A stretch of 64,000 nt of DNA. Origin: Magnetospirillum sp. Its GTDB lineage: Bacteria > Pseudomonadota > Alphaproteobacteria > CACIAM-22H2. The translations under genes were made by a program, and so were the position numbers. Of the stretch, positions 1-64,000 are shown piece after piece. The stretch covers positions 62,001 to 126,000 of the forward strand of contig JAPZUA010000006.1 in the NCBI GenBank assembly GCA_027532905.1. Direction: 5' to 3'. The notes beneath the pieces were generated by a model, which saw only the letters and a list, made by a program, of their open reading frames with translations, made no database searches and was not told the origin of the DNA. Position 1 is the first letter of the stretch, and each line of letters begins with the position of its first letter.

Positions 1-410
1 TCTACGGCACGCTGATCGACCCCGACATTCGCCGCCATGTGATGGGCGATCTTGCGCCCGCCGCGGTCGAGCCCGCCCGGCTTGAGGGCTGGCGACGGTT
101 CGCGCTCAAAGGTGCCAGTTTTCCGATCGCGCGGCCCGATCGCACGGCGTCGATCGACGGCGTACTGGCCCGTGGCCTCGACAAAGCGGCCGGCCGCTTG
201 CTCGACATCTACGAAGGTCCCGGCTACGGCCGAAGGATTGTTTCGGCGATCGACGCAAACGGCAAAGCCCGGGAAGCCGTTTTGTTCGTCGAGGACGGTT
301 CGGTGGAATTCGTCGTCGCCCCGCAGCCCTGGGACTACGAAGCCTGGGTCCGGCGGCACAAAAAAAACTTCATGGCCGAGCTCAAGACCCAGCCCTGGGC
401 GCCGCGTTAA
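1..410 (+). CDS. Gamma-glutamylcyclotransferase-like protein, 5' end missing
   Basis: The frame is open from the first base of the window and ends with TAA at 408-410, so the start lies upstream. The first visible residues read YGTLIDPDIRR, which resembles the YGTL/YGSL phosphate-binding loop at the start of the gamma-glutamylcyclotransferase (AIG2-like) fold. The middle part (RLLDIYEGPGYGRRIV) resembles the 'LDxYEGxxYxR' segment of the same fold. About 135 residues are present. Members of this fold cleave gamma-glutamyl amides or act as small cyclotransferases, but the substrate here is unknown. The last four bases overlap the convergent carboxypeptidase gene. Fold assignment is fairly good; the exact reaction is inference. 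Confidence 0.7.
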   Translation, partial: YGTLIDPDIRRHVMGDLAPAAVEPARLEGWRRFALKGASFPIARPDRTASIDGVLARGLDKAAGRLLDIYEGPGYGRRIVSAIDANGKAREAVLFVEDGSVEFVVAPQPWDYEAWVRRHKKNFMAELKTQPWAPR

Positions 411-1693
411 CCGGCGTTGGCGACCGACGCACCGCTTTGGCGGCGCTCGGCGGACGGGCCCACGATCATGCAATCCATGTCTTTGGCGTCGAGCGCCCGG
501 CAGGCAGCGCGCGCTTGGGCTTGCGTGAGGCCGGTGAGGCGGGCGCGATGGGCAGCGGCATTGCGCGCCGCCGAGGCAGGCCCGAGGATTTGGATCTCGG
601 CCTTCGCCACATGCTGGGCGGCGATGCGGCTGGCGTCTTCGGCGGCCTTGCGCGCGGCGACGCGTTGGTTGAAGGCGCCGACCTGGATGGCCCATTCGCC
701 TTGCGCCGGGGCGGCGTCGGTGCGCTGCTGGCTCGAGGCGGGCTTTTCGCTTTTGACGGCGGCGGGCTTGGCCGGCGCGGCGGCAGCGGGCTTCGGTTTG
801 GCGGCGTTGGCCGTCTGGTTGCGGGCCGTCTGATTGCGCGCGGCCGCAGGGGCGGTCGGCGCTTGGGCGACCGCGATATTGGGCGCCCGGCGCTCGAAAC
901 CGGCATCGAGCAGCTTGCCCATATACTGGTCGCGCTCGCTGGGGTTCGGGCCGCCGATCACGGCACCGACGATGCGCCGACCGTCGCGCATGGCCGAGGC
1001 GACGAGGTTGAAGCCCGACGCGCGGATGAAGCCGGTCTTGATGCCGTCGGCCCCTTCGTACCAGCGCATGAGCCGGTTGTGATTCGCGAACTGGCGGCCT
1101 TCGTAGCTGAATTCCGTGGTCGAGAAATAATGGTAGTGGTGCGGATACTGGCGGATCAACTCGCGCCCGAGGGTCGCCATGTCGCGCGCCGTGGTGATTT
1201 GCTGGTCGTGCGGCAGGCCCGAGGCGTTCATGAACACGGTGGCACTCATGCCAAGCTGGCGCGCACGGCGCGTCATCATCTCGGCAAAGCGGGGCTCGGT
1301 GCCGCCCAGACCTTCGGCGGCGACGACGGCCGCGTCGTTGGCCGAGCGCGTGACGAGGCCGAGGATCACGTCCCGCACGCGAACACGGTCGCCTTCTTCC
1401 AGCCCCAATTTGGTCGGAGACTGTCCGGCAGCAAAGGCGGTCACGTTCCAGCGTTGGTCCAGCGTGATCTTCTTTTGGTCAAGGGCCTCGAAGATCAAAA
1501 ACAGCGTCATCATCTTGGTCAGCGACGCGGGATGGCGACGTTCGTCGGCCCCCTGTTCGCTGAGCACACGGCCGGTCTCGAAATCGACGACGATCGAAGC
1601 GTAACGTGCCTGCGCCGGCATCGACAAAGCGGCCATGCCGACAACGGCCAAGGTCGCGAAAGCAAGCCGGAGAAAGCGATCGGAGATGCGCAT
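407..1693 (-). CDS. D-alanyl-D-alanine carboxypeptidase (peptidase S11) with SPOR domain
   Basis: A 428-residue periplasmic penicillin-binding enzyme expected to trim the terminal D-Ala from peptidoglycan stem peptides. A signal peptide covers about residues 1-29 (cleavage after AQA). The three S11 active-site motifs are in order: SLTK (S57, K60), SAN (117-119) and KTG (219-221). An Ala/Pro/Lys-rich linker at about 275-330 leads to a C-terminal SPOR domain (about 332-410), which in this family binds denuded glycan at the division septum. ATG start at 1693. The stop overlaps the convergent upstream gene by four bases. Length and architecture match alphaproteobacterial DacF/PBP5-like proteins. 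Confidence 0.92.
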   Translation of the reverse strand: MRISDRFLRLAFATLAVVGMAALSMPAQARYASIVVDFETGRVLSEQGADERRHPASLTKMMTLFLIFEALDQKKITLDQRWNVTAFAAGQSPTKLGLEEGDRVRVRDVILGLVTRSANDAAVVAAEGLGGTEPRFAEMMTRRARQLGMSATVFMNASGLPHDQQITTARDMATLGRELIRQYPHHYHYFSTTEFSYEGRQFANHNRLMRWYEGADGIKTGFIRASGFNLVASAMRDGRRIVGAVIGGPNPSERDQYMGKLLDAGFERRAPNIAVAQAPTAPAAARNQTARNQTANAAKPKPAAAAPAKPAAVKSEKPASSQQRTDAAPAQGEWAIQVGAFNQRVAARKAAEDASRIAAQHVAKAEIQILGPASAARNAAAHRARLTGLTQAQARAACRALDAKDMDCMIVGPSAERRQSGASVANAG

Positions 1694-1834
1694 CGTCGAG
1701 GCAGCCTTTGCTGTGTCTTGTTGCAGAATATTTCAGCGACTCGACATTACCTGTGCCTCGCAATAGTGTCACCATATATTCGTGATTCCAGGCAATTGCG
1801 ACCGACTCTAGAAATGCCCACGAGGACGACAACG

Positions 1835-2521
1835 ATGCAGGCCAAAGCTTTGTTCGCACTCGCCGCCATCTTGGCGACGGCCGCCTGCAGCAATGTCGAG
1901 CAGGCGCGCACGCCGGTCGTGGGGCGTCTGTCGTGGTTTGCGCTGCTCGAAGGCCGCGACATTCGCGAAGCCTGCGTCGCCGGGGCGCCCGCGCGCTATC
2001 GGCTCGTCTACAACGGCGACTACGAAGACCAGACCCGCGTCTACGATCTCGTGCGCACCGCCGAAGGGGCAACCCTGCGCACGGTCGTATCGGCCGCCAA
2101 TATCACTTTGTTCAGCTACGGCGGCGGCTACAAAAACCCGTGGCGGCCCGAGCGCGAAAGCACGGCCACCCTCGATCTCGATACCTACCGTGCTTTGGCA
2201 CGCGCACTCGAGGCGGATGGCTTCGGCGCCCCAACGCGCACCGACATCGCCTTCCCGTCGTGGGACTATTATTGGATCGTGACGGCCTGTGCCGAGGGCA
2301 AGTTCCACATCAACGGCTGGCGCGCTGCGGGCAGCCTCGCACCGACATTGGCGTTTCCAGCCTTGCTGTTGATGCACGATAAAACCGAGATTCCCTTTGC
2401 GGCACCGCCCGAGAACGCATATGCCGCATATCGCGACCGGGTCCGCGAAGCGGGTGGCGATCGTACATTCGAGGTTCGGCTGGCGCCGAACGGGATTGTC
2501 GGACCCTCGAGCCTTTACTGA
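1835..2521 (+). CDS. Predicted lipoprotein of unknown function
   Basis: About 228 residues. It begins with a short hydrophobic signal ending in a lipobox (ATAAC, Cys18), so it is probably lipidated and anchored in a membrane facing the periplasm. The rest is a compact soluble domain rich in Tyr and Trp with no motif I recognise. An in-frame ATG at 1814 would add seven polar residues; 1835 is preferred because the lipoprotein signal then starts immediately. It is divergent from the carboxypeptidase and is followed by the phasin promoter. Confidence 0.7.
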   Translation: MQAKALFALAAILATAACSNVEQARTPVVGRLSWFALLEGRDIREACVAGAPARYRLVYNGDYEDQTRVYDLVRTAEGATLRTVVSAANITLFSYGGGYKNPWRPERESTATLDLDTYRALARALEADGFGAPTRTDIAFPSWDYYWIVTACAEGKFHINGWRAAGSLAPTLAFPALLLMHDKTEIPFAAPPENAYAAYRDRVREAGGDRTFEVRLAPNGIVGPSSLY

Positions 2522-2588
2522 TTTAGTATTTCTTTCATATGGTTAGATATCGCAGCGACGGATTTATGCTGCAGCGCACAATTATCGC

Positions 2589-2639
2589 TTGAAGCTGCCG
2601 GCGAATCGCATATATTGTTGGCATGCTGCATTGCAGCAT
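2589..2639 (+). promoter_or_regulatory. Phasin promoter with PhaR-type operator
   Basis: A sigma70-like promoter can be read as TTGAAG (2589-2594), a 16-base spacer and TATATT (2611-2616). Directly downstream, over the expected transcription start, lies the perfect inverted repeat ATGCTGCATTGCAGCAT (2623-2639). It contains CTGC-N3-GCAG, the recognition pattern described for the polyhydroxyalkanoate-responsive repressor PhaR of Paracoccus. The position fits a repressor that blocks phasin transcription until PHA titrates it away. PhaR itself is not in this window. Confidence 0.7.
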
Positions 2640-2664
2640 TTCGACATTGGAAGCGGGTGCCGTG

Positions 2665-3390
2665 ATGGGTAAATCCAAGGGCAAAAACAAGGGCGCAAAG
2701 GCGTCGCCGGTCAAGCCGCAGGGCAAGGCCGACGTCGCGATTGCTCCCGCTTCGAAAGCCGAAACTGCTCCGCCGAAAGCGGTTCAACCTGCGCTGCGCA
2801 CGCCGGAGGCCACCCCCCCGCCGGTCCAGCCTGTCGCAGCACCGCAGGCCGCATCGGCGGCACCCAAAGCACCTGCAACCCAACCGGCGGTCGCAATGAT
2901 CGCCCCGAAGATCGAGAAAGGATCTCCCATGACCGAACAATTCCAGCAGATCGCCCAGATGTTCAACCCGAAGGGCTTCGAAGACTATATGGGTCAGGCC
3001 AAGGAACAGGTCGAAAAGGCGCAGGCCCAGACGACCAAGGCCGTTGCCGACATGGCCGCGTTCTCGAAGGAAAACGTCGACGCATTCGTCGTCGCCTCGA
3101 CGCTCTACGCCAAGGGCTTCGAAAATGTCGGCAAGGCTTGGTACGCGCTGACCCAGGAAACGGTCGAAGCTTCGGCCGCCGTCGCCAAGGCGCTCCTCGG
3201 CGCCAAGACGCTGAAGGAAGCCGTCGACCTGCAGACCGACTTCGCCAAGACGACCTTCGACAAGTACGTTGCCGAGAGCACCAAGCTGTCGGAAATGTCG
3301 ATCAAGGTCGCCAACGAAGCGATCCAGCCGATCAACGCCCGCGTCAATGTCGCGGTCGAAAAGCTGCTGAAGCCTGCCAACGCGGCCTAA
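2665..3390 (+). CDS. Phasin family protein (PHA granule-associated)
   Basis: A 241-residue protein if started at ATG 2665. The C-terminal 150 residues form a helical, heptad-rich phasin domain (from MTEQFQQIAQM onward) of the kind that coats polyhydroxyalkanoate granules. The first 88 residues are different: a Lys-rich head (MGKSKGKNKGAK) and a long Pro/Ala linker. A second ATG at 2929 has a clear ribosome-binding site (AGGA six bases upstream) and would give a normal 153-residue phasin, so two products from one gene are possible. The ATG at 2623 lies inside the operator palindrome and is unlikely to be used. A strong terminator follows. Confidence 0.85.
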   Translation: MGKSKGKNKGAKASPVKPQGKADVAIAPASKAETAPPKAVQPALRTPEATPPPVQPVAAPQAASAAPKAPATQPAVAMIAPKIEKGSPMTEQFQQIAQMFNPKGFEDYMGQAKEQVEKAQAQTTKAVADMAAFSKENVDAFVVASTLYAKGFENVGKAWYALTQETVEASAAVAKALLGAKTLKEAVDLQTDFAKTTFDKYVAESTKLSEMSIKVANEAIQPINARVNVAVEKLLKPANAA

Positions 3391-3421
3391 TGGCCCGTGG
3401 GTGGCTCTGCCGCCTGCCTGC

Positions 3422-3456
3422 AAAAACCCGTCGGCCGCGAGGTCGGCGGGTTTTTC
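3422..3456 (+). terminator. Rho-independent terminator after phasin gene
   Basis: A long stem pairs AAAAACCCGTCGGCC with GGTCGGCGGGTTTTT (two wobble positions) and is followed by more T residues. It lies 30 bases after the phasin stop codon and makes the phasin a single-gene transcript. Confidence 0.88.
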
Positions 3457-3564
3457 TTTTTCGCAAGGATTCTGCGCAAATCGGCGCGCACGGGCAATGC
3501 ACCCCCTTTTAACGGCCCCCCTGAATGCCATATCATCCGCGGCGGAATTGGGGACAAAAAGGCA

Positions 3565-3927
3565 ATGATCGATCGAAATCTGCTGCGGATGGGCGACGAG
3601 AAGGACGGCGATCGGGGTCCTGGCGACGACGGGCTTGGTAACGGCGTTGCGCTGCAAACCCGTACGCGGACCAAAAAGCCCGCCATGTACAAGGTCTTGA
3701 TGCTCAACGACGACTACACGCCGATGGAATTCGTCGTGCATGTGCTCGAGCGGTTTTTCTCGAAGAACCGCGAGGCCGCGACTGCGATCATGCTGCAGGT
3801 GCACCAGCGCGGTGTCGGCGTGTGCGGCGTGTTCACGTACGAGGTCGCGGAGACGAAGGTCAATCAAGTGACCGAGTTTGCGCGCCGCAACCAGCATCCG
3901 CTGCGCTGCACGCTCGAAAAAGACTGA
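3565..3927 (+). CDS. clpS: ATP-dependent Clp protease adaptor ClpS
   Basis: A 120-residue adaptor that delivers N-degron substrates to ClpAP. The core begins at about residue 40 with [20 protein letters not shown], the substrate-pocket signature of ClpS, and continues with [19 protein letters not shown]. The N-terminal 35 residues are a flexible polar tail. ATG 3565 was chosen because upstream in-frame codons run into the phasin terminator region. clpA follows on the same strand, the usual alphaproteobacterial pairing, here separated by 349 bases. Confidence 0.95.
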
Positions 3928-4276
3928 TCAAAAACGAAATCAAAATCTTGTGGTGCCCATCTCTCGCAATTGGGCGCCGATCGTCCTAAATTGATCTTGG
4001 TCGCTGAATTCGTCGATGGCGGCGCTGCAACTTCGGACTTCGTCCGATACCGCGCTGCTGCAGGCGAACCCGAACGGCCCGACGTTTGCAGAGTCTCGGC
4101 TCGCAAAGTTTTTGCGCTATCGATGGCGCAGTCGGCGTTGCGAGCGTAGAGTTCGAATGTCGGACTCCAAACGTCGCGTCGCGTCGGGTTCGGTACAGCG
4201 GTTTGCCAGGCTCCGTTCGGGGCGCGCTGCCGTCGCAGCGTTGCCTCCCGGGCCCAGGGGAGGGGAAGACACGCAC
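3928..4276. other. clpS-clpA intergenic region
   Basis: 349 bases without a convincing gene. The frame upstream of clpA stays open but its translation looks like noise and lacks the Clp N-domain. A short GC-rich hairpin (CTCCC...GGGAG, near 4245-4262) sits just before the clpA ribosome-binding site. No terminator with a T-run was seen, so read-through from clpS is possible. Confidence 0.5.
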
Positions 4277-6628
<2,352 letters not shown>

Positions 6629-6676
6629 CGCGGCTGATCGCGGGGCCCATCGCGGGGCAATTGCAGGAAAGGGACC

Positions 6677-7111
6677 ATGTCGCAGTTCCTGCCGCGCAAG
6701 ACCTATCGGGCGGGCAAGGCCATCTTCCGCAAGGGCGATGCGGGCGACGTCGCCTATGTGATCCAGAGCGGGACCGTCGATATCGTGCGGCCTGTGGCCG
6801 GACAGAACCGGCTCATTGCGACGCTGGCGGCCGGCGAGATTTTCGGCGAGATGGCGCTCATCGACGGCAAACCGCGCATGGCGGACGCGATCGCGGCGAG
6901 CGACGTGGTCGTGCTCGCGGTCCCGGCCGACCAGTTCCAGGAAAAGCTGCGCAGCACCGACCCGTTCGTGCGCGCACTCTTGCGCATGTTCGTGAACAAT
7001 TTGCGCGTAATGACCGAAAAGGTCGTTGCGGCCGAAATGCGCCACGAGGTGGCGACGCGCAATGCGGCGGCTGCGAGCCCGCCTGTTACGCCTGCGGACC
7101 CGCCGCCTTGA
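6677..7111 (+). CDS. Cyclic nucleotide-binding domain protein (Crp/Fnr-like sensor, no DNA-binding domain)
   Basis: A 144-residue protein made of a single CNMP-binding beta-barrel. The phosphate-binding cassette reads GEIFGEMALIDGKPRMA, with the expected Glu and Arg. There is no helix-turn-helix after it, only a polar tail ending in Pro residues, so it should be a sensor or adaptor rather than a transcription factor. It follows clpA by 48 bases on the same strand and may be cotranscribed. Its last 26 bases overlap the convergent acyltransferase gene. Ligand and partner are unknown. Confidence 0.85.
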   Translation: MSQFLPRKTYRAGKAIFRKGDAGDVAYVIQSGTVDIVRPVAGQNRLIATLAAGEIFGEMALIDGKPRMADAIAASDVVVLAVPADQFQEKLRSTDPFVRALLRMFVNNLRVMTEKVVAAEMRHEVATRNAAAASPPVTPADPPP

Positions 7112-8255
7112 AGGGGCCCGCCGCCGCAAGCTCGCGGCAATGCGCTTCGACCGCTTGCGCTTCGTTGGCGCAGAAATCGCGCACGGCTTTGTCGAATCCG
7201 GCGTCGCGCAGCCGGTGCGCACTCCACGTCGGTACGGGCATGTAGCCGCGCTGGAGCTTGTGCTCGCCTTGCGCACCCGCTTCGACGCGCGTGAGTTTGC
7301 GCTCGATCGCGAAATCGAGCGCTTGGTAGTAGCACGCCTCGAAATGCAAATGCTTGAAGTCGCCCGCACAGCCCCAATTGCGGCCGTAGAGCGTATCGCT
7401 GCCGATGAGGTTCAGCGCTCCTGCAACCCATTGCCCGTCTTTGCGCGCCATCACGAGCAGCACTTTGTCGGCCATGCGCGCCCCCAACATGTCGAAAAAT
7501 TCGCGCGTGAGATAGGGGCTGCCCCATTTGCGGTCGGACGTGGAAATGTAGAACTCGAAAAACGCGTCCCAATGCTCGGGTAGAATCGCGTCGCCCGTGA
7601 GGCGCACGAGTTCGACGCCCATCTGCGCCACTTCGCGCCGCTCCTTGCGGATCGATTTGCGCCGCGAATGCGAGAGCTCGGCGAGGAACGCTTCGAAATC
7701 GGCATAGCCGCGATTGGTCCAGTGGAACTGGAAACCGCGGCGCAGGATGAAGCCCGCATCGGCGAACACGCCGGCTTCTTCTTCCGTGCAGAAGGTTGCG
7801 TGCAGCGACGACACGTTGAGCCGCTTGGGCAGATCGGCCATCGAAGCCGCCAGCGCTTCGCGCACGCCCTCGGCCAAGGGGCCGGGGCGCACGAGCAGGC
7901 GCGGCCCCGGAACCGGCGTGAACGGCACGCAGACCTGCAGCTTCGGATAATAGCGCCCGCCCGCCCGGCGATAGGCGTCGGCCCAGCTATGGTCGAACAC
8001 GTATTCGCCGTAGGAATGGCCCTTGGCATACATCGGCACGGCACCCACGAGCGTGCCGGCAGCGTCGCGCGCGATCAAATGATGCGGCTGCCAGCCGGTT
8101 TCGGCTGAGGCCGAGCCCGACTCTTCGATCGCACGCAGGAAGGCGTGCGACACAAACGGATTGTCGGCTCCCGCACAGGCATCCCACTCGGCTGCCGCGA
8201 CCGCATCGAGGCCTTCGATCGTCTCGAGCGAGAGATTGCGGTCGCCGTCGGCCAT
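7086..8255 (-). CDS. FemAB/GNAT-like acyltransferase (DUF482 family)
   Basis: A 389-residue protein with the twin-GNAT layout of the FemAB_like/DUF482 family. Family-like segments are NPFVSHAFLRAIEESGS near the N-terminus, GEYVFDHSWADAYRRAGGRYYPKL, and FEACYYQALDFAIERKLTRVEAGAQGEHK near the C-terminus. Family members are often labelled 'peptidoglycan biosynthesis/recognition' or GNAT acetyltransferase; the substrate is not known. It is three bases downstream of ridA and so likely in one operon with it. It overlaps the convergent upstream gene by 26 bases. Confidence 0.85.
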   Translation of the reverse strand: MADGDRNLSLETIEGLDAVAAAEWDACAGADNPFVSHAFLRAIEESGSASAETGWQPHHLIARDAAGTLVGAVPMYAKGHSYGEYVFDHSWADAYRRAGGRYYPKLQVCVPFTPVPGPRLLVRPGPLAEGVREALAASMADLPKRLNVSSLHATFCTEEEAGVFADAGFILRRGFQFHWTNRGYADFEAFLAELSHSRRKSIRKERREVAQMGVELVRLTGDAILPEHWDAFFEFYISTSDRKWGSPYLTREFFDMLGARMADKVLLVMARKDGQWVAGALNLIGSDTLYGRNWGCAGDFKHLHFEACYYQALDFAIERKLTRVEAGAQGEHKLQRGYMPVPTWSAHRLRDAGFDKAVRDFCANEAQAVEAHCRELAAAGPFKAAGPQA

Positions 8256-8258
8256 GCG

Positions 8259-8726
8259 TCAGGCAAGCTCGGCGACGGCTTCGATCTCGACCGCAACGCC
8301 GCGCGGCAGCGACGGTGCGCCCACGGCCGCGCGCGCATGTTTGCCCGCTTCGCCGAACACGGCGACGATAAGGTCGGAAGCGCCGTTGATGACTTGCGGC
8401 TGGTCGACGAAATCGGGCGTGCAGTTCACGAAGCCGCCCAGGCGCACGACGCGCACAATACGGTCGAGATCGCCGCCCGCGGCCGCGCGCAGCTGCGACA
8501 GGATATTGATCGCGCACAGGCGCGCTGCCGCTTGGCCTTCCTCGATGCCGAATTCGCGGCCGAGCTTGCCGAGGAATTGCGGCTTGCCGTCCTGCAAGGT
8601 GATTTGGCCCGCCACGAACACGAGCTTGCCGCTGACCACATAGGGCACGTAGTTGCCTGCCGGTGCAGCCGCTGCGGGAAGGACCAGGCCCAGTTCGGCC
8701 AGACGGGCGTCGATTTTTCCGGGCAT
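8259..8726 (-). CDS. RidA family enamine/imine deaminase
   Basis: A 155-residue cytoplasmic protein of the YjgF/YER057c/UK114 fold, longer than classical RidA and like the YjgH-type subgroup. Characteristic stretches are LVFVAGQITLQDGKP, NILSQLRAAAGGDLDRIVRVVRLGGFVN and GAPSLPRGVAVEIEAVAEL. Canonical RidA hydrolyses reactive 2-aminoacrylate-type enamines. Subgroup members often lack the catalytic Arg, which I cannot place with certainty here. ATG 8726 is preferred over a TTG at 8738 because GGAG lies six bases before it. Confidence 0.85.
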   Translation of the reverse strand: MPGKIDARLAELGLVLPAAAAPAGNYVPYVVSGKLVFVAGQITLQDGKPQFLGKLGREFGIEEGQAAARLCAINILSQLRAAAGGDLDRIVRVVRLGGFVNCTPDFVDQPQVINGASDLIVAVFGEAGKHARAAVGAPSLPRGVAVEIEAVAELA

Positions 8727-8826
8727 CGATTTCTCCAAAGCGGGGGGAACAAACGGCGGTGCCGTGCCGTTGGAACGTTAGCCGAGCGGCCTTGCGAATG
8801 CCAGAAGTCGCGATAGGATCGAACCC

Positions 8827-9459
8827 ATGCAGCGACGTTTGTTTTTGGCCGGGATTCTTGGTGCGGCAAGTGCGGCGGGCAGCACGCATGCGCAAGGCCG
8901 CGCTGCGTCGGCCTTCGCGGTCCCGCGCGACTATGCGATCGACGGCTATTTCGGCCGCGAGACCTTGCCCGCGCGCCTCTATCGCACTCGGACGGCGATC
9001 CGCTACGAGGCGCGCAGCGGCTCCGTGGCGCACACGGTTGTGGCTCGGCTTGATCGCGACATTGCGTGGTTCGTGCTGCCGAGTCTGGGCTTGGCCTTCC
9101 AGACCGACATTTCGGGCATCGGCTTGAGCCCGCGCGCCCTTGGCGGCGAGGGGTTCCGCGAGCAACTTGTCGCGCGCGAAACCATTTCGGGCATTGCGAT
9201 GTCGAAATTGCGTTTGACGCGCACGGCTGCCGACCCGGCCTTCGACGGTTTTGCCTGGGTCGGCAACGAAGGCATACTGTGGCGCCTGCAAGGGGCGGGC
9301 GAAGCGCAAGGCACACCCGGCACATTCGATTGGCGCTTCGAGAATGCAGCCCTCGGCACGCTCGACCCGGCCCTGTTCGAGGCGCCGCCGGGGCGCGTGG
9401 TGCCCGTAGCGGGCGATGCGTTGGCCGCGATGCTGCGGCGTTTCGGTCTCGTGCGCTGA
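8827..9459 (+). CDS. Secreted protein of unknown function
   Basis: A 210-residue protein starting MQRRLFLAGILGAASAAG, a signal peptide with twin Arg that could be Sec or Tat (processing near THAQ). The mature part looks like a beta-rich lipid- or ligand-binding shell with alternating hydrophobic strands (YAIDGYFGRETLPARLYRTRT). I do not recognise a family with confidence. It is divergent from ridA and convergent with the next gene (8-base gap). Confidence 0.65.
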   Translation: MQRRLFLAGILGAASAAGSTHAQGRAASAFAVPRDYAIDGYFGRETLPARLYRTRTAIRYEARSGSVAHTVVARLDRDIAWFVLPSLGLAFQTDISGIGLSPRALGGEGFREQLVARETISGIAMSKLRLTRTAADPAFDGFAWVGNEGILWRLQGAGEAQGTPGTFDWRFENAALGTLDPALFEAPPGRVVPVAGDALAAMLRRFGLVR

Positions 9460-9466
9460 AAACGCT

Positions 9467-10570
9467 TTAGCCCGCGACCGCGCGCGGGATCGCCATGGCG
9501 GCGACTTGGCGCATCGAATGCAGATGCGGCTGGAACCGGTCGAGCCCTTCTTTGATTGAGCCCGCTTTGGGAAAGCCCGTCCAGATCGCCGACCACGCAT
9601 TCACGCGCGCGAAGAGGTCTTCCACGATCGGGCGCGCGTCGCGGATATAGATGATGGCGGGCATCGCTTCGACGTAGAAATCCGTGCCGCCGACAGCGCG
9701 CCCGTAGAGCGCGCAGCCATTGGCCGAATAGTTGCCGACGATCTTGGCGATGCGTTTGAGCGCTTCTTCGAGATCGCGCACGTGGCGCGTGAGATCCTGG
9801 TTGGCGATGATCGCCTGCACGGTGCGCAGATCCACGACCTGCGTGTGGCACTCGATCGTCCAGCGCCACAATTTGCGCCAGATCTCGACCTTCACCATCG
9901 CGCGCAACGATTCCTGCAGGATGGTTTCGTGCAGATTGATCGGCATCATTCGGTTGGGTGCTATGCCCGACGCGACTAGGCGCTTCACGAGCTTTTCGTA
10001 GGTCGCGTCGAACATGCGCTTGTCTTTGATCGCCTGCGGCTTGTAGCGCGCGAGGGCCGCGATGATCTGCTCGACGAAACGGTCGCCCGAATCCTCGGGC
10101 GTGGGCAGCGGCCGCAGATAGATGAGGGCCGAAAACGGCAAAGGCTGGCCCAGCGTCACGGTTTCGGCGATGCCGAGGCCCAGCACTTGCGACACGATTT
10201 CGACGACGCGGCGGTTGTATTCCGTGCCCGGATCGTTGTCGCGCATCAGCGTCGATTCGTTGCCGGAGCGCACGAGCTGGGCGCTGCCGGGCGGGGCTTT
10301 GGGGTCGATGGGGCGGGCCGCGTCGAGGCGACCCATGCGCGTGTCGAACGTCATCTGCTCGTCGGCGAAAGCGCCGGTCGGATCCTTGAAGCGCAGGCAG
10401 CCGCTGCGCGCCGCATCGTCGAAAATCTCGCGGTCGAGATCGCCTTCGACGAACGGCACCTGGCGCATCAACAGCCCTTCGAGAGAGTCGCCCGCGAGGC
10501 GCAGCATCTCGCGCAAGGCACGGTCGTCGTAGCGCTCGACGAGCGTTTCGGGCCGCGGATCGGGCTTCAT
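9467..10570 (-). CDS. Conserved-looking cytoplasmic protein of unknown function
   Basis: A 367-residue soluble protein without signal peptide or membrane segments. It has a regular mix of charged helices, Met-rich stretches and Trp residues (KVEIWRKLWRWTIECHTQ), but I recognise no family. Its ATG overlaps the stop of the racemase-family gene by four bases (ATGA), so the two are translationally coupled and probably act in one pathway. Confidence 0.75.
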   Translation of the reverse strand: MKPDPRPETLVERYDDRALREMLRLAGDSLEGLLMRQVPFVEGDLDREIFDDAARSGCLRFKDPTGAFADEQMTFDTRMGRLDAARPIDPKAPPGSAQLVRSGNESTLMRDNDPGTEYNRRVVEIVSQVLGLGIAETVTLGQPLPFSALIYLRPLPTPEDSGDRFVEQIIAALARYKPQAIKDKRMFDATYEKLVKRLVASGIAPNRMMPINLHETILQESLRAMVKVEIWRKLWRWTIECHTQVVDLRTVQAIIANQDLTRHVRDLEEALKRIAKIVGNYSANGCALYGRAVGGTDFYVEAMPAIIYIRDARPIVEDLFARVNAWSAIWTGFPKAGSIKEGLDRFQPHLHSMRQVAAMAIPRAVAG

Positions 10571-11226
10571 GCGCCGAGCCTGCCGCGCAGATCGGCGACG
10601 GCGGCGTCGGGCGTTGCCAGCACGGTGGCTGCGACGGCGCTTTGCACCTGCGTTCGTGCGCGCGCCATCGAGAACTGCCCGAGCACCACCGCATTGCCCG
10701 GCGGCAATTTGCGGGCCGCCGCCGCGATCAGCCGGTCGTGCGTCGCCCCGTCGCCGGTCTGCAATGCTGCAAGCGCGTCGGGCACCATATGGGCGGCAAG
10801 CGACAGATCGCGGCCCGCCGCCAGCGCGCGCAGCTCCGCACCCAAGGGTGCGAGCGAGCCCGGGAACGTGACCAAGAGGCCGATCGCCGAACCGGCCGCA
10901 AGGGCAGCCGCAAAAGCGCTCTCATTGGGTTTGAGGACGGGGACGGAAACGGCAGACCGCGCTGCCTCGATGGCCGGCCCGAAGGCCGAGCAGGTAAAGA
11001 GGATGCCGTCGGCCCCGTTCGCGACGGCGTATTTGGCAAGGCTCACGAATCGGCCGGTCATCGCGTCCGTCAGATGCCCGTCGCGCGCCAGATCGGCCGA
11101 CAGCGAATCGTCGAGCAAATTGACGGGCGCCGCGTCCGGCCAGCCGCGCGCCATCGCCTCCATCGCCGGAGCGACCGAATCGCGAAGCGCGTGGATCAAT
11201 GCAATGCGGAGTTTGGCCGGGCTCAT
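10567..11226 (-). CDS. Aspartate/glutamate racemase superfamily protein
   Basis: A 219-residue protein of the Asp/Glu/hydantoin racemase fold. The first catalytic region is clear (GILFTCSAFGPAIE, Cys about 79). At the second half-site, where classical racemases have another Cys, the sequence reads VVLGQFSMARA with no Cys. Subfamilies with a single Cys act as decarboxylases or isomerases rather than two-base racemases, so racemisation should not be assumed. ATG start at 11226. The gene is coupled to the downstream unknown gene by a four-base overlap and begins just after the nrdJ terminator. Confidence 0.82.
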   Translation of the reverse strand: MSPAKLRIALIHALRDSVAPAMEAMARGWPDAAPVNLLDDSLSADLARDGHLTDAMTGRFVSLAKYAVANGADGILFTCSAFGPAIEAARSAVSVPVLKPNESAFAAALAAGSAIGLLVTFPGSLAPLGAELRALAAGRDLSLAAHMVPDALAALQTGDGATHDRLIAAAARKLPPGNAVVLGQFSMARARTQVQSAVAATVLATPDAAVADLRGRLGA

Positions 11227-11253
11227 GCCCCGACTTTAGCGAGGCTTGCGCCA

Positions 11254-11286
11254 AACAAAAAGGGCCGGTCGCAAGCGACCGGCCCT
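11254..11286 (-). terminator. Rho-independent terminator of nrdJ
   Basis: A perfect 12-base inverted repeat, AGGGCCGGTCGC / GCGACCGGCCCT (11261-11286), is followed on the minus strand by TTTTGTTTGG. It ends the nrdJ transcript about 30 bases after its stop and insulates the racemase-family operon. Confidence 0.92.
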
Positions 11287-11317
11287 CCTCGTATTGCGAG
11301 GGTGTCTCGTACGCGCT

Positions 11318-14300
11318 TTACGAGCACCCGCTCGTCGAGCCGCAATCGACGCACTTGGTGCACGTGCCGTTGCGCACCATCGCCATCGAGCCGCAGTTTT
11401 CGCATGAGTCGCCCGTATAACCCTTCATGCGGGCCTCGCGGACCTGGGCGATTTTGCCCACGACCGGTGCGGCAGCACCCGAGGCGTTCAAGGCCGCATT
11501 CATGGCCGTGGCGACAGCTTCGATGGCAAAGCCGATCGGCTGGCGGCCGGCTTCGGCGGCGTCCGACTGGTCGGCTTCGGCCAAGGCTGCTTCCACGCTT
11601 GCATCCTCGCGGATGTCGCCGATCGCGGGCGCGTTGGCTTCTTCCTCTTCCTCGAGCAGGGCGACGTCGCCGGCCAAGGCCGTGGCGGCGGCGCGCGGCG
11701 CGGTCCCGCCCGGCAGCACCTTGAAGCGCTGGCGCACGAAGCCGGTCGAGGCGACCTTCTTGACCGCGTCGAGGGCGGCTGCGGCGGCCGCCGAGCCTTC
11801 GCCCGGCAGATCCGAAGCGCGCTCGCCCTTGCCGATCGAATCGGGGGCGAGATCGTCCTGCACCACATGGGCGAGGTCGTCGCGGCCCAAATACGACACG
11901 GCCAGTTCGCGGAAGATGTAGTCGAGGATCGAGGTCGCGTTCTTGATCGCGTCGTTGCCCTGGACGGGACCGTTGGGTTCAAAACGCGTGAAGGTGAAGG
12001 CCTCCACGTATTCTTCGAGCGGCACGCCGTATTGCAGGCCGATCGAGACCGCGATCGCGAAGTTGTTCATGAGGCTGCGGAAGGCGGCACCCTCTTTGTG
12101 CATGTCGATGAACAATTCGCCGATCTGGCCGCTCTCGTATTCGCCGGTGCGCAAATAGACCTTGTGGCCGCCGACCATCGCCTTCTGCGTATAGCCCTTG
12201 CGGCGGTTCGGCAGGCGCTGGCGGCTTGCTGCCGCCGACACGCGCTCGATGATGCGCTCGACTACGCGCTCGACCTTGGCGGTCGCGGGAGCTGCGACGA
12301 TTTCCTCGACCTCTTCATGCAGGTCGATGTCTTCGCCCACGATCGAAGCGAGCGGCTGCGAGAGCTTCGAGCCGTCGCGATAGAGGGCGTTCGCCTTGAG
12401 CGCCAAGCGCCACGACAGCAGATAGGCTTCCTTGCAGTCTTCGACCGTCGCCTGGCCCGGCATGTTGATGGTCTTCGAGATCGCACCCGAGATGAAGGGC
12501 TGCGAGGCCGCCATCATGCGGATGTGGCTGTCGACCGAGAGATAGCGCTTGCCCAAGCGACCGCACGGATTGGCGCAGTCGAACACGGCCAGATGCTCGT
12601 CCTTCAGGTGCGGTGCCCCTTCAAGCATCATCGAGCCCGAGCAATAGATGTTCGCGGCGTCGACTTCGCTCTTCGAGAAGCCGAGATGGGCCAGCAGGTC
12701 GAAGGCGGGGTCGTCGAGCTGGGCCTTGGTGATCTTCAGCGTGTCGATGCAGAAGGCTTCGCCGAGCGTCCATTTGTTGAAGGCGAACTTCACGTCGAAG
12801 GCGGTCTTGAGGGCACCCTCGAGGGCGTCGATCTGCGCGTCGCCGAAGCCCTTGGCGCGGAGCGCCCCGTGGCTCACCGCGTTCGAGCCCTTCAGCGTGC
12901 CGTGGCCGACCGCGTAGAGGATGATGTCGTCGATCTGCGCCTGGCTGTAGCCGAGCGTGGCAAGACCCACGGGCACGACGCGGTTGATGATCTTGAAGTA
13001 GCCGCCGCCAGCCAGCTTCTTGAATTTCACGAGCGCGAAGTCGGGCTCAATGCCCGTCGTGTCGCAATCCATGACGAGGCCGATGGTGCCCGTGGGGGCC
13101 ACGACCGTCGCCTGCGCATTGCGATAGCCGTGCGCGACGCCAAGCTCAAGGGCCTGGTCCCACACGCGCTTGGCGGCGGAGACGAGCACTTGGTCCTTGC
13201 AGTTCTTGATGTCGAGCGGCACGGGCAGGATCGTCAGATCCTCGTAGCCTGCCGCTTCGCCGTACGCGGCCCGGCGATGGTTGCGGATGACGCGCAGCAT
13301 GTGCTCGCGGTTGGGTTCGAAGCCCGGGAAGGCGCCAAGCTCGCTCGCCATCTCAGCCGAGGTCGCGTAGCTGACACCCGTCATCACGGCCGAGATCGCG
13401 CCGCAGATCGCACGGCCTTCGTCGCTGTCGTAGGACAGGCCCATCGCCATCAGCAAGCCGCCGATATTGGCAAAGCCCAGGCCCAGCGTGCGGTACTCGT
13501 AGGAAAGCTCGGCGATGCGCTTGGACGGGAACTGCGCCATCAGCACGGAGATTTCAAGCGTGACCGTCCACAGGCGGCAGGCATGCTCGAAGGCGGCCGT
13601 GTCGAAGCTGCCGTCGGTCTTGCGCAGGGCGAGCAGGTTGACCGAGGCGAGGTTGCAGGCCGTGTCGTCGAGGAACATGTATTCCGAGCACGGGTTCGAA
13701 GCGTTGATGCGCCCCGAGGCCGGGCAGGTGTGCCACTCGTTGATCGTCGTGTCGTACTGCAGGCCCGGATCGGCCGAGGCCCAGGCGGCGTAGGCGATCT
13801 GGTCCCACAATTCCTTGGCGTCGACTTCCTTGTGGAGCTTGCCGTCGGTGCGGCGCATGAGCTTCCACTTCGAATTGTCGAGCACCGCCTTCAGGAACTC
13901 GTTGGTCACGCGCACCGAGTTGTTCGAGTTCTGGCCCGAGACGGTGAGGTACGCTTCCGAATCCCAATCGGTGTCGTAGACCGGGATATCGACCGAAGTG
14001 AAACCCTGCTTGGCGAACTGGATGATGCGCTGGATGTAGCTTTCCGGAATCAGCGACTTGCGCGCGGCCTTGATGGCGTCGCGCAGCTTCTTGTTCTGCT
14101 TGGGGTCGAAGGCGGCGTCGCCGGTGGCGCTGGCACACGCGGCCATTACGTCGTTGAGGTGCTTGTTGCACAGGCGCGAACCGGCGACGAGGGCCGCAAC
14201 CTTCTGCTCTTCGACGACCTTCCAGTTGATGTAGTTCTCGATATCCGGATGGTCGATGTCGACGGTCACCATCTTGGCCGCGCGGCGCGTGGTGCCGCCC

Positions 14301-15109
14301 GACTTGATCGCACCGGCAGCGCGGTCGCCGATCTTGAGGAAGCTCATCAGGCCCGACGATTTGCCGCCGCCGGAAAGCTTTTCGCTCTCGCCGCGCAGGC
14401 GCGAGAAGTTCGAACCCGTGCCCGAGCCGTATTTGAACAGGCGCGCCTCGCGCACCCAAAGATCCATGATGCCGCCCTCGTTGACGAGATCGTCTTCGAC
14501 GGACTGGATGAAGCAGGCATGCGGCTGCGGATGTTCGTACGCCGTGTCCGAGGCGGTCAGCTTGCCCGAGCGGAAATCGACGTAATAATGGCCCTGGCCG
14601 GGGCCGTCGATGCCGTAGGCCCAGTGCAGGCCCGTGTTGAACCATTGCGGCGAGTTCGGCGCGGCGATTTGGGCCGCCAGCATGTAGCGCATTTCGTCGA
14701 AATAGGCGCGCGCGTCGTCTTCGCTGTCGAAATAGCCGCCCTTCCAGCCCCAGTAGCACCACGTGCCGGCGAGACGGTCGAACACTTCTTTGGCCGATTG
14801 TTCGCCGCGGATGCGCTGGTTCTCGGGCAGTTTGGCCAAGGCCACTTCATCGGGCACGCGGCGCCACAGCCACGACGGCACGTCGTTTTCTTCGACGCGC
14901 TTCATGGCGGCGGGCACGCCGCGCTTGCGGAAGTATTTCTGGGCCAGCACGTCGCACGCCACTTGGCTCCAGGCTGCCGGCACCTCGATGTCCTTGGCTT
15001 GGAACACGACCGAGCCATCGGGGTTGCGGATCTCGCTGTTCGTGGTGGTGAAGGCGAGCGACGCGTAGGCGTCCTGGTTTGCCGTGGTGAATCGACGTTC
15101 GATACGCAT
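11318..15109 (-). CDS. nrdJ: Vitamin B12-dependent (class II) ribonucleoside-diphosphate reductase
   Basis: A 1263-residue enzyme that makes deoxynucleotides with adenosylcobalamin as radical source, independent of oxygen. Visible hallmarks are the active-site stretch [22 protein letters not shown], the finger-loop region [10 protein letters not shown] and a Cys-rich C-terminus (CENCGSM...[14 protein letters not shown]) that probably binds zinc or re-reduces the active site. The long C-terminal extension is typical of the large alphaproteobacterial NrdJ. ATG 15109 has a strong GGAGG ribosome site. It is transcribed alone, with a terminator behind it and a 546-base regulatory region before it. 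Confidence 0.97.
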
Positions 15110-15351
15110 GCTGGCCTCCGGCCCTTGTTCTTGCGGACATCGTCGAAATGCGACGACGTCGGTTGATGGCGCTGCGGCTTGGTTGTTGCGCCCCTGCGCA
15201 AGCCTTGCCGCCGTCTTCGCCGACTCCCCCTCCGTCCCCGGATCAGAGGTTAGGCCGCCTCACTAGATATCGTGGTGGAGGGCGAAGCTCGTTACCAAAT
15301 GTTGAACAGAGGCCGGAATCGCCCGCAACAGTATTTTGCGGCTTCGCGCTG

Positions 15352-15391
15352 ATTATCCACAAGATGCTGATTTAAAATCAATATATTGTTG
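15352..15391 (-). promoter_or_regulatory. nrdJ control region: DnaA box and NrdR-like box
   Basis: TTATCCACA at 15353-15361 is a perfect DnaA box. CAATATATTG at 15379-15388 is the core of an NrdR-type box; the 16-base window 15376-15391 matches the pattern ACACWATATATWGTGT at 12 of 16 positions. On the minus strand a possible promoter uses TTGATT (15382-15377) and GATAAT (15357-15352), with a long 19-base spacer. The two protein sites would then overlap the -35 and -10. NrdR (dNTP sensing) and DnaA (replication-coupled) control of reductase genes are known elsewhere. Confidence 0.5.
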
Positions 15392-15493
15392 TTTCAACCG
15401 CCGTACCTACAAAAAGCCAAGCAAATCGCGTCAAGGACTAATTTTTCATTTTGTTTCAGCTTGTTGCGATTGGGGTCTGAGTCTCAGATTAGT

Positions 15494-15512
15494 CATGCTG
15501 CATTGCAGCATG
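15494..15512. promoter_or_regulatory. Second PhaR-type palindrome
   Basis: CATGCTGCATTGCAGCATG is a perfect 8-3-8 inverted repeat. Eighteen of its bases are identical to the site over the phasin promoter at 2622-2639, including CTGC-N3-GCAG. No PHA gene adjoins it: nrdJ starts 385 bases to the left and the gene on the right ends at 15656. The regulated promoter is not obvious. Confidence 0.55.
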
Positions 15513-15655
15513 AACTTTCGTGAATCGCTCAAAATCCAGGCTTAGTTGTTTATAGTCATGGGCTTAATTCTACCCTGATGCCGCCGTATATTCAAAAAAA
15601 GGCCGAAAAATGGCATGTCGTTTTGCGACGCGGCGCAAAACCGCCCGCGTCGCCC

Positions 15656-16702
15656 CTAATGGCTCGCTGCCAGCGGCAGATTCACGAGCAGATTTTGCGG
15701 CTTGAGGCGGATGCGCATGTCGCGATCGTGGCCGAGGCCCAAATAGACGGGCTTGCCGGCAAGGTCGGCGCGCATCAAGGCGGGTTCGGCGAAATCGAGC
15801 CGGAACAGCGCCACGATACGGCGCAGTCGATCTTCCTCGACCGTTTGGCCGCGATAGAGGTCGTTCATGATCGTACTCGCCTCGGCATCGAGGCCCACAT
15901 GCCAGACCCAGCGCTCGTCCTTGATCTGCACCATGGGTTGGATCGATACCCGCGCGCCCAGGAAATGGGCGACCCAGATTTCGAGCACGCGCGCGAGCGC
16001 ATCGAGCCCAGGCCGGCCGAAGGTGAGGTCGAGCACCAGATCGTGTGCCTCGTCGCGTCCCCAATAGACCTTGGCGTCGGCTTCGGTCATCACATCGAGT
16101 TCGACGCTGCGCACCGGCATGTTCGCGTCTTTGAGCAAGGCGCCGATGGCGCCAAGGCCCATGTCGCCGGCCTGCTGGCGCGCCGCATGCATTTCGACGA
16201 TTTCTTCGTCGGCGGCCATCACGGCCCCGTCATTGAGTGTCACGCGCTGGCTGCGGAACAGAAGCTCGCCCGCGCGGGCGCGCATCGCATCGTCCGTGCC
16301 GTCGAGCGCGTGGCGCAAAATCACGTGCGCAAGCTGGTCCAAGAAAATCGGCGGCAGCGGCGGGGCACCGGCCGCGGGTGGATTGCGGAAATGCGCCAGA
16401 TACGCCTCTTCGAGCGAGGGGGCCGCGATGAGCTTGGCAAAGAAGCCGAGCAGGATGGCGTAGTTCTCGCGCATGTCGGCATCTTCCAATGCGGCAAGCT
16501 CGGCCTTGGAGGGAACGTGGCGCGGATCGTCGAGCAGGCGCGCATGCAGCTTGCGCTCGGCCGCACAAGACTCGGCCACGGGCCGGATTTCGGGGCGCAT
16601 CAAATAGGCGCGTAAGAATCCGTTGGTCAGCGTCAGGCGGCGGGCCGGGGCAGCCGTGGTTTCGAGCAGGTGGTAGCCGGAATTTCGCCAGAAATCGGTC
16701 AT
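15656..16702 (-). CDS. Conserved protein of unknown function (possibly DUF6352)
   Basis: A 348-residue soluble protein starting MTDFWRNSGYHLLE. The opening 'DFWxxSGYHLL', a helical middle region and a C-terminal half that looks like a ligand-binding domain (DEAHDLVLDLTFGRPGLDAL, WVWHVGLDAEAS) are what I recall for the alphaproteobacterial DUF6352 family; function is unknown. ATG 16702 was chosen because the open frame further upstream becomes noise. It is divergent from the NDUFA12 gene. Confidence 0.75.
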   Translation of the reverse strand: MTDFWRNSGYHLLETTAAPARRLTLTNGFLRAYLMRPEIRPVAESCAAERKLHARLLDDPRHVPSKAELAALEDADMRENYAILLGFFAKLIAAPSLEEAYLAHFRNPPAAGAPPLPPIFLDQLAHVILRHALDGTDDAMRARAGELLFRSQRVTLNDGAVMAADEEIVEMHAARQQAGDMGLGAIGALLKDANMPVRSVELDVMTEADAKVYWGRDEAHDLVLDLTFGRPGLDALARVLEIWVAHFLGARVSIQPMVQIKDERWVWHVGLDAEASTIMNDLYRGQTVEEDRLRRIVALFRLDFAEPALMRADLAGKPVYLGLGHDRDMRIRLKPQNLLVNLPLAASH

Positions 16703-16845
16703 TTGCGCCAAGGGCTCGGGGGAGGTTTTCGGGAGGAGGCGAGGATGGGACCCGCAATCTGGACGAGGGCGGAGGGCCGTGCAATAGTCCCGGCACATGG
16801 GCGCTGCTCTCTGATTCGGCGCGCGTCCCAGGACAGGACGAAACG

Positions 16846-17208
16846 ATGACGATTGCGACGAAAATCTACACTTGGTGGCGCGGCATCGAAGTCGGGCGCG
16901 ATTCGTTCGGCAATCGCTACTATCGCGACAAGACGGGCATTCTGCGCAATCGGCGCGAAAAGCGTTGGGTCGTGTACGAGGGCGAGCCGGAAGCGACCAA
17001 AGTGCCGCCCGCATGGCATGCGTGGCTGCACCATCTGATCGCTGCCCCGCCGCCGCCCGAGGGGCTGGCGCCTGCCAAGCCGTGGCACAAGCCGCATTTG
17101 CCCAACCAGACGGGCACGCCCAATGCGTACCGTCCGCCGGGCCACGAATATCGCGGCGGCGTGCGCGCCAAGGCCACCGGCGACTACGAGGCCTGGACGC
17201 CGCGCTGA
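16846..17208 (+). CDS. NADH:ubiquinone oxidoreductase subunit NDUFA12 homologue
   Basis: A 120-residue accessory subunit of respiratory complex I, homologous to mitochondrial NDUFA12/B17.2 and found in Alphaproteobacteria. The family signatures are evident: VGRDSFGNRYYRD, RRWVVYEGEPEATKVPPAWHAWLHH and the C-terminal PNQTGTPNAYRPPGH. It lies apart from the nuo operon, in the usual alphaproteobacterial neighbourhood of accBC/aat and DUF2155. ATG 16846; mlaD follows on the same strand after 35 bases. Confidence 0.95.
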   Translation: MTIATKIYTWWRGIEVGRDSFGNRYYRDKTGILRNRREKRWVVYEGEPEATKVPPAWHAWLHHLIAAPPPPEGLAPAKPWHKPHLPNQTGTPNAYRPPGHEYRGGVRAKATGDYEAWTPR

Positions 17209-17243
17209 CCTGAATTTTCCGTTTTTTGGAGCGATCGAAAGCG

Positions 17244-17711
17244 ATGGGCAAAAATCTCGTCGAGACGTTGATGGGCGCCGTAGTGTTGGCGGTGGCGGGC
17301 GTGTTCCTCGCCTTCGCCTATACGACGGCCGATATCCGCCCCGTGCGCGGCTACACCGTCACCGCCAAATTTAAGGCGATCGACGGCGTGCGCCTCGGCA
17401 CCGACATCAAGATATCCGGCATCAAGGTCGGCACGGTCGTGGCCCAGCGCCTCGATCCCGAAAGCTTCGAAGCCGTGCTGACCTTCGCGATCGACGCTTC
17501 CGTGAAGCTGCCGACCGACAGCTCGGCCCAGGTCACGAGCGAAGGGCTGCTCGGCGGCACCTACATCGCGCTGGCGCCGGGGGCCGACGACCGCAACCTC
17601 GCCAATGGCGGCGAAATCAAATTCACCCAATCGCCCGTGAACATCGTGCAGATGCTCGGCCGCTTTATCTTCAATTCGGCCGAAGGTGCGGGCCAGCCGG
17701 CCAGGAACTGA
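17244..17711 (+). CDS. mlaD: Outer membrane lipid asymmetry protein MlaD (MCE domain)
   Basis: A 155-residue protein with one N-terminal membrane helix (about 7-28) and one periplasmic MCE/MlaD domain (about 37-115; KFKAIDGVRLGTDIKISGIKVGTV). MlaD is the substrate-binding ring of the MlaFEDB lipid transporter that moves phospholipids between the inner and outer membranes. The other Mla genes are not in the window. ATG 17244 was preferred over a TTG 18 bases upstream. It probably shares a transcript with the NDUFA12 gene and the OpgC-like gene. Confidence 0.92.
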   Translation: MGKNLVETLMGAVVLAVAGVFLAFAYTTADIRPVRGYTVTAKFKAIDGVRLGTDIKISGIKVGTVVAQRLDPESFEAVLTFAIDASVKLPTDSSAQVTSEGLLGGTYIALAPGADDRNLANGGEIKFTQSPVNIVQMLGRFIFNSAEGAGQPARN

Positions 17712-17719
17712 CACGCACC

Positions 17720-18862
17720 ATGGATGCGGCACTTCGCCCGGCGGGGCGCGATCTGCGGCTCGATTTTTTCCGCGGGCTTGGGCTGCTGTTCATCTTCATC
17801 GACCATGTGCCGGACAACGCATTTTCGTATCTGACGCTCGCCAATTTCGTCTTCTGTGACGCGGCCGAAATATTCGTGTTTCTGTCGGGCTACGCGGCCG
17901 TGCTGGTGTTCGGCCGCCAGATCGCCCCGGAGGGCACGCTCTACGCTTCCGTCCAGGTGCTCAAACGCTGCTGGACGCTCTATGTGGCGCACATTTTTCT
18001 GTTCGTCGTCTACACCGCCCAAGTGAGCTGGACAGCACAGCGTTTCGAAAATCCGCTGTTCGTTGAAGAAATGCAGGTCGCGGCCTTTCTGCAGGAACCG
18101 CACATCGCGATCCTGCAGGCGATGCTGCTCGCCCACCAGCCGCTGCTGATGAACATCTTGCCGCTCTACATCGTGCTGCTGGCAGGTCTTGCCTTCGCGA
18201 TACCGTTTCTGGCGCGTTTCGGCAAGGTCCTCCTTGTCGTGTCGGCGGCCACGTATCTCGCCGTGCCGCTGGTCGGCTTCAATCTGCCGGGCTATCCCGA
18301 AGGTACCTGGTTTTTCAACCCGTTCGCCTGGCAGTTCCTGTTTGTGCTGGGGGCGGCCTGTGGCTGGCGTGCCGGCGTTTTGGGCAAGCCCATTTCGATC
18401 CCCGGCTTTGTCGTGTGGATTGCAGCGGCGTTTTTGTGCGTCGTGGTGCCCGTGCGCGCCTGGATCAGCGTCGGCTATTTTTTCGACGGCGTGCCGCCCG
18501 CGTTTGCCGAACTCACCTATCTGTTCGCGAACAAGACCGATCTCGGGCCGCTGCGGCTCTTGAGTTTCCTTGCACTGGCGCTCGTCGTGGTACGCCTCGT
18601 GCCGCGCGATGCGGGCTGGCTGCAGGGCGCTGCCGCGCGCGCGATCACGTTGTGCGGCCAGAATTCGCTGCCGATCTTTTGCATCGGAATTTTCCTTTCG
18701 GTCGCTGGACATTCGCTGCTGGTCGAATTCGGCCGCGATCTGCCGACCCAGGCAGCGGTAACCGGCGGCGGTTGCCTCTTGCTCCTGGGAATGGCGCGGG
18801 TATTGTCGTGGTCGAAGACGCGCAAACGCGCCGGTTCGGCGCGCAGCGGGCAGGACGAATGA
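17720..18862 (+). CDS. OpgC-domain membrane acyltransferase
   Basis: A 380-residue multi-pass membrane protein with about ten hydrophobic segments. It opens with RDLRLDFFRGLGLLFIFIDHVPDN, the motif containing the conserved His of the OpgC/acyltransferase-3 group, followed by FLSGYAAVLVFGR. OpgC transfers succinyl groups to osmoregulated periplasmic glucans; here the acceptor is inferred only by family. The stop overlaps the start of the SGNH hydrolase gene (ATGA), and acyltransferase plus SGNH hydrolase is a common pairing for adding and removing acyl groups on glycans. Confidence 0.88.
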   Translation: MDAALRPAGRDLRLDFFRGLGLLFIFIDHVPDNAFSYLTLANFVFCDAAEIFVFLSGYAAVLVFGRQIAPEGTLYASVQVLKRCWTLYVAHIFLFVVYTAQVSWTAQRFENPLFVEEMQVAAFLQEPHIAILQAMLLAHQPLLMNILPLYIVLLAGLAFAIPFLARFGKVLLVVSAATYLAVPLVGFNLPGYPEGTWFFNPFAWQFLFVLGAACGWRAGVLGKPISIPGFVVWIAAAFLCVVVPVRAWISVGYFFDGVPPAFAELTYLFANKTDLGPLRLLSFLALALVVVRLVPRDAGWLQGAAARAITLCGQNSLPIFCIGIFLSVAGHSLLVEFGRDLPTQAAVTGGGCLLLLGMARVLSWSKTRKRAGSARSGQDE

Positions 18863-19659
18863 TGCGGGGCAGGGTCGAGATAGTCCGGCGGATTTTCGCG
18901 GCGGCGGCAATTCTGGCGCTGGCGATGCCGTGTTTTGCGCTCGCGCAGACGCCGGCGCCAATTGCACCGCTGCCGGCCGACATGCCGGCCCAATGCAACG
19001 TGCCGCGCGCGCTTTATTTCGACGACACCACGTTGCCCAAAGCGGCCAAGAAACTCGCGCACGGCAAGCTCACGATCGTGGCAATCGGCTCGTCGAGCAC
19101 GCTCGGCGTGGGGGCGTCGTCGAGCGACGCCGCGTGGCCCGCGCGCCTCGAGGCCGAATTGCGCCGCCGCCTGCCGCAGGCCGAAATCACGGTTGCCAAT
19201 CGTGGCAAGCTGCGCGACCCGGCCGTGGCGATGGTCAAGCGTATGGCCGCCGATGCGCTCGCGGCCAAGCCCGATCTTGTGATCTGGGAAACCGGAACGG
19301 CCGAGGCCGTGCGCAACATCGGAGCCGAGCCTTTTGCCGCCGCCCTCGAAGATGGAGCCGACCGCATACTCACCTCGGGTGCCGAGCTTGTTCTGATGAC
19401 GCCGCAGTTCTCGCGCGAGACCGCGCGGCTGATCGGCTACCAGCCTTACATCGAGGCGATGGGCAATCTTTCGATGCGCGCCGACGTGCTGATTTTCCCG
19501 CGCTACGACGTGATGCGCCATCTCATCGAGACGAACCAACTGCATCTCGAGGGCTTGAGCCCCGCCCAGGCGGCCGTCACGGCCGACCGGCTCTACGACT
19601 GCATCGCCCGGCAGGTGGCGCGCGTGCTGCTGCGCGCCATGGCCGCAGCCCCGCGCTGA
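18859..19659 (+). CDS. Secreted SGNH/GDSL-type hydrolase
   Basis: A 266-residue protein with a signal peptide (about 1-31, processing near ALAQ). Block I appears as VAIGSSSTLGVGAS, with the nucleophile Ser in place of the classical GDS. The middle IWETGTAEA region stands where the oxyanion Asn block is expected, and LHLEGLS near the C-terminus carries a candidate catalytic His. Likely a periplasmic esterase acting on an acylated glycan or peptidoglycan. Four-base overlap with the OpgC-like gene suggests a joint role. Confidence 0.78.
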   Translation: MMRGRVEIVRRIFAAAAILALAMPCFALAQTPAPIAPLPADMPAQCNVPRALYFDDTTLPKAAKKLAHGKLTIVAIGSSSTLGVGASSSDAAWPARLEAELRRRLPQAEITVANRGKLRDPAVAMVKRMAADALAAKPDLVIWETGTAEAVRNIGAEPFAAALEDGADRILTSGAELVLMTPQFSRETARLIGYQPYIEAMGNLSMRADVLIFPRYDVMRHLIETNQLHLEGLSPAQAAVTADRLYDCIARQVARVLLRAMAAAPR

Positions 19660-19667
19660 TATCCGGC

Positions 19668-20090
19668 ATGCGCAAATCCGCCTGCTTGGTGCCGCTGCTG
19701 GCCGCTTTTTCGGCCGCCTTCGCCGTTGCGCCCGCTGTCGCGCAATCGACGGCCCCGCTTGCCGTTGCCGGCACCGTCGGCGTGCTGCAAACGCTCGACA
19801 AGGTGACCGGGCGCGTGCGGGTACTCGAAGCCCCCGTGGGCGAGCCTGTCGAATTCGGGCCGCTCACGATCACCGTGCGCGCCTGCCGCAAGCGTGCACC
19901 CGAAGAGCCGCCCGAGACCGCCGCCTTTATCGAGATCGTCGAGCGCAAGGCCGGCGAAGCGCCGGTCGATCTGTTCAAAGGCTGGATGTTCGCCTCGAGC
20001 CCGGCTGTGTCCGCGCTCGAACACCCGGTCTACGACGTTTGGGTCAACGACTGCAAAGCCGCCAGAACGGCCGGCTCCGCCGTGCGGTAG
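19668..20090 (+). CDS. DUF2155 domain secreted protein
   Basis: A 140-residue periplasmic protein with a signal peptide (about 1-25, AVAQ). The mature part has the DUF2155 features: LQTLDKVTGRVRVLEAPVG, FGPLTITVRACRKRAPEE and a final HPVYDVWVNDCK, with two Cys that may form a disulfide. Function unknown. The family is usually encoded beside aat and accBC in Alphaproteobacteria. Here it faces aat and their 3' ends overlap by 61 bases. Confidence 0.88.
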   Translation: MRKSACLVPLLAAFSAAFAVAPAVAQSTAPLAVAGTVGVLQTLDKVTGRVRVLEAPVGEPVEFGPLTITVRACRKRAPEEPPETAAFIEIVERKAGEAPVDLFKGWMFASSPAVSALEHPVYDVWVNDCKAARTAGSAVR

Positions 20091-20665
20091 AAGGTCGCGT
20101 CGCACCCGAGTGCGCTCGCAAGCCGACGGCGATAGTCGCGGCGCGGAATTTCGACGGCCCCGAATCGCGACATATGGTCGGTCACCATCTGCGTATCGAG
20201 CAGCGCAAAACCGCCCGCGCGCAGCCTTGCCACCAGATGCACGAACGCGACTTTCGAAGCGTCGGTGCGGCGCGCGAACATGCTTTCGCCGAAAAAGGCG
20301 CCCTTGAGATGCACGCCGTAGAGGCCGCCCGCAAGTTCGCCGTCGCACCAGCTTTCGACCGAATGTGCGAAGCCCATTTCGTGCAGATCGAAATAGGCGC
20401 GCTTGATGTCGGCATTGATCCAGGTCGAGCTGCGCTCCGCACAGCCCGCCATGGTCTCGGCGAACGCCGTATCGACGCGGATTTCGAAGATGTCCCGTCG
20501 CAGCGTGCGTTTGAGCGAGCGCGGCACATGCACGGCCTCGAGCGGCACCACGCCGCGCGGATCGGGATCGAACCATTCGATTTTCGCCGACTGCGCCGAC
20601 GGCGCCATCGGAAACACGCCGTTGGCGTAGGCCCAGACGAGTTGCTGTGCGGTCAGTGCCGCCAT
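20030..20665 (-). CDS. aat: Leucyl/phenylalanyl-tRNA--protein transferase
   Basis: A 211-residue enzyme that adds Leu or Phe to N-terminal Lys/Arg of proteins, creating N-degrons read by ClpS, which is also encoded in this window. Motifs include LVWAYANGVFPMA near the N-terminus, TWINADIKRAYFDLHEMGFAHSVE, ELAGGLYGVHLKGAFFGESMF and LLDTQMVTDHMSRFGAVEI. ATG 20665. The last 61 bases overlap DUF2155 on the other strand. It follows a PAS-like unknown gene in the accBC cluster. Confidence 0.95.
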   Translation of the reverse strand: MAALTAQQLVWAYANGVFPMAPSAQSAKIEWFDPDPRGVVPLEAVHVPRSLKRTLRRDIFEIRVDTAFAETMAGCAERSSTWINADIKRAYFDLHEMGFAHSVESWCDGELAGGLYGVHLKGAFFGESMFARRTDASKVAFVHLVARLRAGGFALLDTQMVTDHMSRFGAVEIPRRDYRRRLASALGCDATFYRTAEPAVLAALQSLTQTS

Positions 20666-20673
20666 GGGGTCGC

Positions 20674-21282
20674 TTAGGATGCGGCCTGTTTGCCGAAGCC
20701 GCCGAGTGCGACCGGCGTTGCCGCCATCGGCAGGGCGCCCACGAGAAAGCCGCACACGGGCCCGTTCGGGTCGGCGGCGAGCGGCAGGGTGAGGCGCGCC
20801 CAGCTGTCCTGGCGGCCGCCTTGCGCGGGTGCGCTATGCAAGAGGAAAATCGCTTTGCGCCGTGCGGCGGCGGCAGCCAAGACGGCGCGCAGCAGCAAGC
20901 CAAGCGCGAGGCCGTTGCGCGCGGCATCCGTGCCGCCGGCCGCCGCAAGCCGCGTGCCCACGCGCCGATAGCCATATTGGAACGCGCCTTCCGCAGGCTC
21001 GGCCCATGCGACGTCGCCGGTGGCGGCCCCCAGATCGAGATATTCGAATTGGGCCGCCGTCGGCAGATCCGACGTCGCGCGCGCGATGTCCCACAAGCGG
21101 CGCAGCGAGGCGAGCACGGGGACGGGCAGCAGATCGGCGTCGGGATTCCACACGAAGCCCGGCTGCGGCAGGTTCGCTTCGCGTAGCAGCGCTTTGGCGC
21201 TCTCGCGGCGCGTGTTGGCGATGTCGTCGGCCAAGTCGCGCACGCGGGCGTCGTCGTCGTGCAGGACTTGGGAACCGGTCAT
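20674..21282 (-). CDS. PAS-like protein of unknown function
   Basis: A 202-residue soluble protein inserted between accC and aat. The central part (LASLRRLWDIARATSDLPTAAQFEYLDLG ... FQYGYRRVGTRLA) loosely resembles the PAS_5 family of alphaproteobacterial sensory domains, but no ligand residue can be assigned. Its ATG overlaps the accC stop (four bases), so it is coupled to fatty-acid synthesis genes. The PAS assignment is tentative. Confidence 0.6.
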   Translation of the reverse strand: MTGSQVLHDDDARVRDLADDIANTRRESAKALLREANLPQPGFVWNPDADLLPVPVLASLRRLWDIARATSDLPTAAQFEYLDLGAATGDVAWAEPAEGAFQYGYRRVGTRLAAAGGTDAARNGLALGLLLRAVLAAAAARRKAIFLLHSAPAQGGRQDSWARLTLPLAADPNGPVCGFLVGALPMAATPVALGGFGKQAAS

Positions 21283-22622
21283 TTCTTGAGGCCCATCCAG
21301 CGCTCAAGCCAATGGATGTCGTAGCGCCCGTCGATGAATTCGGGCGTCTGCAAGAGCTTGCGGTGCAAGGGCAACGTGGTCTTGATGCCGCCGATCACGT
21401 ATTCGTCGAGGGCGCGGCGCAGGCGCATCAGGCATTCGTTGCGGCTGGTCCCGTGCACGATGAGCTTGGCCACCATGCTGTCGTAGTTCGACGGAACTTT
21501 GTAACCCGAATAGAGCGCGCTATCGACGCGCACGCCCAAGCCGCCGGGTGGGTGATATTCGGCAACGCGGCCGGGGGCGGGGGCAAACGTCTCGGGGTCT
21601 TCGGCGTTGATGCGGCATTCGATAGCGTGGCCTTGCAGGCGCACGTCTTCTTGCGTAAACGCAAGGGGTGCTCCTGCCGCGATGCGGATCTGCTCGCGCA
21701 CTAGATCGAGCCCGCAGATCATTTCCGTGACCGGATGCTCGACCTGCAGGCGCGTGTTCATTTCGATGAAGTAGAAATTGCCGTCCTGGTACAGGAACTC
21801 GAGCGTGCCGGCGTTGCGGTAGCCGAGCTTCTTGAGTGCACTCGTCACGATCTCGCCCATGCGGGCGCGCTGGTCGAGATTGAGCGCGGGCGACGGGCTT
21901 TCCTCGAGCACCTTCTGGTGCTTGCGCTGCAGCGAGCAGTCGCGCTCGCCCAGATGCACGACATTGCCGTGCGCGTCGGCGAGGATCTGGAATTCGATGT
22001 GCCGCGGATGGCCGAGATACTTTTCGATATAGACGACGTCGTTGCCGAAATTGGCTCCGGCCTCGCTGCGCGCACTGCGATAGGCTTCGGCCAATTCGTC
22101 GGCGTTGTTGGCAACGCGCATGCCTTTGCCCCCGCCGCCGCCCGCCGCCTTGATCAGCACCGGATAGCCGATTTCAGCACCCAGCTTCAGCGCGGTTTCG
22201 ACGTCGGCGACCGGCCCGTCCGAGCCCGGCACGCACGGCACTTTGAGCTCGATCATCGCGCGCTTGGCTTCGATCTTGTCGCCCATCATCGAGATGTGGT
22301 CGGGGCTCGGGCCGATGAACACGATGCCGTGCTCCTCGACCATGCGCGCGAAATCGGCGTTCTCGGAGAGGAACCCATAGCCCGGATGGATCGCGTCCGC
22401 CCCGGTGATGACGGCGGCCGAAATGATCGCGGCTTTGTTGAGATAGCTGTCGCGCGCGGCCGGCGGGCCGATGCACACGGCCTCGTCGGCCAGGCGCACA
22501 TGCATGGCGTCGGCATCGGCCGTCGAATGCACGGCCACGGTCTGGATGCCGAGTTCCTTGCAGGCTCGGTGGATGCGCAGTGCGATTTCGCCGCGATTGG
22601 CGATCAGGACTTTTTCGAACAT
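21279..22622 (-). CDS. accC: Acetyl-CoA carboxylase biotin carboxylase subunit
   Basis: A 447-residue ATP-grasp enzyme that carboxylates biotin on AccB in the first step of fatty-acid synthesis. It starts MFEKVLIANRGEIALRIHRACKELG. It has the glycine-rich ATP loop KAAGGGGGKGMR, the catalytic EMNTRLQVEHPVTE stretch and the C-terminal SALYSGYKVPSNYDSM segment. Full length for AccC. ATG 22622 lies eight bases after the accB stop. Confidence 0.97.
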   Translation of the reverse strand: MFEKVLIANRGEIALRIHRACKELGIQTVAVHSTADADAMHVRLADEAVCIGPPAARDSYLNKAAIISAAVITGADAIHPGYGFLSENADFARMVEEHGIVFIGPSPDHISMMGDKIEAKRAMIELKVPCVPGSDGPVADVETALKLGAEIGYPVLIKAAGGGGGKGMRVANNADELAEAYRSARSEAGANFGNDVVYIEKYLGHPRHIEFQILADAHGNVVHLGERDCSLQRKHQKVLEESPSPALNLDQRARMGEIVTSALKKLGYRNAGTLEFLYQDGNFYFIEMNTRLQVEHPVTEMICGLDLVREQIRIAAGAPLAFTQEDVRLQGHAIECRINAEDPETFAPAPGRVAEYHPPGGLGVRVDSALYSGYKVPSNYDSMVAKLIVHGTSRNECLMRLRRALDEYVIGGIKTTLPLHRKLLQTPEFIDGRYDIHWLERWMGLKK

Positions 22623-22630
22623 CGCGTCGG

Positions 22631-23095
22631 TCACGGAAGAACGACGATCAGCGGCTCGCCATATTCGACCGGCGAACCGTTTTCGACGAGAATCCGCGCG
22701 ACCGTGCCCGAACGCGGGCTGCGGATCGGGTTCATGACCTTCATCGCTTCGATGATGACGAGCGTCTGGCCTTCTTTGACGCGGTCGCCCGCCTTCACGA
22801 AAGCGGGCGCGCCCGGTTCGGGCGACAGATAGCACGTGCCGACCATCGGCGAGGTGACGGCCCCTTCGGGCGCGCCGCCCGCATCGACTGCTGCTCCGGG
22901 TGCGGCAGTTGCGGGTGCGGCGACGGCAACGGGTGCAGCCGGTGCTGCTGCGGCGACGACGCCGCGCCCCAAGCGCAGGCGCTGTTTGCCGTCTTCGAAT
23001 TCGAGCTCGGTCAAGCCCTCTTCGGCCATCAGCTTGGCCAAGCGCCGCACCGTGGCGAGGTTGGGCGAAAACTCGGGCGTTTTGTTTGTCGGCAT
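22631..23095 (-). CDS. accB: Acetyl-CoA carboxylase biotin carboxyl carrier protein
   Basis: A 154-residue carrier. The N-terminal region holds the assembly domain, residues about 50-75 are an Ala/Pro hinge, and the C-terminal biotinyl domain contains the biotin-accepting Lys in IEAMKVMN. It is cotranscribed with accC, eight bases apart, and follows aroQ, the standard alphaproteobacterial order. Confidence 0.97.
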   Translation of the reverse strand: MPTNKTPEFSPNLATVRRLAKLMAEEGLTELEFEDGKQRLRLGRGVVAAAAPAAPVAVAAPATAAPGAAVDAGGAPEGAVTSPMVGTCYLSPEPGAPAFVKAGDRVKEGQTLVIIEAMKVMNPIRSPRSGTVARILVENGSPVEYGEPLIVVLP

Positions 23096-23146
23096 GGCGG
23101 GTCTAGATCTCGCGTGGGGGAACGGAACGATAGGGGAGGGGACGCG

Positions 23147-23602
23147 TCAGTTCTGCTCGGCGTCGGCGAAACGCGCGAGCGCTTCGATGGCGAACAGATA
23201 GCCTTGCGCGCCGAAGCCGCAGATGACGCCGCGCGCAATGCCGCTCACGAAGGAGCGGTGGCGGAATTCTTCGCGCGCGTGGATGTTGGAAAGATGGATT
23301 TCCACGACCGGCAGGTCGCTTGCCACGAGCGCGTCGCGCAAGGCAACCGAACTGTGCGTGAGGCCGCCCGGATTGATGCCGATCGCGTCGGCCGTCTGGC
23401 GGGCTTCCTGGATCCAGTCGATGAGCTGGCCCTCGTGGTTCGACTGGCGGAAATCGAGCGTGCAGCCAAGCTCGTCGGCGCGCGCACGGCAATCGGCCTC
23501 GATGTCGGCGAGCGACGTGCGGCCGTAGATTTCCGGCTGGCGCACGCCCAGCAGATTGAGATTGGGGCCGTTCAAGACCAGCAAGGTGGGCTTCGAATCC
23601 AA
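23147..23602 (-). CDS. aroQ: Type II 3-dehydroquinate dehydratase
   Basis: A 151-residue shikimate-pathway enzyme that dehydrates 3-dehydroquinate. Characteristic segments are [20 protein letters not shown] (with the catalytic Tyr), [33 protein letters not shown] and [20 protein letters not shown]. No ATG is available before the conserved N-terminus, so the start is probably TTG 23602, with only a weak upstream GTGAG. First gene of the aroQ-accB-accC cluster. Confidence 0.93.
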
Positions 23603-23683
23603 AGGACGAATCTCACAAAAAAGGGGAAGGTATCGAGGCCGTTATAGCACGCAATTTCGGGCGCGCAATCGACCCCGGCGGGG

Positions 23684-24325
23684 CTAGAGGCGGGTGGTCA
23701 GCAGGCGAAAGCCCGCATAGGCGAAAAACGCCGCAAAACCGGCCTCGGCCCAGCGTCGGACGCGTAAATAGAAGGCCGCCATCGTCGCACTCGAAAACAC
23801 GAGAACATAGGTCGAGAAAACCGCGCAGCCGATGGCAAAACACACGCCCAAGATCGCGGCGAGCGGGGCGGCGTCTTCGCCCACGCGCAAGCCCATCGCC
23901 ATCGTCGCGACCCAGCCCAAGATCGCCTTCGGGTTCGAGACATGCATGAGATAGCCGCGCACGAATAGGCGCAACCCCTCGCGCCTGTCGACCGCAGCCG
24001 TTGCCGATGCGGGCGCTGCAGCGCGGCACGCCGATCTGGCCGCACGCCAAGCGAGATAGAAAAAATAGAGGGCCCCGCCGATTTTCAGAAACACGAGCGC
24101 TCCCGCATAAGCCTGCAGCACGGCCGCAACGCCGATCGCGGCAAGGCCTGCCCAGGTGAAGGAGCCTGCGATCACGCCGGCGGCAAGTGCAAACCCGGCT
24201 TTGCGCCCGCGCTCCATCGACAACGCCATGACGGCCATGTTGCTCGGCCCCGGGCTTGCGACATTGGCAAAATAGATGGCGCAGACGAGCCCGAGCCCCG
24301 ACAGGCGGGCGATCCAATCTTCCAT
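23684..24325 (-). CDS. LysE/RhtB family amino acid exporter
   Basis: A 213-residue inner-membrane protein with about six hydrophobic helices. The N-terminus contains YFANVASPGPSNMAVMA, the 'PGPxxxxV' signature of the LysE/RhtB family, and the centre has GYLMHVSNPKAILGW, the 'NPKA' motif. It probably exports an amino acid or related metabolite. ATG 24325 has AAGGAG eight bases before it. It is divergent from the EamA transporter gene. Confidence 0.93.
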   Translation of the reverse strand: MEDWIARLSGLGLVCAIYFANVASPGPSNMAVMALSMERGRKAGFALAAGVIAGSFTWAGLAAIGVAAVLQAYAGALVFLKIGGALYFFYLAWRAARSACRAAAPASATAAVDRREGLRLFVRGYLMHVSNPKAILGWVATMAMGLRVGEDAAPLAAILGVCFAIGCAVFSTYVLVFSSATMAAFYLRVRRWAEAGFAAFFAYAGFRLLTTRL

Positions 24326-24424
24326 GGCGCACTCCTTATTGCATGTCGAAGATAGCTGCACTGCGCGATGCGCACAACGCGCCCTCTGGTGCGCGCGCGC
24401 GCGATGGCGCACAGTCGGATCCGC

Positions 24425-25309
24425 ATGTCGTCGTCCCGTTTGATTCCGGTTTTTGCCGCCGCCCTTTCCAGCACGCTGGGCGGCTCGTCCGCCGTCGCGA
24501 TCCGCTTCGTGATCGACGCGTCCGATCCGATCTCGATCGCGTTCCTGCGCTGCGGCGGGGCTGGTATCGCGATGGCGGCCATCATGTTCGCGGCCACGCG
24601 CGCGCGAGTATTGCGCCGCGACCTAGCCCCCGTTGCGGCTTTGGGCGTGCTGATGTTCGGCGGGTTCGGCTATCTGTTTTCGGCGGGGCTTGCCTATGTG
24701 CCGGCCGCGCGCGGCGCGCTCGTCGTCGCGGCGATGCCGATCTTCGTGCTGGTGCTCGCGACCGCCATGGGCCGCGAGCGCATGACCTTTGCCAAGGCCG
24801 CCGGAGCCGCGTTGGGTTTTGCCGGCGTGTTCGTGGCCTTGGGCGAGCGCGCAAGTGCGGGGCCCGAGGCGTGGCGCGGCGATCTGCTGTTGGTGGGTGC
24901 CGCCTTGGTCGGCTCGATCCACGCCGTGTTCTCGGTGCCCTATTTGCGGCGCAACGCGGCCTTGCCGGTGACGGTCGTGCAGCTTTTTGCGGGCAGCCTC
25001 GCGCTGGCGGCCGCGCTTTTCGTGCGCGGCGATCCGTTGGCCGGGCTCGTGCATTTCGCCCCCGACCAATGGTTCGCCGTGTTCTGGATCATGTTCGTGG
25101 GCGGCATGGCGTCGTTCTACATGTGGTTCTGGGCGCTCGAGCGTGTGCCCGCCTCGGCGGTGGCGCTGACGATCTCGTTCAATCCGGTCGCGGCCGCTGC
25201 CGGCGGGGCGCTGCTGCTGGGCGAGGCCGTCACGCTCAATCTGCTGCTGGGCTTCGTTGCGATCGCGGCGGGCCTTGCCGTCGCCACGCGCGCGCGGGCA
25301 TCTGCGTGA
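24425..25309 (+). CDS. EamA/DMT superfamily transporter
   Basis: About 294 residues with ten predicted membrane helices in two EamA repeats. The second half contains FVGGMASFYMWFWALERVPASAVALTISFNPV, typical of drug/metabolite exporters. ATG 24425 (MSSSRLIPV) is preferred because earlier in-frame ATGs add a strongly Arg-rich, unlikely extension. The stop overlaps the GTG of the next gene by four bases. Substrate unknown. Confidence 0.9.
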   Translation: MSSSRLIPVFAAALSSTLGGSSAVAIRFVIDASDPISIAFLRCGGAGIAMAAIMFAATRARVLRRDLAPVAALGVLMFGGFGYLFSAGLAYVPAARGALVVAAMPIFVLVLATAMGRERMTFAKAAGAALGFAGVFVALGERASAGPEAWRGDLLLVGAALVGSIHAVFSVPYLRRNAALPVTVVQLFAGSLALAAALFVRGDPLAGLVHFAPDQWFAVFWIMFVGGMASFYMWFWALERVPASAVALTISFNPVAAAAGGALLLGEAVTLNLLLGFVAIAAGLAVATRARASA

Positions 25310-25704
25310 AAACCGGCGTCGAAGCCGGACTCGTCTATTTCGCGATCGTCTATGCGGCCGGCTTTGCGCTCGGCACGCTGCGTGTGCTCGCCGTCGCACC
25401 CGCAATCGGCGCGTCTGCGGCCGTGCTCGTCGAATTGCCGATCATCCTGGCGGTTTCGTGGTTCGCCTGCGGCTTCGTGCTGAAGCGCTTCGCCGTGTCG
25501 CAAGACGCACGCGTGGCGATGGCGGCAATTTCGCTCGTGCTGCTGCTCTTGGCCGAAATCGGCACGGGCGTGTTTGCCTTCGGCCAGACGCCCGAGGCCG
25601 CCATCGCCCGCATGTTCGCAGCGGAAAACTGGCTCGGCTTGGCGGGCCAGCTACTCTTCGCTGCCTTTCCGCTGCTGCGCCAGCGACGCGGCATGGGCGG
25701 ATAG
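25306..25704 (+). CDS. Small integral membrane protein of unknown function
   Basis: A 132-residue protein with four likely membrane helices ([66 protein letters not shown]). The GTG start overlaps the EamA stop (GTGA), so it is coupled to the transporter. Its final 54 bases overlap the convergent MarR gene. No family recognised with confidence. Confidence 0.72.
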   Translation: MKTGVEAGLVYFAIVYAAGFALGTLRVLAVAPAIGASAAVLVELPIILAVSWFACGFVLKRFAVSQDARVAMAAISLVLLLLAEIGTGVFAFGQTPEAAIARMFAAENWLGLAGQLLFAAFPLLRQRRGMGG

Positions 25705-26127
25705 CTTGTCGAGAAGCGCCGAAAGGCTTTTGCGCTCGGGCGGCGACAAGGCCGCGAGCAACTCCGCCTCTGCCGCCTGGGCAAGCGGCACGATGCGCGC
25801 ATAGACGCGGCTGCCCGCCGCCGACAGCGCAAGTTTCGAGCGCCGCCGGTCCTGCCGGTCGGTCGCCTGCAGCGCGAAACCCTTCTGCAACAAGGCGGCA
25901 ACCGCGCGGCTGACCTGGACCTTGTCCATCGCCGTGCGCGTCGCCACCTCGCTTGCGGACAGGGGGGCGAAGCTGCCGAGCACGGCCATGCAGCGCCATT
26001 CCGGGATCGTGAGGCCGAAGCGGTCGCGGTAGAGGCCCGCGATCGCGTCCGATACGGTGTTGGACAGCACCGACAGCCGGTAGGGCACGAACCGGTCGAG
26101 CGCGAAGGGCGTTGCAATTGGTTTCAT
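25651..26127 (-). CDS. MarR family regulator of the homogentisate pathway
   Basis: A 158-residue winged-helix regulator: dimerising N-terminal helix, DNA-binding core [40 protein letters not shown], then a wing with [14 protein letters not shown]. Its start codon lies inside a palindromic operator shared with the divergent hppD promoter, so it should repress itself and the tyrosine-degradation genes until an intermediate binds. The ligand is not known. The 3' end overlaps the small membrane protein gene. Confidence 0.88.
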
Positions 26128-26140
26128 ATGAAACTAATAT
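26112..26140 (+). promoter_or_regulatory. hppD promoter with MarR operator in the spacer
   Basis: TTGCAA (26112-26117) and TAATAT (26135-26140) are separated by exactly 17 bases. The perfect palindrome GTTTCATATGAAAC (26121-26134) fills the end of that spacer and abuts the -10 element. It also contains the ATG of the divergent MarR gene. A repressor bound here would block RNA polymerase on hppD and also the regulator's own gene. Confidence 0.75.
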
Positions 26141-26186
26141 CGCGCCAACAGTCGATCGACAAGACCCCAAATCAAGGAGGCATGCC

Positions 26187-27281
<1,095 letters not shown>

Positions 27282-27306
27282 GGAGACAACCCATGAGGAA
27301 CTGGCC

Positions 27307-28452
27307 ATGAAAAACTGGATCGGCTTTCCGCTGTCGCAAGGGATCTCCTCGCGCCAGGCACATTGCGACTTGCCGGCGGGCACCTACGAGCGCGAACTCG
27401 GCAAGGAAGGCTTCTTCGGGCCGGCCGCGCACATGTACCACGCGCACCCGCCGACCGGCTGGAGCGACTTCGAAGGCGATCTGCGCCCGCGCGCGTTCGA
27501 CTATCGCAAGCTCAACGCGGCGAGTGCCAGCCCTTGGGACGCGTCGCTGCTGATGTCGAACGCGGCGATGAAGTTCCGCCAATGGCGCGTGTCGGGGCCG
27601 ATGTCCGAGCTCGCGCGAAACGCCGACGGCGACGAATTGCTATTCGTGCACGAAGGTGCGGGCGATCTCTTCTGCGATTGGGGCCATCTCGAATATCGCG
27701 ACGGCGACTACATCTTGATGCCGCGCTCGGCGATGTGGCGTTTGGTGCCGCGCGAGGCCACGACCTTGCTGCTGATCGAGGCCACCAACGATTCCTTCCG
27801 TCTGCCCGAGAAGGGTATCGTCGGCCGCCATGCGATTTTCGATGCGGGCTGCCTCGACACGCCGAAGCTCGACGATGCGTTCGCGGCGCAGAAATCCGAG
27901 CAGCCGACGCGCGTTGCGATCAAGCGCGGCGGGCGCATCTCGACCATGACCTATCCCTACAATCCGCTCGATGCGGTGGGCTGGCACGGTGATCTTGCCC
28001 CCGTGCGCGTCAATTGGCGCGATTTCCGGCCGCTGATGAGCCACCGCTACCATCTGCCGCCGTCGGCGCACACGACGTTCGTGGCAAATCGTTTTGTCGT
28101 GTGCACCTTCGCACCCCGCCCCGCCGAAAGTGATCCGGGGGCGCTCAAAGTGCCGTTTTTCCATTCCAACGACGATTACGACGAGATCATCTTCTACCAT
28201 CGCGGCAAGTTTTTCAGCCGCGACAATATCCATCCCGGAATGGCGAGCCTGCACCCCTGCGGCTTCGCGCACGGGCCGCATCCGAAAGCCTTTGCGCTGG
28301 CGGCCAAGAACCCGCAAGGCGGCCAGATGCTCGACGAAGTCGCCGTGATGATCGACACGCGCGACGCGGTCGAGGTTGCACCCCAGCCCGAAGGGGTGGA
28401 GTGGACGGGTTACGTCGATTCCTGGAAGATCAAACCGGAAGCTGCGGAGTAA
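27307..28452 (+). CDS. hmgA: Homogentisate 1,2-dioxygenase
   Basis: A 381-residue cupin-type iron enzyme that opens homogentisate to maleylacetoacetate. Iron-site candidates are in FFHSNDDYDEIIFYHRGKF (His and Glu) and HPCGFAHGPHP (His). It is shorter than the roughly 430-440-residue Pseudomonas/human type and corresponds to the shorter bacterial subgroup. It sits 25 bases after hppD and five before the fumarylacetoacetase gene, which strongly supports the role. Confidence 0.94.
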   Translation: MKNWIGFPLSQGISSRQAHCDLPAGTYERELGKEGFFGPAAHMYHAHPPTGWSDFEGDLRPRAFDYRKLNAASASPWDASLLMSNAAMKFRQWRVSGPMSELARNADGDELLFVHEGAGDLFCDWGHLEYRDGDYILMPRSAMWRLVPREATTLLLIEATNDSFRLPEKGIVGRHAIFDAGCLDTPKLDDAFAAQKSEQPTRVAIKRGGRISTMTYPYNPLDAVGWHGDLAPVRVNWRDFRPLMSHRYHLPPSAHTTFVANRFVVCTFAPRPAESDPGALKVPFFHSNDDYDEIIFYHRGKFFSRDNIHPGMASLHPCGFAHGPHPKAFALAAKNPQGGQMLDEVAVMIDTRDAVEVAPQPEGVEWTGYVDSWKIKPEAAE

Positions 28453-28457
28453 CGACC

Positions 28458-29465
28458 TTGAAACTTGCGACACTGAACGAAGGCGGGCGCGACGGCACAT
28501 TGGTCGTCGTCTCGCGCGATCTCGCACGCTGCGTGAAGGCGCCGCGCGTGGCCGCAACGCTGCGTGCGGCCCTCGACGATTGGGGCCGGGCATCGCGCGA
28601 GCTCGCGTTGATTTCCGAACTGCTCGACAACGGCCGCGACAATATCAACGACGCGGCCGTGACGAAGTTCGATGCGACCGCCTGCATGGCGCCGTTGCCG
28701 CGCGCTTCGCAATGGATCGACGGTTCGGCCTATCTCAACCATGTCGAGCTTGTGCGCAAAGCGCGCAAGGCCGAGATGCCGCCCGAATTCTATCGCGATC
28801 CGCTGATGTACCAGGGCGGCTCCGACACGATGCTGGGGCCGTGCGCGCCGATCCTGGCGACAAGCGAAGCGCACGGCATCGATTTCGAGGCGGAAGTCGC
28901 GGTCGTGACCGACGACGTGCCGATGGGCATCGGCGCTGAGGCCGCGCGCCGCCATATCCAACTCGTGCTGCTCGTCAACGACGTGTCGCTGCGCAATCTG
29001 ATCCCGGCCGAACTGGCCAAGGGCTTCGGCTTTTTCCAGTCGAAACCGTCGTCGGCGTTTTCGCCCGTGGCGGTGACGCCCGACGAACTCGGGCCCGCCT
29101 GGGACGGCGCCAAGCTCAATCTGCCTTTGCGCGTGTCGCTGAACGGCCAATGGTTCGGCCATCCCAATGCGGGTGCGGACATGAATTTCGATTTCGGCCG
29201 GCTTCTGGCGCATGCGGCGTTCACGCGCGCTTTGGGGGCGGGCACGATCCTTGGCTCCGGCACGGTCTCGAACCGCGATCCGGCCGTCGGCTCGTGCTGC
29301 CTTGCCGAAAAGCGCATGATCGAGATCATCGCGAGCGGGGCCGCAACCACGCCGTTCCTCAAATTCGGCGACCGCGTGCGCATCGAGATGACCGACGAAG
29401 GCGGGCGCTCGATTTTCGGCGCCATCGACCAGATCGTCGAAGCCTACAAAGGACCGCAGCCATGA
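28458..29465 (+). CDS. Fumarylacetoacetase (FAH family hydrolase)
   Basis: A 335-residue hydrolase that cleaves fumarylacetoacetate to fumarate and acetoacetate, the last step of the pathway. Metal-binding residues are in DFEAEVAVVTDDVPMG (Glu and Asp), and the catalytic-domain end has LGAGTILGSGTVSNRDPAVGSCCLAEKR and LKFGDRVRIEM. The start is most likely TTG 28458, five bases after hmgA. The stop overlaps the maiA ATG (ATGA). Confidence 0.93.
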   Translation: MKLATLNEGGRDGTLVVVSRDLARCVKAPRVAATLRAALDDWGRASRELALISELLDNGRDNINDAAVTKFDATACMAPLPRASQWIDGSAYLNHVELVRKARKAEMPPEFYRDPLMYQGGSDTMLGPCAPILATSEAHGIDFEAEVAVVTDDVPMGIGAEAARRHIQLVLLVNDVSLRNLIPAELAKGFGFFQSKPSSAFSPVAVTPDELGPAWDGAKLNLPLRVSLNGQWFGHPNAGADMNFDFGRLLAHAAFTRALGAGTILGSGTVSNRDPAVGSCCLAEKRMIEIIASGAATTPFLKFGDRVRIEMTDEGGRSIFGAIDQIVEAYKGPQP

Positions 29466-30112
29466 AGCTTTGGGGCTATTTCCGTTCGTCGGCGGCGTTT
29501 CGCGTGCGCATCGCCCTTGCTTTGAAGGGCCTGCCGGTCGAGCACGCGTTTGTGCATCTGCGCCGCAACGAGCAGCGCGCACCGGACTATCTCGCCAAGA
29601 ATCCGCTGGGCTTGGTGCCCACGTTCGAAGACGGGCCGGTCGTGCTTACGCAGTCGCTGGCGATCTGCGAATATCTCGACGAGATGCATCCCGCGCAGCC
29701 GTTTCTCCCGGCCGACCCGGTGGGACGCGCGCGCGTGCGCAGCCTTGCCTACACGATCGCGTGCGACATCCATCCGGTCAACAATCTGCGCGTGCTGCGC
29801 TATCTGCTGGGCCCGCTGGGGCTCGACAAGGATGCGCACAATGCCTGGTACCGGCATTGGATCGCGGTCGGCTTCGAAGCGCTCGAAAAGTTGCTGGCCG
29901 ACGGCAAGGCTGGGCCTTACTGCCACGGGTCTGTGCCGGGGCTGGCGGATATCTGCTTGGTGCCGCAGGTCTTCAACGCCAAGCGTCTGGCGAGCGACGC
30001 CGAGCTTGCAGCCTATCCGACCATCATGGCCGTGTTCGCGGCTTGCATGGCGCATCCGGCGTTCCAGGCGGCAACCCCTGAAAACCAGCCGGATTTCGAT
30101 CCCGCACCTTGA
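29462..30112 (+). CDS. maiA: Maleylacetoacetate isomerase
   Basis: A 216-residue zeta-class glutathione transferase that isomerises maleylacetoacetate to fumarylacetoacetate with glutathione. It has the zeta signature near the N-terminus (YFRSSAAFRVRIALALKGL; the SSA motif carries the catalytic Ser), the glutathione-site QSLAICEYLDE and the C-terminal LADICLVPQVFNA. Last gene of the tyrosine operon, coupled by a four-base overlap. The convergent DsbA gene ends three bases away. Confidence 0.95.
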   Translation: MKLWGYFRSSAAFRVRIALALKGLPVEHAFVHLRRNEQRAPDYLAKNPLGLVPTFEDGPVVLTQSLAICEYLDEMHPAQPFLPADPVGRARVRSLAYTIACDIHPVNNLRVLRYLLGPLGLDKDAHNAWYRHWIAVGFEALEKLLADGKAGPYCHGSVPGLADICLVPQVFNAKRLASDAELAAYPTIMAVFAACMAHPAFQAATPENQPDFDPAP

Positions 30113-30115
30113 GCG

Positions 30116-30859
30116 TCAGCGCTTGGCGCGCGCCTCGGCGATGAGGCTGCGCATCGTCGCAAGGTCGACCGCACCCGGCACCAACGTGTCGCCGATCGCG
30201 AAAGCGGGCGTGCCGTTGATCTGCAGCGCTTGCGCAAGGGACGCGTTTTTCTGCAGGCGCTGGGCGATTTCGGGCGCTTCCATGTCGCGGCGCAGGCGGG
30301 CGACGTCGAGCCCCACTTCGCCGGCGATGCGGAAGATCGTCGCCTCGTCGAGCGAGCCGCGGAATCCCATCATCGCGTCGTGGAAGGGCGCGTATTTGTT
30401 CTGCGCGCGCGACGCAAGGGCCGCTCGTGCGGCCACGACCGAGGCGGGGCCGAGCACGGGCAGATCCTTGCGCACGATGCGCAAATCCGGATCGGCGCTC
30501 AGCAGCGCTTTGAGCGGCTGGTCCATCTGTTTGCAGTAGGGGCAGCGATAGTCGAAAAACTCGACGAGCACGGTGCGCGCCTGCGGATTGCCCACGCTGG
30601 GATCGCCCGCATCTTCGAAGAGGTCGCGCCGCTTTTCGACGAGCATGCGCTTGGCCGTCGCGCGCTGCTCTTCTTCCTGGCGCCGCTCGAGGGCCTGGAG
30701 CGCCTCAAGCACCAACTCGGGCTGGCTGCGCAGCGTCTCCACGATGATGGCGCGGAGCGCGTCGCGCTGGGCGGGCGTGAAGGCCTCTTGCGCCTGCGCA
30801 AGGCCGCTCGGCATTGCCGCCAGCAGCACAAGCGCCAGCGCTTTGGCCAGGAACTTCAC
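30116..30859 (-). CDS. DsbA-family periplasmic thiol oxidoreductase
   Basis: A 247-residue secreted protein: signal peptide (about 1-23, AQAQ), a helical N-terminal extension rich in Glu/Arg (about 28-75), then a thioredoxin fold with CPYCKQ as redox centre and cis-Pro in INGTPAFAIG. This matches the Com1/DsbD-like alphaproteobacterial subgroup with the N-terminal oligomerisation arm (ScsC/Com1 type). The GTG start overlaps the stop of the DUF3047 gene (GTGA). It is the last of three overlapping envelope genes. Confidence 0.9.
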   Translation of the reverse strand: MKFLAKALALVLLAAMPSGLAQAQEAFTPAQRDALRAIIVETLRSQPELVLEALQALERRQEEEQRATAKRMLVEKRRDLFEDAGDPSVGNPQARTVLVEFFDYRCPYCKQMDQPLKALLSADPDLRIVRKDLPVLGPASVVAARAALASRAQNKYAPFHDAMMGFRGSLDEATIFRIAGEVGLDVARLRRDMEAPEIAQRLQKNASLAQALQINGTPAFAIGDTLVPGAVDLATMRSLIAEARAKR

Positions 30860-31623
30860 CGCGAAATCGAGATCTCGGCGACGTAGCCGATGGCAATGCC
30901 CGCTTCCGGCGGCACGCGGCCGGAGAAGCCGCCCGCCGCGATGATCGCGATCTGCACGTCTTCGAGCGATTCGCCGGGCCAGAAATAGCGGTAGACTTCG
31001 CTCAAATCGATCGCCTCGACGTGCCAGGCGCCTGCCTGGCCCGTGCGCGGCGGGCGCAGCTCGAGGCGGCGGCCGGCATTGTCGACGGCCCATTTGCTTT
31101 GCGTGGCCCCGTCGCTGCGCCCGGCACCGAAGCCGCCGAACGCGATCTCGACGCTGCGGTCCCATTCCTCGGCGCCCATACCGAGGAAGGCGAGATAGCC
31201 GCCGCTGGCCGAGCGGTTCGGCGTGCGGAAATAGATCGTCACGCGCATGCCGCGCTCCAGGCCCGCGCCGGGCCCGCCGCCGAACACGGCCGGCTCGAGA
31301 TACCAGGTCCAGCGCAGATAGGGTGTCGCCGTCAAAGCCGTGCTGAGGCGGCGGCCCATCTGCATGCCGCCGGGCGCGTCGGCGCGCAACGCGATCGAGC
31401 CTTGCAGATCGACGAGCGCCAAGTCGCCGGCACCGTTGGGGCGCGAGGTCCACCATTGACGCTGGTCGGCATTGCCGTGCACGCCCGGCACGCCGTCGGC
31501 GAACAGGCGCAAGCCGCCGTCGACGATGCTGCCGCGCGGCGGCGCCGAGCCTGCACAGCCGCCGAGCACGGCGACGCACAGAAGAAGAAGCGGAACGGCG
31601 AAGCGGCGCAGATTTGCTGTCAT
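30856..31623 (-). CDS. DUF3047 lipoprotein
   Basis: A 255-residue protein with a lipoprotein signal (lipobox VLGGC, Cys23). The remainder resembles DUF3047: RWTWYLEP, RVTIYFRTPN, a WHVEAIDLSEVYRYFWPGE stretch and a C-terminal beta strand ending in YVAEISISR. Possibly a carbohydrate-binding-type jelly roll; function unknown. It overlaps the M48 protease gene upstream and the DsbA gene downstream by four bases each. Confidence 0.8.
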   Translation of the reverse strand: MTANLRRFAVPLLLLCVAVLGGCAGSAPPRGSIVDGGLRLFADGVPGVHGNADQRQWWTSRPNGAGDLALVDLQGSIALRADAPGGMQMGRRLSTALTATPYLRWTWYLEPAVFGGGPGAGLERGMRVTIYFRTPNRSASGGYLAFLGMGAEEWDRSVEIAFGGFGAGRSDGATQSKWAVDNAGRRLELRPPRTGQAGAWHVEAIDLSEVYRYFWPGESLEDVQIAIIAAGGFSGRVPPEAGIAIGYVAEISISR

Positions 31624-33011
31624 CTTGTTTGGGGCCCTAAACGTTCGGCGGCGTTTTTGATGTCTTGGACTCGCAGGATATGGGGGGAACCGGCCGGGAG
31701 CAACCGCTCAGCGCGCTCGGCAAAACCGCGCGCATCGACGCGCCTGCCCAGCAGCAGCGCCTGCTCGGCTTGCGCCAAGGACGACATGCCAAGCTGCCCG
31801 TCGCGCCCGTAGGCGATCGACAATTGGCGCCACAGCTCGGCCGAGTTGGATTCGTAGCGCTGTGCTGTTTCGAGATTTTCGATCGCTTTGGGCAGCAAGC
31901 TGCGGTCGTCGGTCGCCAGCAGCGCACTCGCAAGGCCCAAGCGCAGCAACGCGCTGCTGGGCAATGCCGCCACGGCCTTTTCGTAGTAGGGCAGGGATCC
32001 GCGCGGATTTCCGCCCTCGTAGGTGAACTGGCCGCGCGTCTCGTTGAAATAGGGATCGTCGGGCGCTTCGGCGAGCAGGGTGTCGACGATCGCGATCGCG
32101 CGCGGCATCTCGCCGCGCCGGTAGAAGGCGAAGGCACGCGCATAGCGGCCTTCGCGCGAGGTCTCGCCCTCGCGATACTGGACGAGGGCGCGCGACGGAT
32201 CGGTAAAGCCGAGCAGCTTGGCGCGCATGCGCTTGTGCAGTTCGACGAACGCCGGGGGCGTTGGCATGTTCGACATGCGCGAATTGGCGACCCATTGGCG
32301 CACGAACTCGACGCGTTCGGCCGAGATCGGGTGCGAGCGCACATACGGGTCCTGGCGGTCGACGACCATCATTTCCTGGTCGGCCAGAACCTGCAGAAAC
32401 TCCATGAGGCCGCGCGAGGATTGCTGCGAGCGGTCGAGGAACGTAACGCCGGCCTGATCGGCCGAGGCTTCGAGCGTGCGCGTGTAGCGCAGGAGCTGGC
32501 GCTCGGCGATCTGCTGGCCCGCCATGACCGAGGCCATGGCCGCATTGCCGTTGCCCGCCACGGCCGCCGCTGCCGCCCCCAAAAGCGAGATGACCAACGT
32601 CTCCCAGGACGCCTGCATGCCGTCCGGCAGGCGGGCCAGATGGCCGCCGGCGATGTGGCCGGTTTCGTGCGCGATCACGCCGATCAGCTGGTTGGGCGTT
32701 TCGACGCGCAGCAGCAGGCCTGTATGGAAAAACATGTTGAGCCCGCCCGCCACGAACGCGTTCAGCGAACGGTCGTTGACGATGTGGACCGCGATGTCGT
32801 CCGGGTTGAGGCCGGCTGCGCGGAACACTGGTGCGGCGTAGATGCGGATGGTATTTTCGATTTCGGCGTCGCGGATGAAGCTGATACGCTGCTGCGCCTG
32901 CGCGGCAAACGGCATCGCGCAGACCAAGGCAAGCGCCAGCAAGCGCGCGAACAAGGACAGCCGATTCCGACCGTCGCACAGGCGCGCGCGCAACAACCCA
33001 AACGGCCCCAT
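31620..33011 (-). CDS. Periplasmic M48 metalloprotease with TPRs (BepA-like)
   Basis: A 463-residue secreted protease. A signal peptide ends near AQAQQ. The zinc motif HETGHIAGGH with the downstream Glu in EASADQAG follows the M48 pattern. The C-terminal 200 residues form TPR-like helices (RGEMPRAIAIVDTLLAEAPDDPYFNETRGQF). BepA of E. coli has this layout and handles folding and degradation of outer-membrane proteins such as LptD. ATG 33011 places the signal peptide near the N-terminus; an in-frame start 90 bases earlier is less likely. First of three overlapping genes. Confidence 0.9.
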   Translation of the reverse strand: MGPFGLLRARLCDGRNRLSLFARLLALALVCAMPFAAQAQQRISFIRDAEIENTIRIYAAPVFRAAGLNPDDIAVHIVNDRSLNAFVAGGLNMFFHTGLLLRVETPNQLIGVIAHETGHIAGGHLARLPDGMQASWETLVISLLGAAAAAVAGNGNAAMASVMAGQQIAERQLLRYTRTLEASADQAGVTFLDRSQQSSRGLMEFLQVLADQEMMVVDRQDPYVRSHPISAERVEFVRQWVANSRMSNMPTPPAFVELHKRMRAKLLGFTDPSRALVQYREGETSREGRYARAFAFYRRGEMPRAIAIVDTLLAEAPDDPYFNETRGQFTYEGGNPRGSLPYYEKAVAALPSSALLRLGLASALLATDDRSLLPKAIENLETAQRYESNSAELWRQLSIAYGRDGQLGMSSLAQAEQALLLGRRVDARGFAERAERLLPAGSPHILRVQDIKNAAERLGPQTR

Positions 33012-33087
33012 TTTGAACGCAAATTTGTCAAACACTGCGCGGATCCATTCGACTCCTGAATTGGCCGCCAAACTCTCGAGACAAGCT

Positions 33088-34683
33088 ATGCCGAGCACCA
33101 CCCGAAATCAATCGCGGGCCCGCCGACACGTTCGACACATTGTTGCCGCTTTTGCCGCAGCTTCGCTCGCGGGCGGCTGCAGCACATTGGGCCTGGGCGG
33201 CAAAGACGAAGGCGTGCCGGGCGTGGTCGGCTCGGTGCGCGGCTTTCTGGGCGGGGCGGCGGCCGACGAGCCGCGTGCGGCCCTCGTCGCGCGCGACATT
33301 CTCTCGGCCGGCGGCTCGGCCGCCGATGCGGCCACCGCTGCCGCCTTGACGCTCAGCGTCACTTATCCGGGGCAGATGCCGCTGGGCGGGGGCGGGCTGT
33401 GCATGGTGGCTTCCGGCACGGGCCGCGTGCGCACGGTCGAAACCGTGTCGTTCCCGGCCGTGGCCGCCCGGCCCGACTCGGTCGTGGCCACGCCCGGCCT
33501 GCCGCGCGGCCTGTTTGCGATGCAGGCGCGCTACGGGCGTTTGCGCTGGGAGCAGGTCGTCGCACCGGCCGAAAATCTCGCGCGCGGCGGCACCACTGCC
33601 ACGCGTGCGCTGGCGATCGATCTGGCGCGCCATTGGAACGTCGTGTCGGCCGATCCGGGCCTTGCCGCGATCTTCAGCCGCGACGGCCAGGCTTTGACCG
33701 AAGGCCAGCCGCTCGCGCAGCCGCAGATGGGTGCGGTACTCGGCACCTTGCGCCAGCGCGGCCCCGGCGAGCTGCATCAAGGCGTGACCGCCCACCAGTT
33801 CGCGCGTGCGGCTCAAGCCGCCGGCATCGATCTGCGTTTCGAGGACCTCGCCGCCGGGGTGCCGCAGATTCAACCGGCTTTCAATATCGGCGGCACGCCC
33901 GATTTCTTCGTGGCGGCGGCCCCTGCTGTCGGCAGCCTTGCGACCGCACAACTCTACGGGGCGCTCGCCGAGCGTTGGCGCGCGACCCCGGCCGACCAGC
34001 GTGCCGGCCTGATGCTGGCCACGGCGTCGGCCGCCTCGCGCGACCGTGCGCAGTGGCTTGGGCCCGATCTTGCCAACCGCATTGCGCTGGGCGACGCGCT
34101 TGCGCCGTCGCGGCTGCGGGGCCTTGCGGGCGCAGGCGGGCCGTGGGCGCCCGAGCCCGACATGGCGGCGGGTACGGCCCTCAGCGTGATCGACCGCAAC
34201 GGCATGGCGGTTGCGTGCAGCTTCACCGGCCTTGAGGCGTTCGGCATCGGCCGCCTGCCGCAAGGGATCGGCTTTCTGCTCGCCCCGGCGCCGACGGCCG
34301 AACAATCGGCCACGCGCTGGCTGACGGCCGCGATCGCCTTGCGCGACCGCCAGTCCGTGGTGTTCGCAGGGGCCGCCTCGGGCGGGGTTGCCGCGCCGTT
34401 TGCATTGTCGCAGACGGCTCTCGGCGTGCTCGCCGACCGCCTCACGCTCGATCGCGCGATCGATCTTGCGCGCGCTGCGCCGTTGCCCGACGGGCGCATC
34501 GGCGTCGACGGGCCGGGCTTGGTACCTGCCCTTGCCGCGCGCGGCTATCGCGCGGCCGAGGTTGCGGGCGGTATTGGGCGCGTGCAGGCGATCTATTGCG
34601 CCGAGGGCGCAACCGAACAGCCGGAATCCTGCCGCATCGAAACCGACCGGCGCGGTGCCGGTTTCGCCACCGGCTCGCAATAG
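33088..34683 (+). CDS. Gamma-glutamyltransferase-like lipoprotein
   Basis: A 531-residue protein with a basic N-terminus and lipobox LAGGC (Cys30). The large-subunit region shows AARDILSAGGSAADAATAAALTL-like sequence and PGQMPLGGGGLCMV, typical of gamma-glutamyltransferases. At the autocleavage/catalytic site the expected 'TTHxS' appears as GTALSVIDRNGMAVACS: the Thr remains but the following Thr-His is missing. It may therefore be inactive or have another specificity. It is divergent from the M48 gene and followed 17 bases later by the aminotransferase. Confidence 0.8.
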   Translation: MPSTTRNQSRARRHVRHIVAAFAAASLAGGCSTLGLGGKDEGVPGVVGSVRGFLGGAAADEPRAALVARDILSAGGSAADAATAAALTLSVTYPGQMPLGGGGLCMVASGTGRVRTVETVSFPAVAARPDSVVATPGLPRGLFAMQARYGRLRWEQVVAPAENLARGGTTATRALAIDLARHWNVVSADPGLAAIFSRDGQALTEGQPLAQPQMGAVLGTLRQRGPGELHQGVTAHQFARAAQAAGIDLRFEDLAAGVPQIQPAFNIGGTPDFFVAAAPAVGSLATAQLYGALAERWRATPADQRAGLMLATASAASRDRAQWLGPDLANRIALGDALAPSRLRGLAGAGGPWAPEPDMAAGTALSVIDRNGMAVACSFTGLEAFGIGRLPQGIGFLLAPAPTAEQSATRWLTAAIALRDRQSVVFAGAASGGVAAPFALSQTALGVLADRLTLDRAIDLARAAPLPDGRIGVDGPGLVPALAARGYRAAEVAGGIGRVQAIYCAEGATEQPESCRIETDRRGAGFATGSQ

Positions 34684-34700
34684 CGGCGGGAGTTTCGGCA

Positions 34701-35861
34701 ATGGCTTTGAAGGTTGCGCGGCGCGCGGGGATTTCGCCGTTCATCGTGATGGATGTGATGCGTGCGGCCAATCGGCGCGACGAAGCGGCCGCACATGCGG
34801 GCGAACGCGCCGTGCATCTCGAAGTGGGCCAGCCCGGCACGCCTGCACCCATGACCGTGCGTAACGCCGCCAAAGCCGCCCTCGACAGCGACAAGCTCGG
34901 TTATACCGACGCGATGGGCCTGCCCGCGTTGCGCGCGCGCATCGCGCGCCATTATGCCGACACGTACGGCGTGGCGCTCGATCCGGCGCGCATCTGCGTT
35001 ACGACCGGCTCGTCGGGCGGCTTTCTGCTGGCGTTTCTCGCCGCGTTCGATGCGGGCGACCGCGTGGCGCTGGCTGATCCGGGCTATCCCGCCTATCGCA
35101 ACATCTTAAAGGCGCTCGATTGCGAACCGGTGGGGTTTGCCGCCACGGCCGCCACGCGCTTCCAGCCCACGCCGGAATTGCTGGCGCAAAGCGGAAAAGA
35201 TCTCGCGGGCCTCATCGTGGCGAGCCCCGCCAATCCGACGGGCTCGATGCTGTCGCCGGACGAACTCGGCGCCCTATGCCGCTGGTGTTCGAAACGCGGC
35301 GTGCGCCTCGTGTCGGACGAGATCTACCACGGCATTGTGTTCGAGGGCCGTGCGGCCACAGCGCTTTCGTTCGGCGACGACGCGTTCGTGGTCAACAGCT
35401 TCTCCAAATACTACTCAATGACCGGCTGGCGCCTGGGCTGGCTCGTGGTGCCGCCCGATCTGGTGCGCGCAGTCGAGCGGCTGGCACAGAACCTGTTCAT
35501 TTCGCCGCCGACCTTGGCCCAATTGGCCGCGATCGCCGCGTTCGACGCGCACGCCGAATGCGAAGCGCATGTGCTGGCGTACCGTGCGAACCGCGACTAT
35601 CTGCTGGCCGCCTTGCCCAAAGCGGGGTTCCGCGAATTCGCCCCGCCGGACGGCGCCTTCTATCTTTATGCGGATGTGGCGCACATGACCAACGACAGTG
35701 CGGAATTCTGCCGCCGCATGCTCGACGAAGCGGGTGTGGCCGCAACGCCGGGGCTCGATTTCGATCCGGCGCGCGGCAACCGCTTCGTGCGTTTTTCGTT
35801 TGCCGGCACGCTCGCCGACATGGAAGAGGCCGCCAGACGCTTGGTCGCCTGGCGGCGCTAA
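34701..35861 (+). CDS. Class I/II PLP-dependent aminotransferase
   Basis: A 386-residue fold-type I aminotransferase. The PLP Lys lies in NSFSKYYSMTGWRLGW. Other conserved points are TTGSSGGFLLAF (phosphate loop), ASPANPTGSML, LVSDEIYHGIVFEG (Asp/Tyr contacts) and the C-terminal FVRFSFAG Arg. ATG 34701 follows GGGAG. Substrate unknown. Possibly cotranscribed with the gamma-glutamyltransferase-like gene. Convergent with rne, eight bases apart. Confidence 0.92.
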   Translation: MALKVARRAGISPFIVMDVMRAANRRDEAAAHAGERAVHLEVGQPGTPAPMTVRNAAKAALDSDKLGYTDAMGLPALRARIARHYADTYGVALDPARICVTTGSSGGFLLAFLAAFDAGDRVALADPGYPAYRNILKALDCEPVGFAATAATRFQPTPELLAQSGKDLAGLIVASPANPTGSMLSPDELGALCRWCSKRGVRLVSDEIYHGIVFEGRAATALSFGDDAFVVNSFSKYYSMTGWRLGWLVVPPDLVRAVERLAQNLFISPPTLAQLAAIAAFDAHAECEAHVLAYRANRDYLLAALPKAGFREFAPPDGAFYLYADVAHMTNDSAEFCRRMLDEAGVAATPGLDFDPARGNRFVRFSFAGTLADMEEAARRLVAWRR

Positions 35862-35868
35862 ACCTTCT

Positions 35869-38664
35869 TCAACCCGTCAGGCGATTCCACCAGCCGCGCT
35901 TTTTGGGACGATTGGGATCGTCCTCGGGCGGCGGCGGAGCGCTTGCTTCTGCGGGTGCTGCAGCCGGGGTCGGTTGCGGTGCGACCATGATGGGCTCGGC
36001 CGGTGTCGCGATCTGCGGCGGCATTGCGGCGGCAGGTGCCGGGGCGGGTATGGGCGCTGCCGCAGGTGCCGTTGCCGGGCCGTCTTCGCCGCGGCGGTTC
36101 CACGGCCAATCATGCGCGTCGCCGGGACCCTGCACGCGGCCCATCGGGGCCGGCGCATAGGCGTCGCTCGGGGCTGCGAGGGCCGGGGCATCCGGCATTG
36201 CGGCGGCTGCGACCGGCATGTCGCCGTTGCTCTCGCCGCCGACGCCATTGGCCGCTTGCGGCTGCTCGGCGCCGTTCTCGCCCTCCGGACGACGTCCGCG
36301 ACGCCGACCGCCGCGCCGACCGCGCCGACGCCGACGGCGGCTGGCTTCGTCGCCGCCCGCCTCGTCGCCAGCGGTTGCGGCATCAACGCCTTCCGCAGGC
36401 CCGGCGGCATCGCCGGCTTCGTCTTGCATCGGGGCGGCTTGTGCGGCTTCGCTGTCGGCGCGCGGCGCTTCAGTACGCCCATCTTGGCGACCTTCAGGGC
36501 GGCCATCTGCGCGATTGCGACCGCGACCGCGACGGCGACGGCGGCGGATGCTGCCGTCTTCGTTGCGCTCTTCGGCCGCACGCGGGGACGCTGCCGTTTC
36601 GCCCGCGACATCGTCGTCGTCGTCGCGCGCCACGTCTGCGGCGGCCGAGTACTCGCCGCGCGATTCGGGTGCGCTGGGTGCAAAGTCTTCGATCTGCCGG
36701 ATTGGTGCGGCACTGGTGGCATCGACCGCTTTGGCCTTGCCGCGCTCGATGCGGAAGGCGGGCGGAATGAGGCTGTCGTCGGAATGGAACTGCAGATGGA
36801 AGCCGTAGCGGCTTTCGATGCCCGCGATCGCCGCGCGCTTGTTGTTGAACAAGTAGAGTGCGACGGACGTTGCGACATACACGAGCACTTCGGCCGCGCG
36901 CAGTTTCACGCCCTCTTCCTCGATGCCGCGCAGCACGTGCAAGGCGGCCGATTCGGTCGAGCGCAGACGCCCCGTGCCCTGGCAGTGCGGGCAGACCTCG
37001 AAGCTGATTTCCGAAATCGACGGGCGCAGGCGCTGGCGCGACAGCTCGAGCAAGCCGAAGGCCGAGATGCGGCCGATCTGGATGCGCGCGCGGTCGGACT
37101 TCATCGCCTCCTTGAGGCGCCGTTCGACCGCCGCCTGGTGGCGATGGTCGTCCATGTCGATGAAGTCGATGACGATGAGGCCCGCCAAATCGCGCAGGCG
37201 CAATTGGCGCGCCACCTCGTCGGCGGCTTCGAGATTGGTCTTGTAGGCGGTCTCGTCGATGTTGCGCTCGCGCGTCGAACGGCCCGAGTTAACGTCGATC
37301 GCGACGAGCGCTTCGGTCGAGTTGATCACGATGTAGCCGCCCGAGCGCAGACGCACGGTCGGCAGATGCATTTCGTCGAGTTCGGTTTCGACCTGGAAGC
37401 GCTGGAACAGCGGCGTTTGCGCGTCGTCGTAGCGGCGGATGCGCGCAACGTCGCTCGGCATCAGCATGCCCATGAAGTGGCGCGCGGCGTCGAAGCCGTG
37501 TTCGCCCGCAACGAGGATTTCGTCGACGCCGGAGCTGTACATGTCGCGGATGGCGCGCTTGACGATGCTGCCTTCCTCGTAGATCAGCGCCGGGGCCGAG
37601 CTGCGCAGCGTTAGATCGCGGATCTCTTCCCACAGCCGCATCAGATATTCGTAGTCGCGGCGGATGTCGGCGGTCTCGCGCTCCATTCCGGCGGTGCGCA
37701 GGATCACGGCCATGCCGTCGGGCAGGTCGAGCTCTTCGATCAGGTTCTTGAGGCGCTTGCGGTCCTGCTGCGAGGTGATGCGCCGCGAAATGCCGCCGCC
37801 GCGGTCGGTGTTGGGCATCAGCACGCAATAGCGGCCCGCGAGCGACAGATAAGTGGTGAGAGCGGCCCCCTTGTTGCCGCGCTCTTCCTTGACGACCTGG
37901 ACGAGCAGCACCTGGCGGCGCTTCAGCACTTCCTGGATTTTGTATTGGCGCGTCGGCCGCGCGCGGCGCCGCGTTTCGTGGGCGTCGTCGACCGTGTCGC
38001 CGCCGACCGATTCGACGATGTGCTGGCGCGGTTCGCTGGGCTCTTCGCCGGGCAGCGCTTCGTGCGGGGCGTCGAGCGGCGTGCCCTCGATCGGCGCACC
38101 TTCGAGCGGCGCCGGATCAAAGCCCGTCGCTGCGTCCGCACTTGGGGCCGGTGCGGCATCCGCATGCGGGACAGCGTCGGGTGCTGGTGCGGCCAGATCG
38201 AGCTGTGCTTGCACAGGTGCAGGCGGCAGCAGCTCGTCCGACAGCGGCAGCTGGGCCGTCTCGGCAAGTGGGGCCGGCGTCAGATCGACGGGACCTGCAT
38301 TGGCGTCCTGCGGCAGCGCGATGACGGGGGCGGGATCGGCGGCATCTTCGCGGCTGCTGCGGCGCGGGCGCTCGTCTTCTTCCTCCGCCTCGGCCATCAG
38401 CGCCTGCCGGTCGGAGACCGGGATGCGGTAATAGTCGGGGTGGATTTCGTTGAAGGCGAGGAAGCCGTGGCGGTTGCCGCCGAATTCCACGAACGCGGCC
38501 TGCAAGGACGGCTCGACGCGCGTGACGCGCGCCAGATAGATGTTGCCCTTGAGCTGCTTTTTGCTGGCGGTTTCGAAATCGAACTCTTCGAGCCGGTTTC
38601 CGTCGAGCACGACCACGCGGGTTTCTTCCGGGTGGGTCGAGTCGATCAACATACGTTTTGCCAT
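35869..38664 (-). CDS. rne: Ribonuclease E
   Basis: A 931-residue endoribonuclease, core of the RNA degradosome. It starts MAKRMLIDSTHPEETRVVVLDGNRLEEFDFE. The S1 domain (about 38-270) is split by an acidic Pro/Ala-rich insertion of about 140 residues (from EAEEEDERPRRSSRED onward). The catalytic DNase-like region has LVAIDVNSGRST and GLIVIDFIDMDD with the Mg-binding Asp residues, and the zinc link is CPHCQGTG. The C-terminal third is disordered with Arg-rich blocks (RRRRRRGRGRNR and RRRRRRGRRGGRRRGRRP) and Pro/Ala-rich tails. It has a long 5' region, as is usual for autoregulated rne. Confidence 0.96.
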   Translation of the reverse strand: MAKRMLIDSTHPEETRVVVLDGNRLEEFDFETASKKQLKGNIYLARVTRVEPSLQAAFVEFGGNRHGFLAFNEIHPDYYRIPVSDRQALMAEAEEEDERPRRSSREDAADPAPVIALPQDANAGPVDLTPAPLAETAQLPLSDELLPPAPVQAQLDLAAPAPDAVPHADAAPAPSADAATGFDPAPLEGAPIEGTPLDAPHEALPGEEPSEPRQHIVESVGGDTVDDAHETRRRARPTRQYKIQEVLKRRQVLLVQVVKEERGNKGAALTTYLSLAGRYCVLMPNTDRGGGISRRITSQQDRKRLKNLIEELDLPDGMAVILRTAGMERETADIRRDYEYLMRLWEEIRDLTLRSSAPALIYEEGSIVKRAIRDMYSSGVDEILVAGEHGFDAARHFMGMLMPSDVARIRRYDDAQTPLFQRFQVETELDEMHLPTVRLRSGGYIVINSTEALVAIDVNSGRSTRERNIDETAYKTNLEAADEVARQLRLRDLAGLIVIDFIDMDDHRHQAAVERRLKEAMKSDRARIQIGRISAFGLLELSRQRLRPSISEISFEVCPHCQGTGRLRSTESAALHVLRGIEEEGVKLRAAEVLVYVATSVALYLFNNKRAAIAGIESRYGFHLQFHSDDSLIPPAFRIERGKAKAVDATSAAPIRQIEDFAPSAPESRGEYSAAADVARDDDDDVAGETAASPRAAEERNEDGSIRRRRRRGRGRNRADGRPEGRQDGRTEAPRADSEAAQAAPMQDEAGDAAGPAEGVDAATAGDEAGGDEASRRRRRRGRRGGRRRGRRPEGENGAEQPQAANGVGGESNGDMPVAAAAMPDAPALAAPSDAYAPAPMGRVQGPGDAHDWPWNRRGEDGPATAPAAAPIPAPAPAAAMPPQIATPAEPIMVAPQPTPAAAPAEASAPPPPEDDPNRPKKRGWWNRLTG

Positions 38665-39238
38665 TTCGATACTTTCTCTCCGATGCGAAAGCGCGCACGG
38701 CCCGTTCGTTTTTTTGCAGCGCGACGCATGCGGCGAATACGCCGCGCGGTCGCGCAAAACGAGTGCGCGCGCTAAAAAATTTTGACCGGATCGTCGTGGC
38801 GCACATGCCGCCGGGCCCTTGGACCCGTTGGCGTTGCGGTCGCGCGCGGGTTCCTTGGGCCCGTGCCGCGGTCTTGACCTTCGCAAATGGGGATCCGCCC
38901 GCTTGAGATCGCTCCCAACAGCGGCGGGAGCGGGGGCGGACCCGCCGCATGCGGGGGTCCTTTTTGGGCGTGCGCCGTTCGGATCGGCCGCCCTGATGCG
39001 TTCGCCGCGGTATCTTCGGGAGGTTTGCCGCTTCGCGAACCGAAAACCGGACGCGGTTGCTGCAATTCCCTGTGGACCCGCACGGAAAGGGCGCTCCGGT
39101 CTGGGGCGCTCGCTTTCCAGCGAACAACGAACAGTATGCGACAAGCACAATACAGACCAACCCGCCCCCCCACAATTGGTAAATTTGCCGTGGTTCGTGC
39201 TTGCCGTCGATTCGCGCCGCAGGATATATGTCGCGGTC
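38665..39238. other. Divergent leader region between rne and the amidase gene
   Basis: 574 bases without a supported gene. On the minus strand it includes the rne 5' leader. On the plus strand it carries two tandem hairpins ending in a T-run, described separately. Frames through here are open because of high GC, but their translations are Arg/Pro-rich noise. Exact promoters could not be assigned. Confidence 0.55.
38938..38965 (+). terminator. Terminator-like hairpin in the leader before the amidase gene
   Basis: GGACCCGC (38938-38945) pairs with GCGGGGGTCC (38951-38960, bulged) and is followed by TTTTT. Just upstream is a second hairpin, CGCTCCC (38910-38916) with GGGAGCG (38926-38932). GGATCCGCCC (38891-38900) can instead pair with GGGCGGACCC (38934-38943) at nine of ten positions and would break the terminator, so an attenuator is possible. 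Alternatively it ends a small RNA divergent from rne. Confidence 0.5.
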
Positions 39239-40687
39239 ATGCGCGGGCGTTTTCTCAATATCTTGTGGATTGCGGGCTGCTTGGCAGCCTGGAGCCTTGG
39301 CATGCCCGCCGCCCATGCCCAAACGCCGCAGCGCGCCGCACCCAATGCGCCCCTAAACCCCGGAACAAGCGGGGAAATTATCGTCACAGGCGTGTCGTTG
39401 GGCGAAACGGCGGGCTCCACACGCCTTATCCTCACACTCAACCGGCGTATCGACCATCGGGTGTTCTTCCTGAACGAGCCGATGCGCGCCGTCGTTGATT
39501 TGCCAAGTGTGCAGTGGCGAATAACCGGCGGCGAGGTCGCCCCCTCGGGGCTCGTGTCGGGCTTGCGCTACGGGGCGTTCAATGCCGCCGCCGGGCGCCT
39601 CGTGCTCGATCTTGCCCAGCCCGCCAAATTGCGCGAGGCACGCTTCGACCTTGCCCCGAGCGGGCGCGGCCAGCGCCTGGTGCTCGATTTCGAGCGCTCG
39701 ACACCCGAAGCGTTCGCGCAGAACGTCCAACCCTGGTCGGCTTCCGGCGTTCTGCGCGCGATGCAGGCCAATGCGCCTTCACCGCCGCAACTGCAAACCC
39801 AAACGCCCGCCCAGCCGCAACCGCAACCGAGCCCGCCCACCCAGTTTGCGCAAACGGCAGCCCCGCGCGTCGCCGCCCCCGTGGCCCCGACGGCGCCCAC
39901 GACCGTCGCGGCCCCTGCGGCCGTCGCGAGCCCGCGCCCGCCGCAACTTCCCAATGCCCAGGGCGGCGCACCGGCGCGCCCGACCGGGCGGCCGATGATC
40001 GTGCTCGATCCCGGCCATGGTGGCGTCGATCCGGGGGCCATCGGCGTTTCGGGCACGCACGAAAAAGAGATCACGCTCGCGATGGCGCGCGAACTCCGCC
40101 GTCAGCTCGAACAGACCGGCCGCTATCGCGTGGCGATGACGCGCGACGACGACGTGTTCATCCGCCTGCGCGATCGCATCGCACTCGCGCGCCAGCAATC
40201 GGCCGATCTGTTCATCTCGATCCATGCGGACTCGATGGGCAGCGGCAACACCGCCACGCGCGGGGCGTCGATCTACACTTTGTCGGAAAACGCGTCGGAC
40301 AACGAAGCGGCCGCTTTGGCCGCGCGCGAAAACCGCGCCGACATCATCGCGGGCGTCGACCTCACGCGCGAGAACCGCGACGTGACCTCGATCCTGATCG
40401 ATCTTGCGCAGCGCGAGACGATGAACCGCTCGATCGTGTTCGCGCGCCATCTCGTGTCCGAAATGGGGCGCGAGGTGCTGCTGCTGCCGCAGAACCCGCA
40501 TCGCTTCGCAGGCTTCGCCGTGCTGAGGGCGCCCGACACGCCCTCGGTGCTGATCGAGATGGGCTATCTCTCGAATGCGCAGGACGAACTCCTGCTCAAT
40601 CGCCCGCACCATCGCACGAAGGTCGCCGCCGGCATCCTGCGCGCGATCGACGCCTATTTCGCGGCTAATCCTGCACGGCGCGGCTGA
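39239..40687 (+). CDS. amiC: N-acetylmuramoyl-L-alanine amidase with AMIN domain
   Basis: A 482-residue periplasmic cell-separation enzyme that cleaves stem peptides from murein. Signal peptide about 1-30 (AHAQ), AMIN targeting domain about 45-165 (VTGVSLGETAGSTRLILTL), Pro/Gln/Ala linker about 175-245, then Amidase_3. Zinc ligands fit IVLDPGHGGVDPGA (His), EKEITLAMAREL (Glu) and LFISIHADS (His); the catalytic Glu is in SVLIEMGYLSN. ATG 39239. In many Alphaproteobacteria this gene stands directly between rne and the PBP1A gene; here a 2-kb patch separates it from PBP1A. Confidence 0.94.
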   Translation: MRGRFLNILWIAGCLAAWSLGMPAAHAQTPQRAAPNAPLNPGTSGEIIVTGVSLGETAGSTRLILTLNRRIDHRVFFLNEPMRAVVDLPSVQWRITGGEVAPSGLVSGLRYGAFNAAAGRLVLDLAQPAKLREARFDLAPSGRGQRLVLDFERSTPEAFAQNVQPWSASGVLRAMQANAPSPPQLQTQTPAQPQPQPSPPTQFAQTAAPRVAAPVAPTAPTTVAAPAAVASPRPPQLPNAQGGAPARPTGRPMIVLDPGHGGVDPGAIGVSGTHEKEITLAMARELRRQLEQTGRYRVAMTRDDDVFIRLRDRIALARQQSADLFISIHADSMGSGNTATRGASIYTLSENASDNEAAALAARENRADIIAGVDLTRENRDVTSILIDLAQRETMNRSIVFARHLVSEMGREVLLLPQNPHRFAGFAVLRAPDTPSVLIEMGYLSNAQDELLLNRPHHRTKVAAGILRAIDAYFAANPARRG

Positions 40688-40694
40688 CGCGGCT

Positions 40695-41004
40695 TCAAGC
40701 GGCAAACAGCCCCTCCAAATCGTCGGCGATGCTCTGCGGCCCGAGATTGTAGAGGGCCGTCTTGAACGCGTCAGTCGTCTTCGGCCCGATCCAGCCGTCG
40801 CGCTTCAGGCCTTCGTAGCGCGCCACGCCGTTGTCGAGCCGGGTCGCAAAATCGCGGAACTGCCCGAGCGCAAATCTGCGCGCGAACCCGTCCGGCCCGG
40901 CTTTTTCGAGCGCACGCCCGAAGCCTGCGCGCGTCTGCGACATCGACGTTTTTGTCGCGCGTGGCGATCGGGACCGGATTCTTCTGCGCATAGAGCGTTG
41001 TGTT
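40695..41004 (-). pseudogene. Detached 3' part of the lysozyme-like gene (PG-binding-like domain)
   Basis: Directly after the TGA of the lysozyme-like gene the same frame continues with plausible protein (TTLYAQKNPVPIATRDKNVDVAD). After a one-base shift at roughly 40920-40960 the neighbouring frame gives GFGRALEKAGPDGFARRFALG and DGWIGPKTTDAFKTAL, ending in TGA at 40695. The GWIGPKT motif resembles a peptidoglycan-binding repeat. The simplest reading is a once longer gene broken by a stop and a frameshift. A separate ORF starting at ATG 40991 (98 residues) cannot be excluded. Confidence 0.5.
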
Positions 41005-41649
41005 TCAGTAGTCGCTGCGGAAGCTTTCCGGGGTCAGCTCTTGCGTGAGTTGCACCTTGGTCCCGTCGGCATCCTTGCCGCCTTTGCCAAGCGTCACTAC
41101 TTCGCCGCGCAGATGGGCTTTGAGCTCGTCGATCTTGCCGGTGCCGTATTGGTGGATATAGGCCGCCAGTTCGCGCTGGCCTTGGGGACTTGCGCAGAAT
41201 TTCTGCGCGTTCGGCCCCGACTGTCCGCACGCCTCTTCGACCTTGGCTACGACCGTGCGGACTTGGCCGCGCTCGGCATTTTCGAGCGCGCTTTCGCCTT
41301 CTTTTGTTTTCAGCACGCCCGCAGCGAACTTCTCGATCTTTGCGATTTGCACTTCGTTGTACCTTCCGTTTCGGTCCTTAAACGCTTCATGCGTTTGCTT
41401 CAGCATATCGGCGGTGATTTCCTCGGCGCCCGCGATTCCGGTGGCTTTGCCGATGGCAACGAGCCGGTCGGCAAGGTCCTTGTGCTTCGATAGGTCCATC
41501 TGAATGCGCCCGACGGACAGGCCGCTGTCGCCGTTGCGCACAATGGAGGTCTTTCCGGTTTCGCCGGTCGTACCTTCGGCATGCGCCAGAAATCTTGGCA
41601 GAGTGGTGCTGACTTCCGGATTCAGCCGGAACGGGTTATTCTTGGTCAT
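41005..41649 (-). CDS. Putative lysozyme-like protein, probably truncated
   Basis: A 214-residue protein. The N-terminal segment FLAHAEGTTGETGKTSIVRNGDSGLSVGRIQMDLSKH has the look of a lysozyme/transglycosylase fold: a Glu (E25) followed by 'SGLSxGxxQxDLS', as in phage and secreted muramidases. No signal peptide is present. ATG 41649 has a good AGGAAAGGG ribosome site. The product ends at a TGA after SFRSDY, beyond which similar-quality coding continues. It lies in the patch between amiC and mrcA, divergent from a secreted unknown. The family call is by pattern only. Confidence 0.6.
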   Translation of the reverse strand: MTKNNPFRLNPEVSTTLPRFLAHAEGTTGETGKTSIVRNGDSGLSVGRIQMDLSKHKDLADRLVAIGKATGIAGAEEITADMLKQTHEAFKDRNGRYNEVQIAKIEKFAAGVLKTKEGESALENAERGQVRTVVAKVEEACGQSGPNAQKFCASPQGQRELAAYIHQYGTGKIDELKAHLRGEVVTLGKGGKDADGTKVQLTQELTPESFRSDY

Positions 41650-41683
41650 AGTTCGTGCCCTTTCCTGTTTTCGGAGTTGCGAG

Positions 41684-42475
41684 ATGCAGCTGCGTTTCTT
41701 CGCGCAAGGCCTGTGCAGCCGCTGGACAGGCCTTGGTTTGCTCGTCCTTGCGGGCATGCTGATTTTCTCGCTAGGGATCGGCACGGCGATGGCGCAGAAT
41801 CATCGGATCAATCCGCGCGATTCGCGGGTTCCCGAGGATTACCGGCTGCGCAGCCAACTTCAGGAATCCCGACTGCGCGCAATCACAGAGACGAACTATT
41901 TCAACGACCGGCCGCTGCGCTGCACGATGGAGCTGAGTTTTTCGGTCGACTATCCGAATGTCGAGGCGCAGTCCAAGCGGATCGGCAATCCGGTCGCGGC
42001 CTTGAAGCGCGTCGAACTCGGGTTCGAACGGCACGGCGACCCGTTCCATTCGGACGACGTGCACGCTTTCGTGCGCGTGCGGATCGAACGGGTGGACAAC
42101 GGTGCGCCGTTGCGCATCGAGCGCATCGTAATCGACTATCGAAGGGACCCTGAAGTCGGGCCGTCTTCCACGGCGCGCTGGGTCGGCGAAGAGCTCGACG
42201 CAGAGGGCTACGGCAAGATATCGATGCCGGTCGCCAAGATGGAAATCGACGAAATTCTCAGCTTCAAATTTGAAATCATACGCGCGCCAGGCTCGATGGC
42301 GTTGACGTTGCCAGAGCTTGGGCAGAACCGTGCCTACGCGCCGTCTCATGCGGAATCGGTTGATACTGTTCCAGCTTTTGAAGCCTGCGCTTGTGCCATG
42401 CAGAACGAGCGGGTGAGCCACCGCGACGTTATGACCTGCGACGGCCCACGCTACGAGCCGCCCGAGAAGCGCTAG
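41684..42475 (+). CDS. Secreted protein of unknown function
   Basis: A 263-residue protein with a signal peptide or N-terminal anchor (GLGLLVLAGMLIFSLGIGTAMAQ, cut near residue 38). The mature region is polar and contains a beta-rich middle (RVRIERVDNGAPLRIERIVIDYRRD) and four Cys near the C-terminus (CACAM, MTCD, plus an early RCTME). ATG 41684 with GGAG eight bases upstream. It is divergent from the lysozyme-like gene by 34 bases, so the two may be coregulated; an inhibitor or partner role is conceivable but unproven. Confidence 0.68.
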   Translation: MQLRFFAQGLCSRWTGLGLLVLAGMLIFSLGIGTAMAQNHRINPRDSRVPEDYRLRSQLQESRLRAITETNYFNDRPLRCTMELSFSVDYPNVEAQSKRIGNPVAALKRVELGFERHGDPFHSDDVHAFVRVRIERVDNGAPLRIERIVIDYRRDPEVGPSSTARWVGEELDAEGYGKISMPVAKMEIDEILSFKFEIIRAPGSMALTLPELGQNRAYAPSHAESVDTVPAFEACACAMQNERVSHRDVMTCDGPRYEPPEKR

Positions 42476-42507
42476 CCGCGCAGCGCCGTCGGCTGTCAGG
42501 ACTGTCG

Positions 42508-42723
42508 TCATTGTCCGTTTTCCGTCGAGGGCCGCGCGCGCAGCCGTTCGGCCCGGCGCATGTCTCTGAATTGCTGGGCCGAAATCTGGTTCGCCGCGGG
42601 CGCCCTAAGTTTCGCTTTTTGTTCTCTCAAGCGGCGCTGTTCACGGGCGATCATTGCGCTCCACTGGCGTTCCGACGGGGCGAAAGCCGATTTCTGCTTG
42701 TATCCGCGTTTGATCATGCGCAT
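42508..42723 (-). CDS. Small basic protein of unknown function
   Basis: A 71-residue, Arg/Gln-rich protein (MRMIKRGYKQK at the start, then a helical QRRLREQKAKLRA stretch). Its ribosome site (AAGGAG eight bases before ATG 42723) is one of the best in the window, which supports real translation. It is convergent with the secreted unknown (32-base gap) and divergent from mrcA. No family recognised; it could bind nucleic acid by charge. Confidence 0.6.
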   Translation of the reverse strand: MRMIKRGYKQKSAFAPSERQWSAMIAREQRRLREQKAKLRAPAANQISAQQFRDMRRAERLRARPSTENGQ

Positions 42724-42904
42724 TATGTTCTCCTTAAAGTCATTGCAAATAAATATACCTAAGTAAGATAATCAGTCAATAGTGATGCAACGGTACGTCG
42801 TTCGGCGGGGCGGCTCCGAACAAGAGACCGCGCACGGGCGCGACAGCGCCCCGGCACTGCGCTATATCTCCCGCCTCGCAACCGAACCTGGATGGCCGCC
42901 CTCG

Positions 42905-45331
42905 ATGCGTCGTGCACTCGTCACGCTTGTCGTTCTGCTGGTGTTGGCGCTGGTCGGCGGCAGTGGGGCCGTGCTGGCCGGGCTCTGGTATTTCGGGCGC
43001 GGCCTGCCCGACCACGGCGCGCTTGCGGCCTACCAGCCTTCCGTCACCACGCGCGTGCATGCGGCCGACGGGCGCATCCTTGCCGAGTTCGCGATCGAGC
43101 GGCGCATCTTCGTGCCGTACGACGCGATTCCGCGCCAGGTCGTGGGCGCGTTCCTTGCGGCCGAGGACAAAAATTTCTATTCGCATCCCGGCGTGAGCCT
43201 GCCCGACATTGCGCGCGCGGCCGTGCAGAACCTCGCCAATATGGGTGCCCGTCGGCCGGTGGGCGCGTCCACGATCACGCAGCAGGTCGCCAAGAACATG
43301 CTGCTGACCAACGAAGTGTCGATCGAGCGCAAGGTCAAGGAAGCGATCCTCGCTTTGCGCATCGAAGAAACGCTCTCCAAGCGCCGCATCCTCGAGCTTT
43401 ATTTGAACGAGATCTATCTCGGCTACGGCGCTTACGGTGTCGCGTCGGCGGCGATGAATTATTTCGACCGGTCGCTGGCCGAACTCACGCTCGCCGAAGC
43501 CGCGTTCCTGGCCGTGCTCCCCAAGGCGCCCAACAACTACAATCCCGCGCGCTTCATGGACCGTGCGGTCGAGCGGCGCGACTGGGTGTTGGGCCGCATG
43601 CTCGAAGACGGCCAGATTTCGCTGGCCGAGTACGAGGCCGCCCGCCGCACGCCGATCGTCACCCGCAATCGCGGACCCGAAGACACCGTGCGCGCCGACT
43701 ATTTCGCCGAGGAAGTGCGGCGCGAATTGTTCGCGCGCTTCGGCGAGCGCGAGCTGTTCCGCGGCGGCCTTAGCGTACGCACGACGATGGACCCGATGCT
43801 GCAGGCGGCCGCCGAAGCCGCCCTCATGCGCGGCATGCTCGCCTACGACCGCCGCCACGGCTATCGCGGAGCGATCGCGCGCATCGATACGAGCGGCGAT
43901 TGGCGCCGGCGCTTGCAGGGTGTGCAGCGCCCGCCCGGCATGCTGCCCGAATGGTCGCTGGCGCTCGTGCGCGGCCTCGGCAACGATGCCGCCGAATTGG
44001 GCCTGCTAGACGGCGGCCGCGCGACACTGGCCCTCGAAGATCTGCGCTGGGCGCGCAAGACCGAGCGCGAACAGCGCCTGGGCCCGCCCGTGCGCGCGCC
44101 CGCCGACGTGCTGGCGGTGGGCGACGTCGTGATCGTCGAGAAGCGCGCCGACGATGCCTCGCCCCTCAATCGCCATGCGCTGCGCCAGATCCCGAATGTG
44201 GGCGGGGCCATCGTGGCGATGGATCCCCATACGGGGCGCGTGCGCGCGATGGTGGGCGGCTGGAGCTTTGAGATGAGCCAGTTCAACCGCGCCACGCAAG
44301 CCCAGCGCCAGCCCGGCTCGTCCTTCAAGCCGTTCGTCTATCTGCCCGCCCTCGACAACGGGTTTTCGCCCGCGAGCCTCATCCTCGACGCGCCCATCGT
44401 CGTCGACCAGGGGCCGGGCCAGCCGCCGTGGCGCCCGGCGAACTATTCGCGCAATTTCTACGGCCCCTCGCCGATGCGCGTGGGCATGGAGCAGTCGCGC
44501 AACTTGATGACCATTCGCTTGGCCCAGGCGATCGGCATGGACAAGGTTGCGGCCGTCGCCGAAGGCCTGGGTGTCGTCGAGAAGCTGCAGCCGAGCCTCG
44601 CGATGGCGCTGGGGGCGGGCGAGACCACGCTGATGCGCCAAACCACGGCCTACGCGATGTTCGTGAATGGCGGCAAGCGCATCCAGGCAACGCTGATCGA
44701 CCGCGTGCAGGACCGCGAGGGCCGCACGATCTACCGCCACGATGTGCGTGCCTGCGCCGATTGCCGCAGCGATCTCTGGTTGCCGGGCTCCGAGCCGCCC
44801 GAACTGCCCGACGGCCGCGCCCAGGCGATCGACGCCGCGACCGCCTACCAGATGACCTCGATGTTGCAGGGTGTCGTGGAGCGCGGCACCGGGCGGCGTT
44901 TGCGCGAACTCAACCGCGCCATCGGCGGCAAGACCGGGACGACAAACGATTCGTTCGACACCTGGTTCATCGGCTTTTCGCCCGATTTGGCCGTGGGCGT
45001 TTGGGTCGGCTTCGACAATCCGCGCACGCTAGGGCCCAACGAGACCGGCTCGTCGGTCGCGGTCCCCATCTTCCGCGACGTGATGGCCGAAGCGCTGAAG
45101 GGTACGCCCAACGTGCCGTTCCGCATCCCGCCCGGCATTCGCCTCGTGCGCGTCAATCCGCAGACCGGTGCGCCTGCGCGCCCCGGCGAGCGCGACAGCA
45201 TCCTCGAAGCCTTCAAGCCCGGCACGGAATTGCGCGCCGACGGCCCCGTGCTCGACGGCGGCGGACGCTTCGCCGATCCGAGCCTCACGATCTCGATCCC
45301 CGGCAGCGAAGGCGGCGACGGGATCTACTGA
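42905..45331 (+). CDS. mrcA: Penicillin-binding protein 1A (bifunctional murein synthase)
   Basis: An 808-residue inner-membrane enzyme that polymerises and crosslinks peptidoglycan. One membrane helix (about 3-29), glycosyltransferase domain with AAEDKNFYSHPGVS and GASTITQQVAKNMLL, OB-like insert, then transpeptidase motifs PGSSFKPF (SxxK), the SRN-type motif in MEQSRNL, and GGKTGTTND (KTG). ATG 42905 places the helix at the N-terminus; in-frame ATG 42785 would add 40 polar residues and lacks a better ribosome site. A short AT-rich stretch at 42724-42784 probably holds the promoter. Confidence 0.96.
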   Translation: MRRALVTLVVLLVLALVGGSGAVLAGLWYFGRGLPDHGALAAYQPSVTTRVHAADGRILAEFAIERRIFVPYDAIPRQVVGAFLAAEDKNFYSHPGVSLPDIARAAVQNLANMGARRPVGASTITQQVAKNMLLTNEVSIERKVKEAILALRIEETLSKRRILELYLNEIYLGYGAYGVASAAMNYFDRSLAELTLAEAAFLAVLPKAPNNYNPARFMDRAVERRDWVLGRMLEDGQISLAEYEAARRTPIVTRNRGPEDTVRADYFAEEVRRELFARFGERELFRGGLSVRTTMDPMLQAAAEAALMRGMLAYDRRHGYRGAIARIDTSGDWRRRLQGVQRPPGMLPEWSLALVRGLGNDAAELGLLDGGRATLALEDLRWARKTEREQRLGPPVRAPADVLAVGDVVIVEKRADDASPLNRHALRQIPNVGGAIVAMDPHTGRVRAMVGGWSFEMSQFNRATQAQRQPGSSFKPFVYLPALDNGFSPASLILDAPIVVDQGPGQPPWRPANYSRNFYGPSPMRVGMEQSRNLMTIRLAQAIGMDKVAAVAEGLGVVEKLQPSLAMALGAGETTLMRQTTAYAMFVNGGKRIQATLIDRVQDREGRTIYRHDVRACADCRSDLWLPGSEPPELPDGRAQAIDAATAYQMTSMLQGVVERGTGRRLRELNRAIGGKTGTTNDSFDTWFIGFSPDLAVGVWVGFDNPRTLGPNETGSSVAVPIFRDVMAEALKGTPNVPFRIPPGIRLVRVNPQTGAPARPGERDSILEAFKPGTELRADGPVLDGGGRFADPSLTISIPGSEGGDGIY

Positions 45332-45342
45332 TCCGGCATCCG

Positions 45343-46545
45343 CTATCGGGCGGGGGCGGACGGCACGGTCGGGAACTGGCGCGCTTGCGCTTGTGCGCGC
45401 GTGCGCGTGGCGGCATCGAAGCTTGCGAACAAAGCGTCGCGGGCGGAAGCTGCGGGGGCGACGTTGCGCCGTGCCGCAAGGTCGAAAAACGCATAGGCCT
45501 CGACCGCATTGGGCCAGCCGCCGCGCCCGTCGCGATAGGCTTGTGCGACAACAAAAGCCGCAGGCCCGTGGCCGAGCGCGCTTGCCTCGCGCAAGCGGCG
45601 ACGGGCGGCGGCTTCGTCTTGCGTCGTACCTTTGCCTTGCTGGAGGGCGAGGCCGAGGCGGAACAGGCCTTCGGCATCGCGCTGGCCGGCCGCCAATTCC
45701 CAGAAGCGCACGGCTTCCACGGGGTCGACCGCCACATAATGGCCGACCTCGTAGGCAAAGCCGAGCTGCAGATAGACGGTGCGCGCACCCTCGGCGGCGG
45801 CCGCGCGCATGCGCACGACGGCTGCATCGAGCACGGGGCGCGCGAGCCGTGTCGTATCGCCGCCTTTGGCGACGAGGCCCAATTCTTCGGCCATGAATTG
45901 GCGCGCGACCAGCAAGGCCGGCAGATGGAACGTGCCGGGCGCCATGCCGGCTTGGTAGAGCGTGCGCAAGGCAAGCCGGTCGAGCTCGGTGTAGTTCTCG
46001 CGCGCGGTGGGCGCGCGCTTGTAGCTCAGCAGCGTGTCGAAATCGTGCGGATGGCCGAGCAGCCCGAACCCGTGCAGGATTTCGTGCGCCACGCAATTGG
46101 GCTGGATCGCGCGGATATGCAGCGTACTCACGAGGGCCGTCCCTTGCACGCGGGCACCCGTGCCGCAGCCTTGCTGCGGCGGTACGCCGGGCGGCACGGC
46201 GTTCTCGGCGAAAAAATCGAAGCGGAAATTGGCATCGACCGAGTTCTCGACGACCGTTACCGGCAGGCCCACGATCGCGGCGGCTTCGCGCGTCTTGCCT
46301 TCGGCGAAAGCGGCGATCGAATTGCTGGTCGTGCGGCCGAGATGCAGACGCAACGGCGGCTCGAGCCGCACGATGCCGCTGATCGGGCGCGGCGTATTGT
46401 CGCCGGGGGCGGTGTTGTCGCGCCACAAAGCCGCTTCGTAGAACATCGCAAGGGCGGTTTCGAGCTTGGCTTCGCTCGCGGCGACGGGCGCGCCCGGCAG
46501 CAGCCAGAGGAGGCCCGCGAGGACAAGGCGAAAGCGAGCCTGCAT
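45343..46545 (-). CDS. Secreted DUF2927 protein with HExxH motif and Sel1-like repeats
   Basis: A 400-residue exported protein (signal peptide about 1-23). The N-terminal half fits DUF2927: C-VAHEILHGFGLLGHPHDFDTLL followed by YTELDRLALRTLYQAGMAPG. In this copy the helix reads HEILHGFGLLGH, a zinc-peptidase-like HExxHxxG with a third His. The C-terminal half (about 235-390) contains Sel1-like helical repeats (YEVGHYVAVDPVEAVRFWELAAGQRDAEGLFRLG). It might be a periplasmic metallopeptidase with a protein-binding tail. Convergent with mrcA. Confidence 0.78.
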   Translation of the reverse strand: MQARFRLVLAGLLWLLPGAPVAASEAKLETALAMFYEAALWRDNTAPGDNTPRPISGIVRLEPPLRLHLGRTTSNSIAAFAEGKTREAAAIVGLPVTVVENSVDANFRFDFFAENAVPPGVPPQQGCGTGARVQGTALVSTLHIRAIQPNCVAHEILHGFGLLGHPHDFDTLLSYKRAPTARENYTELDRLALRTLYQAGMAPGTFHLPALLVARQFMAEELGLVAKGGDTTRLARPVLDAAVVRMRAAAAEGARTVYLQLGFAYEVGHYVAVDPVEAVRFWELAAGQRDAEGLFRLGLALQQGKGTTQDEAAARRRLREASALGHGPAAFVVAQAYRDGRGGWPNAVEAYAFFDLAARRNVAPAASARDALFASFDAATRTRAQAQARQFPTVPSAPAR

Positions 46546-46571
46546 GGCAAACGCCCTCCGCCGTCAGGGTT

Positions 46572-46808
46572 CTAGCCGAAGGCCTTGAAGGTAATCAGCG
46601 TGAACGTGTCTTTGACGCCGGGCAGGCGCTGGATCGTCATCACGAAATGCCCGATATCCGCGTCGTCGGGCAGATAGCATTTGAGATGCAGATCGTACTG
46701 GCCGGAGATCGAAAAGACCTCCGAGACCTGCTCGGTTTCCATCGCGGCTTCGGCCACGTCGTAGGCGCGGCCAAGCTCGCATTTCACCATGATGAAAATC
46801 GTCTGCAT
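46572..46808 (-). CDS. Stand-alone Lrp/AsnC ligand-binding domain protein
   Basis: A 78-residue protein consisting only of the RAM/AsnC effector domain: IFIMVKCELGRAYDVAEAAMETEQVSEVFSISGQYDL, then a C-terminal DTFTLITFKAFG strand. No helix-turn-helix. Such proteins form dimers or octamers and bind amino acids; the regulatory target is unknown. ATG 46808. Confidence 0.9.
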   Translation of the reverse strand: MQTIFIMVKCELGRAYDVAEAAMETEQVSEVFSISGQYDLHLKCYLPDDADIGHFVMTIQRLPGVKDTFTLITFKAFG

Positions 46809-46844
46809 CGCACCCTCGGCGCCGAAGTTTGCGTCCTCGAAACG

Positions 46845-48452
46845 CTAGCCCGCCGCGCGCTTGCCGCGCAACAGGAACGCAGGCACCTGGTCGTCGTCGA
46901 AGCCGCGCCCTTGCGGATCGGCCAACGGCGTCGGGCGCTGTTCGCGCGCGCGCTCGGGGGCAGCCGCCCGCGGGGCATGGCGTTCGCGCTCGCGCTTCGG
47001 CGCGGGCGTCGCTACTGCGACCGGTGCCTGTGCGACGATCGGTGCCGCTGCGGCGACTTCGATCGGCGCTGCGACCGGGGCGACGACTTCAAGTGCTGCG
47101 TTTTCAAGCGCTGCGGGCGCATCGTTGCCCGGACCCCAGCCGGAACCCGCACTCGATGCTGCGGCAACATCTTCCGTGCCGCTGCTGCGATGGCGCGGCC
47201 GGCTCGAACCGGATTTCGCACCGCCGCGCGAACCGCCGCGCGAAGATCCGTGCGAGGACCCGCGTTCGCGTCCGCCGCGCGGTTTGGCGGCGGCGTCGGC
47301 GGCTTCTTCTTCGGGCGTGGAAACGGGGGCAACGAAGCCTTCGAGTTCGAGCGGCGGGATCTTCTTGCCGATCAGCTTTTCGATCGCGGAGATGAACTTG
47401 GAATCGTCGCGGCTGGCGATCGTGTAGGCCACACCGCTGCGCCCCGCACGGCCCGTGCGGCCGATGCGGTGCACGTAGTCTTCGGCGTTGATCGGCACGT
47501 CGAAATTGAACACGTGCGACAGGCCGCCGATATCGAGGCCGCGTGCGGCGACGTCCGAGCAGACGAGGATCTGCACTTCGTCCTTTTTGAAGCCTTCGAG
47601 CGTCTCGCTGCGCGTCCCCTGGTCCATGTCGCCGTGCAAAGCGCCGGCGCTGAATCCGTGGCGCTTCAGCGACTTCCACAAAATATCGACATCGCGCTTG
47701 CGGTTGCAGAATACGAGCGCGTTTTTGATCTGCGCGGCACGGATGAGGCGGCGCAGCGTTTCGCGCTTCTCGCGCTCGGCCACCGTGACGATGCCTTGCG
47801 TGACCGTGTCGGCCGTCGCCGCCGGGGCCGAGACCGAGACTTCCTTGGGGTTCGACAGGAACCGGTCGGCAAGCTTGCGGATTTCGGGCGCCATCGTGGC
47901 GGAGAAGAACAGCGTCTGGCGCAGAGGCGGCAGCATCGACACGATGCGCTCGACGTCGGGGATGAAGCCCATGTCGAGCATGCGGTCGGCTTCGTCGATC
48001 ACCAGAATCTTCACGTCGTGCAGCAGGATGCGGCCGCGGTCGAACAGATCCATGAGGCGACCCGGGGTCGCGATCAGCACGTCCACGCCGCGGTCGAGCG
48101 CTTTCTCCTGCTCGTCCATCGACACGCCGCCGATCAGCAGCGCCTTGGTGAGCTTCAGATACTTGCCGTACTTGTCGAAATTCTCGGCGACTTGGGCGGC
48201 GAGTTCGCGCGTCGGCTCGAGGATCAGCGAGCGCGGCATGCGCGCTTTGGCGCGGCCCTGGCTCAACGCATCGATCATCGGCAGGGTGAAGCCGGCGGTC
48301 TTGCCCGTTCCGGTCTGCGCGCAGCCGAGCACGTCGCGGCCCATCTGAACGTAGGGAATGGCTTTTTCCTGGATCGGCGTCGGCGTGGTGTAGCCGGCAT
48401 CCGCGATGGCCTGGAGCACAGGCTCCGACAGGCCCAAATCGGCAAAATTCAT
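46845..48452 (-). CDS. DEAD-box RNA helicase (RhlE-like)
   Basis: A 535-residue ATP-dependent RNA helicase. Ordered motifs: Q motif YTTPTPIQEKAIP, I AQTGTGKT, Ia PTRELAAQ, Ib TPGRLMD, II DEAD (VIDEADRMLDMG), III SAT, IV ALVFCNRK, V ARGLDIGG, VI HRIGRTGRAG. The last 150 residues are low complexity with RG/SRGG boxes and Ala/Pro stretches, typical of RhlE-type tails that bind RNA or RNase E. ATG 48452; the 5' leader contains a stable UUCG hairpin. Confidence 0.95.
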   Translation of the reverse strand: MNFADLGLSEPVLQAIADAGYTTPTPIQEKAIPYVQMGRDVLGCAQTGTGKTAGFTLPMIDALSQGRAKARMPRSLILEPTRELAAQVAENFDKYGKYLKLTKALLIGGVSMDEQEKALDRGVDVLIATPGRLMDLFDRGRILLHDVKILVIDEADRMLDMGFIPDVERIVSMLPPLRQTLFFSATMAPEIRKLADRFLSNPKEVSVSAPAATADTVTQGIVTVAEREKRETLRRLIRAAQIKNALVFCNRKRDVDILWKSLKRHGFSAGALHGDMDQGTRSETLEGFKKDEVQILVCSDVAARGLDIGGLSHVFNFDVPINAEDYVHRIGRTGRAGRSGVAYTIASRDDSKFISAIEKLIGKKIPPLELEGFVAPVSTPEEEAADAAAKPRGGRERGSSHGSSRGGSRGGAKSGSSRPRHRSSGTEDVAAASSAGSGWGPGNDAPAALENAALEVVAPVAAPIEVAAAAPIVAQAPVAVATPAPKRERERHAPRAAAPERAREQRPTPLADPQGRGFDDDQVPAFLLRGKRAAG

Positions 48453-48524
48453 CTTCAGTGTCTTCTTTCGGTTGGCGCCGCTTTTGTCTTCGGCAGCGCG
48501 TCGTGTGCATTTGTGCCCACGACC

Positions 48525-48544
48525 GGTCCCCCGAAGGGGGAACC
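48525..48544 (-). promoter_or_regulatory. UUCG-capped hairpin in the helicase 5' leader
   Basis: On the minus strand GGTTCCCCCTTCGGGGGACC folds with a C(UUCG)G tetraloop and one bulged base. It lies 73-92 bases before the helicase ATG and has no T-run behind it, so it is not a terminator. It may stabilise or control the helicase mRNA. Confidence 0.4.
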
Positions 48545-48625
48545 ACGGACATATGCCGCGAGGGTGATTTTGCGACCGCAAAGGGCCTCGACGACGCTGG
48601 GAAACTAGGCTTTTCCAGCGAAAAG

Positions 48626-50368
48626 TCAAGGTTTCTTGGGCAACGCCAGCTGCCACATGCCGTGGAACGCGTCGCCCAGCGCCCTGCCGAAGGCGGGGGC
48701 ATCGCCGAGCTTGCTGGCCGCGAGCCGGTCGCGCAGGCTGGATCGCAAGGCTGCCAGGGCAGCGACGTCGGACGCTGCCGCGACCGCGCGCGCGACATAG
48801 CCCGGCATGTCGTCGGCGACCCAATCGCCAAGCCCGGCCGCACCCAAGATCGAATCGCCGAAGCGCCCCAGCGGGATGCGGTCGCGCTTCGAGACGACCG
48901 GCACGCCCAGCCACAGCGCCTCGAAGGTCGTGGCGCCCGCATTGTGCGGGAACGGGTCGAGGGCGATGTCGATGCGGCCGTAGGCGTCCCAGACGGCGCT
49001 TTGCGGCGTGGTGTAGCCGATCTCGAGCTGGTCTGGTCGTGCGCCGAGGCCGCACAGGCGGCCGGCGAAATCGTTGCGCATGGCTTCGTCGACGAACGGC
49101 AGAGAGTCCAGCTTGAGGCGGCTTTGCGGCAGGGCGGCGAGGATTTGGCCCCAGGCTGCGAGCGTGCGGTCGTTCAAGCGGATCGTGCGCGAAAAGCAGC
49201 CGAACGTGACGGCGCCGTTTTGGGTGGCGGGCAGGGGTGTCACATCCGGCAAGCCTTCGGGCGGGGCGTAGCAATAGGCCGAGGCCAAGCGCCACACGCG
49301 CTCGACGAAATGCCGCTCGCCGCCGGGCGGAACGAGCCGCGCATCGCCCAAGAACCAGTCGATCGCGGCAATGCCCGTGGTGGTGCCGTAGGCAAGCCAT
49401 GTCGCCTGCACGGGGGCCGGTTTGCGCGCGAACAGCCCAAGCCGATTGCCCGCCGTGTGGCCGGACGCATCGACCAGAATGTCGATGCCGTCGGCCGCAA
49501 TCCGTGCTGCCGCTTCGTCGTCGCCAACGCCGTCGAGACTCGCGAATTTGGCGGCGAGTGCGCGGTAGCGCTCGGTCACCGCATCGCTTTTGCCGGTGGC
49601 CGAATAGAGGAACAGCTCGATGCGCGCAGGTTCGAGATGCGCCAAAGCCGGCAGCAGGAAATGCTGCATCGAATGGCGGCGCAGATCGCACGACACGAAG
49701 CCCACGCGCAAGCGCGCCTTGGGCGCAAGTGCTGCCGGTGCCGGCGCCACGCGCGGTGCTTCCGCATGGCGCGTACCCCAGCCGCGATAGGCGGCGGCGA
49801 GCTGTTCGGCCGACACGTCGGGATCGTAGTTCAGCGCGAACAGCCAGCCATGCTCGGCCCCGGCTTTCGCGTAGAGATCGAGCGCTTCGCGAAAGCGCGT
49901 CTGGTCGGCGCGCAGATTGGCGAGATTGTTGAGGGCGCGCGCCTCGTTCGGCTGCAAGGCGAGGGCGGCGAGAAAGCCCGCCTCGGCTTGCGCGAGGCGC
50001 CCGGCATGCTGCAGCACATTGGCGCGCGCAAGCACGGCATCGAACCAGTCGGCGCGCATGGCAAGGGCGCGGTCGAACGCCGCGATCGCGTCGTCGAGAT
50101 CGCCCAGCATGTGGCTTGCCGTGCCATGGCCCAGTGCGGCGTCGGCATCGTCGGGCGCGAGCTTTTCGGCTTTGGCGAACCAGTCGCGCGCTTCGGCGTT
50201 GCGGTAGAGATTGAGGCACGCTGCCCCGCAATTGCGCGCGGCCATCGCCGATTGCGGTCGGGCGCCGGCCACGCGCGCGAACAGCGCAAGCGCTTCTTCC
50301 ATGCGCCCGCCGCGCGCGTGGGCAAGCGCTTGCGTTTCAAGCTCAGCGATGGCGGCAGGACTTTCCAT
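48626..50368 (-). CDS. TPR protein with O-GlcNAc transferase (SPINDLY-like) domain
   Basis: A 580-residue protein. About residues 5-190 are TPR repeats (EEALALFARVAGARPQSAMAARNCG, LDDAIAAFDRALAMRADW). Residues about 215-575 form a GT41-like domain: RVGFVSCDLRRHSMQHFLLP, DILVDASGHTAGNRLGLFARKPAPVQATWLAYGTTTG, VTFGCFSRTIRLNDRTLAAWGQIL and DPFPHNAGATTFEALWLGVPVV. Bacterial relatives glycosylate flagellin or surface proteins; substrate here unknown. ATG 50368. Divergent from the isochorismatase-like gene. Confidence 0.9.
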   Translation of the reverse strand: MESPAAIAELETQALAHARGGRMEEALALFARVAGARPQSAMAARNCGAACLNLYRNAEARDWFAKAEKLAPDDADAALGHGTASHMLGDLDDAIAAFDRALAMRADWFDAVLARANVLQHAGRLAQAEAGFLAALALQPNEARALNNLANLRADQTRFREALDLYAKAGAEHGWLFALNYDPDVSAEQLAAAYRGWGTRHAEAPRVAPAPAALAPKARLRVGFVSCDLRRHSMQHFLLPALAHLEPARIELFLYSATGKSDAVTERYRALAAKFASLDGVGDDEAAARIAADGIDILVDASGHTAGNRLGLFARKPAPVQATWLAYGTTTGIAAIDWFLGDARLVPPGGERHFVERVWRLASAYCYAPPEGLPDVTPLPATQNGAVTFGCFSRTIRLNDRTLAAWGQILAALPQSRLKLDSLPFVDEAMRNDFAGRLCGLGARPDQLEIGYTTPQSAVWDAYGRIDIALDPFPHNAGATTFEALWLGVPVVSKRDRIPLGRFGDSILGAAGLGDWVADDMPGYVARAVAAASDVAALAALRSSLRDRLAASKLGDAPAFGRALGDAFHGMWQLALPKKP

Positions 50369-50460
50369 GGAATCGGCCCTTCGACGTTAAGGGCGAAGCG
50401 GGCGGAAGTCGAGCAAGGGGTTGGCAAAAGCGGCGTGCGCCTTGTAGGGTCGCTGCCATC

Positions 50461-51003
50461 ATGTTGCTCGACGCTTCGCGTTCCCTACTGCTCGTCGTCG
50501 ATATCCAAGAGCGGCTGTTGCCGGCGATGGAAGAGGCCCCGCGCGTCGTCGCGGCAGCTGCAAAATTGATGAAGGTGGCCGCCCGGCTCGGTGTGCCGGT
50601 GCTCGTGTCCGAGCAATATCCCAAAGGGATCGGCGCCACGGTGCCCGCGCTTGGAGCTCTCGCGCCGACCGGCAGCGTATTCGCGAAGATGACTTTCTCC
50701 TGCGCCGATACGCAAGCGATCGCCGATGCGGTCGCGGCAAGCGGTCGCACGCAACTCGTGCTGTGCGGCATCGAGGCGCATGTCTGCGTGCTGCAAACCG
50801 CACTTGGATTTGCGGCACGCGGGCTCGGCGTTGCCGTTGCTTGGGATGCCACAGCCTCGCGCCGCGAAAGCGACCGCGCGCTGGCGGCCGACCGGCTGCG
50901 TCAGGCGGGTGTCGTACTTGTCAGCACCGAGATGGTTCTGTTCGAATGGCTGGGGCGGGCAGGCACGCCCGAATTCAAAGACATGTTGGCGCTGATCAAA
51001 TGA
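50461..51003 (+). CDS. Isochorismatase-like cysteine hydrolase
   Basis: A 180-residue hydrolase of the YcaC/isochorismatase superfamily. The triad is visible: Asp in LLLVVDIQERLLP, Lys in FAKMTFSC, Cys in LCGIEAHVCVLQTA. The cis-peptide region GIEAHVC is canonical. True substrate (amide, nicotinamide-type or other) cannot be told. The stop overlaps the following alpha/beta hydrolase ATG (ATGA). Confidence 0.9.
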   Translation: MLLDASRSLLLVVDIQERLLPAMEEAPRVVAAAAKLMKVAARLGVPVLVSEQYPKGIGATVPALGALAPTGSVFAKMTFSCADTQAIADAVAASGRTQLVLCGIEAHVCVLQTALGFAARGLGVAVAWDATASRRESDRALAADRLRQAGVVLVSTEMVLFEWLGRAGTPEFKDMLALIK

Positions 51004-51701
51004 CCCGCATTCCGCTTGTTCTTCTCCCCGGCCTGCTCTGCGATGCGGCCCTGTGGCGCAGCCAGCTCGAGGATCTGCGCGACATCGCCGACATGCAGGT
51101 CGCCGACCTCACGCAAGCCGATACGGTGGCCGGCATGGCCGCGTACGTGCTGGGGCGCGCACCGGCGCGCTTTGCGCTCGCAGGCCTGTCGATGGGCGGC
51201 TATCTCGCGTTTGAGCTGCTGCGCCAAGCGCCGACGCGCATCGCGCGCATGGCGCTGCTCGACACCTCGGCGCGCGCCGACACGGCCGAGCAGCAGCGCC
51301 GCCGCCAGCTTTTCGTGACGCACGCCAAGCGCGGCAAGTTCAAGGGTGTGACGCCGCAGCTGATCCACAATTGGGTCAGCCCCAAATCGACCGCGCGCGA
51401 TCCGAGCTTGATCGACACGGTCGAAGCGATGACGAACCGCGTGGGTGCGGACGCCTTCTGCCGCCAGCAGAACGCGATCATGGGCAGGCCCGACAGCCGC
51501 GGCCTGTTGGCGCAGATCGCGTGCCCCACACTTGTGCTGTGCGGGCGCGAGGACCAGGCAACGCCGCTCGCCCTGAGCCAGGAAATGGCGGCCGACATTC
51601 CGGGCTCGCAATTGCGCGTGCTCGAGGATTGCGGGCATTTGGCCACGCTCGAGAAACCGGCAGAAACCAACGACGCTTTGCGCCGCTGGCTGCTCGCTTA
51701 A
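51000..51701 (+). CDS. Alpha/beta hydrolase
   Basis: A 233-residue hydrolase. The oxyanion region is LLPGLLCDAALW, the nucleophile elbow GLSMGG (Ser), the acid lies in LVLCGREDQATPL, and the His in EDCGHLATLEKP. Small cap domain about 110-170. Resembles MhpC/BioH-like esterases. Translationally coupled to the cysteine hydrolase, so both may act on one compound. Confidence 0.9.
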   Translation: MTRIPLVLLPGLLCDAALWRSQLEDLRDIADMQVADLTQADTVAGMAAYVLGRAPARFALAGLSMGGYLAFELLRQAPTRIARMALLDTSARADTAEQQRRRQLFVTHAKRGKFKGVTPQLIHNWVSPKSTARDPSLIDTVEAMTNRVGADAFCRQQNAIMGRPDSRGLLAQIACPTLVLCGREDQATPLALSQEMAADIPGSQLRVLEDCGHLATLEKPAETNDALRRWLLA

Positions 51702-51705
51702 GCGA

Positions 51706-52326
51706 TCAGACGAGCGGCTGCATCACGATTTTGACGAAGGCTTTGCGCTGCTGCAGTCGCGCGTACCAGGCCTGCAGGTTCGGTGTCGGTGCGCGGTCGG
51801 GCACGAGCGTCACGTAGCGCCACATCCATTGGCCGACCGCGATGTCCGCGATCGTGAACGCGTCGCCGGCGAGATAGTTGCGGCCCGCCAACGCGTCGTC
51901 GAGGATCTTGACCTTGGCGCGGATGTCGGCGGCGGTCGCCGCGATCAGTTTGGCGTCGCGCTGTTCGGGCGGCGTGCGCACGAGCTGGCGCAGCATGATC
52001 GCCATCAAAGGCGCCATCACGGTCGCCTGCCAATCCATCCAGCGGTCGCCGTCGGCCCGCACGCGAAGATCGGAAGCGAACAGCGTGCCGTTGGCGTGTT
52101 TGGCCGCGAGATAGCGCAAGATCGCGTTCGACTCCCACAGCACGAAGCCGTCTTCGTCGATCGCCGGGATGAGGCCGTTGGGATTGAGCTTGAGGTACGC
52201 GTCGCTGTCTTTGGCGGTCCCCGGTGCCACCGAATGGGCGCTTGTGTAGGGCAGGTCCATCTCTTCGCACAGCCAAAGTACTTTTTGCACATTGGACGAG
52301 CTGTTGCGGCCGTAGATCGTGAGCAT
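51706..52326 (-). CDS. Glutathione S-transferase family protein
   Basis: A 206-residue GST. The thioredoxin-like N-terminal domain starts MLTIYGRNSSSNVQKVLWLCEEMDLPY (Ser-rich active-site loop), with NPNGLIPAIDEDGFVLWESNAILRYL as glutathione site. The all-helical C-domain has LAGDAFTIADIAVGQWMWRY. Substrate unknown. It sits 17 bases downstream of the amidotransferase gene, so probably one transcript. Confidence 0.93.
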   Translation of the reverse strand: MLTIYGRNSSSNVQKVLWLCEEMDLPYTSAHSVAPGTAKDSDAYLKLNPNGLIPAIDEDGFVLWESNAILRYLAAKHANGTLFASDLRVRADGDRWMDWQATVMAPLMAIMLRQLVRTPPEQRDAKLIAATAADIRAKVKILDDALAGRNYLAGDAFTIADIAVGQWMWRYVTLVPDRAPTPNLQAWYARLQQRKAFVKIVMQPLV

Positions 52327-52343
52327 GGAAACGAACCTCTCCT

Positions 52344-53183
52344 TCAGGCGGCAATGCGTGCGCGCAGCGGGCGCAGTGTTTTGATTTCGACGCGGCCGTT
52401 TTCGGCGATCAGCAACGAGTTTTCTTCGACCGCCGTCCAATGGCCCTTCTCGGTGTCGAGCGGTTCGGACAGCACCAGGAGCGAGTCCGAGCCGCCGTCG
52501 AAATCCGAACATTCGCCGCCGGCCGCCGCGCGCACGCCCTTGCCGCAGCCGTAGTACAAGGTCGGCGACTGGCCGTCGGTCGAATAGCGTGCGGCATAGA
52601 TGCGCCTGCCGTCGGTGAAGGCGGCGGTGAAGCGGAACGGTTCGTCGACCTTGGCGGCGGCGAGCGTGTCGACGATCTTGCCGAGCGCTTGCGCCACCGC
52701 ATGTTCGGGGTCGCGCTCGAGCCCGTAGGTCAGCATCAGCAGGAAGATCGTTTCGCTGTCGGTGGTGCCGCGGCGCATGCGGTAATGGTCGGGGGCGATC
52801 GCGAAATCGAGATCGCGCGCCACGCGGTCGAAACCGCCGATCTGGCCGTTGTGCATGAACATCCAGCGCCCGTGCTGGAACGGATGGCAATTGGCGCGGC
52901 TGATCGACGTGCCCGTCGAGGCGCGCACATGGGCGAAAAAATGGCCGGTGCGGATTTGCTCGGCGATCGAGCGCAGATTTTCGTCATTCCAGGCGGGGCG
53001 GATGTCGCGGAACAGGCCGGGTTCCTGGCGGTCGCCGTACCAGCCCACGCCGAACCCGTCGCCGTTGGTCGCCACATGGCCCTTGCGGGCATGGAGCGAC
53101 TGGTTGATCAGCGAATTTTCCGGCTTGAACAGGAAATCTTCGAGATAGAGCGGACGGCCGGTATAGGCCAACCAACGGCACAT
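52344..53183 (-). CDS. Class II glutamine amidotransferase (EgtC/YafJ-like)
   Basis: A 279-residue N-terminal nucleophile hydrolase. After Met removal Cys2 (MCRWLAYTGRPLYLEDFLF) becomes the catalytic residue. Further landmarks are NGDGFGVGWYG, HFFAHVRASTGTSISRANCHPF and WMFMHNGQIGGF. Relatives hydrolyse gamma-glutamyl amides (EgtC in ergothioneine synthesis, yeast DUG3 in glutathione degradation). The neighbouring GST gene makes a glutathione-related role plausible, not proven. ATG 53183. Confidence 0.92.
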   Translation of the reverse strand: MCRWLAYTGRPLYLEDFLFKPENSLINQSLHARKGHVATNGDGFGVGWYGDRQEPGLFRDIRPAWNDENLRSIAEQIRTGHFFAHVRASTGTSISRANCHPFQHGRWMFMHNGQIGGFDRVARDLDFAIAPDHYRMRRGTTDSETIFLLMLTYGLERDPEHAVAQALGKIVDTLAAAKVDEPFRFTAAFTDGRRIYAARYSTDGQSPTLYYGCGKGVRAAAGGECSDFDGGSDSLLVLSEPLDTEKGHWTAVEENSLLIAENGRVEIKTLRPLRARIAA

Positions 53184-53306
53184 GGACGCTTCTCCGGTGG
53201 GCGCAGCTTGTTTCGCGTATAATGGCCCATCACAACGATTCTGTCGCGGCTCGAATTCCTGCATGCCGCCCGAAACCTTCTCGCCAGCACCGTCGAACCC
53301 TGGGCC

Positions 53307-53966
53307 ATGAAACATCGCGGCATCGTATTCGGACTTCTCCTGGCAGCGAGCCTTGCGGCTGCGTGCACGTCTGGCGGCGGCGGGCCGGGTGCGGTCGTCG
53401 AGGCCTGCACGGTCGAGCGCTTGCGCCTGCAGCCGGCGGCTTCAGACACGCTCGGCGGCCTCGGCACGCCGCCCGAGCATCTGACGGCGGCCGAAGTCAC
53501 GGCGACGGCCGCGTGTTTGGCGCCGGCCCTCGCTGCGGTGCTGGCCTCGGCGCAGGATTCGGCCTTGCGCGGTGCCGCCGATTGGTCGGCGATGTCGCAG
53601 GCCTATCGCGGCTCCGAGCACGGCATGTTCCTGCAGGTCTACACGAACCCGGCAGCTTCCGGCTCATACCTCAAATACGAGTTGGGCGTGCCGATCCCGG
53701 TCGGCGGTGTGGTGCTCAAACGCAGCTTCCGCGTTGCCGCCGACGGCAAAGCGTCGCCCTTCGCGCTGTTCGTGATGGAGCGCATGGCGCCGGGCTTCTC
53801 GCCCGACACGAACGATTGGCGTTTTGCGTTGATCGGCCCCGACGGAAGCACGGTGGGGGTGACCAACGGCCCCGACGACGCCAAGGTGCGCTATTGTGCG
53901 GCCTGCCACGCGACGGCGCGGCGCCAGGATTTCCTGCTGTTCGTGCCGCCCGGTCTGCGCCTTTAG
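53307..53966 (+). CDS. Cytochrome P460-like haem lipoprotein
   Basis: A 219-residue exported lipoprotein (lipobox LAAAC, Cys20). The C-terminal 120 residues fit the cytochrome P460 pattern: GMFLQVYTNPAAS, PIPVGGVVLKRSF, FALFVMERM, DTNDWRFALIGPDG and a single haem site CAACH near residue 200, followed by QDFLLFVP. P460 cytochromes oxidise hydroxylamine or detoxify NO-related species; some use a Lys-crosslinked haem, which I cannot verify here. Divergent from the amidotransferase. Confidence 0.75.
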   Translation: MKHRGIVFGLLLAASLAAACTSGGGGPGAVVEACTVERLRLQPAASDTLGGLGTPPEHLTAAEVTATAACLAPALAAVLASAQDSALRGAADWSAMSQAYRGSEHGMFLQVYTNPAASGSYLKYELGVPIPVGGVVLKRSFRVAADGKASPFALFVMERMAPGFSPDTNDWRFALIGPDGSTVGVTNGPDDAKVRYCAACHATARRQDFLLFVPPGLRL

Positions 53967-53985
53967 GCGCCCAGGAGCAGCATCC

Positions 53986-54504
53986 ATGAACGCGATCCCG
54001 AAGCTCGATCCAGCCGATCTGACGCTGCTGCACGAATTGCGCGGCCATCGCCGCCGCCATCGTGCGGCAGCATCCAAACCCGCCGCGATCGCCGCCGCGC
54101 AAACCCCGCCGCCGACAGCGAGCTTGGGTGCTGCGGCCGCCGACTGGATCACCGCGCGCGTCGGCTCGTGGCGTTTCATTCTGTGGCAGAGCGGCCTGCT
54201 GGTGCTGTGGCTGTCGGCGAACATCTTCGCCTGGGTGCAGGCGTGGGACCCGTACCCGTTCATCCTGCTCAATCTCGTGCTGTCGTTCCAGGCGGCCTAC
54301 ACGGCCCCGATCATCATGATGAGCCAGAACCGCATGGGCGACATCGACCGCGCACGCGCGCAAGACGACTACAACATCAACCTCAAAGCCGAGCTCGAGA
54401 TCGAGACTCTGCACCAGAAAATCGACCTGCTGCGCGAAACCGAAATCGCGCGCCTCGTCGCGTTGCTCGAGAAGCTCGAAGCGCGGCTCGACGCCAAAAC
54501 CTAG
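53986..54504 (+). CDS. DUF1003 membrane protein
   Basis: A 172-residue protein: polar N-terminus, a domain with two membrane helices (RFILWQSGLLVLWLSANIFAW and PFILLNLVLSFQAAYTAPIIMMS), then a charged coiled coil (DYNINLKAELEIETLHQKIDLLRE). This is the DUF1003 layout, where the helix ends with 'QAAxxAPxIxMSQNR'. Function unknown. ATG 53986 follows AGGAG. The last four bases overlap the convergent parE. Confidence 0.9.
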   Translation: MNAIPKLDPADLTLLHELRGHRRRHRAAASKPAAIAAAQTPPPTASLGAAAADWITARVGSWRFILWQSGLLVLWLSANIFAWVQAWDPYPFILLNLVLSFQAAYTAPIIMMSQNRMGDIDRARAQDDYNINLKAELEIETLHQKIDLLRETEIARLVALLEKLEARLDAKT

Positions 54505-56477
54505 ATATCGAGCTCGCCCACGGCCGTGGCGTGTTCTTGGATGAAGGCCAGGCGCAGCTCGGGCTTGCGGCCCATCAGGCTTTCGACGAGGTTTTGCGTT
54601 TCCTCGAACGCCTCGCGATGGTCGCGGTCGGGGACCACCACGCGCAGCAGCGTGCGCTTCCTGGGGTCCATCGTGGTTTCCTTCAATTGGGCCGGCGGCA
54701 TTTCGCCGAGACCTTTGAAGCGGCTCACCTCGACCTTGCGGTTCTTGAACTTGGTCTTCATGAGCTCGTCTTTGTGCGCGTCGTCGCGCGCATAGACGAC
54801 GTCGCCGCCCGCTGCGATGCGGTAGAGTGGGGGCAGCGCCAAGAACAGATGCCCGCTTTCGATGAGCTTGGGCATCTCGCGATAGAAGAACGTGATCAAC
54901 AGCGACGCGATATGCGCGCCGTCCACGTCGGCGTCGGTCATGATGATCACGCGCTCGTAGCGCAGCTTGGCTTCGTCGAAACTTTCGCCCGTGCCGCAGC
55001 CGAGCGCTTGCACGAGATCGGCCAGCTCCTGGTTGCCGCGCAATTTGTCGGCCGAGGCCGAGGCCACGTTCAGGATCTTGCCGCGCAACGGCAGGATCGC
55101 CTGGCGCTCGCGCGAGCGCGCCTGTTTGGCCGAGCCGCCGGCAGAGTCGCCTTCGACCAGAAAGATCTCGGTGTCTTCCGACGACGAGGACGAACAATCG
55201 GCAAGCTTGCCCGGCAGGCGCAGGCGGCGCGTGGCGGTCTTGCGGTCCATTTCCTTCTGCGCACGCCGGCGCGCACGCTCGTCGGCGCGTTCGACCGCGC
55301 GCTCGAGCAATTGTTTGGCCGCCGCAGGGTCCGCCGCCAGCCAATGGTCGAACTGGTCTTTGAGCGCCCCGTCGACGAGCTTCTGCGCCTCAGGCATGCC
55401 GAGCCGGTCTTTGGTCTGGCCCTGGAATTGCGGCTCGCGGATGAACAGCGACAGGAACACGACGGCGCCGTCGCACACGTCTTCGCCCGCGATTTGCGCT
55501 GCCTTCTTGTTGCCGGTCATGTCGCCGTAGCCGCGAAGGGCCCGCGTCAAGGCCGCACGCAAGCCCAGCTCGTGGCTGCCGCCTTGCGGCGTGGGCACCG
55601 TATTCACATACGAATGCACTTCCGCGTCTTCGTCGCCGGGCCAGGCGACGGCCCATTCCAGACGCCCGCCCTGGTTGTCGAGCTTAACGTCGCCGACAAA
55701 GGGCTTGGGCGTGTAGCAGGGCCGTTTGCCGAGCGCTTCGGCGAGCGAGTCCGAAAGCCCGCCCGGAAAATGCAGGCTCTGCTCGGGCGGAATGCCCCAT
55801 TCGGGCTTCAAGAGATCGGCAGCACACTTCCAGCGGATCTCGACGCCCTTGAACAGGAACGCCTTGGCGCGCGCCATCTTGTAGATGGTCTGCGGCTTGA
55901 AATGCATGTTCTTGCCGAAGATCTGCGGATCGGGATGGAACATCACCGAAGTGCCGCGGCGATTCTGCGTCGGCCCCACTTTCTTGAGCGGCCCGAGCGG
56001 CACGCCGCGCGAATAGCTCTGCGCGTAGATCGTCTTGTCGCGCGCGACCTCGACCTCGAACACGTCCGACAATGCGTTCACGACCGACACGCCCACGCCA
56101 TGCAGACCGCCCGACGTCGCATAGGCCTTGTTCGAGAACTTGCCGCCCGAATGCAGTGTGGTCAGAATCACCTCGAGCGCGGACTTTTTGGGGAAGCGCG
56201 GATGTGGATCGACCGGAATGCCGCGCCCATTGTCGCGGATCGTGACGGCGTCGTCGGCCGCGATTTCGATCTCGATCCAGTCGGCATGGCCCGCCACCGC
56301 CTCGTCCATCGAATTGTCGAGCACTTCGGCGATCAGATGGTGGAGCGCGCGTTCGTCGGTGCCGCCGATATACATGCCGGGCCGCCGGCGCACGGGCTCG
56401 AGCCCTTCGAGCACCTCGATGTCTTTGGCGGTGTAGGAATCGGCATTTTTGCCGGAATTCGAGAACAGGTCGGCCAT
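54501..56477 (-). CDS. parE: DNA topoisomerase IV subunit B
   Basis: A 658-residue ATPase subunit that works with ParC to decatenate chromosomes. The GHKL ATPase domain shows AEVLDNSMDEAVAGHA, DNGRGIPVD and TSGGLHGVGVSVVNAL. The Toprim domain shows FLVEGDSAGGSAKQARSRERQAILPLRGKILNV and MTDADVDGAHIASLL. It lacks the long GyrB insertion. ATG 56477; the upstream part of the open frame is noise. Divergent from the thioesterase gene. Confidence 0.96.
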   Translation of the reverse strand: MADLFSNSGKNADSYTAKDIEVLEGLEPVRRRPGMYIGGTDERALHHLIAEVLDNSMDEAVAGHADWIEIEIAADDAVTIRDNGRGIPVDPHPRFPKKSALEVILTTLHSGGKFSNKAYATSGGLHGVGVSVVNALSDVFEVEVARDKTIYAQSYSRGVPLGPLKKVGPTQNRRGTSVMFHPDPQIFGKNMHFKPQTIYKMARAKAFLFKGVEIRWKCAADLLKPEWGIPPEQSLHFPGGLSDSLAEALGKRPCYTPKPFVGDVKLDNQGGRLEWAVAWPGDEDAEVHSYVNTVPTPQGGSHELGLRAALTRALRGYGDMTGNKKAAQIAGEDVCDGAVVFLSLFIREPQFQGQTKDRLGMPEAQKLVDGALKDQFDHWLAADPAAAKQLLERAVERADERARRRAQKEMDRKTATRRLRLPGKLADCSSSSSEDTEIFLVEGDSAGGSAKQARSRERQAILPLRGKILNVASASADKLRGNQELADLVQALGCGTGESFDEAKLRYERVIIMTDADVDGAHIASLLITFFYREMPKLIESGHLFLALPPLYRIAAGGDVVYARDDAHKDELMKTKFKNRKVEVSRFKGLGEMPPAQLKETTMDPRKRTLLRVVVPDRDHREAFEETQNLVESLMGRKPELRLAFIQEHATAVGELDI

Positions 56478-56536
56478 GGGGTCAAAAACGCTATGGTTGG
56501 GGTGAAAGGCTCTTCCAGCGCCGGAGACTAAGCGCC

Positions 56537-56983
56537 ATGGTCGATTCGATGCAAACCCCCGATTCGCGCCCCTCTGAACCCAAACCCGCCCCCATACCGG
56601 AAGGCGAGCCCGTCTTGCGCGCGATCGCCATGCCCGCCGACACGAACCCGAACGGCGACATTTTCGGCGGCTGGCTGCTGGCGCAAATGGATTTGGCCGG
56701 CGGCAGCCTCGCAAGCCAGCGCTCGCGCGGCCGTGTGGCCACCGTCGCGATCAACGCGATGACGTTCCATCTGCCCGTCCATGTCGGCGACGAGGTGAGC
56801 TGCTATTGCCGCATCGAGCGCGTGGGCCGCACTTCGATCACCATCGCGGTCGAAACATGGACACGCGCGCGCGAGGCGAGCCAGCGCGTCAAGGTTACGC
56901 AGGGCGTGTTCACCTATGTGGCGATCGGCCTCGACCGCCGCCCGCGCCCGGTGGACGACGAAACCGAAGGAGCGCCCGTATGA
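56537..56983 (+). CDS. Acyl-CoA thioesterase (YciA-like hotdog)
   Basis: A 148-residue single hotdog-fold thioesterase that hydrolyses acyl-CoA. Signature region MPADTNPNGDIFGGWLLAQMDLAGG, with the catalytic Asp in the helix, then VATVAINAMTFHLPVHVGDEVSCYC. ATG 56537. The stop overlaps the next gene's ATG (ATGA). Confidence 0.93.
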   Translation: MVDSMQTPDSRPSEPKPAPIPEGEPVLRAIAMPADTNPNGDIFGGWLLAQMDLAGGSLASQRSRGRVATVAINAMTFHLPVHVGDEVSCYCRIERVGRTSITIAVETWTRAREASQRVKVTQGVFTYVAIGLDRRPRPVDDETEGAPV

Positions 56984-57777
56984 GTGCGGCCGAAAAACCC
57001 ACGCAAGCCGATTGGGGCTTCCTCGACGAGCACGGCGTTGCCGCGAAAGACGATGCCAGCCCAGAAGCCATCGTCGCTGCGCGCGAAGCGGCGGCAGCGG
57101 CATGGAATGCCAAAACCCCGCGCGAAGGAGCAGCCCAAGCCACGGCCGCCTTGGCGATCAGCGGCTATTGCCCGTCGGCCCTCACGTTGCTGTCGCTGTT
57201 CTTGTCGCGCGATTTGCCCACCCGCGAAGCCTTTCTGCGCTTGGCCCTCAAAACGCACGCCATCGCCCAAGCCGCCGACGACAGCGACGCGCAGCGCTTG
57301 GCCGGGCTCGAAGCGCGCCAGCATCTTGCAAGCGTGCTGTCGGTCAAGGGCGAACGCGACACGGCGTTTGCGCAATGGCGCGACGTACTGGACGCCGACC
57401 AGTCCGATCCCAGCGAATGCCGCCACGATTTCATCGACGCCCTGCTTGATGGCGGCCACACGACGGAAGCTAGCGCCATCGCCGACCGTTTCCCCGACGA
57501 TGCAAGTGCGAGGCTCGCCTATGCGCGCGCCTTGATCGCGTTCCGCGTCGGCGGGGCAGGGGCCGAATCCGATGCCGCGCGTGCCGTGGCCGTGAAAGCC
57601 AACGGCTTCGTGCCCGCCTATCTCGTCGGCGACCGCAAACCGCCAAAGGCCGCCCCGACGAGCATCGATCCCGCCAGCCGCGACGAAGCGATCGTGATTG
57701 CGGTGAACACCGCGCGCGCCTGGACCACCACGCCGGGGGCACTCGCGTGGATCAAGGCGGCGAAGCGCGGCGGGTAG
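56980..57777 (+). CDS. TPR-like protein related to the ST7 family
   Basis: A 265-residue soluble helical protein. The C-terminus (VPAYLVGDRKPPKAAP ... SRDEAIVIAVNTARAWTTTPGALAWIKA) closely follows the 'VPAYLLGxKxxP ... EAxxYAxxxxxAWxxTxGALxWL' pattern I associate with ST7-like TPR proteins, which in bacteria often serve as scaffolds of unknown role. It is coupled to the thioesterase by a four-base overlap. Last GC-rich gene before the AT-rich island. Confidence 0.72.
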   Translation: MSAAEKPTQADWGFLDEHGVAAKDDASPEAIVAAREAAAAAWNAKTPREGAAQATAALAISGYCPSALTLLSLFLSRDLPTREAFLRLALKTHAIAQAADDSDAQRLAGLEARQHLASVLSVKGERDTAFAQWRDVLDADQSDPSECRHDFIDALLDGGHTTEASAIADRFPDDASARLAYARALIAFRVGGAGAESDAARAVAVKANGFVPAYLVGDRKPPKAAPTSIDPASRDEAIVIAVNTARAWTTTPGALAWIKAAKRGG

Positions 57778-57906
57778 GGGTAGGGCGCCGCGAGAAGATT
57801 TGCGCGGACAAATAGGCTATTTCGGCCAACACTGAATTGATGTGGGTCCACGAAAGCTGCTGCTGTGCGGAAGTCATTTAAGGAAAACACTATCCAGGCA
57901 TCTGCA

Positions 57907-57935
57907 ATGGGCTTCGTTCGAGCCCCCCATTTTTC
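57907..57935 (+). terminator. Terminator-like hairpin before the AT-rich island
   Basis: GGGCT (57909-57913) pairs with AGCCC (57921-57925) around a seven-base loop. Flanking AAT/CCCAT and a TTTTT run (57930-57934) follow. It could end the thioesterase operon transcript and mark the left edge of the island. Confidence 0.45.
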
Positions 57936-58034
57936 CGCCAAACTAGCTCCGCGTGAGAAAACGATATCTCGCTTGCAATTATGGCATGCACGACAATAAA
58001 CTGAATCTAACATCGATTATTCAGGAATAAATTT

Positions 58035-58544
58035 ATGTCAAATCGCCTGACGCCGCCGAACATTTTGCTGGCATCGAAAAATGTAAACTCGATGATCAAA
58101 AACCTTGAACACGTATTGACCCAGCCAGAACTAGACAAAATCCATAAGAGTTTAGATGTTCATGTAACTGGTCTTTTTGAGTTAGGCATTGAACATTACA
58201 AATTTGCAAAGAACTTACCTTCAACTCAGTGGCGACAAAAAATATCTAGATGCTACTATGCAGTATATCATGTTCGAAGGGCCACGATGTTGAAAATCAA
58301 TGGCCATTTTTCTCAGGATGTGAGCGATCACGGGACTGCGGGGGACATTCCGAACGAACTAAGCAATCGCGAGGCACACATCAATTTTTTGCGCAGCCTA
58401 AGAGAAGATCGAAACTTAGCGGACTACACTCACGGTGCGTCCGAGTCGAACCTTGTTAATCCAGTATCATCGGCTTTCCAGGCGGCTGAAAAATTCATCG
58501 CAGACTGTCAAACGCTTCTGACCTCCCGCGGAGTTATTCTATGA
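58035..58544 (+). CDS. HEPN domain protein (candidate RNase toxin)
   Basis: A 169-residue protein. Residues about 45-160 look like a HEPN four-helix bundle: YYAVYH (74-79) in the second helix and, after a loop with DHGTAGDIP, the segment LREDRNLADYTH. There R126-x6-H133 matches the Rx4-6H motif of ribonuclease-active HEPN toxins. No signal peptide. AT-rich codon use is unlike almost all neighbours, and ATG 58035 has AGGA nine bases before it. Its TGA overlaps the ATPase ATG by four bases, so the two are made together. Toxin activity is inference from the motif. Confidence 0.72.
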   Translation: MSNRLTPPNILLASKNVNSMIKNLEHVLTQPELDKIHKSLDVHVTGLFELGIEHYKFAKNLPSTQWRQKISRCYYAVYHVRRATMLKINGHFSQDVSDHGTAGDIPNELSNREAHINFLRSLREDRNLADYTHGASESNLVNPVSSAFQAAEKFIADCQTLLTSRGVIL

Positions 58545-60091
58545 CTGTGTTATCTCCTAGTGAAATGGATCCAACAACATCAAGCGCACTTACAGAGGTA
58601 CTAGCAGCGTATTCAAAAGAATATGGTGGCATACAACCTGACTATAAAGTCCTCAACCGTCCTGATGGCCCATTTCTTGTGTTTGAGTTTGCATTGCCAG
58701 GTGAGCGACATTTCAGGATTCATAATGCTGCGATTGATCGTCTATCGGAGCAGAACATTTTTCGATACCGATCATCAGTCGGCCGTCGAAAGATAGCGCC
58801 TGCCAATCGCCTTCAAATGCCGGAAACGCGTATGTTAACAAAGGAGATATCAGAGAGTTTGACTATTGATCAGCATAGCTTCGGCGATGAATTCTTCAAT
58901 CGATATACTGCGTCAGTAACCGACTTTGAGCAGGTCGTAACTGCTCGATCCAATTATCTTTTGTATGGCCGCCGAGGCGCTGGAAAGTCCAGTCTCTTGG
59001 CCTATGCGATGCATGTTGCCAAGAGAAATGGTGATCCATTTAGCTGGGTTGCAATGCAAGCATTCGCGCGAGGTCGTGATATTGGAGTTGTCGCAGAGGT
59101 TTGCGCGGAGATACTGAATGGAATTAGCGATAAGCGAAATTTTGGAGAAGAGATCGCAAGCATTGCAAAATCACTTGATGATCTTGCCGAGCGATCGGAG
59201 CGAGATGACATCTCGCGAAGTCTTGATCGGGAGATGCTAAAGATAAGAAGAGTTATTTCGAGAATTGCGACCCAAGAAAAGCCATTTACGATCTTCCTTG
59301 ATGATCTTCATGTAGTTGCCCAGGAGCTTCAGCCGCATGTCTTAGGCTATATCTATAAGTTTTCTAGAGGTAACAATTGTTACATTAAGGCATCTGGAAT
59401 TGATCAGTTTTCGCGAGCTTGGGATAATGAATTGCAAACCGGATTGCAAGTTCCCGGAGATGCAGTTCAGTTGCATCTCGATAGAAATTTGACCCAACCT
59501 CAAAAGTCAAAAGAGCATATCGTTGGTATTCTGGATTCACACGCCCAGTTTTGTGGGCTGCCAGATATCAGTTATCTCTCTGGAGATGACGTGCTTTCTC
59601 GACTTGTCCTCGTCGCTGCGGGTGTGCCCCGTGACGCAATGAGTCTGTTTTCCAAGGCAATCTCAAAAGCATCTGCAAAAAGTCAAAGACGAGTTTCTCT
59701 CACAAGTGTGAACATTGCTGCTTCCGACATGGCAGAGGAGAAGCTCAAAGAAATCGACGTAGATAGCGGAGGGACGACACTCGAGTTGAGGGGGATGCTT
59801 GAGGAAGTGATTGAATTTTGTGTTAAGCGCAATCGAAAGAATGCGTTTCTTATGCGAAGTGACTATGGAAACTTGAGGTTTAACCTCGTTCAAAAATTAG
59901 TTGCTTTACGGGTAGTGCATATTCTGAACGAAGGAGTTACGCCAGGTAGGGCGGGTGAAAGATTTATCGCACTGATGCTTGACTACGGCTTTTATTTCGG
60001 ACTGCGAGCTGCGCGTAGTGTTGAGTTGATCCCTGCAAAACCTGTCGAGCTTTCTGCAAAAGAGTTGAGGTTTCTGCCCAGATTTGAATGA
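58541..60091 (+). CDS. P-loop AAA/STAND-like ATPase partnered with the HEPN protein
   Basis: A 516-residue cytoplasmic ATPase. Residues 1-125 are an unassigned N-terminal domain. The ATPase core has Walker A GRRGAGKSS (143-151) and Walker B IFLDD (251-255), with a following KASG segment (284-287) and AGVPRD (360-365) recalling the 'GxPR' of ORC/Cdc6-like and STAND ATPases. Residues about 415-516 look like helical/winged-helix material (LVQKLVALRVVHILNEG). Base composition is AT-rich like the HEPN gene. The overlap (ATGA) and co-transfer suggest a two-component module, with the ATPase as sensor or regulator. Confidence 0.75.
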   Translation: MTVLSPSEMDPTTSSALTEVLAAYSKEYGGIQPDYKVLNRPDGPFLVFEFALPGERHFRIHNAAIDRLSEQNIFRYRSSVGRRKIAPANRLQMPETRMLTKEISESLTIDQHSFGDEFFNRYTASVTDFEQVVTARSNYLLYGRRGAGKSSLLAYAMHVAKRNGDPFSWVAMQAFARGRDIGVVAEVCAEILNGISDKRNFGEEIASIAKSLDDLAERSERDDISRSLDREMLKIRRVISRIATQEKPFTIFLDDLHVVAQELQPHVLGYIYKFSRGNNCYIKASGIDQFSRAWDNELQTGLQVPGDAVQLHLDRNLTQPQKSKEHIVGILDSHAQFCGLPDISYLSGDDVLSRLVLVAAGVPRDAMSLFSKAISKASAKSQRRVSLTSVNIAASDMAEEKLKEIDVDSGGTTLELRGMLEEVIEFCVKRNRKNAFLMRSDYGNLRFNLVQKLVALRVVHILNEGVTPGRAGERFIALMLDYGFYFGLRAARSVELIPAKPVELSAKELRFLPRFE

Positions 60092-60116
60092 GCGGAGTTT
60101 TTAAGGCGCGTCGGCC

Positions 60117-60950
60117 TCAAGCCCCCTTCGCTAGGCCCGGCGGACGGTAGGAGCGTTCGCGGAAACCGGCCGAGTTGTTTGTCGTGAACGTCACGCCGGC
60201 CGCTTTGATCGCCCCGTCGTCGACCTTGTCGAGTTTCGTGTAGCCCGGATGGTGGTGGGCCATGAACGGGTTGTTGCTCGCGGCGTTGTAGCAGAACAGC
60301 ACCGTCCAGCGGCGGTCCGGGCTGCGGTTTTGGTCGCTGCGATGCATGACGTTGCAGTGGAAGAAGAGCGCATCGCCCGGCTCGAGTTCGACATAGACAA
60401 GCTCGTAGCGCTTCAGCATCTGCTCGATGCGCTCGGCGTTTGCCCCCACCTGTTCGCCCGGCAGCACGCCGTGCTCGATGCGGCCGGCCTTGTGCGAGCC
60501 GCGCAGCACTTGCAGGCAGCCGTTCGCTTTGGTCGCTTTGTCGAGTGCGACCATCACGCTGCCCATGTCCGGCGTGAGGCAGCCATTATGGTACCAATAG
60601 CCGTAATCCTGGTGCCATTCCCACGCCCCGCCCTCGTAGGGGTCTTTGGCCGTGAGTTTGGAATGGTAGTGGTAAACCTCGCCGCCGAGCATTTCTTCGA
60701 CTGTGTCCACCACGCGGCGGCTGCGCGCGGCAAGCCCGTACACGCTGTCGCCGGGATGGTTCCACAGCGCCATCTTCGTGGCTTTGCCGTCGGCGTCTTT
60801 GCGGTCGTAGAAATTCGCGGCGAGGGCCGGATCCTTTTCGATCGCCTCGCGCAGGATCGCGGCTTCCTCGGCATCGAATAGGCCGCGCACGATCACATAG
60901 CCGTCGCGTTCGTAGTCGCGTTTTTGCGCGTCGGTGAAGATCGATGCCAT
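60117..60950 (-). CDS. Phytanoyl-CoA dioxygenase (PhyH) family oxygenase
   Basis: A 277-residue Fe(II)/2-oxoglutarate enzyme. Iron ligands fit WEWHQDYGYWYHNG (His-x-Asp) and a distal His in DALFFHCNVMHRSDQNRSPDRRW, where the Arg would hold 2-oxoglutarate. N-terminus FTDAQKRDYERDGYVIVRGLFD is typical. Substrate unknown (small hydroxylated metabolite). ATG 60950. GC-rich codon use returns here, immediately after the island. Divergent from the nitroreductase-like gene. Confidence 0.92.
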   Translation of the reverse strand: MASIFTDAQKRDYERDGYVIVRGLFDAEEAAILREAIEKDPALAANFYDRKDADGKATKMALWNHPGDSVYGLAARSRRVVDTVEEMLGGEVYHYHSKLTAKDPYEGGAWEWHQDYGYWYHNGCLTPDMGSVMVALDKATKANGCLQVLRGSHKAGRIEHGVLPGEQVGANAERIEQMLKRYELVYVELEPGDALFFHCNVMHRSDQNRSPDRRWTVLFCYNAASNNPFMAHHHPGYTKLDKVDDGAIKAAGVTFTTNNSAGFRERSYRPPGLAKGA

Positions 60951-61040
60951 GGCGCGGTTCCCCCTTGTGATGCGGCGTTGTGCCGCTTTCCAGCATCGTG
61001 GCCTCGGCGGCGCCGCGACGCAAGGGCGCGCGATTGCCGC

Positions 61041-61083
61041 TTGACAATAGTTCAACGTCAAACGATATTGTTCATCGTTGAAC
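61041..61083 (+). promoter_or_regulatory. Promoter and 34-bp palindromic operator of the nitroreductase-marR pair
   Basis: TTGACA (61041-61046), a 17-base spacer and GATATT (61064-61069) form a good promoter. A 34-base imperfect palindrome at 61050-61083 covers the spacer and the -10. Its outer arms GTTCAACG and CGTTGAAC are perfect, and 13 of 17 positions match overall. The MarR protein encoded two genes on is the likely ligand. Confidence 0.72.
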
Positions 61084-61101
61084 CAACAAGGAGAAGCAGC
61101 C

Positions 61102-62265
61102 ATGTTGACGCGTCGCAAATTCTTCGCCGGTGCCGGCGGCCTCATCGTGCTCGAAACTTTGGGCGGTCTCAGCGTGCTGCGTGCGGCATCCGCACAGGCG
61201 GCCGATCCGACGGCACCCTGGCGTGCGGCACCTGCGGCCACGCACGCCGATTGGCGCGTGCGCGCCTTCGGCTGGGCGGTTCTTGCGCCGAACCCGCACA
61301 ACCGCCAGCCTTGGGAAGTCGTGCTCGCGGACGACGGCAGCGCCATTCTGCGCTGCGCGCCGGATCGCCTCCTTCCGGTGACCGACCCCAAAAGCCGGCA
61401 GATCACGATCGGGCTCGGCTGTTTTGCCGAGCTGTTCGTGCTTGCGGCGGCCGAAATGGGCGTGGGCGTGGATGTGCTGCCGTTCCCGGCGGGCCAAACG
61501 GGCGCCCCCACGGGCGGGCCGGTCGCGCGTTTCGCGCGGCGCACGGGTGCAGCCGCGCGCGATCCGCTGTTTGCGCATGTGCTTGCCCGGCGCAGCGAGA
61601 AGCGGCCTTTCGATGCCGATCGCCCCGTGCCCGAGGCCTCTTTTGCGGCGATCGCCAAAGCCTCGGGGGCCGGCTTCTTCGGCACGTCCGAGCCCGCCCG
61701 CGTGGCCACGCTGCGCGACATTTCGTGGCGCGCCTGGGTCGTCGAGCTCGAGACGCAAGCCGCCCACATGGAGAGCGTCAATCTGATGCGGTTGGGGATG
61801 GCGGAAGTCGCCGCCAATCCCGACGGCATCAGCATCTACGGCCCGAATCTCGAGCCGCTCGTGCAGAACGGCGTGCTGTCGCGTCCGGCCTTCGCCACGC
61901 CCGGCTCGCAGGCGCACCAGGTAATGATCGACCGCTACCGAACGGCCCTCACCACGGCGACAACCGGCTTCGTTTGGACGACCAGCGACGGCGACACGCC
62001 GGGCGACGCTTTTGCCGCCGGGCGCCAATGGATGCGCTTGGCGCTGGCGGCCGTCGGCGAAGGCACCGTTCTGCACCCCGTTAGCCAAGTGCTGCAGGAA
62101 TATCCCGAGATGAACGCGACCTATGGCGAGATCCATCGGGTGTTGGGCGTGGCCCGCCCGCGGCGCATCCAGATGCTGGCGCGCATCGGCTATTTGCCGG
62201 CAGGTGCGAATGCGTCGCCGCCGACACCCCGTTGGCCGGTCGAATCGCGTATAATGAGAGCGTGA
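61102..62265 (+). CDS. Tat-exported nitroreductase-like (Acg-type) flavoprotein
   Basis: A 387-residue protein with a Tat signal (MLTRRKFFAGAGG, processing near AQAAD). The mature part has nitroreductase-like features: APNPHNRQPWEVVL near the N-terminus, ARRSEKRPFD in the middle and a C-terminal GRQWMRLALAAVGEGTVLHPVSQ. This resembles the Acg/twin-domain nitroreductase group, where catalysis is uncertain and FMN may be sequestered. ATG 61102 has AAGGAG. The stop overlaps the MarR GTG by four bases. Confidence 0.82.
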   Translation: MLTRRKFFAGAGGLIVLETLGGLSVLRAASAQAADPTAPWRAAPAATHADWRVRAFGWAVLAPNPHNRQPWEVVLADDGSAILRCAPDRLLPVTDPKSRQITIGLGCFAELFVLAAAEMGVGVDVLPFPAGQTGAPTGGPVARFARRTGAAARDPLFAHVLARRSEKRPFDADRPVPEASFAAIAKASGAGFFGTSEPARVATLRDISWRAWVVELETQAAHMESVNLMRLGMAEVAANPDGISIYGPNLEPLVQNGVLSRPAFATPGSQAHQVMIDRYRTALTTATTGFVWTTSDGDTPGDAFAAGRQWMRLALAAVGEGTVLHPVSQVLQEYPEMNATYGEIHRVLGVARPRRIQMLARIGYLPAGANASPPTPRWPVESRIMRA

Positions 62266-62789
62266 GAAAACAAACAAAACGCTCCGAAAAACCGGCCGGC
62301 CCCAGCGCGTTCCCCCGCCCCGAGGCGCCACGCGAAGACCCACCGCTGTTCGCGCTGCTGAACGAGATCGGCATCATCGAACAGCTGATGCGCAACCGCT
62401 TTGAGGCGGCGCGCCCGGCCGGTTTGCGTTTGGCGCATTTCATCCTGCTCAACCATCTCGCGCGCACCGGCGACGGCAAAAACCCCGTGTCGATCGCGCG
62501 CGCCTTGCAGCTGGCTAAGGGGGCGATCACCAACACGCTGCACCGGCTCGAGGAGCGCGGTCTTGTCTCGGTGCTGCCCGATCCGGCGGACGCGCGCGGC
62601 AAGCGCGTGTGGCTCACGCAAGAAGGGCGCGATGCGCGCGACGCGGTGGTGGTCGAGATCGGCAAAAGCTTCGCCGACGTGGCGCAAGCCATGCCGCCCG
62701 CGCGCTGCCAGGCGGTGCTGCCCGATCTGCAGCATCTGCGACGCCATCTCGACCGCTTCCGCAAGCCGGGCGGACCGCAAGAGACTTGA
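62262..62789 (+). CDS. MarR family regulator
   Basis: A 175-residue winged-helix regulator. The DNA-binding part is NPVSIARALQLAKGAITNTLHRLEERGLVSVLPDPADARGKRVWLT, with the MarR wing 'DxRxKRVxLT'. The GTG start at 62262 overlaps the nitroreductase stop (GTGA); a TTG 30 bases upstream is less likely. It probably represses its own operon through the palindrome at 61050-61083. Confidence 0.9.
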   Translation: MRKQTKRSEKPAGPSAFPRPEAPREDPPLFALLNEIGIIEQLMRNRFEAARPAGLRLAHFILLNHLARTGDGKNPVSIARALQLAKGAITNTLHRLEERGLVSVLPDPADARGKRVWLTQEGRDARDAVVVEIGKSFADVAQAMPPARCQAVLPDLQHLRRHLDRFRKPGGPQET

Positions 62790-62990
62790 AAAGTTATTAG
62801 GAATATGTATTTATAGACGCAGTGCCATTTGCGGCATGCGCTGTTTGAAAAGTGAAGATCGCAACGGCCCGATCGGGCTATGTCGCCGATTTCGGCGACT
62901 TTGGAGATTGTGGCTATATTCTTTTTTATCAATAGCTTAAATAGACGACGGTCGCCTATTGTAACCCCTTGTCGCCAGAGGCCGCGTGGC

Positions 62991-63494
62991 TCAATTCGCC
63001 AGATCGACGAGGGTCGGTACCTGGTGATGCGCAGTCAGGAATTTGATCAGATCGGCGGGGGCGATGCTGGTCGTCGCGTCGTTGGCGAGCGGATGGCAGT
63101 TGAGGCGCTTCTCGCCCATCATCCACTTATCGAGCACCACGCGCACGCGGCGCGCGGTGTCGTTGAGGGGTGCAAACGGCGTCACCGCACCGGGGATCAC
63201 GCCGAGCGTTTCCATGAGCAGCGTGGGATTGCCGAAGGACAGGCGCTTCGAGCCCATCTTGGCGGGCAGGGCTTTCAAATCGATCTGCCGCTCGAACGGG
63301 GCCGAGACGAGCCACAGTTGGTCTTTGGCGTCTTTGAGGAACAGGTTTTTGACGTTCACGCCCGGCGGCAGCGATCCGTGCGCGAGGGTCAGCGCCTCGG
63401 CGACTGTGAAGGCCGGGGCGTGGCGCACAGTCGTCGTCGCAATGCCCATCGCGTCGAGCAAAGCCAGCAGCGTTTCCGGCGTGTGATGCGGCAT
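62991..63494 (-). CDS. YbaK/ProX-type aminoacyl-tRNA deacylase
   Basis: A 167-residue editing-domain protein. Family points are TVRHAPAFTVAEALTLAHGSLPPGVNVKNLFLKD, with the conserved Lys in KNLFLKD, and GVIPGAVTPFAPLND. Freestanding members (PrdX/ProXp-ala) hydrolyse mischarged Ala-tRNA(Pro). ATG 63494, six bases after the TRAP permease gene, so in its transcript although functionally unrelated. Confidence 0.93.
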   Translation of the reverse strand: MPHHTPETLLALLDAMGIATTTVRHAPAFTVAEALTLAHGSLPPGVNVKNLFLKDAKDQLWLVSAPFERQIDLKALPAKMGSKRLSFGNPTLLMETLGVIPGAVTPFAPLNDTARRVRVVLDKWMMGEKRLNCHPLANDATTSIAPADLIKFLTAHHQVPTLVDLAN

Positions 63495-63500
63495 CCGGCC

Positions 63501-64000
63501 CTAGTTGTAGACGAGGTCTCGCAGCGTGAGCGAGATCGCCGGCACATAGGTGATCAGCATCAGGCACACGAAGATCACCGAAATGAAGACCAGCAGATAC
63601 GGGATCATGCGATGGATGCCGACCTTGGCGACTTGGGCGGCCGCGAAAAGATTCACGCCGAAGGGCGGCGTGATCATGCCGAGCGCGAGGTTCACGACCA
63701 TGATCGTGCCGAAATGCACGGGGTCGATGCCGAATTGCTGGGCGGGGGCCGCAAGGATCGGGGCCAGCACGATGATCGAGGCCGAGGTTTCGACGAACAT
63801 GCCGACCACGAACAAGAAGAGGTTCACGCCGAGCAGATAGAGATTGCCGGTGTCGAACGCGTCGACGAGCCAGGCGGCGATCGCGTCGGGCACGCCCTGG
63901 CGATTGAGGAGCCAGCTGAACAGGCCCGCCACCGCGATGATGAACATGATCGAGGCCGACGACAGCACCGACTTCGCGAACACGCCGTAGAGTTGGGCGG
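63501..64000 (-). CDS. TRAP transporter large permease (DctM family), partial
   Basis: The C-terminal ~166 residues of a DctM/TRAP-T large membrane subunit; the rest lies beyond the window. At least four membrane helices are visible, with ETSASIIVLAPILAAPAQQFGIDPVHFG and NLALGMITPPFGVNLF, the hallmark region of DctM. TRAP systems import C4-dicarboxylates and other organic acids with a sodium gradient. The YbaK-type gene follows after six bases. Confidence 0.93.
   Translation of the reverse strand, partial: AQLYGVFAKSVLSSASIMFIIAVAGLFSWLLNRQGVPDAIAAWLVDAFDTGNLYLLGVNLFLFVVGMFVETSASIIVLAPILAAPAQQFGIDPVHFGTIMVVNLALGMITPPFGVNLFAAAQVAKVGIHRMIPYLLVFISVIFVCLMLITYVPAISLTLRDLVYN

What the first reader, a model, noticed from the sequence alone, without database searches (positions are those of the whole stretch)
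40695..42723. Two-kilobase patch between the amidase and PBP1A genes
rne, amiC and mrcA are commonly consecutive in Alphaproteobacteria. Here a lysozyme-like gene, a secreted unknown and a 71-residue basic protein are interposed. The lysozyme-like gene and the secreted protein start divergently 34 bases apart, like an effector with its partner or inhibitor. Insertion in a cell-wall locus of genes that may act on cell wall is notable.
Basis: partly seen in the sequence, partly recalled or inferred. Interest (0 to 1): 0.5.

Follow-up and report, generated by a model that had tools for sequence, protein, structure and literature searches.

The report
Decaying lysozyme-toxin and guardian gene pair
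A gene for a cell-wall-cutting enzyme and a gene for a secreted protein that probably blocks it were inserted between two cell-wall genes in one bacterial lineage, where the enzyme gene has since broken while its probable guardian stays intact; related pairs in other bacteria look like weapons kept with their antidotes.

Summary
Between amiC and the PBP1A gene lie a 214-aa reverse-strand ORF (LYT), a divergent 263-aa secreted protein (SEC) 34 bases away, and a 71-aa ORF. LYT and SEC are a lineage-specific insertion of about 1.8 kb: the two nearest relatives have neither there, only a homologue of the 71-aa gene, which is native to the site. LYT is broken. In relatives it is one 464-608 aa protein, a lysozyme-fold domain plus a PG_binding_3-type C-terminus. 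Here a stop falls inside the lysozyme domain and the C-terminus survives out of frame (about 40695-40937). A model of an intact relative matches lysozyme-superfamily structures, but no Pfam or NCBIfam family matches the domain. In the genus SEC occurs in 7 of 7 genomes with the long LYT and 0 of 4 without. Distant LYT homologues also sit beside unrelated secreted proteins: in type IV effectors (XVIPCD; neighbour a LprI-type lysozyme inhibitor) and in two phage-gene loci. Best reading: a lysozyme toxin with its periplasmic inhibitor, relocated and decaying here. Inhibition is untested and delivery unknown: TssC was found in 0 of 11 genus genomes, VirB4 in 1 of 11.

The parts
39239..40687 (+). 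amiC, N-acetylmuramoyl-L-alanine amidase (left flank)
   Evidence: Pfam Amidase_3 4.9e-47, AMIN 1.2e-9
40690..42465 (.). Approximate extent of the lineage-specific insertion (LYT remnant plus SEC)
   Evidence: blastn against G003: homology stops at 40689 and resumes at 42465; against G002 it stops at 40687 and resumes at 42533; no LYT or SEC match by tblastn in the interval of G002 or G003
40695..40937 (-). C-terminal remnant of the long LYT gene, in another frame than LYT; inside the 98-aa ORF 40695-40991
   Evidence: tblastn: residues 338-464 of the 467-aa relative match 40937-40677 in frame -2, E 1e-19; weak PG_binding_3 score, 14.7 bits against a cut-off of 24.6
40927..41004 (-). End of the lysozyme domain, still homologous but behind the stop codon
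   Evidence: tblastn: residues 1-221 of the relative match 41649-40927 in frame -1, through the stop; the profile match over 40936-41649 reports 1 TGA inside
41005..41649 (-). LYT: 214-aa truncated lysozyme-fold protein without a signal-like start; keeps the Glu and the SGxSxGxxQxDL motif
   Evidence: (model of the relative)
41650..41683 (.). 34-bp spacer between the divergent starts of LYT and SEC
41684..42475 (+). SEC: 263-aa secreted protein, intact frame; probable periplasmic inhibitor (immunity) partner
   Evidence: homologues next to long LYT genes in relatives
42508..42723 (-). 71-aa basic protein gene, native to the site
   Evidence: tblastn homologues at the same place in G003 (E 7e-13) and G002 (E 4e-7)
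42905..45331 (+). mrcA, class A penicillin-binding protein PBP1A (right flank)
   Evidence: TIGR02074 1.4e-180

Best explanation
LYT and SEC belong to a toxin and inhibitor module. The toxin is a lysozyme-superfamily glycan hydrolase made without a signal peptide, in its full form carrying a C-terminal peptidoglycan-binding region; it would cut peptidoglycan when it reaches a periplasm. SEC is exported by its signal peptide and would block the enzyme there. In this genome a copy of the pair was inserted between amiC and the 71-aa gene upstream of mrcA; LYT then lost function by a premature stop, deletions and a frame change, while SEC kept an intact frame, as an orphan inhibitor or as a gene not yet decayed. 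Shown: insertion, the broken LYT gene, intact SEC frame, lysozyme fold of the family (model), genus-wide co-occurrence, secreted neighbours of distant homologues. Inferred: catalysis, inhibition of LYT by SEC, the role of the pair, the route of LYT to the periplasm.
For: Long LYT relatives are single ORFs whose C-terminus matches the 98-aa ORF; the window gene is split in two frames with a stop inside the domain. Model of an intact relative (467 aa, pLDDT 81.8): residues 6-226 align to GH46 chitosanases (4olt Z 9.9, rmsd 4.5, 191 aligned), a phage endolysin (7m5i 8.4), Brucella SagA (7dnp 7.8), T4 lysozyme (1epy 7.6) and the VgrG3 effector-immunity entry (4nso 7.5); residues 280-393 align to Sen1395 and TtsA (9.6, 8.0). 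SEC is found in 7 of 7 genus genomes with the long LYT and 0 of 4 without. The same domain is joined to XVIPCD (4.5e-28) and PG_binding_1 in G592; hhalign of the two domain families gives P 96.1, E 3.2e-9 with A4 and P 90.4, E 1.4e-6 with A1; in 4 of 5 fetched X-type loci the gene directly upstream is a LprI lysozyme-inhibitor protein. Distant homologues in G038, G072 (2 of 2 loci), G276 and G443 also lie beside secreted proteins of unrelated families. Precedent: a lysozyme-like T4SS effector without signal peptide whose periplasmic immunity protein protects the producer itself (PMC10933484, passages).
Against: No test of catalysis or binding. No Pfam, NCBIfam or PADLOC match for LYT or SEC. 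The genus lacks TssC (0 of 11), has VirB4 in 1 of 11 and a contractile sheath in 1 of 11, so no delivery machine is known. Short LYT genes occur without SEC in G000 (second locus), G002, G003, G004 and G010. SEC resembles no known lysozyme inhibitor in the fold search (best Z 7.1, below the noise level given). In G592 itself no upstream LprI gene was called. Foldseek alone gave no match at E 0.001 or better for either model.
Confidence: 0.6

Rival explanations
1. Endolysin-type release: the long LYT is a muramidase like the one of endolysin-based secretion (TtsA), and SEC is the cargo that is exported to the periplasm and released when LYT opens the wall.
For: The long LYT has no signal-like start and its C-terminal part matches the PG_binding_3 region of TtsA and Sen1395 (Z 8.0 and 9.6); Pfam PG_binding_3 is over its cut-off in 2 of 2 long LYTs scanned. 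SEC goes with the long LYT only.
Against: Distant LYTs have other wall-binding ends (PG_binding_1, LysM) and neighbours of unrelated families, one of them LprI, an inhibitor family. Divergent pairs with up to four SEC copies look more like antidote arrays. I did not look for a holin.
Confidence: 0.13
2. Phage heritage: LYT is a tail or lysis muramidase of prophages, and the secreted partners are superinfection-exclusion proteins against such enzymes; the genus kept pieces.
For: G276: LYT and two secreted genes lie inside a Mu-like tail cluster (DNA_circ_N 1.2e-29, GpP-like 2.3e-28, Gp45 5.8e-20). G443: LYT lies upstream of a Head-tail_con gene (4.6e-118).
Against: No phage genes were seen around LYT in the genus loci fetched. 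No relative in the phage records (one query) or in viral contigs (pattern hits were unrelated).
Confidence: 0.15
3. Housekeeping wall enzyme of the genus with a regulator, not a weapon.
For: A LYT homologue is present in 11 of 11 genus genomes at conserved chromosomal places next to rnhB or hpf/ptsN genes; the window copy sits between two wall genes.
Against: Copy number and architecture vary, pairs are gained and broken, and the domain is known in effectors with XVIPCD.
Confidence: 0.1

Closest known systems
X-Tfe/X-Tfi pairs of bacteria-killing type IV secretion, e.g. XAC2609 and XAC2610 (PMC10933484, PMC6536674, PMC6759196: passages seen)
   Same: Lysozyme-like enzyme without signal peptide, peptidoglycan-binding region, neighbouring gene for an exported inhibitor; G592 carries the LYT-type domain in such an effector.
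   Different: LYT of this genus has no XVIPCD in the Pfam scans, no VirB4 in G000, divergent gene order, and an unrelated partner family; XAC2609 is described as GH19.
VgrG3 lysozyme effector with TsiV3 (4nso)
   Same: Lysozyme-fold effector with a periplasmic antagonist; structural match Z 7.5.
   Different: No T6SS TssC in 11 of 11 genus genomes; no VgrG part.
TtsA / Sen1395 muramidases with PG_binding_3 (6v40, 6v3z)
   Same: C-terminal region, Z 8.0 and 9.6; no signal-like start.
   Different: N-terminal domain gave no GH108 match in Pfam; the typhoid-toxin role of TtsA is recalled, and nothing of the kind is seen here.
LysM effector with LprI-domain immunity protein in Salmonella Dublin (PMC8867033, passages)
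   Same: Wall hydrolase paired with an exported LprI-type protein, as in the X-type loci with the LYT domain.
   Different: Pair predicted there for a T6SS; the SEC partner of the window is not LprI.
GH46 chitosanases (4olt, 1chk)
   Same: Closest fold by Z (9.9, 8.2).
   Different: No GH46 match in Pfam; low identity (14-16%).

Membership tests
Lysozyme superfamily (fold) | Lysozyme-type fold | tested here: met
   Model of the relative L097, residues 6-226: the rows with Z 4.9 or more in that range are lysozyme-type enzymes or, as I recall, T4-lysozyme fusions; best 4olt Z 9.9, rmsd 4.5, 191 aligned. The window protein itself is truncated and was not modelled alone.
Lysozyme superfamily (fold) | Conserved acid residue and substrate-cleft motif | tested here: met
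   SGx[SA]xGxxQxDL in 21 of 21 domain sequences, with a Glu upstream; Glu nearly invariant in A4. Catalytic role inferred.
X-T4SS effector (X-Tfe) | C-terminal XVIPCD | tested here: not met
   Not found by Pfam in LYT, the 98-aa ORF or 4 genus relatives of LYT scanned; present in G592.
X-T4SS effector (X-Tfe) | T4SS in the genome | tested here: not met
   VirB4 family PF03135: 1 of 11 genus genomes, not G000.
T6SS effector | T6SS sheath genes in the genome | tested here: not met
   PF05943: 0 of 11 genus genomes.
Effector-immunity pair in general | Adjacent exported partner that goes with the enzyme | tested here: met
   7 of 7 against 0 of 4 genomes, Fisher p 0.003 without correction for shared descent; export judged by hydropathy only.
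Effector-immunity pair in general | Partner neutralises the enzyme | not testable with these tools
   No binding or activity assay; no co-folding tool.
GH108 / TtsA-type muramidase | GH108 catalytic domain | tested here: not met
   No such Pfam match in LYT or in 5 relatives of the LYT family scanned with it.
GH108 / TtsA-type muramidase | PG_binding_3 C-terminus | tested here: met
   Over cut-off in L033 (28.5 bits) and L035 (27.6) long proteins; below cut-off in the window remnant (14.7 of 24.6).
Known lysozyme inhibitors (LprI, PliI, MliC and others) | Sequence family | tested here: not met
   SEC has no Pfam match over a cut-off.
Known lysozyme inhibitors (LprI, PliI, MliC and others) | Fold | tested here: inconclusive
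   SEC model pLDDT 70.0; best chain 8z5n_A Z 7.1, rmsd 4.5, 138 aligned.

The most novel reading that the evidence does not exclude
One uncatalogued lysozyme-superfamily domain serves as a shared toxin part across T4SS effectors, prophage structural loci and standing chromosomal modules, and each setting has recruited a different exported antagonist (at least five families, SEC among them). In this genus, which has no T6SS and mostly no T4SS, the pair would act in the producing cell or after its lysis, and the window shows the enzyme dying while the antagonist persists.
Probability: 0.3. Interest if true: 0.65.

Novelty: new variant of a known kind. Interest (0 to 1): 0.45.

Why it matters
The LYT domain and SEC match no Pfam or NCBIfam family, so such pairs are at present annotated as hypothetical proteins. 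If the reading holds, the domain gives a handle for finding lysozyme effectors and new lysozyme inhibitors in Alphaproteobacteria and phages, and the genus offers a natural series (pair intact, pair multiplied, enzyme broken, pair absent) in which to ask how toxin and antidote genes move and decay, and what such an enzyme does where no secretion machine is found.

Tried and rejected
Pfam, NCBIfam, PHROGs, PADLOC and PDB sequence searches with LYT and SEC: nothing useful; PHROGs gave the 98-aa ORF a weak endolysin match (E 0.006). A motif pattern on viral contigs gave 5 unrelated stretches. tblastn of the G276 protein against phage and plasmid collections: no match; the X-type effector against plasmids matched only its PG_binding_1 part among the rows shown.

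T6SS effector: rejected for this genus. T4SS delivery: not supported. Contractile tail delivery: sheath in 1 of 11, G003. Target-site duplication or terminal repeats of the insertion: none evident; the longest direct repeat (24 nt, 88%) does not lie at the ends. A second weak LYT hit in G038 (L046, E 3e-4) was dropped because no such ORF could be read there. G443 is a weak member (E 2.3e-4). The named lysozyme inhibitors do not appear among the listed fold matches of SEC, which excludes nothing. The hydropathy test for signal peptides is crude: the enzyme LYT_G592 scored 2.14, within the range of the partners (1.21-2.98), and SEC_G005b scored only 1.21, its start probably miscalled. One cross-family match among 18 partner proteins was seen at E 0.006 (G443p1 with SEC of the window); I treat the families as unrelated by sequence. 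The tree groups the window LYT with the long LYTs of G006 and G008 at 81/79 only, with long branches. Gene calls in loci come from a home-made codon-usage script and miss AT-rich genes (it called none in L107 and L108).

Full report
What is there. The window is G000:C6:62001-126000, part of a 4.26-Mb assembly in 13 contigs. Between amiC (39239-40687, +) and mrcA (42905-45331, +) lie LYT (41005-41649, -), SEC (41684-42475, +) and a 71-aa ORF (42508-42723, -), as reported. The spacer between the divergent starts is 34 bases. LYT and SEC have low GC at third codon positions: 0.721 and 0.746, second and fourth lowest of 51 called window genes over 450 bases, median 0.815 (home-made gene calls).

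Insertion. I fetched the region after amiC from 16 relatives. mrcA follows in 11; in G001, G005, G009, G010 and G013 it does not. In G002 and G003, the nearest relatives by these proteins (AmiC 95%, MrcA 98% identical), the interval holds a homologue of the 71-aa gene and no LYT or SEC match; each of these genomes has one LYT homologue, elsewhere, and no SEC. In G003 and G004 the spacer is 529 and 197 bases, in G007 70. Homology of the window to G003 stops at 40689 and resumes at 42465. The simplest account is an insertion of LYT and SEC in the G000 lineage between amiC and the 71-aa gene. No repeats mark its ends.

The enzyme gene is broken. In G001, G005, G006, G008 and G009 the homologue is one long ORF, with the LYT part at the N-terminus and the part matching the 98-aa ORF at the C-terminus. 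Against the 467-aa copy of G008, residues 1-221 match window 41649-40927 in one frame, through the stop that ends the 214-aa ORF, and residues 338-464 match 40937-40677 in another frame; the middle is missing, and the C-terminal piece lacks some 40 further residues. The profile search likewise reports one TGA inside the domain. G007 has its long copy split between two frames too. SEC is open in both.

What the enzyme is. The model of the G008 protein (pLDDT 81.8) has an N-terminal domain whose structural matches are lysozyme-type enzymes: GH46 chitosanase 4olt Z 9.9 (rmsd 4.5, 191 aligned), endolysin 7m5i 8.4, SagA 7dnp 7.8, T4 lysozyme 1epy 7.6, effector entry 4nso 7.5, MltE 6.5; its residues 280-393 match Sen1395 and TtsA, Z 9.6 and 8.0. 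These Z values are middling, and Foldseek alone found nothing at E 0.001; the consistency of the N-terminal rows carries the argument. Pfam PG_binding_3 is over its cut-off in both long proteins scanned. The domain itself matches no family. A Glu and the motif SGx[SA]xGxxQxDL are kept in 21 of 21 domain sequences, the window's included.

The partner. SEC homologues occur in G001, G005, G006, G007 and G008 and, by its likeness to a G001 copy, in G009 (50% identity, E 9e-67). With G000 these are the 7 genomes with the long LYT; G002, G003, G004 and G010, which have short LYTs only, have none (Fisher p 0.003, uncorrected for descent). In G008 SEC and the long LYT lie on two contig ends, so adjacency there is inferred from G006. 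Numbers of SEC genes per cluster run from one to four. SEC has a hydrophobic start, an invariant pair of cysteines (C80 and C235 in A3), and a model (pLDDT 70.0, core about 87-92) with no clear match: best 8z5n_A Z 7.1, MotY 2zf8 Z 5.5.

Where else. The LYT profile A1 hit 5 of 386 genomes drawn over the class (G000, G002, G038, G072, G276), the SEC profile 1 of 386, G000. The wider profile A4 hit 3 of 398 over the phylum (G000, G592 E 4.5e-5, G443 E 2.3e-4). The G592 protein bears PG_binding_1 and XVIPCD (4.5e-28), the mark of T4SS effectors of Xanthomonadales; its domain occurs in 16 of 117 genomes of its family, and hhalign joins the two domain families (P 96.1, E 3.2e-9; with the narrower A1 P 90.4, E 1.4e-6), mostly over the motif region. 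In 4 of 5 such loci fetched, the upstream gene encodes a LprI-type lysozyme inhibitor (one of the four a partial call, E 8.8e-5); in G592 none was called. In G038, G443, G276 and G072 secreted proteins of other families stand next to LYT, two in a row in G276, G443 and one of the two G072 loci. G276 has it inside a Mu-like tail cluster, G443 upstream of a head-tail connector gene.

Mechanism. A lysozyme-fold enzyme without signal peptide beside an exported protein, with tandem copies of the exported one and exchange of its family, is the layout of effector and immunity genes. In Xanthomonas citri the lysozyme-like effector XAC2609 has no signal peptide yet harms its producer from the periplasm when its immunity protein is missing, without need of the T4SS (PMC10933484, passages). 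The same could make SEC needed in this genus, where TssC is absent (0 of 11), VirB4 present in 1 of 11 and a sheath in 1 of 11. I give this reading 0.6. The release model after TtsA, the phage model and a housekeeping model remain. In the window, the likely story is relocation of a long-LYT and SEC pair of the locus-A type (the tree puts the window LYT with G006 and G008, 81/79), then loss of the enzyme.

Novelty. The kind is known; the enzyme domain and the SEC family are not in the family libraries searched. Literature searches found no paper that joins LprI with X-Tfi, and I saw no description of this domain; these searches are few and by words. Interest is moderate because the window copy is decayed and the function is inferred.

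Noticed in passing
L034:3652-4356, L035:9784-10488, L039:1028-1732, L041:3728-4438: A LYT paralogue of 234-236 aa in G001, G005, G009 and G010 has lost the Glu and the SGxSxG motif but keeps an open frame in all four, next to an intact LYT: perhaps a dead enzyme kept as a regulator or binder.
   Followed up: partly
L109:1195-9034 (G276): A LYT gene and two tandem secreted genes lie inside a Mu-like phage tail cluster, between a tail-chaperone-like gene and the DNA_circ_N gene.
   Followed up: partly
L047:6791-7660 (G000:C4): The window's genome has a second, intact LYT of 289 aa without SEC beside rnhB, with counterparts at the same place in G002, G003 and G004.
   Followed up: partly
window:42508-42723: The 71-aa basic protein has homologues only in G002 and G003 among the 16 amiC loci compared; no function found.
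   Followed up: partly
L074:1-1510 and L073:4657-6500: The stretch after mrcA also varies: G002 has two Sel1-type genes (94% over a fragment and 50% to the window's), G003 has an extra gene and the 50% type.
   Followed up: no
L078, L079, L081, L083: In G005, G009, G010 and G001 amiC is followed, on the other strand, by what looks by eye like tyrS instead of mrcA.
   Followed up: no
L096: A record titled Asaia bogorensis (CAMDLT010000009.1), and others titled Azospirillum and Telmatospirillum, match genomes of this one genus; the labels of these assemblies are probably wrong.
   Followed up: no
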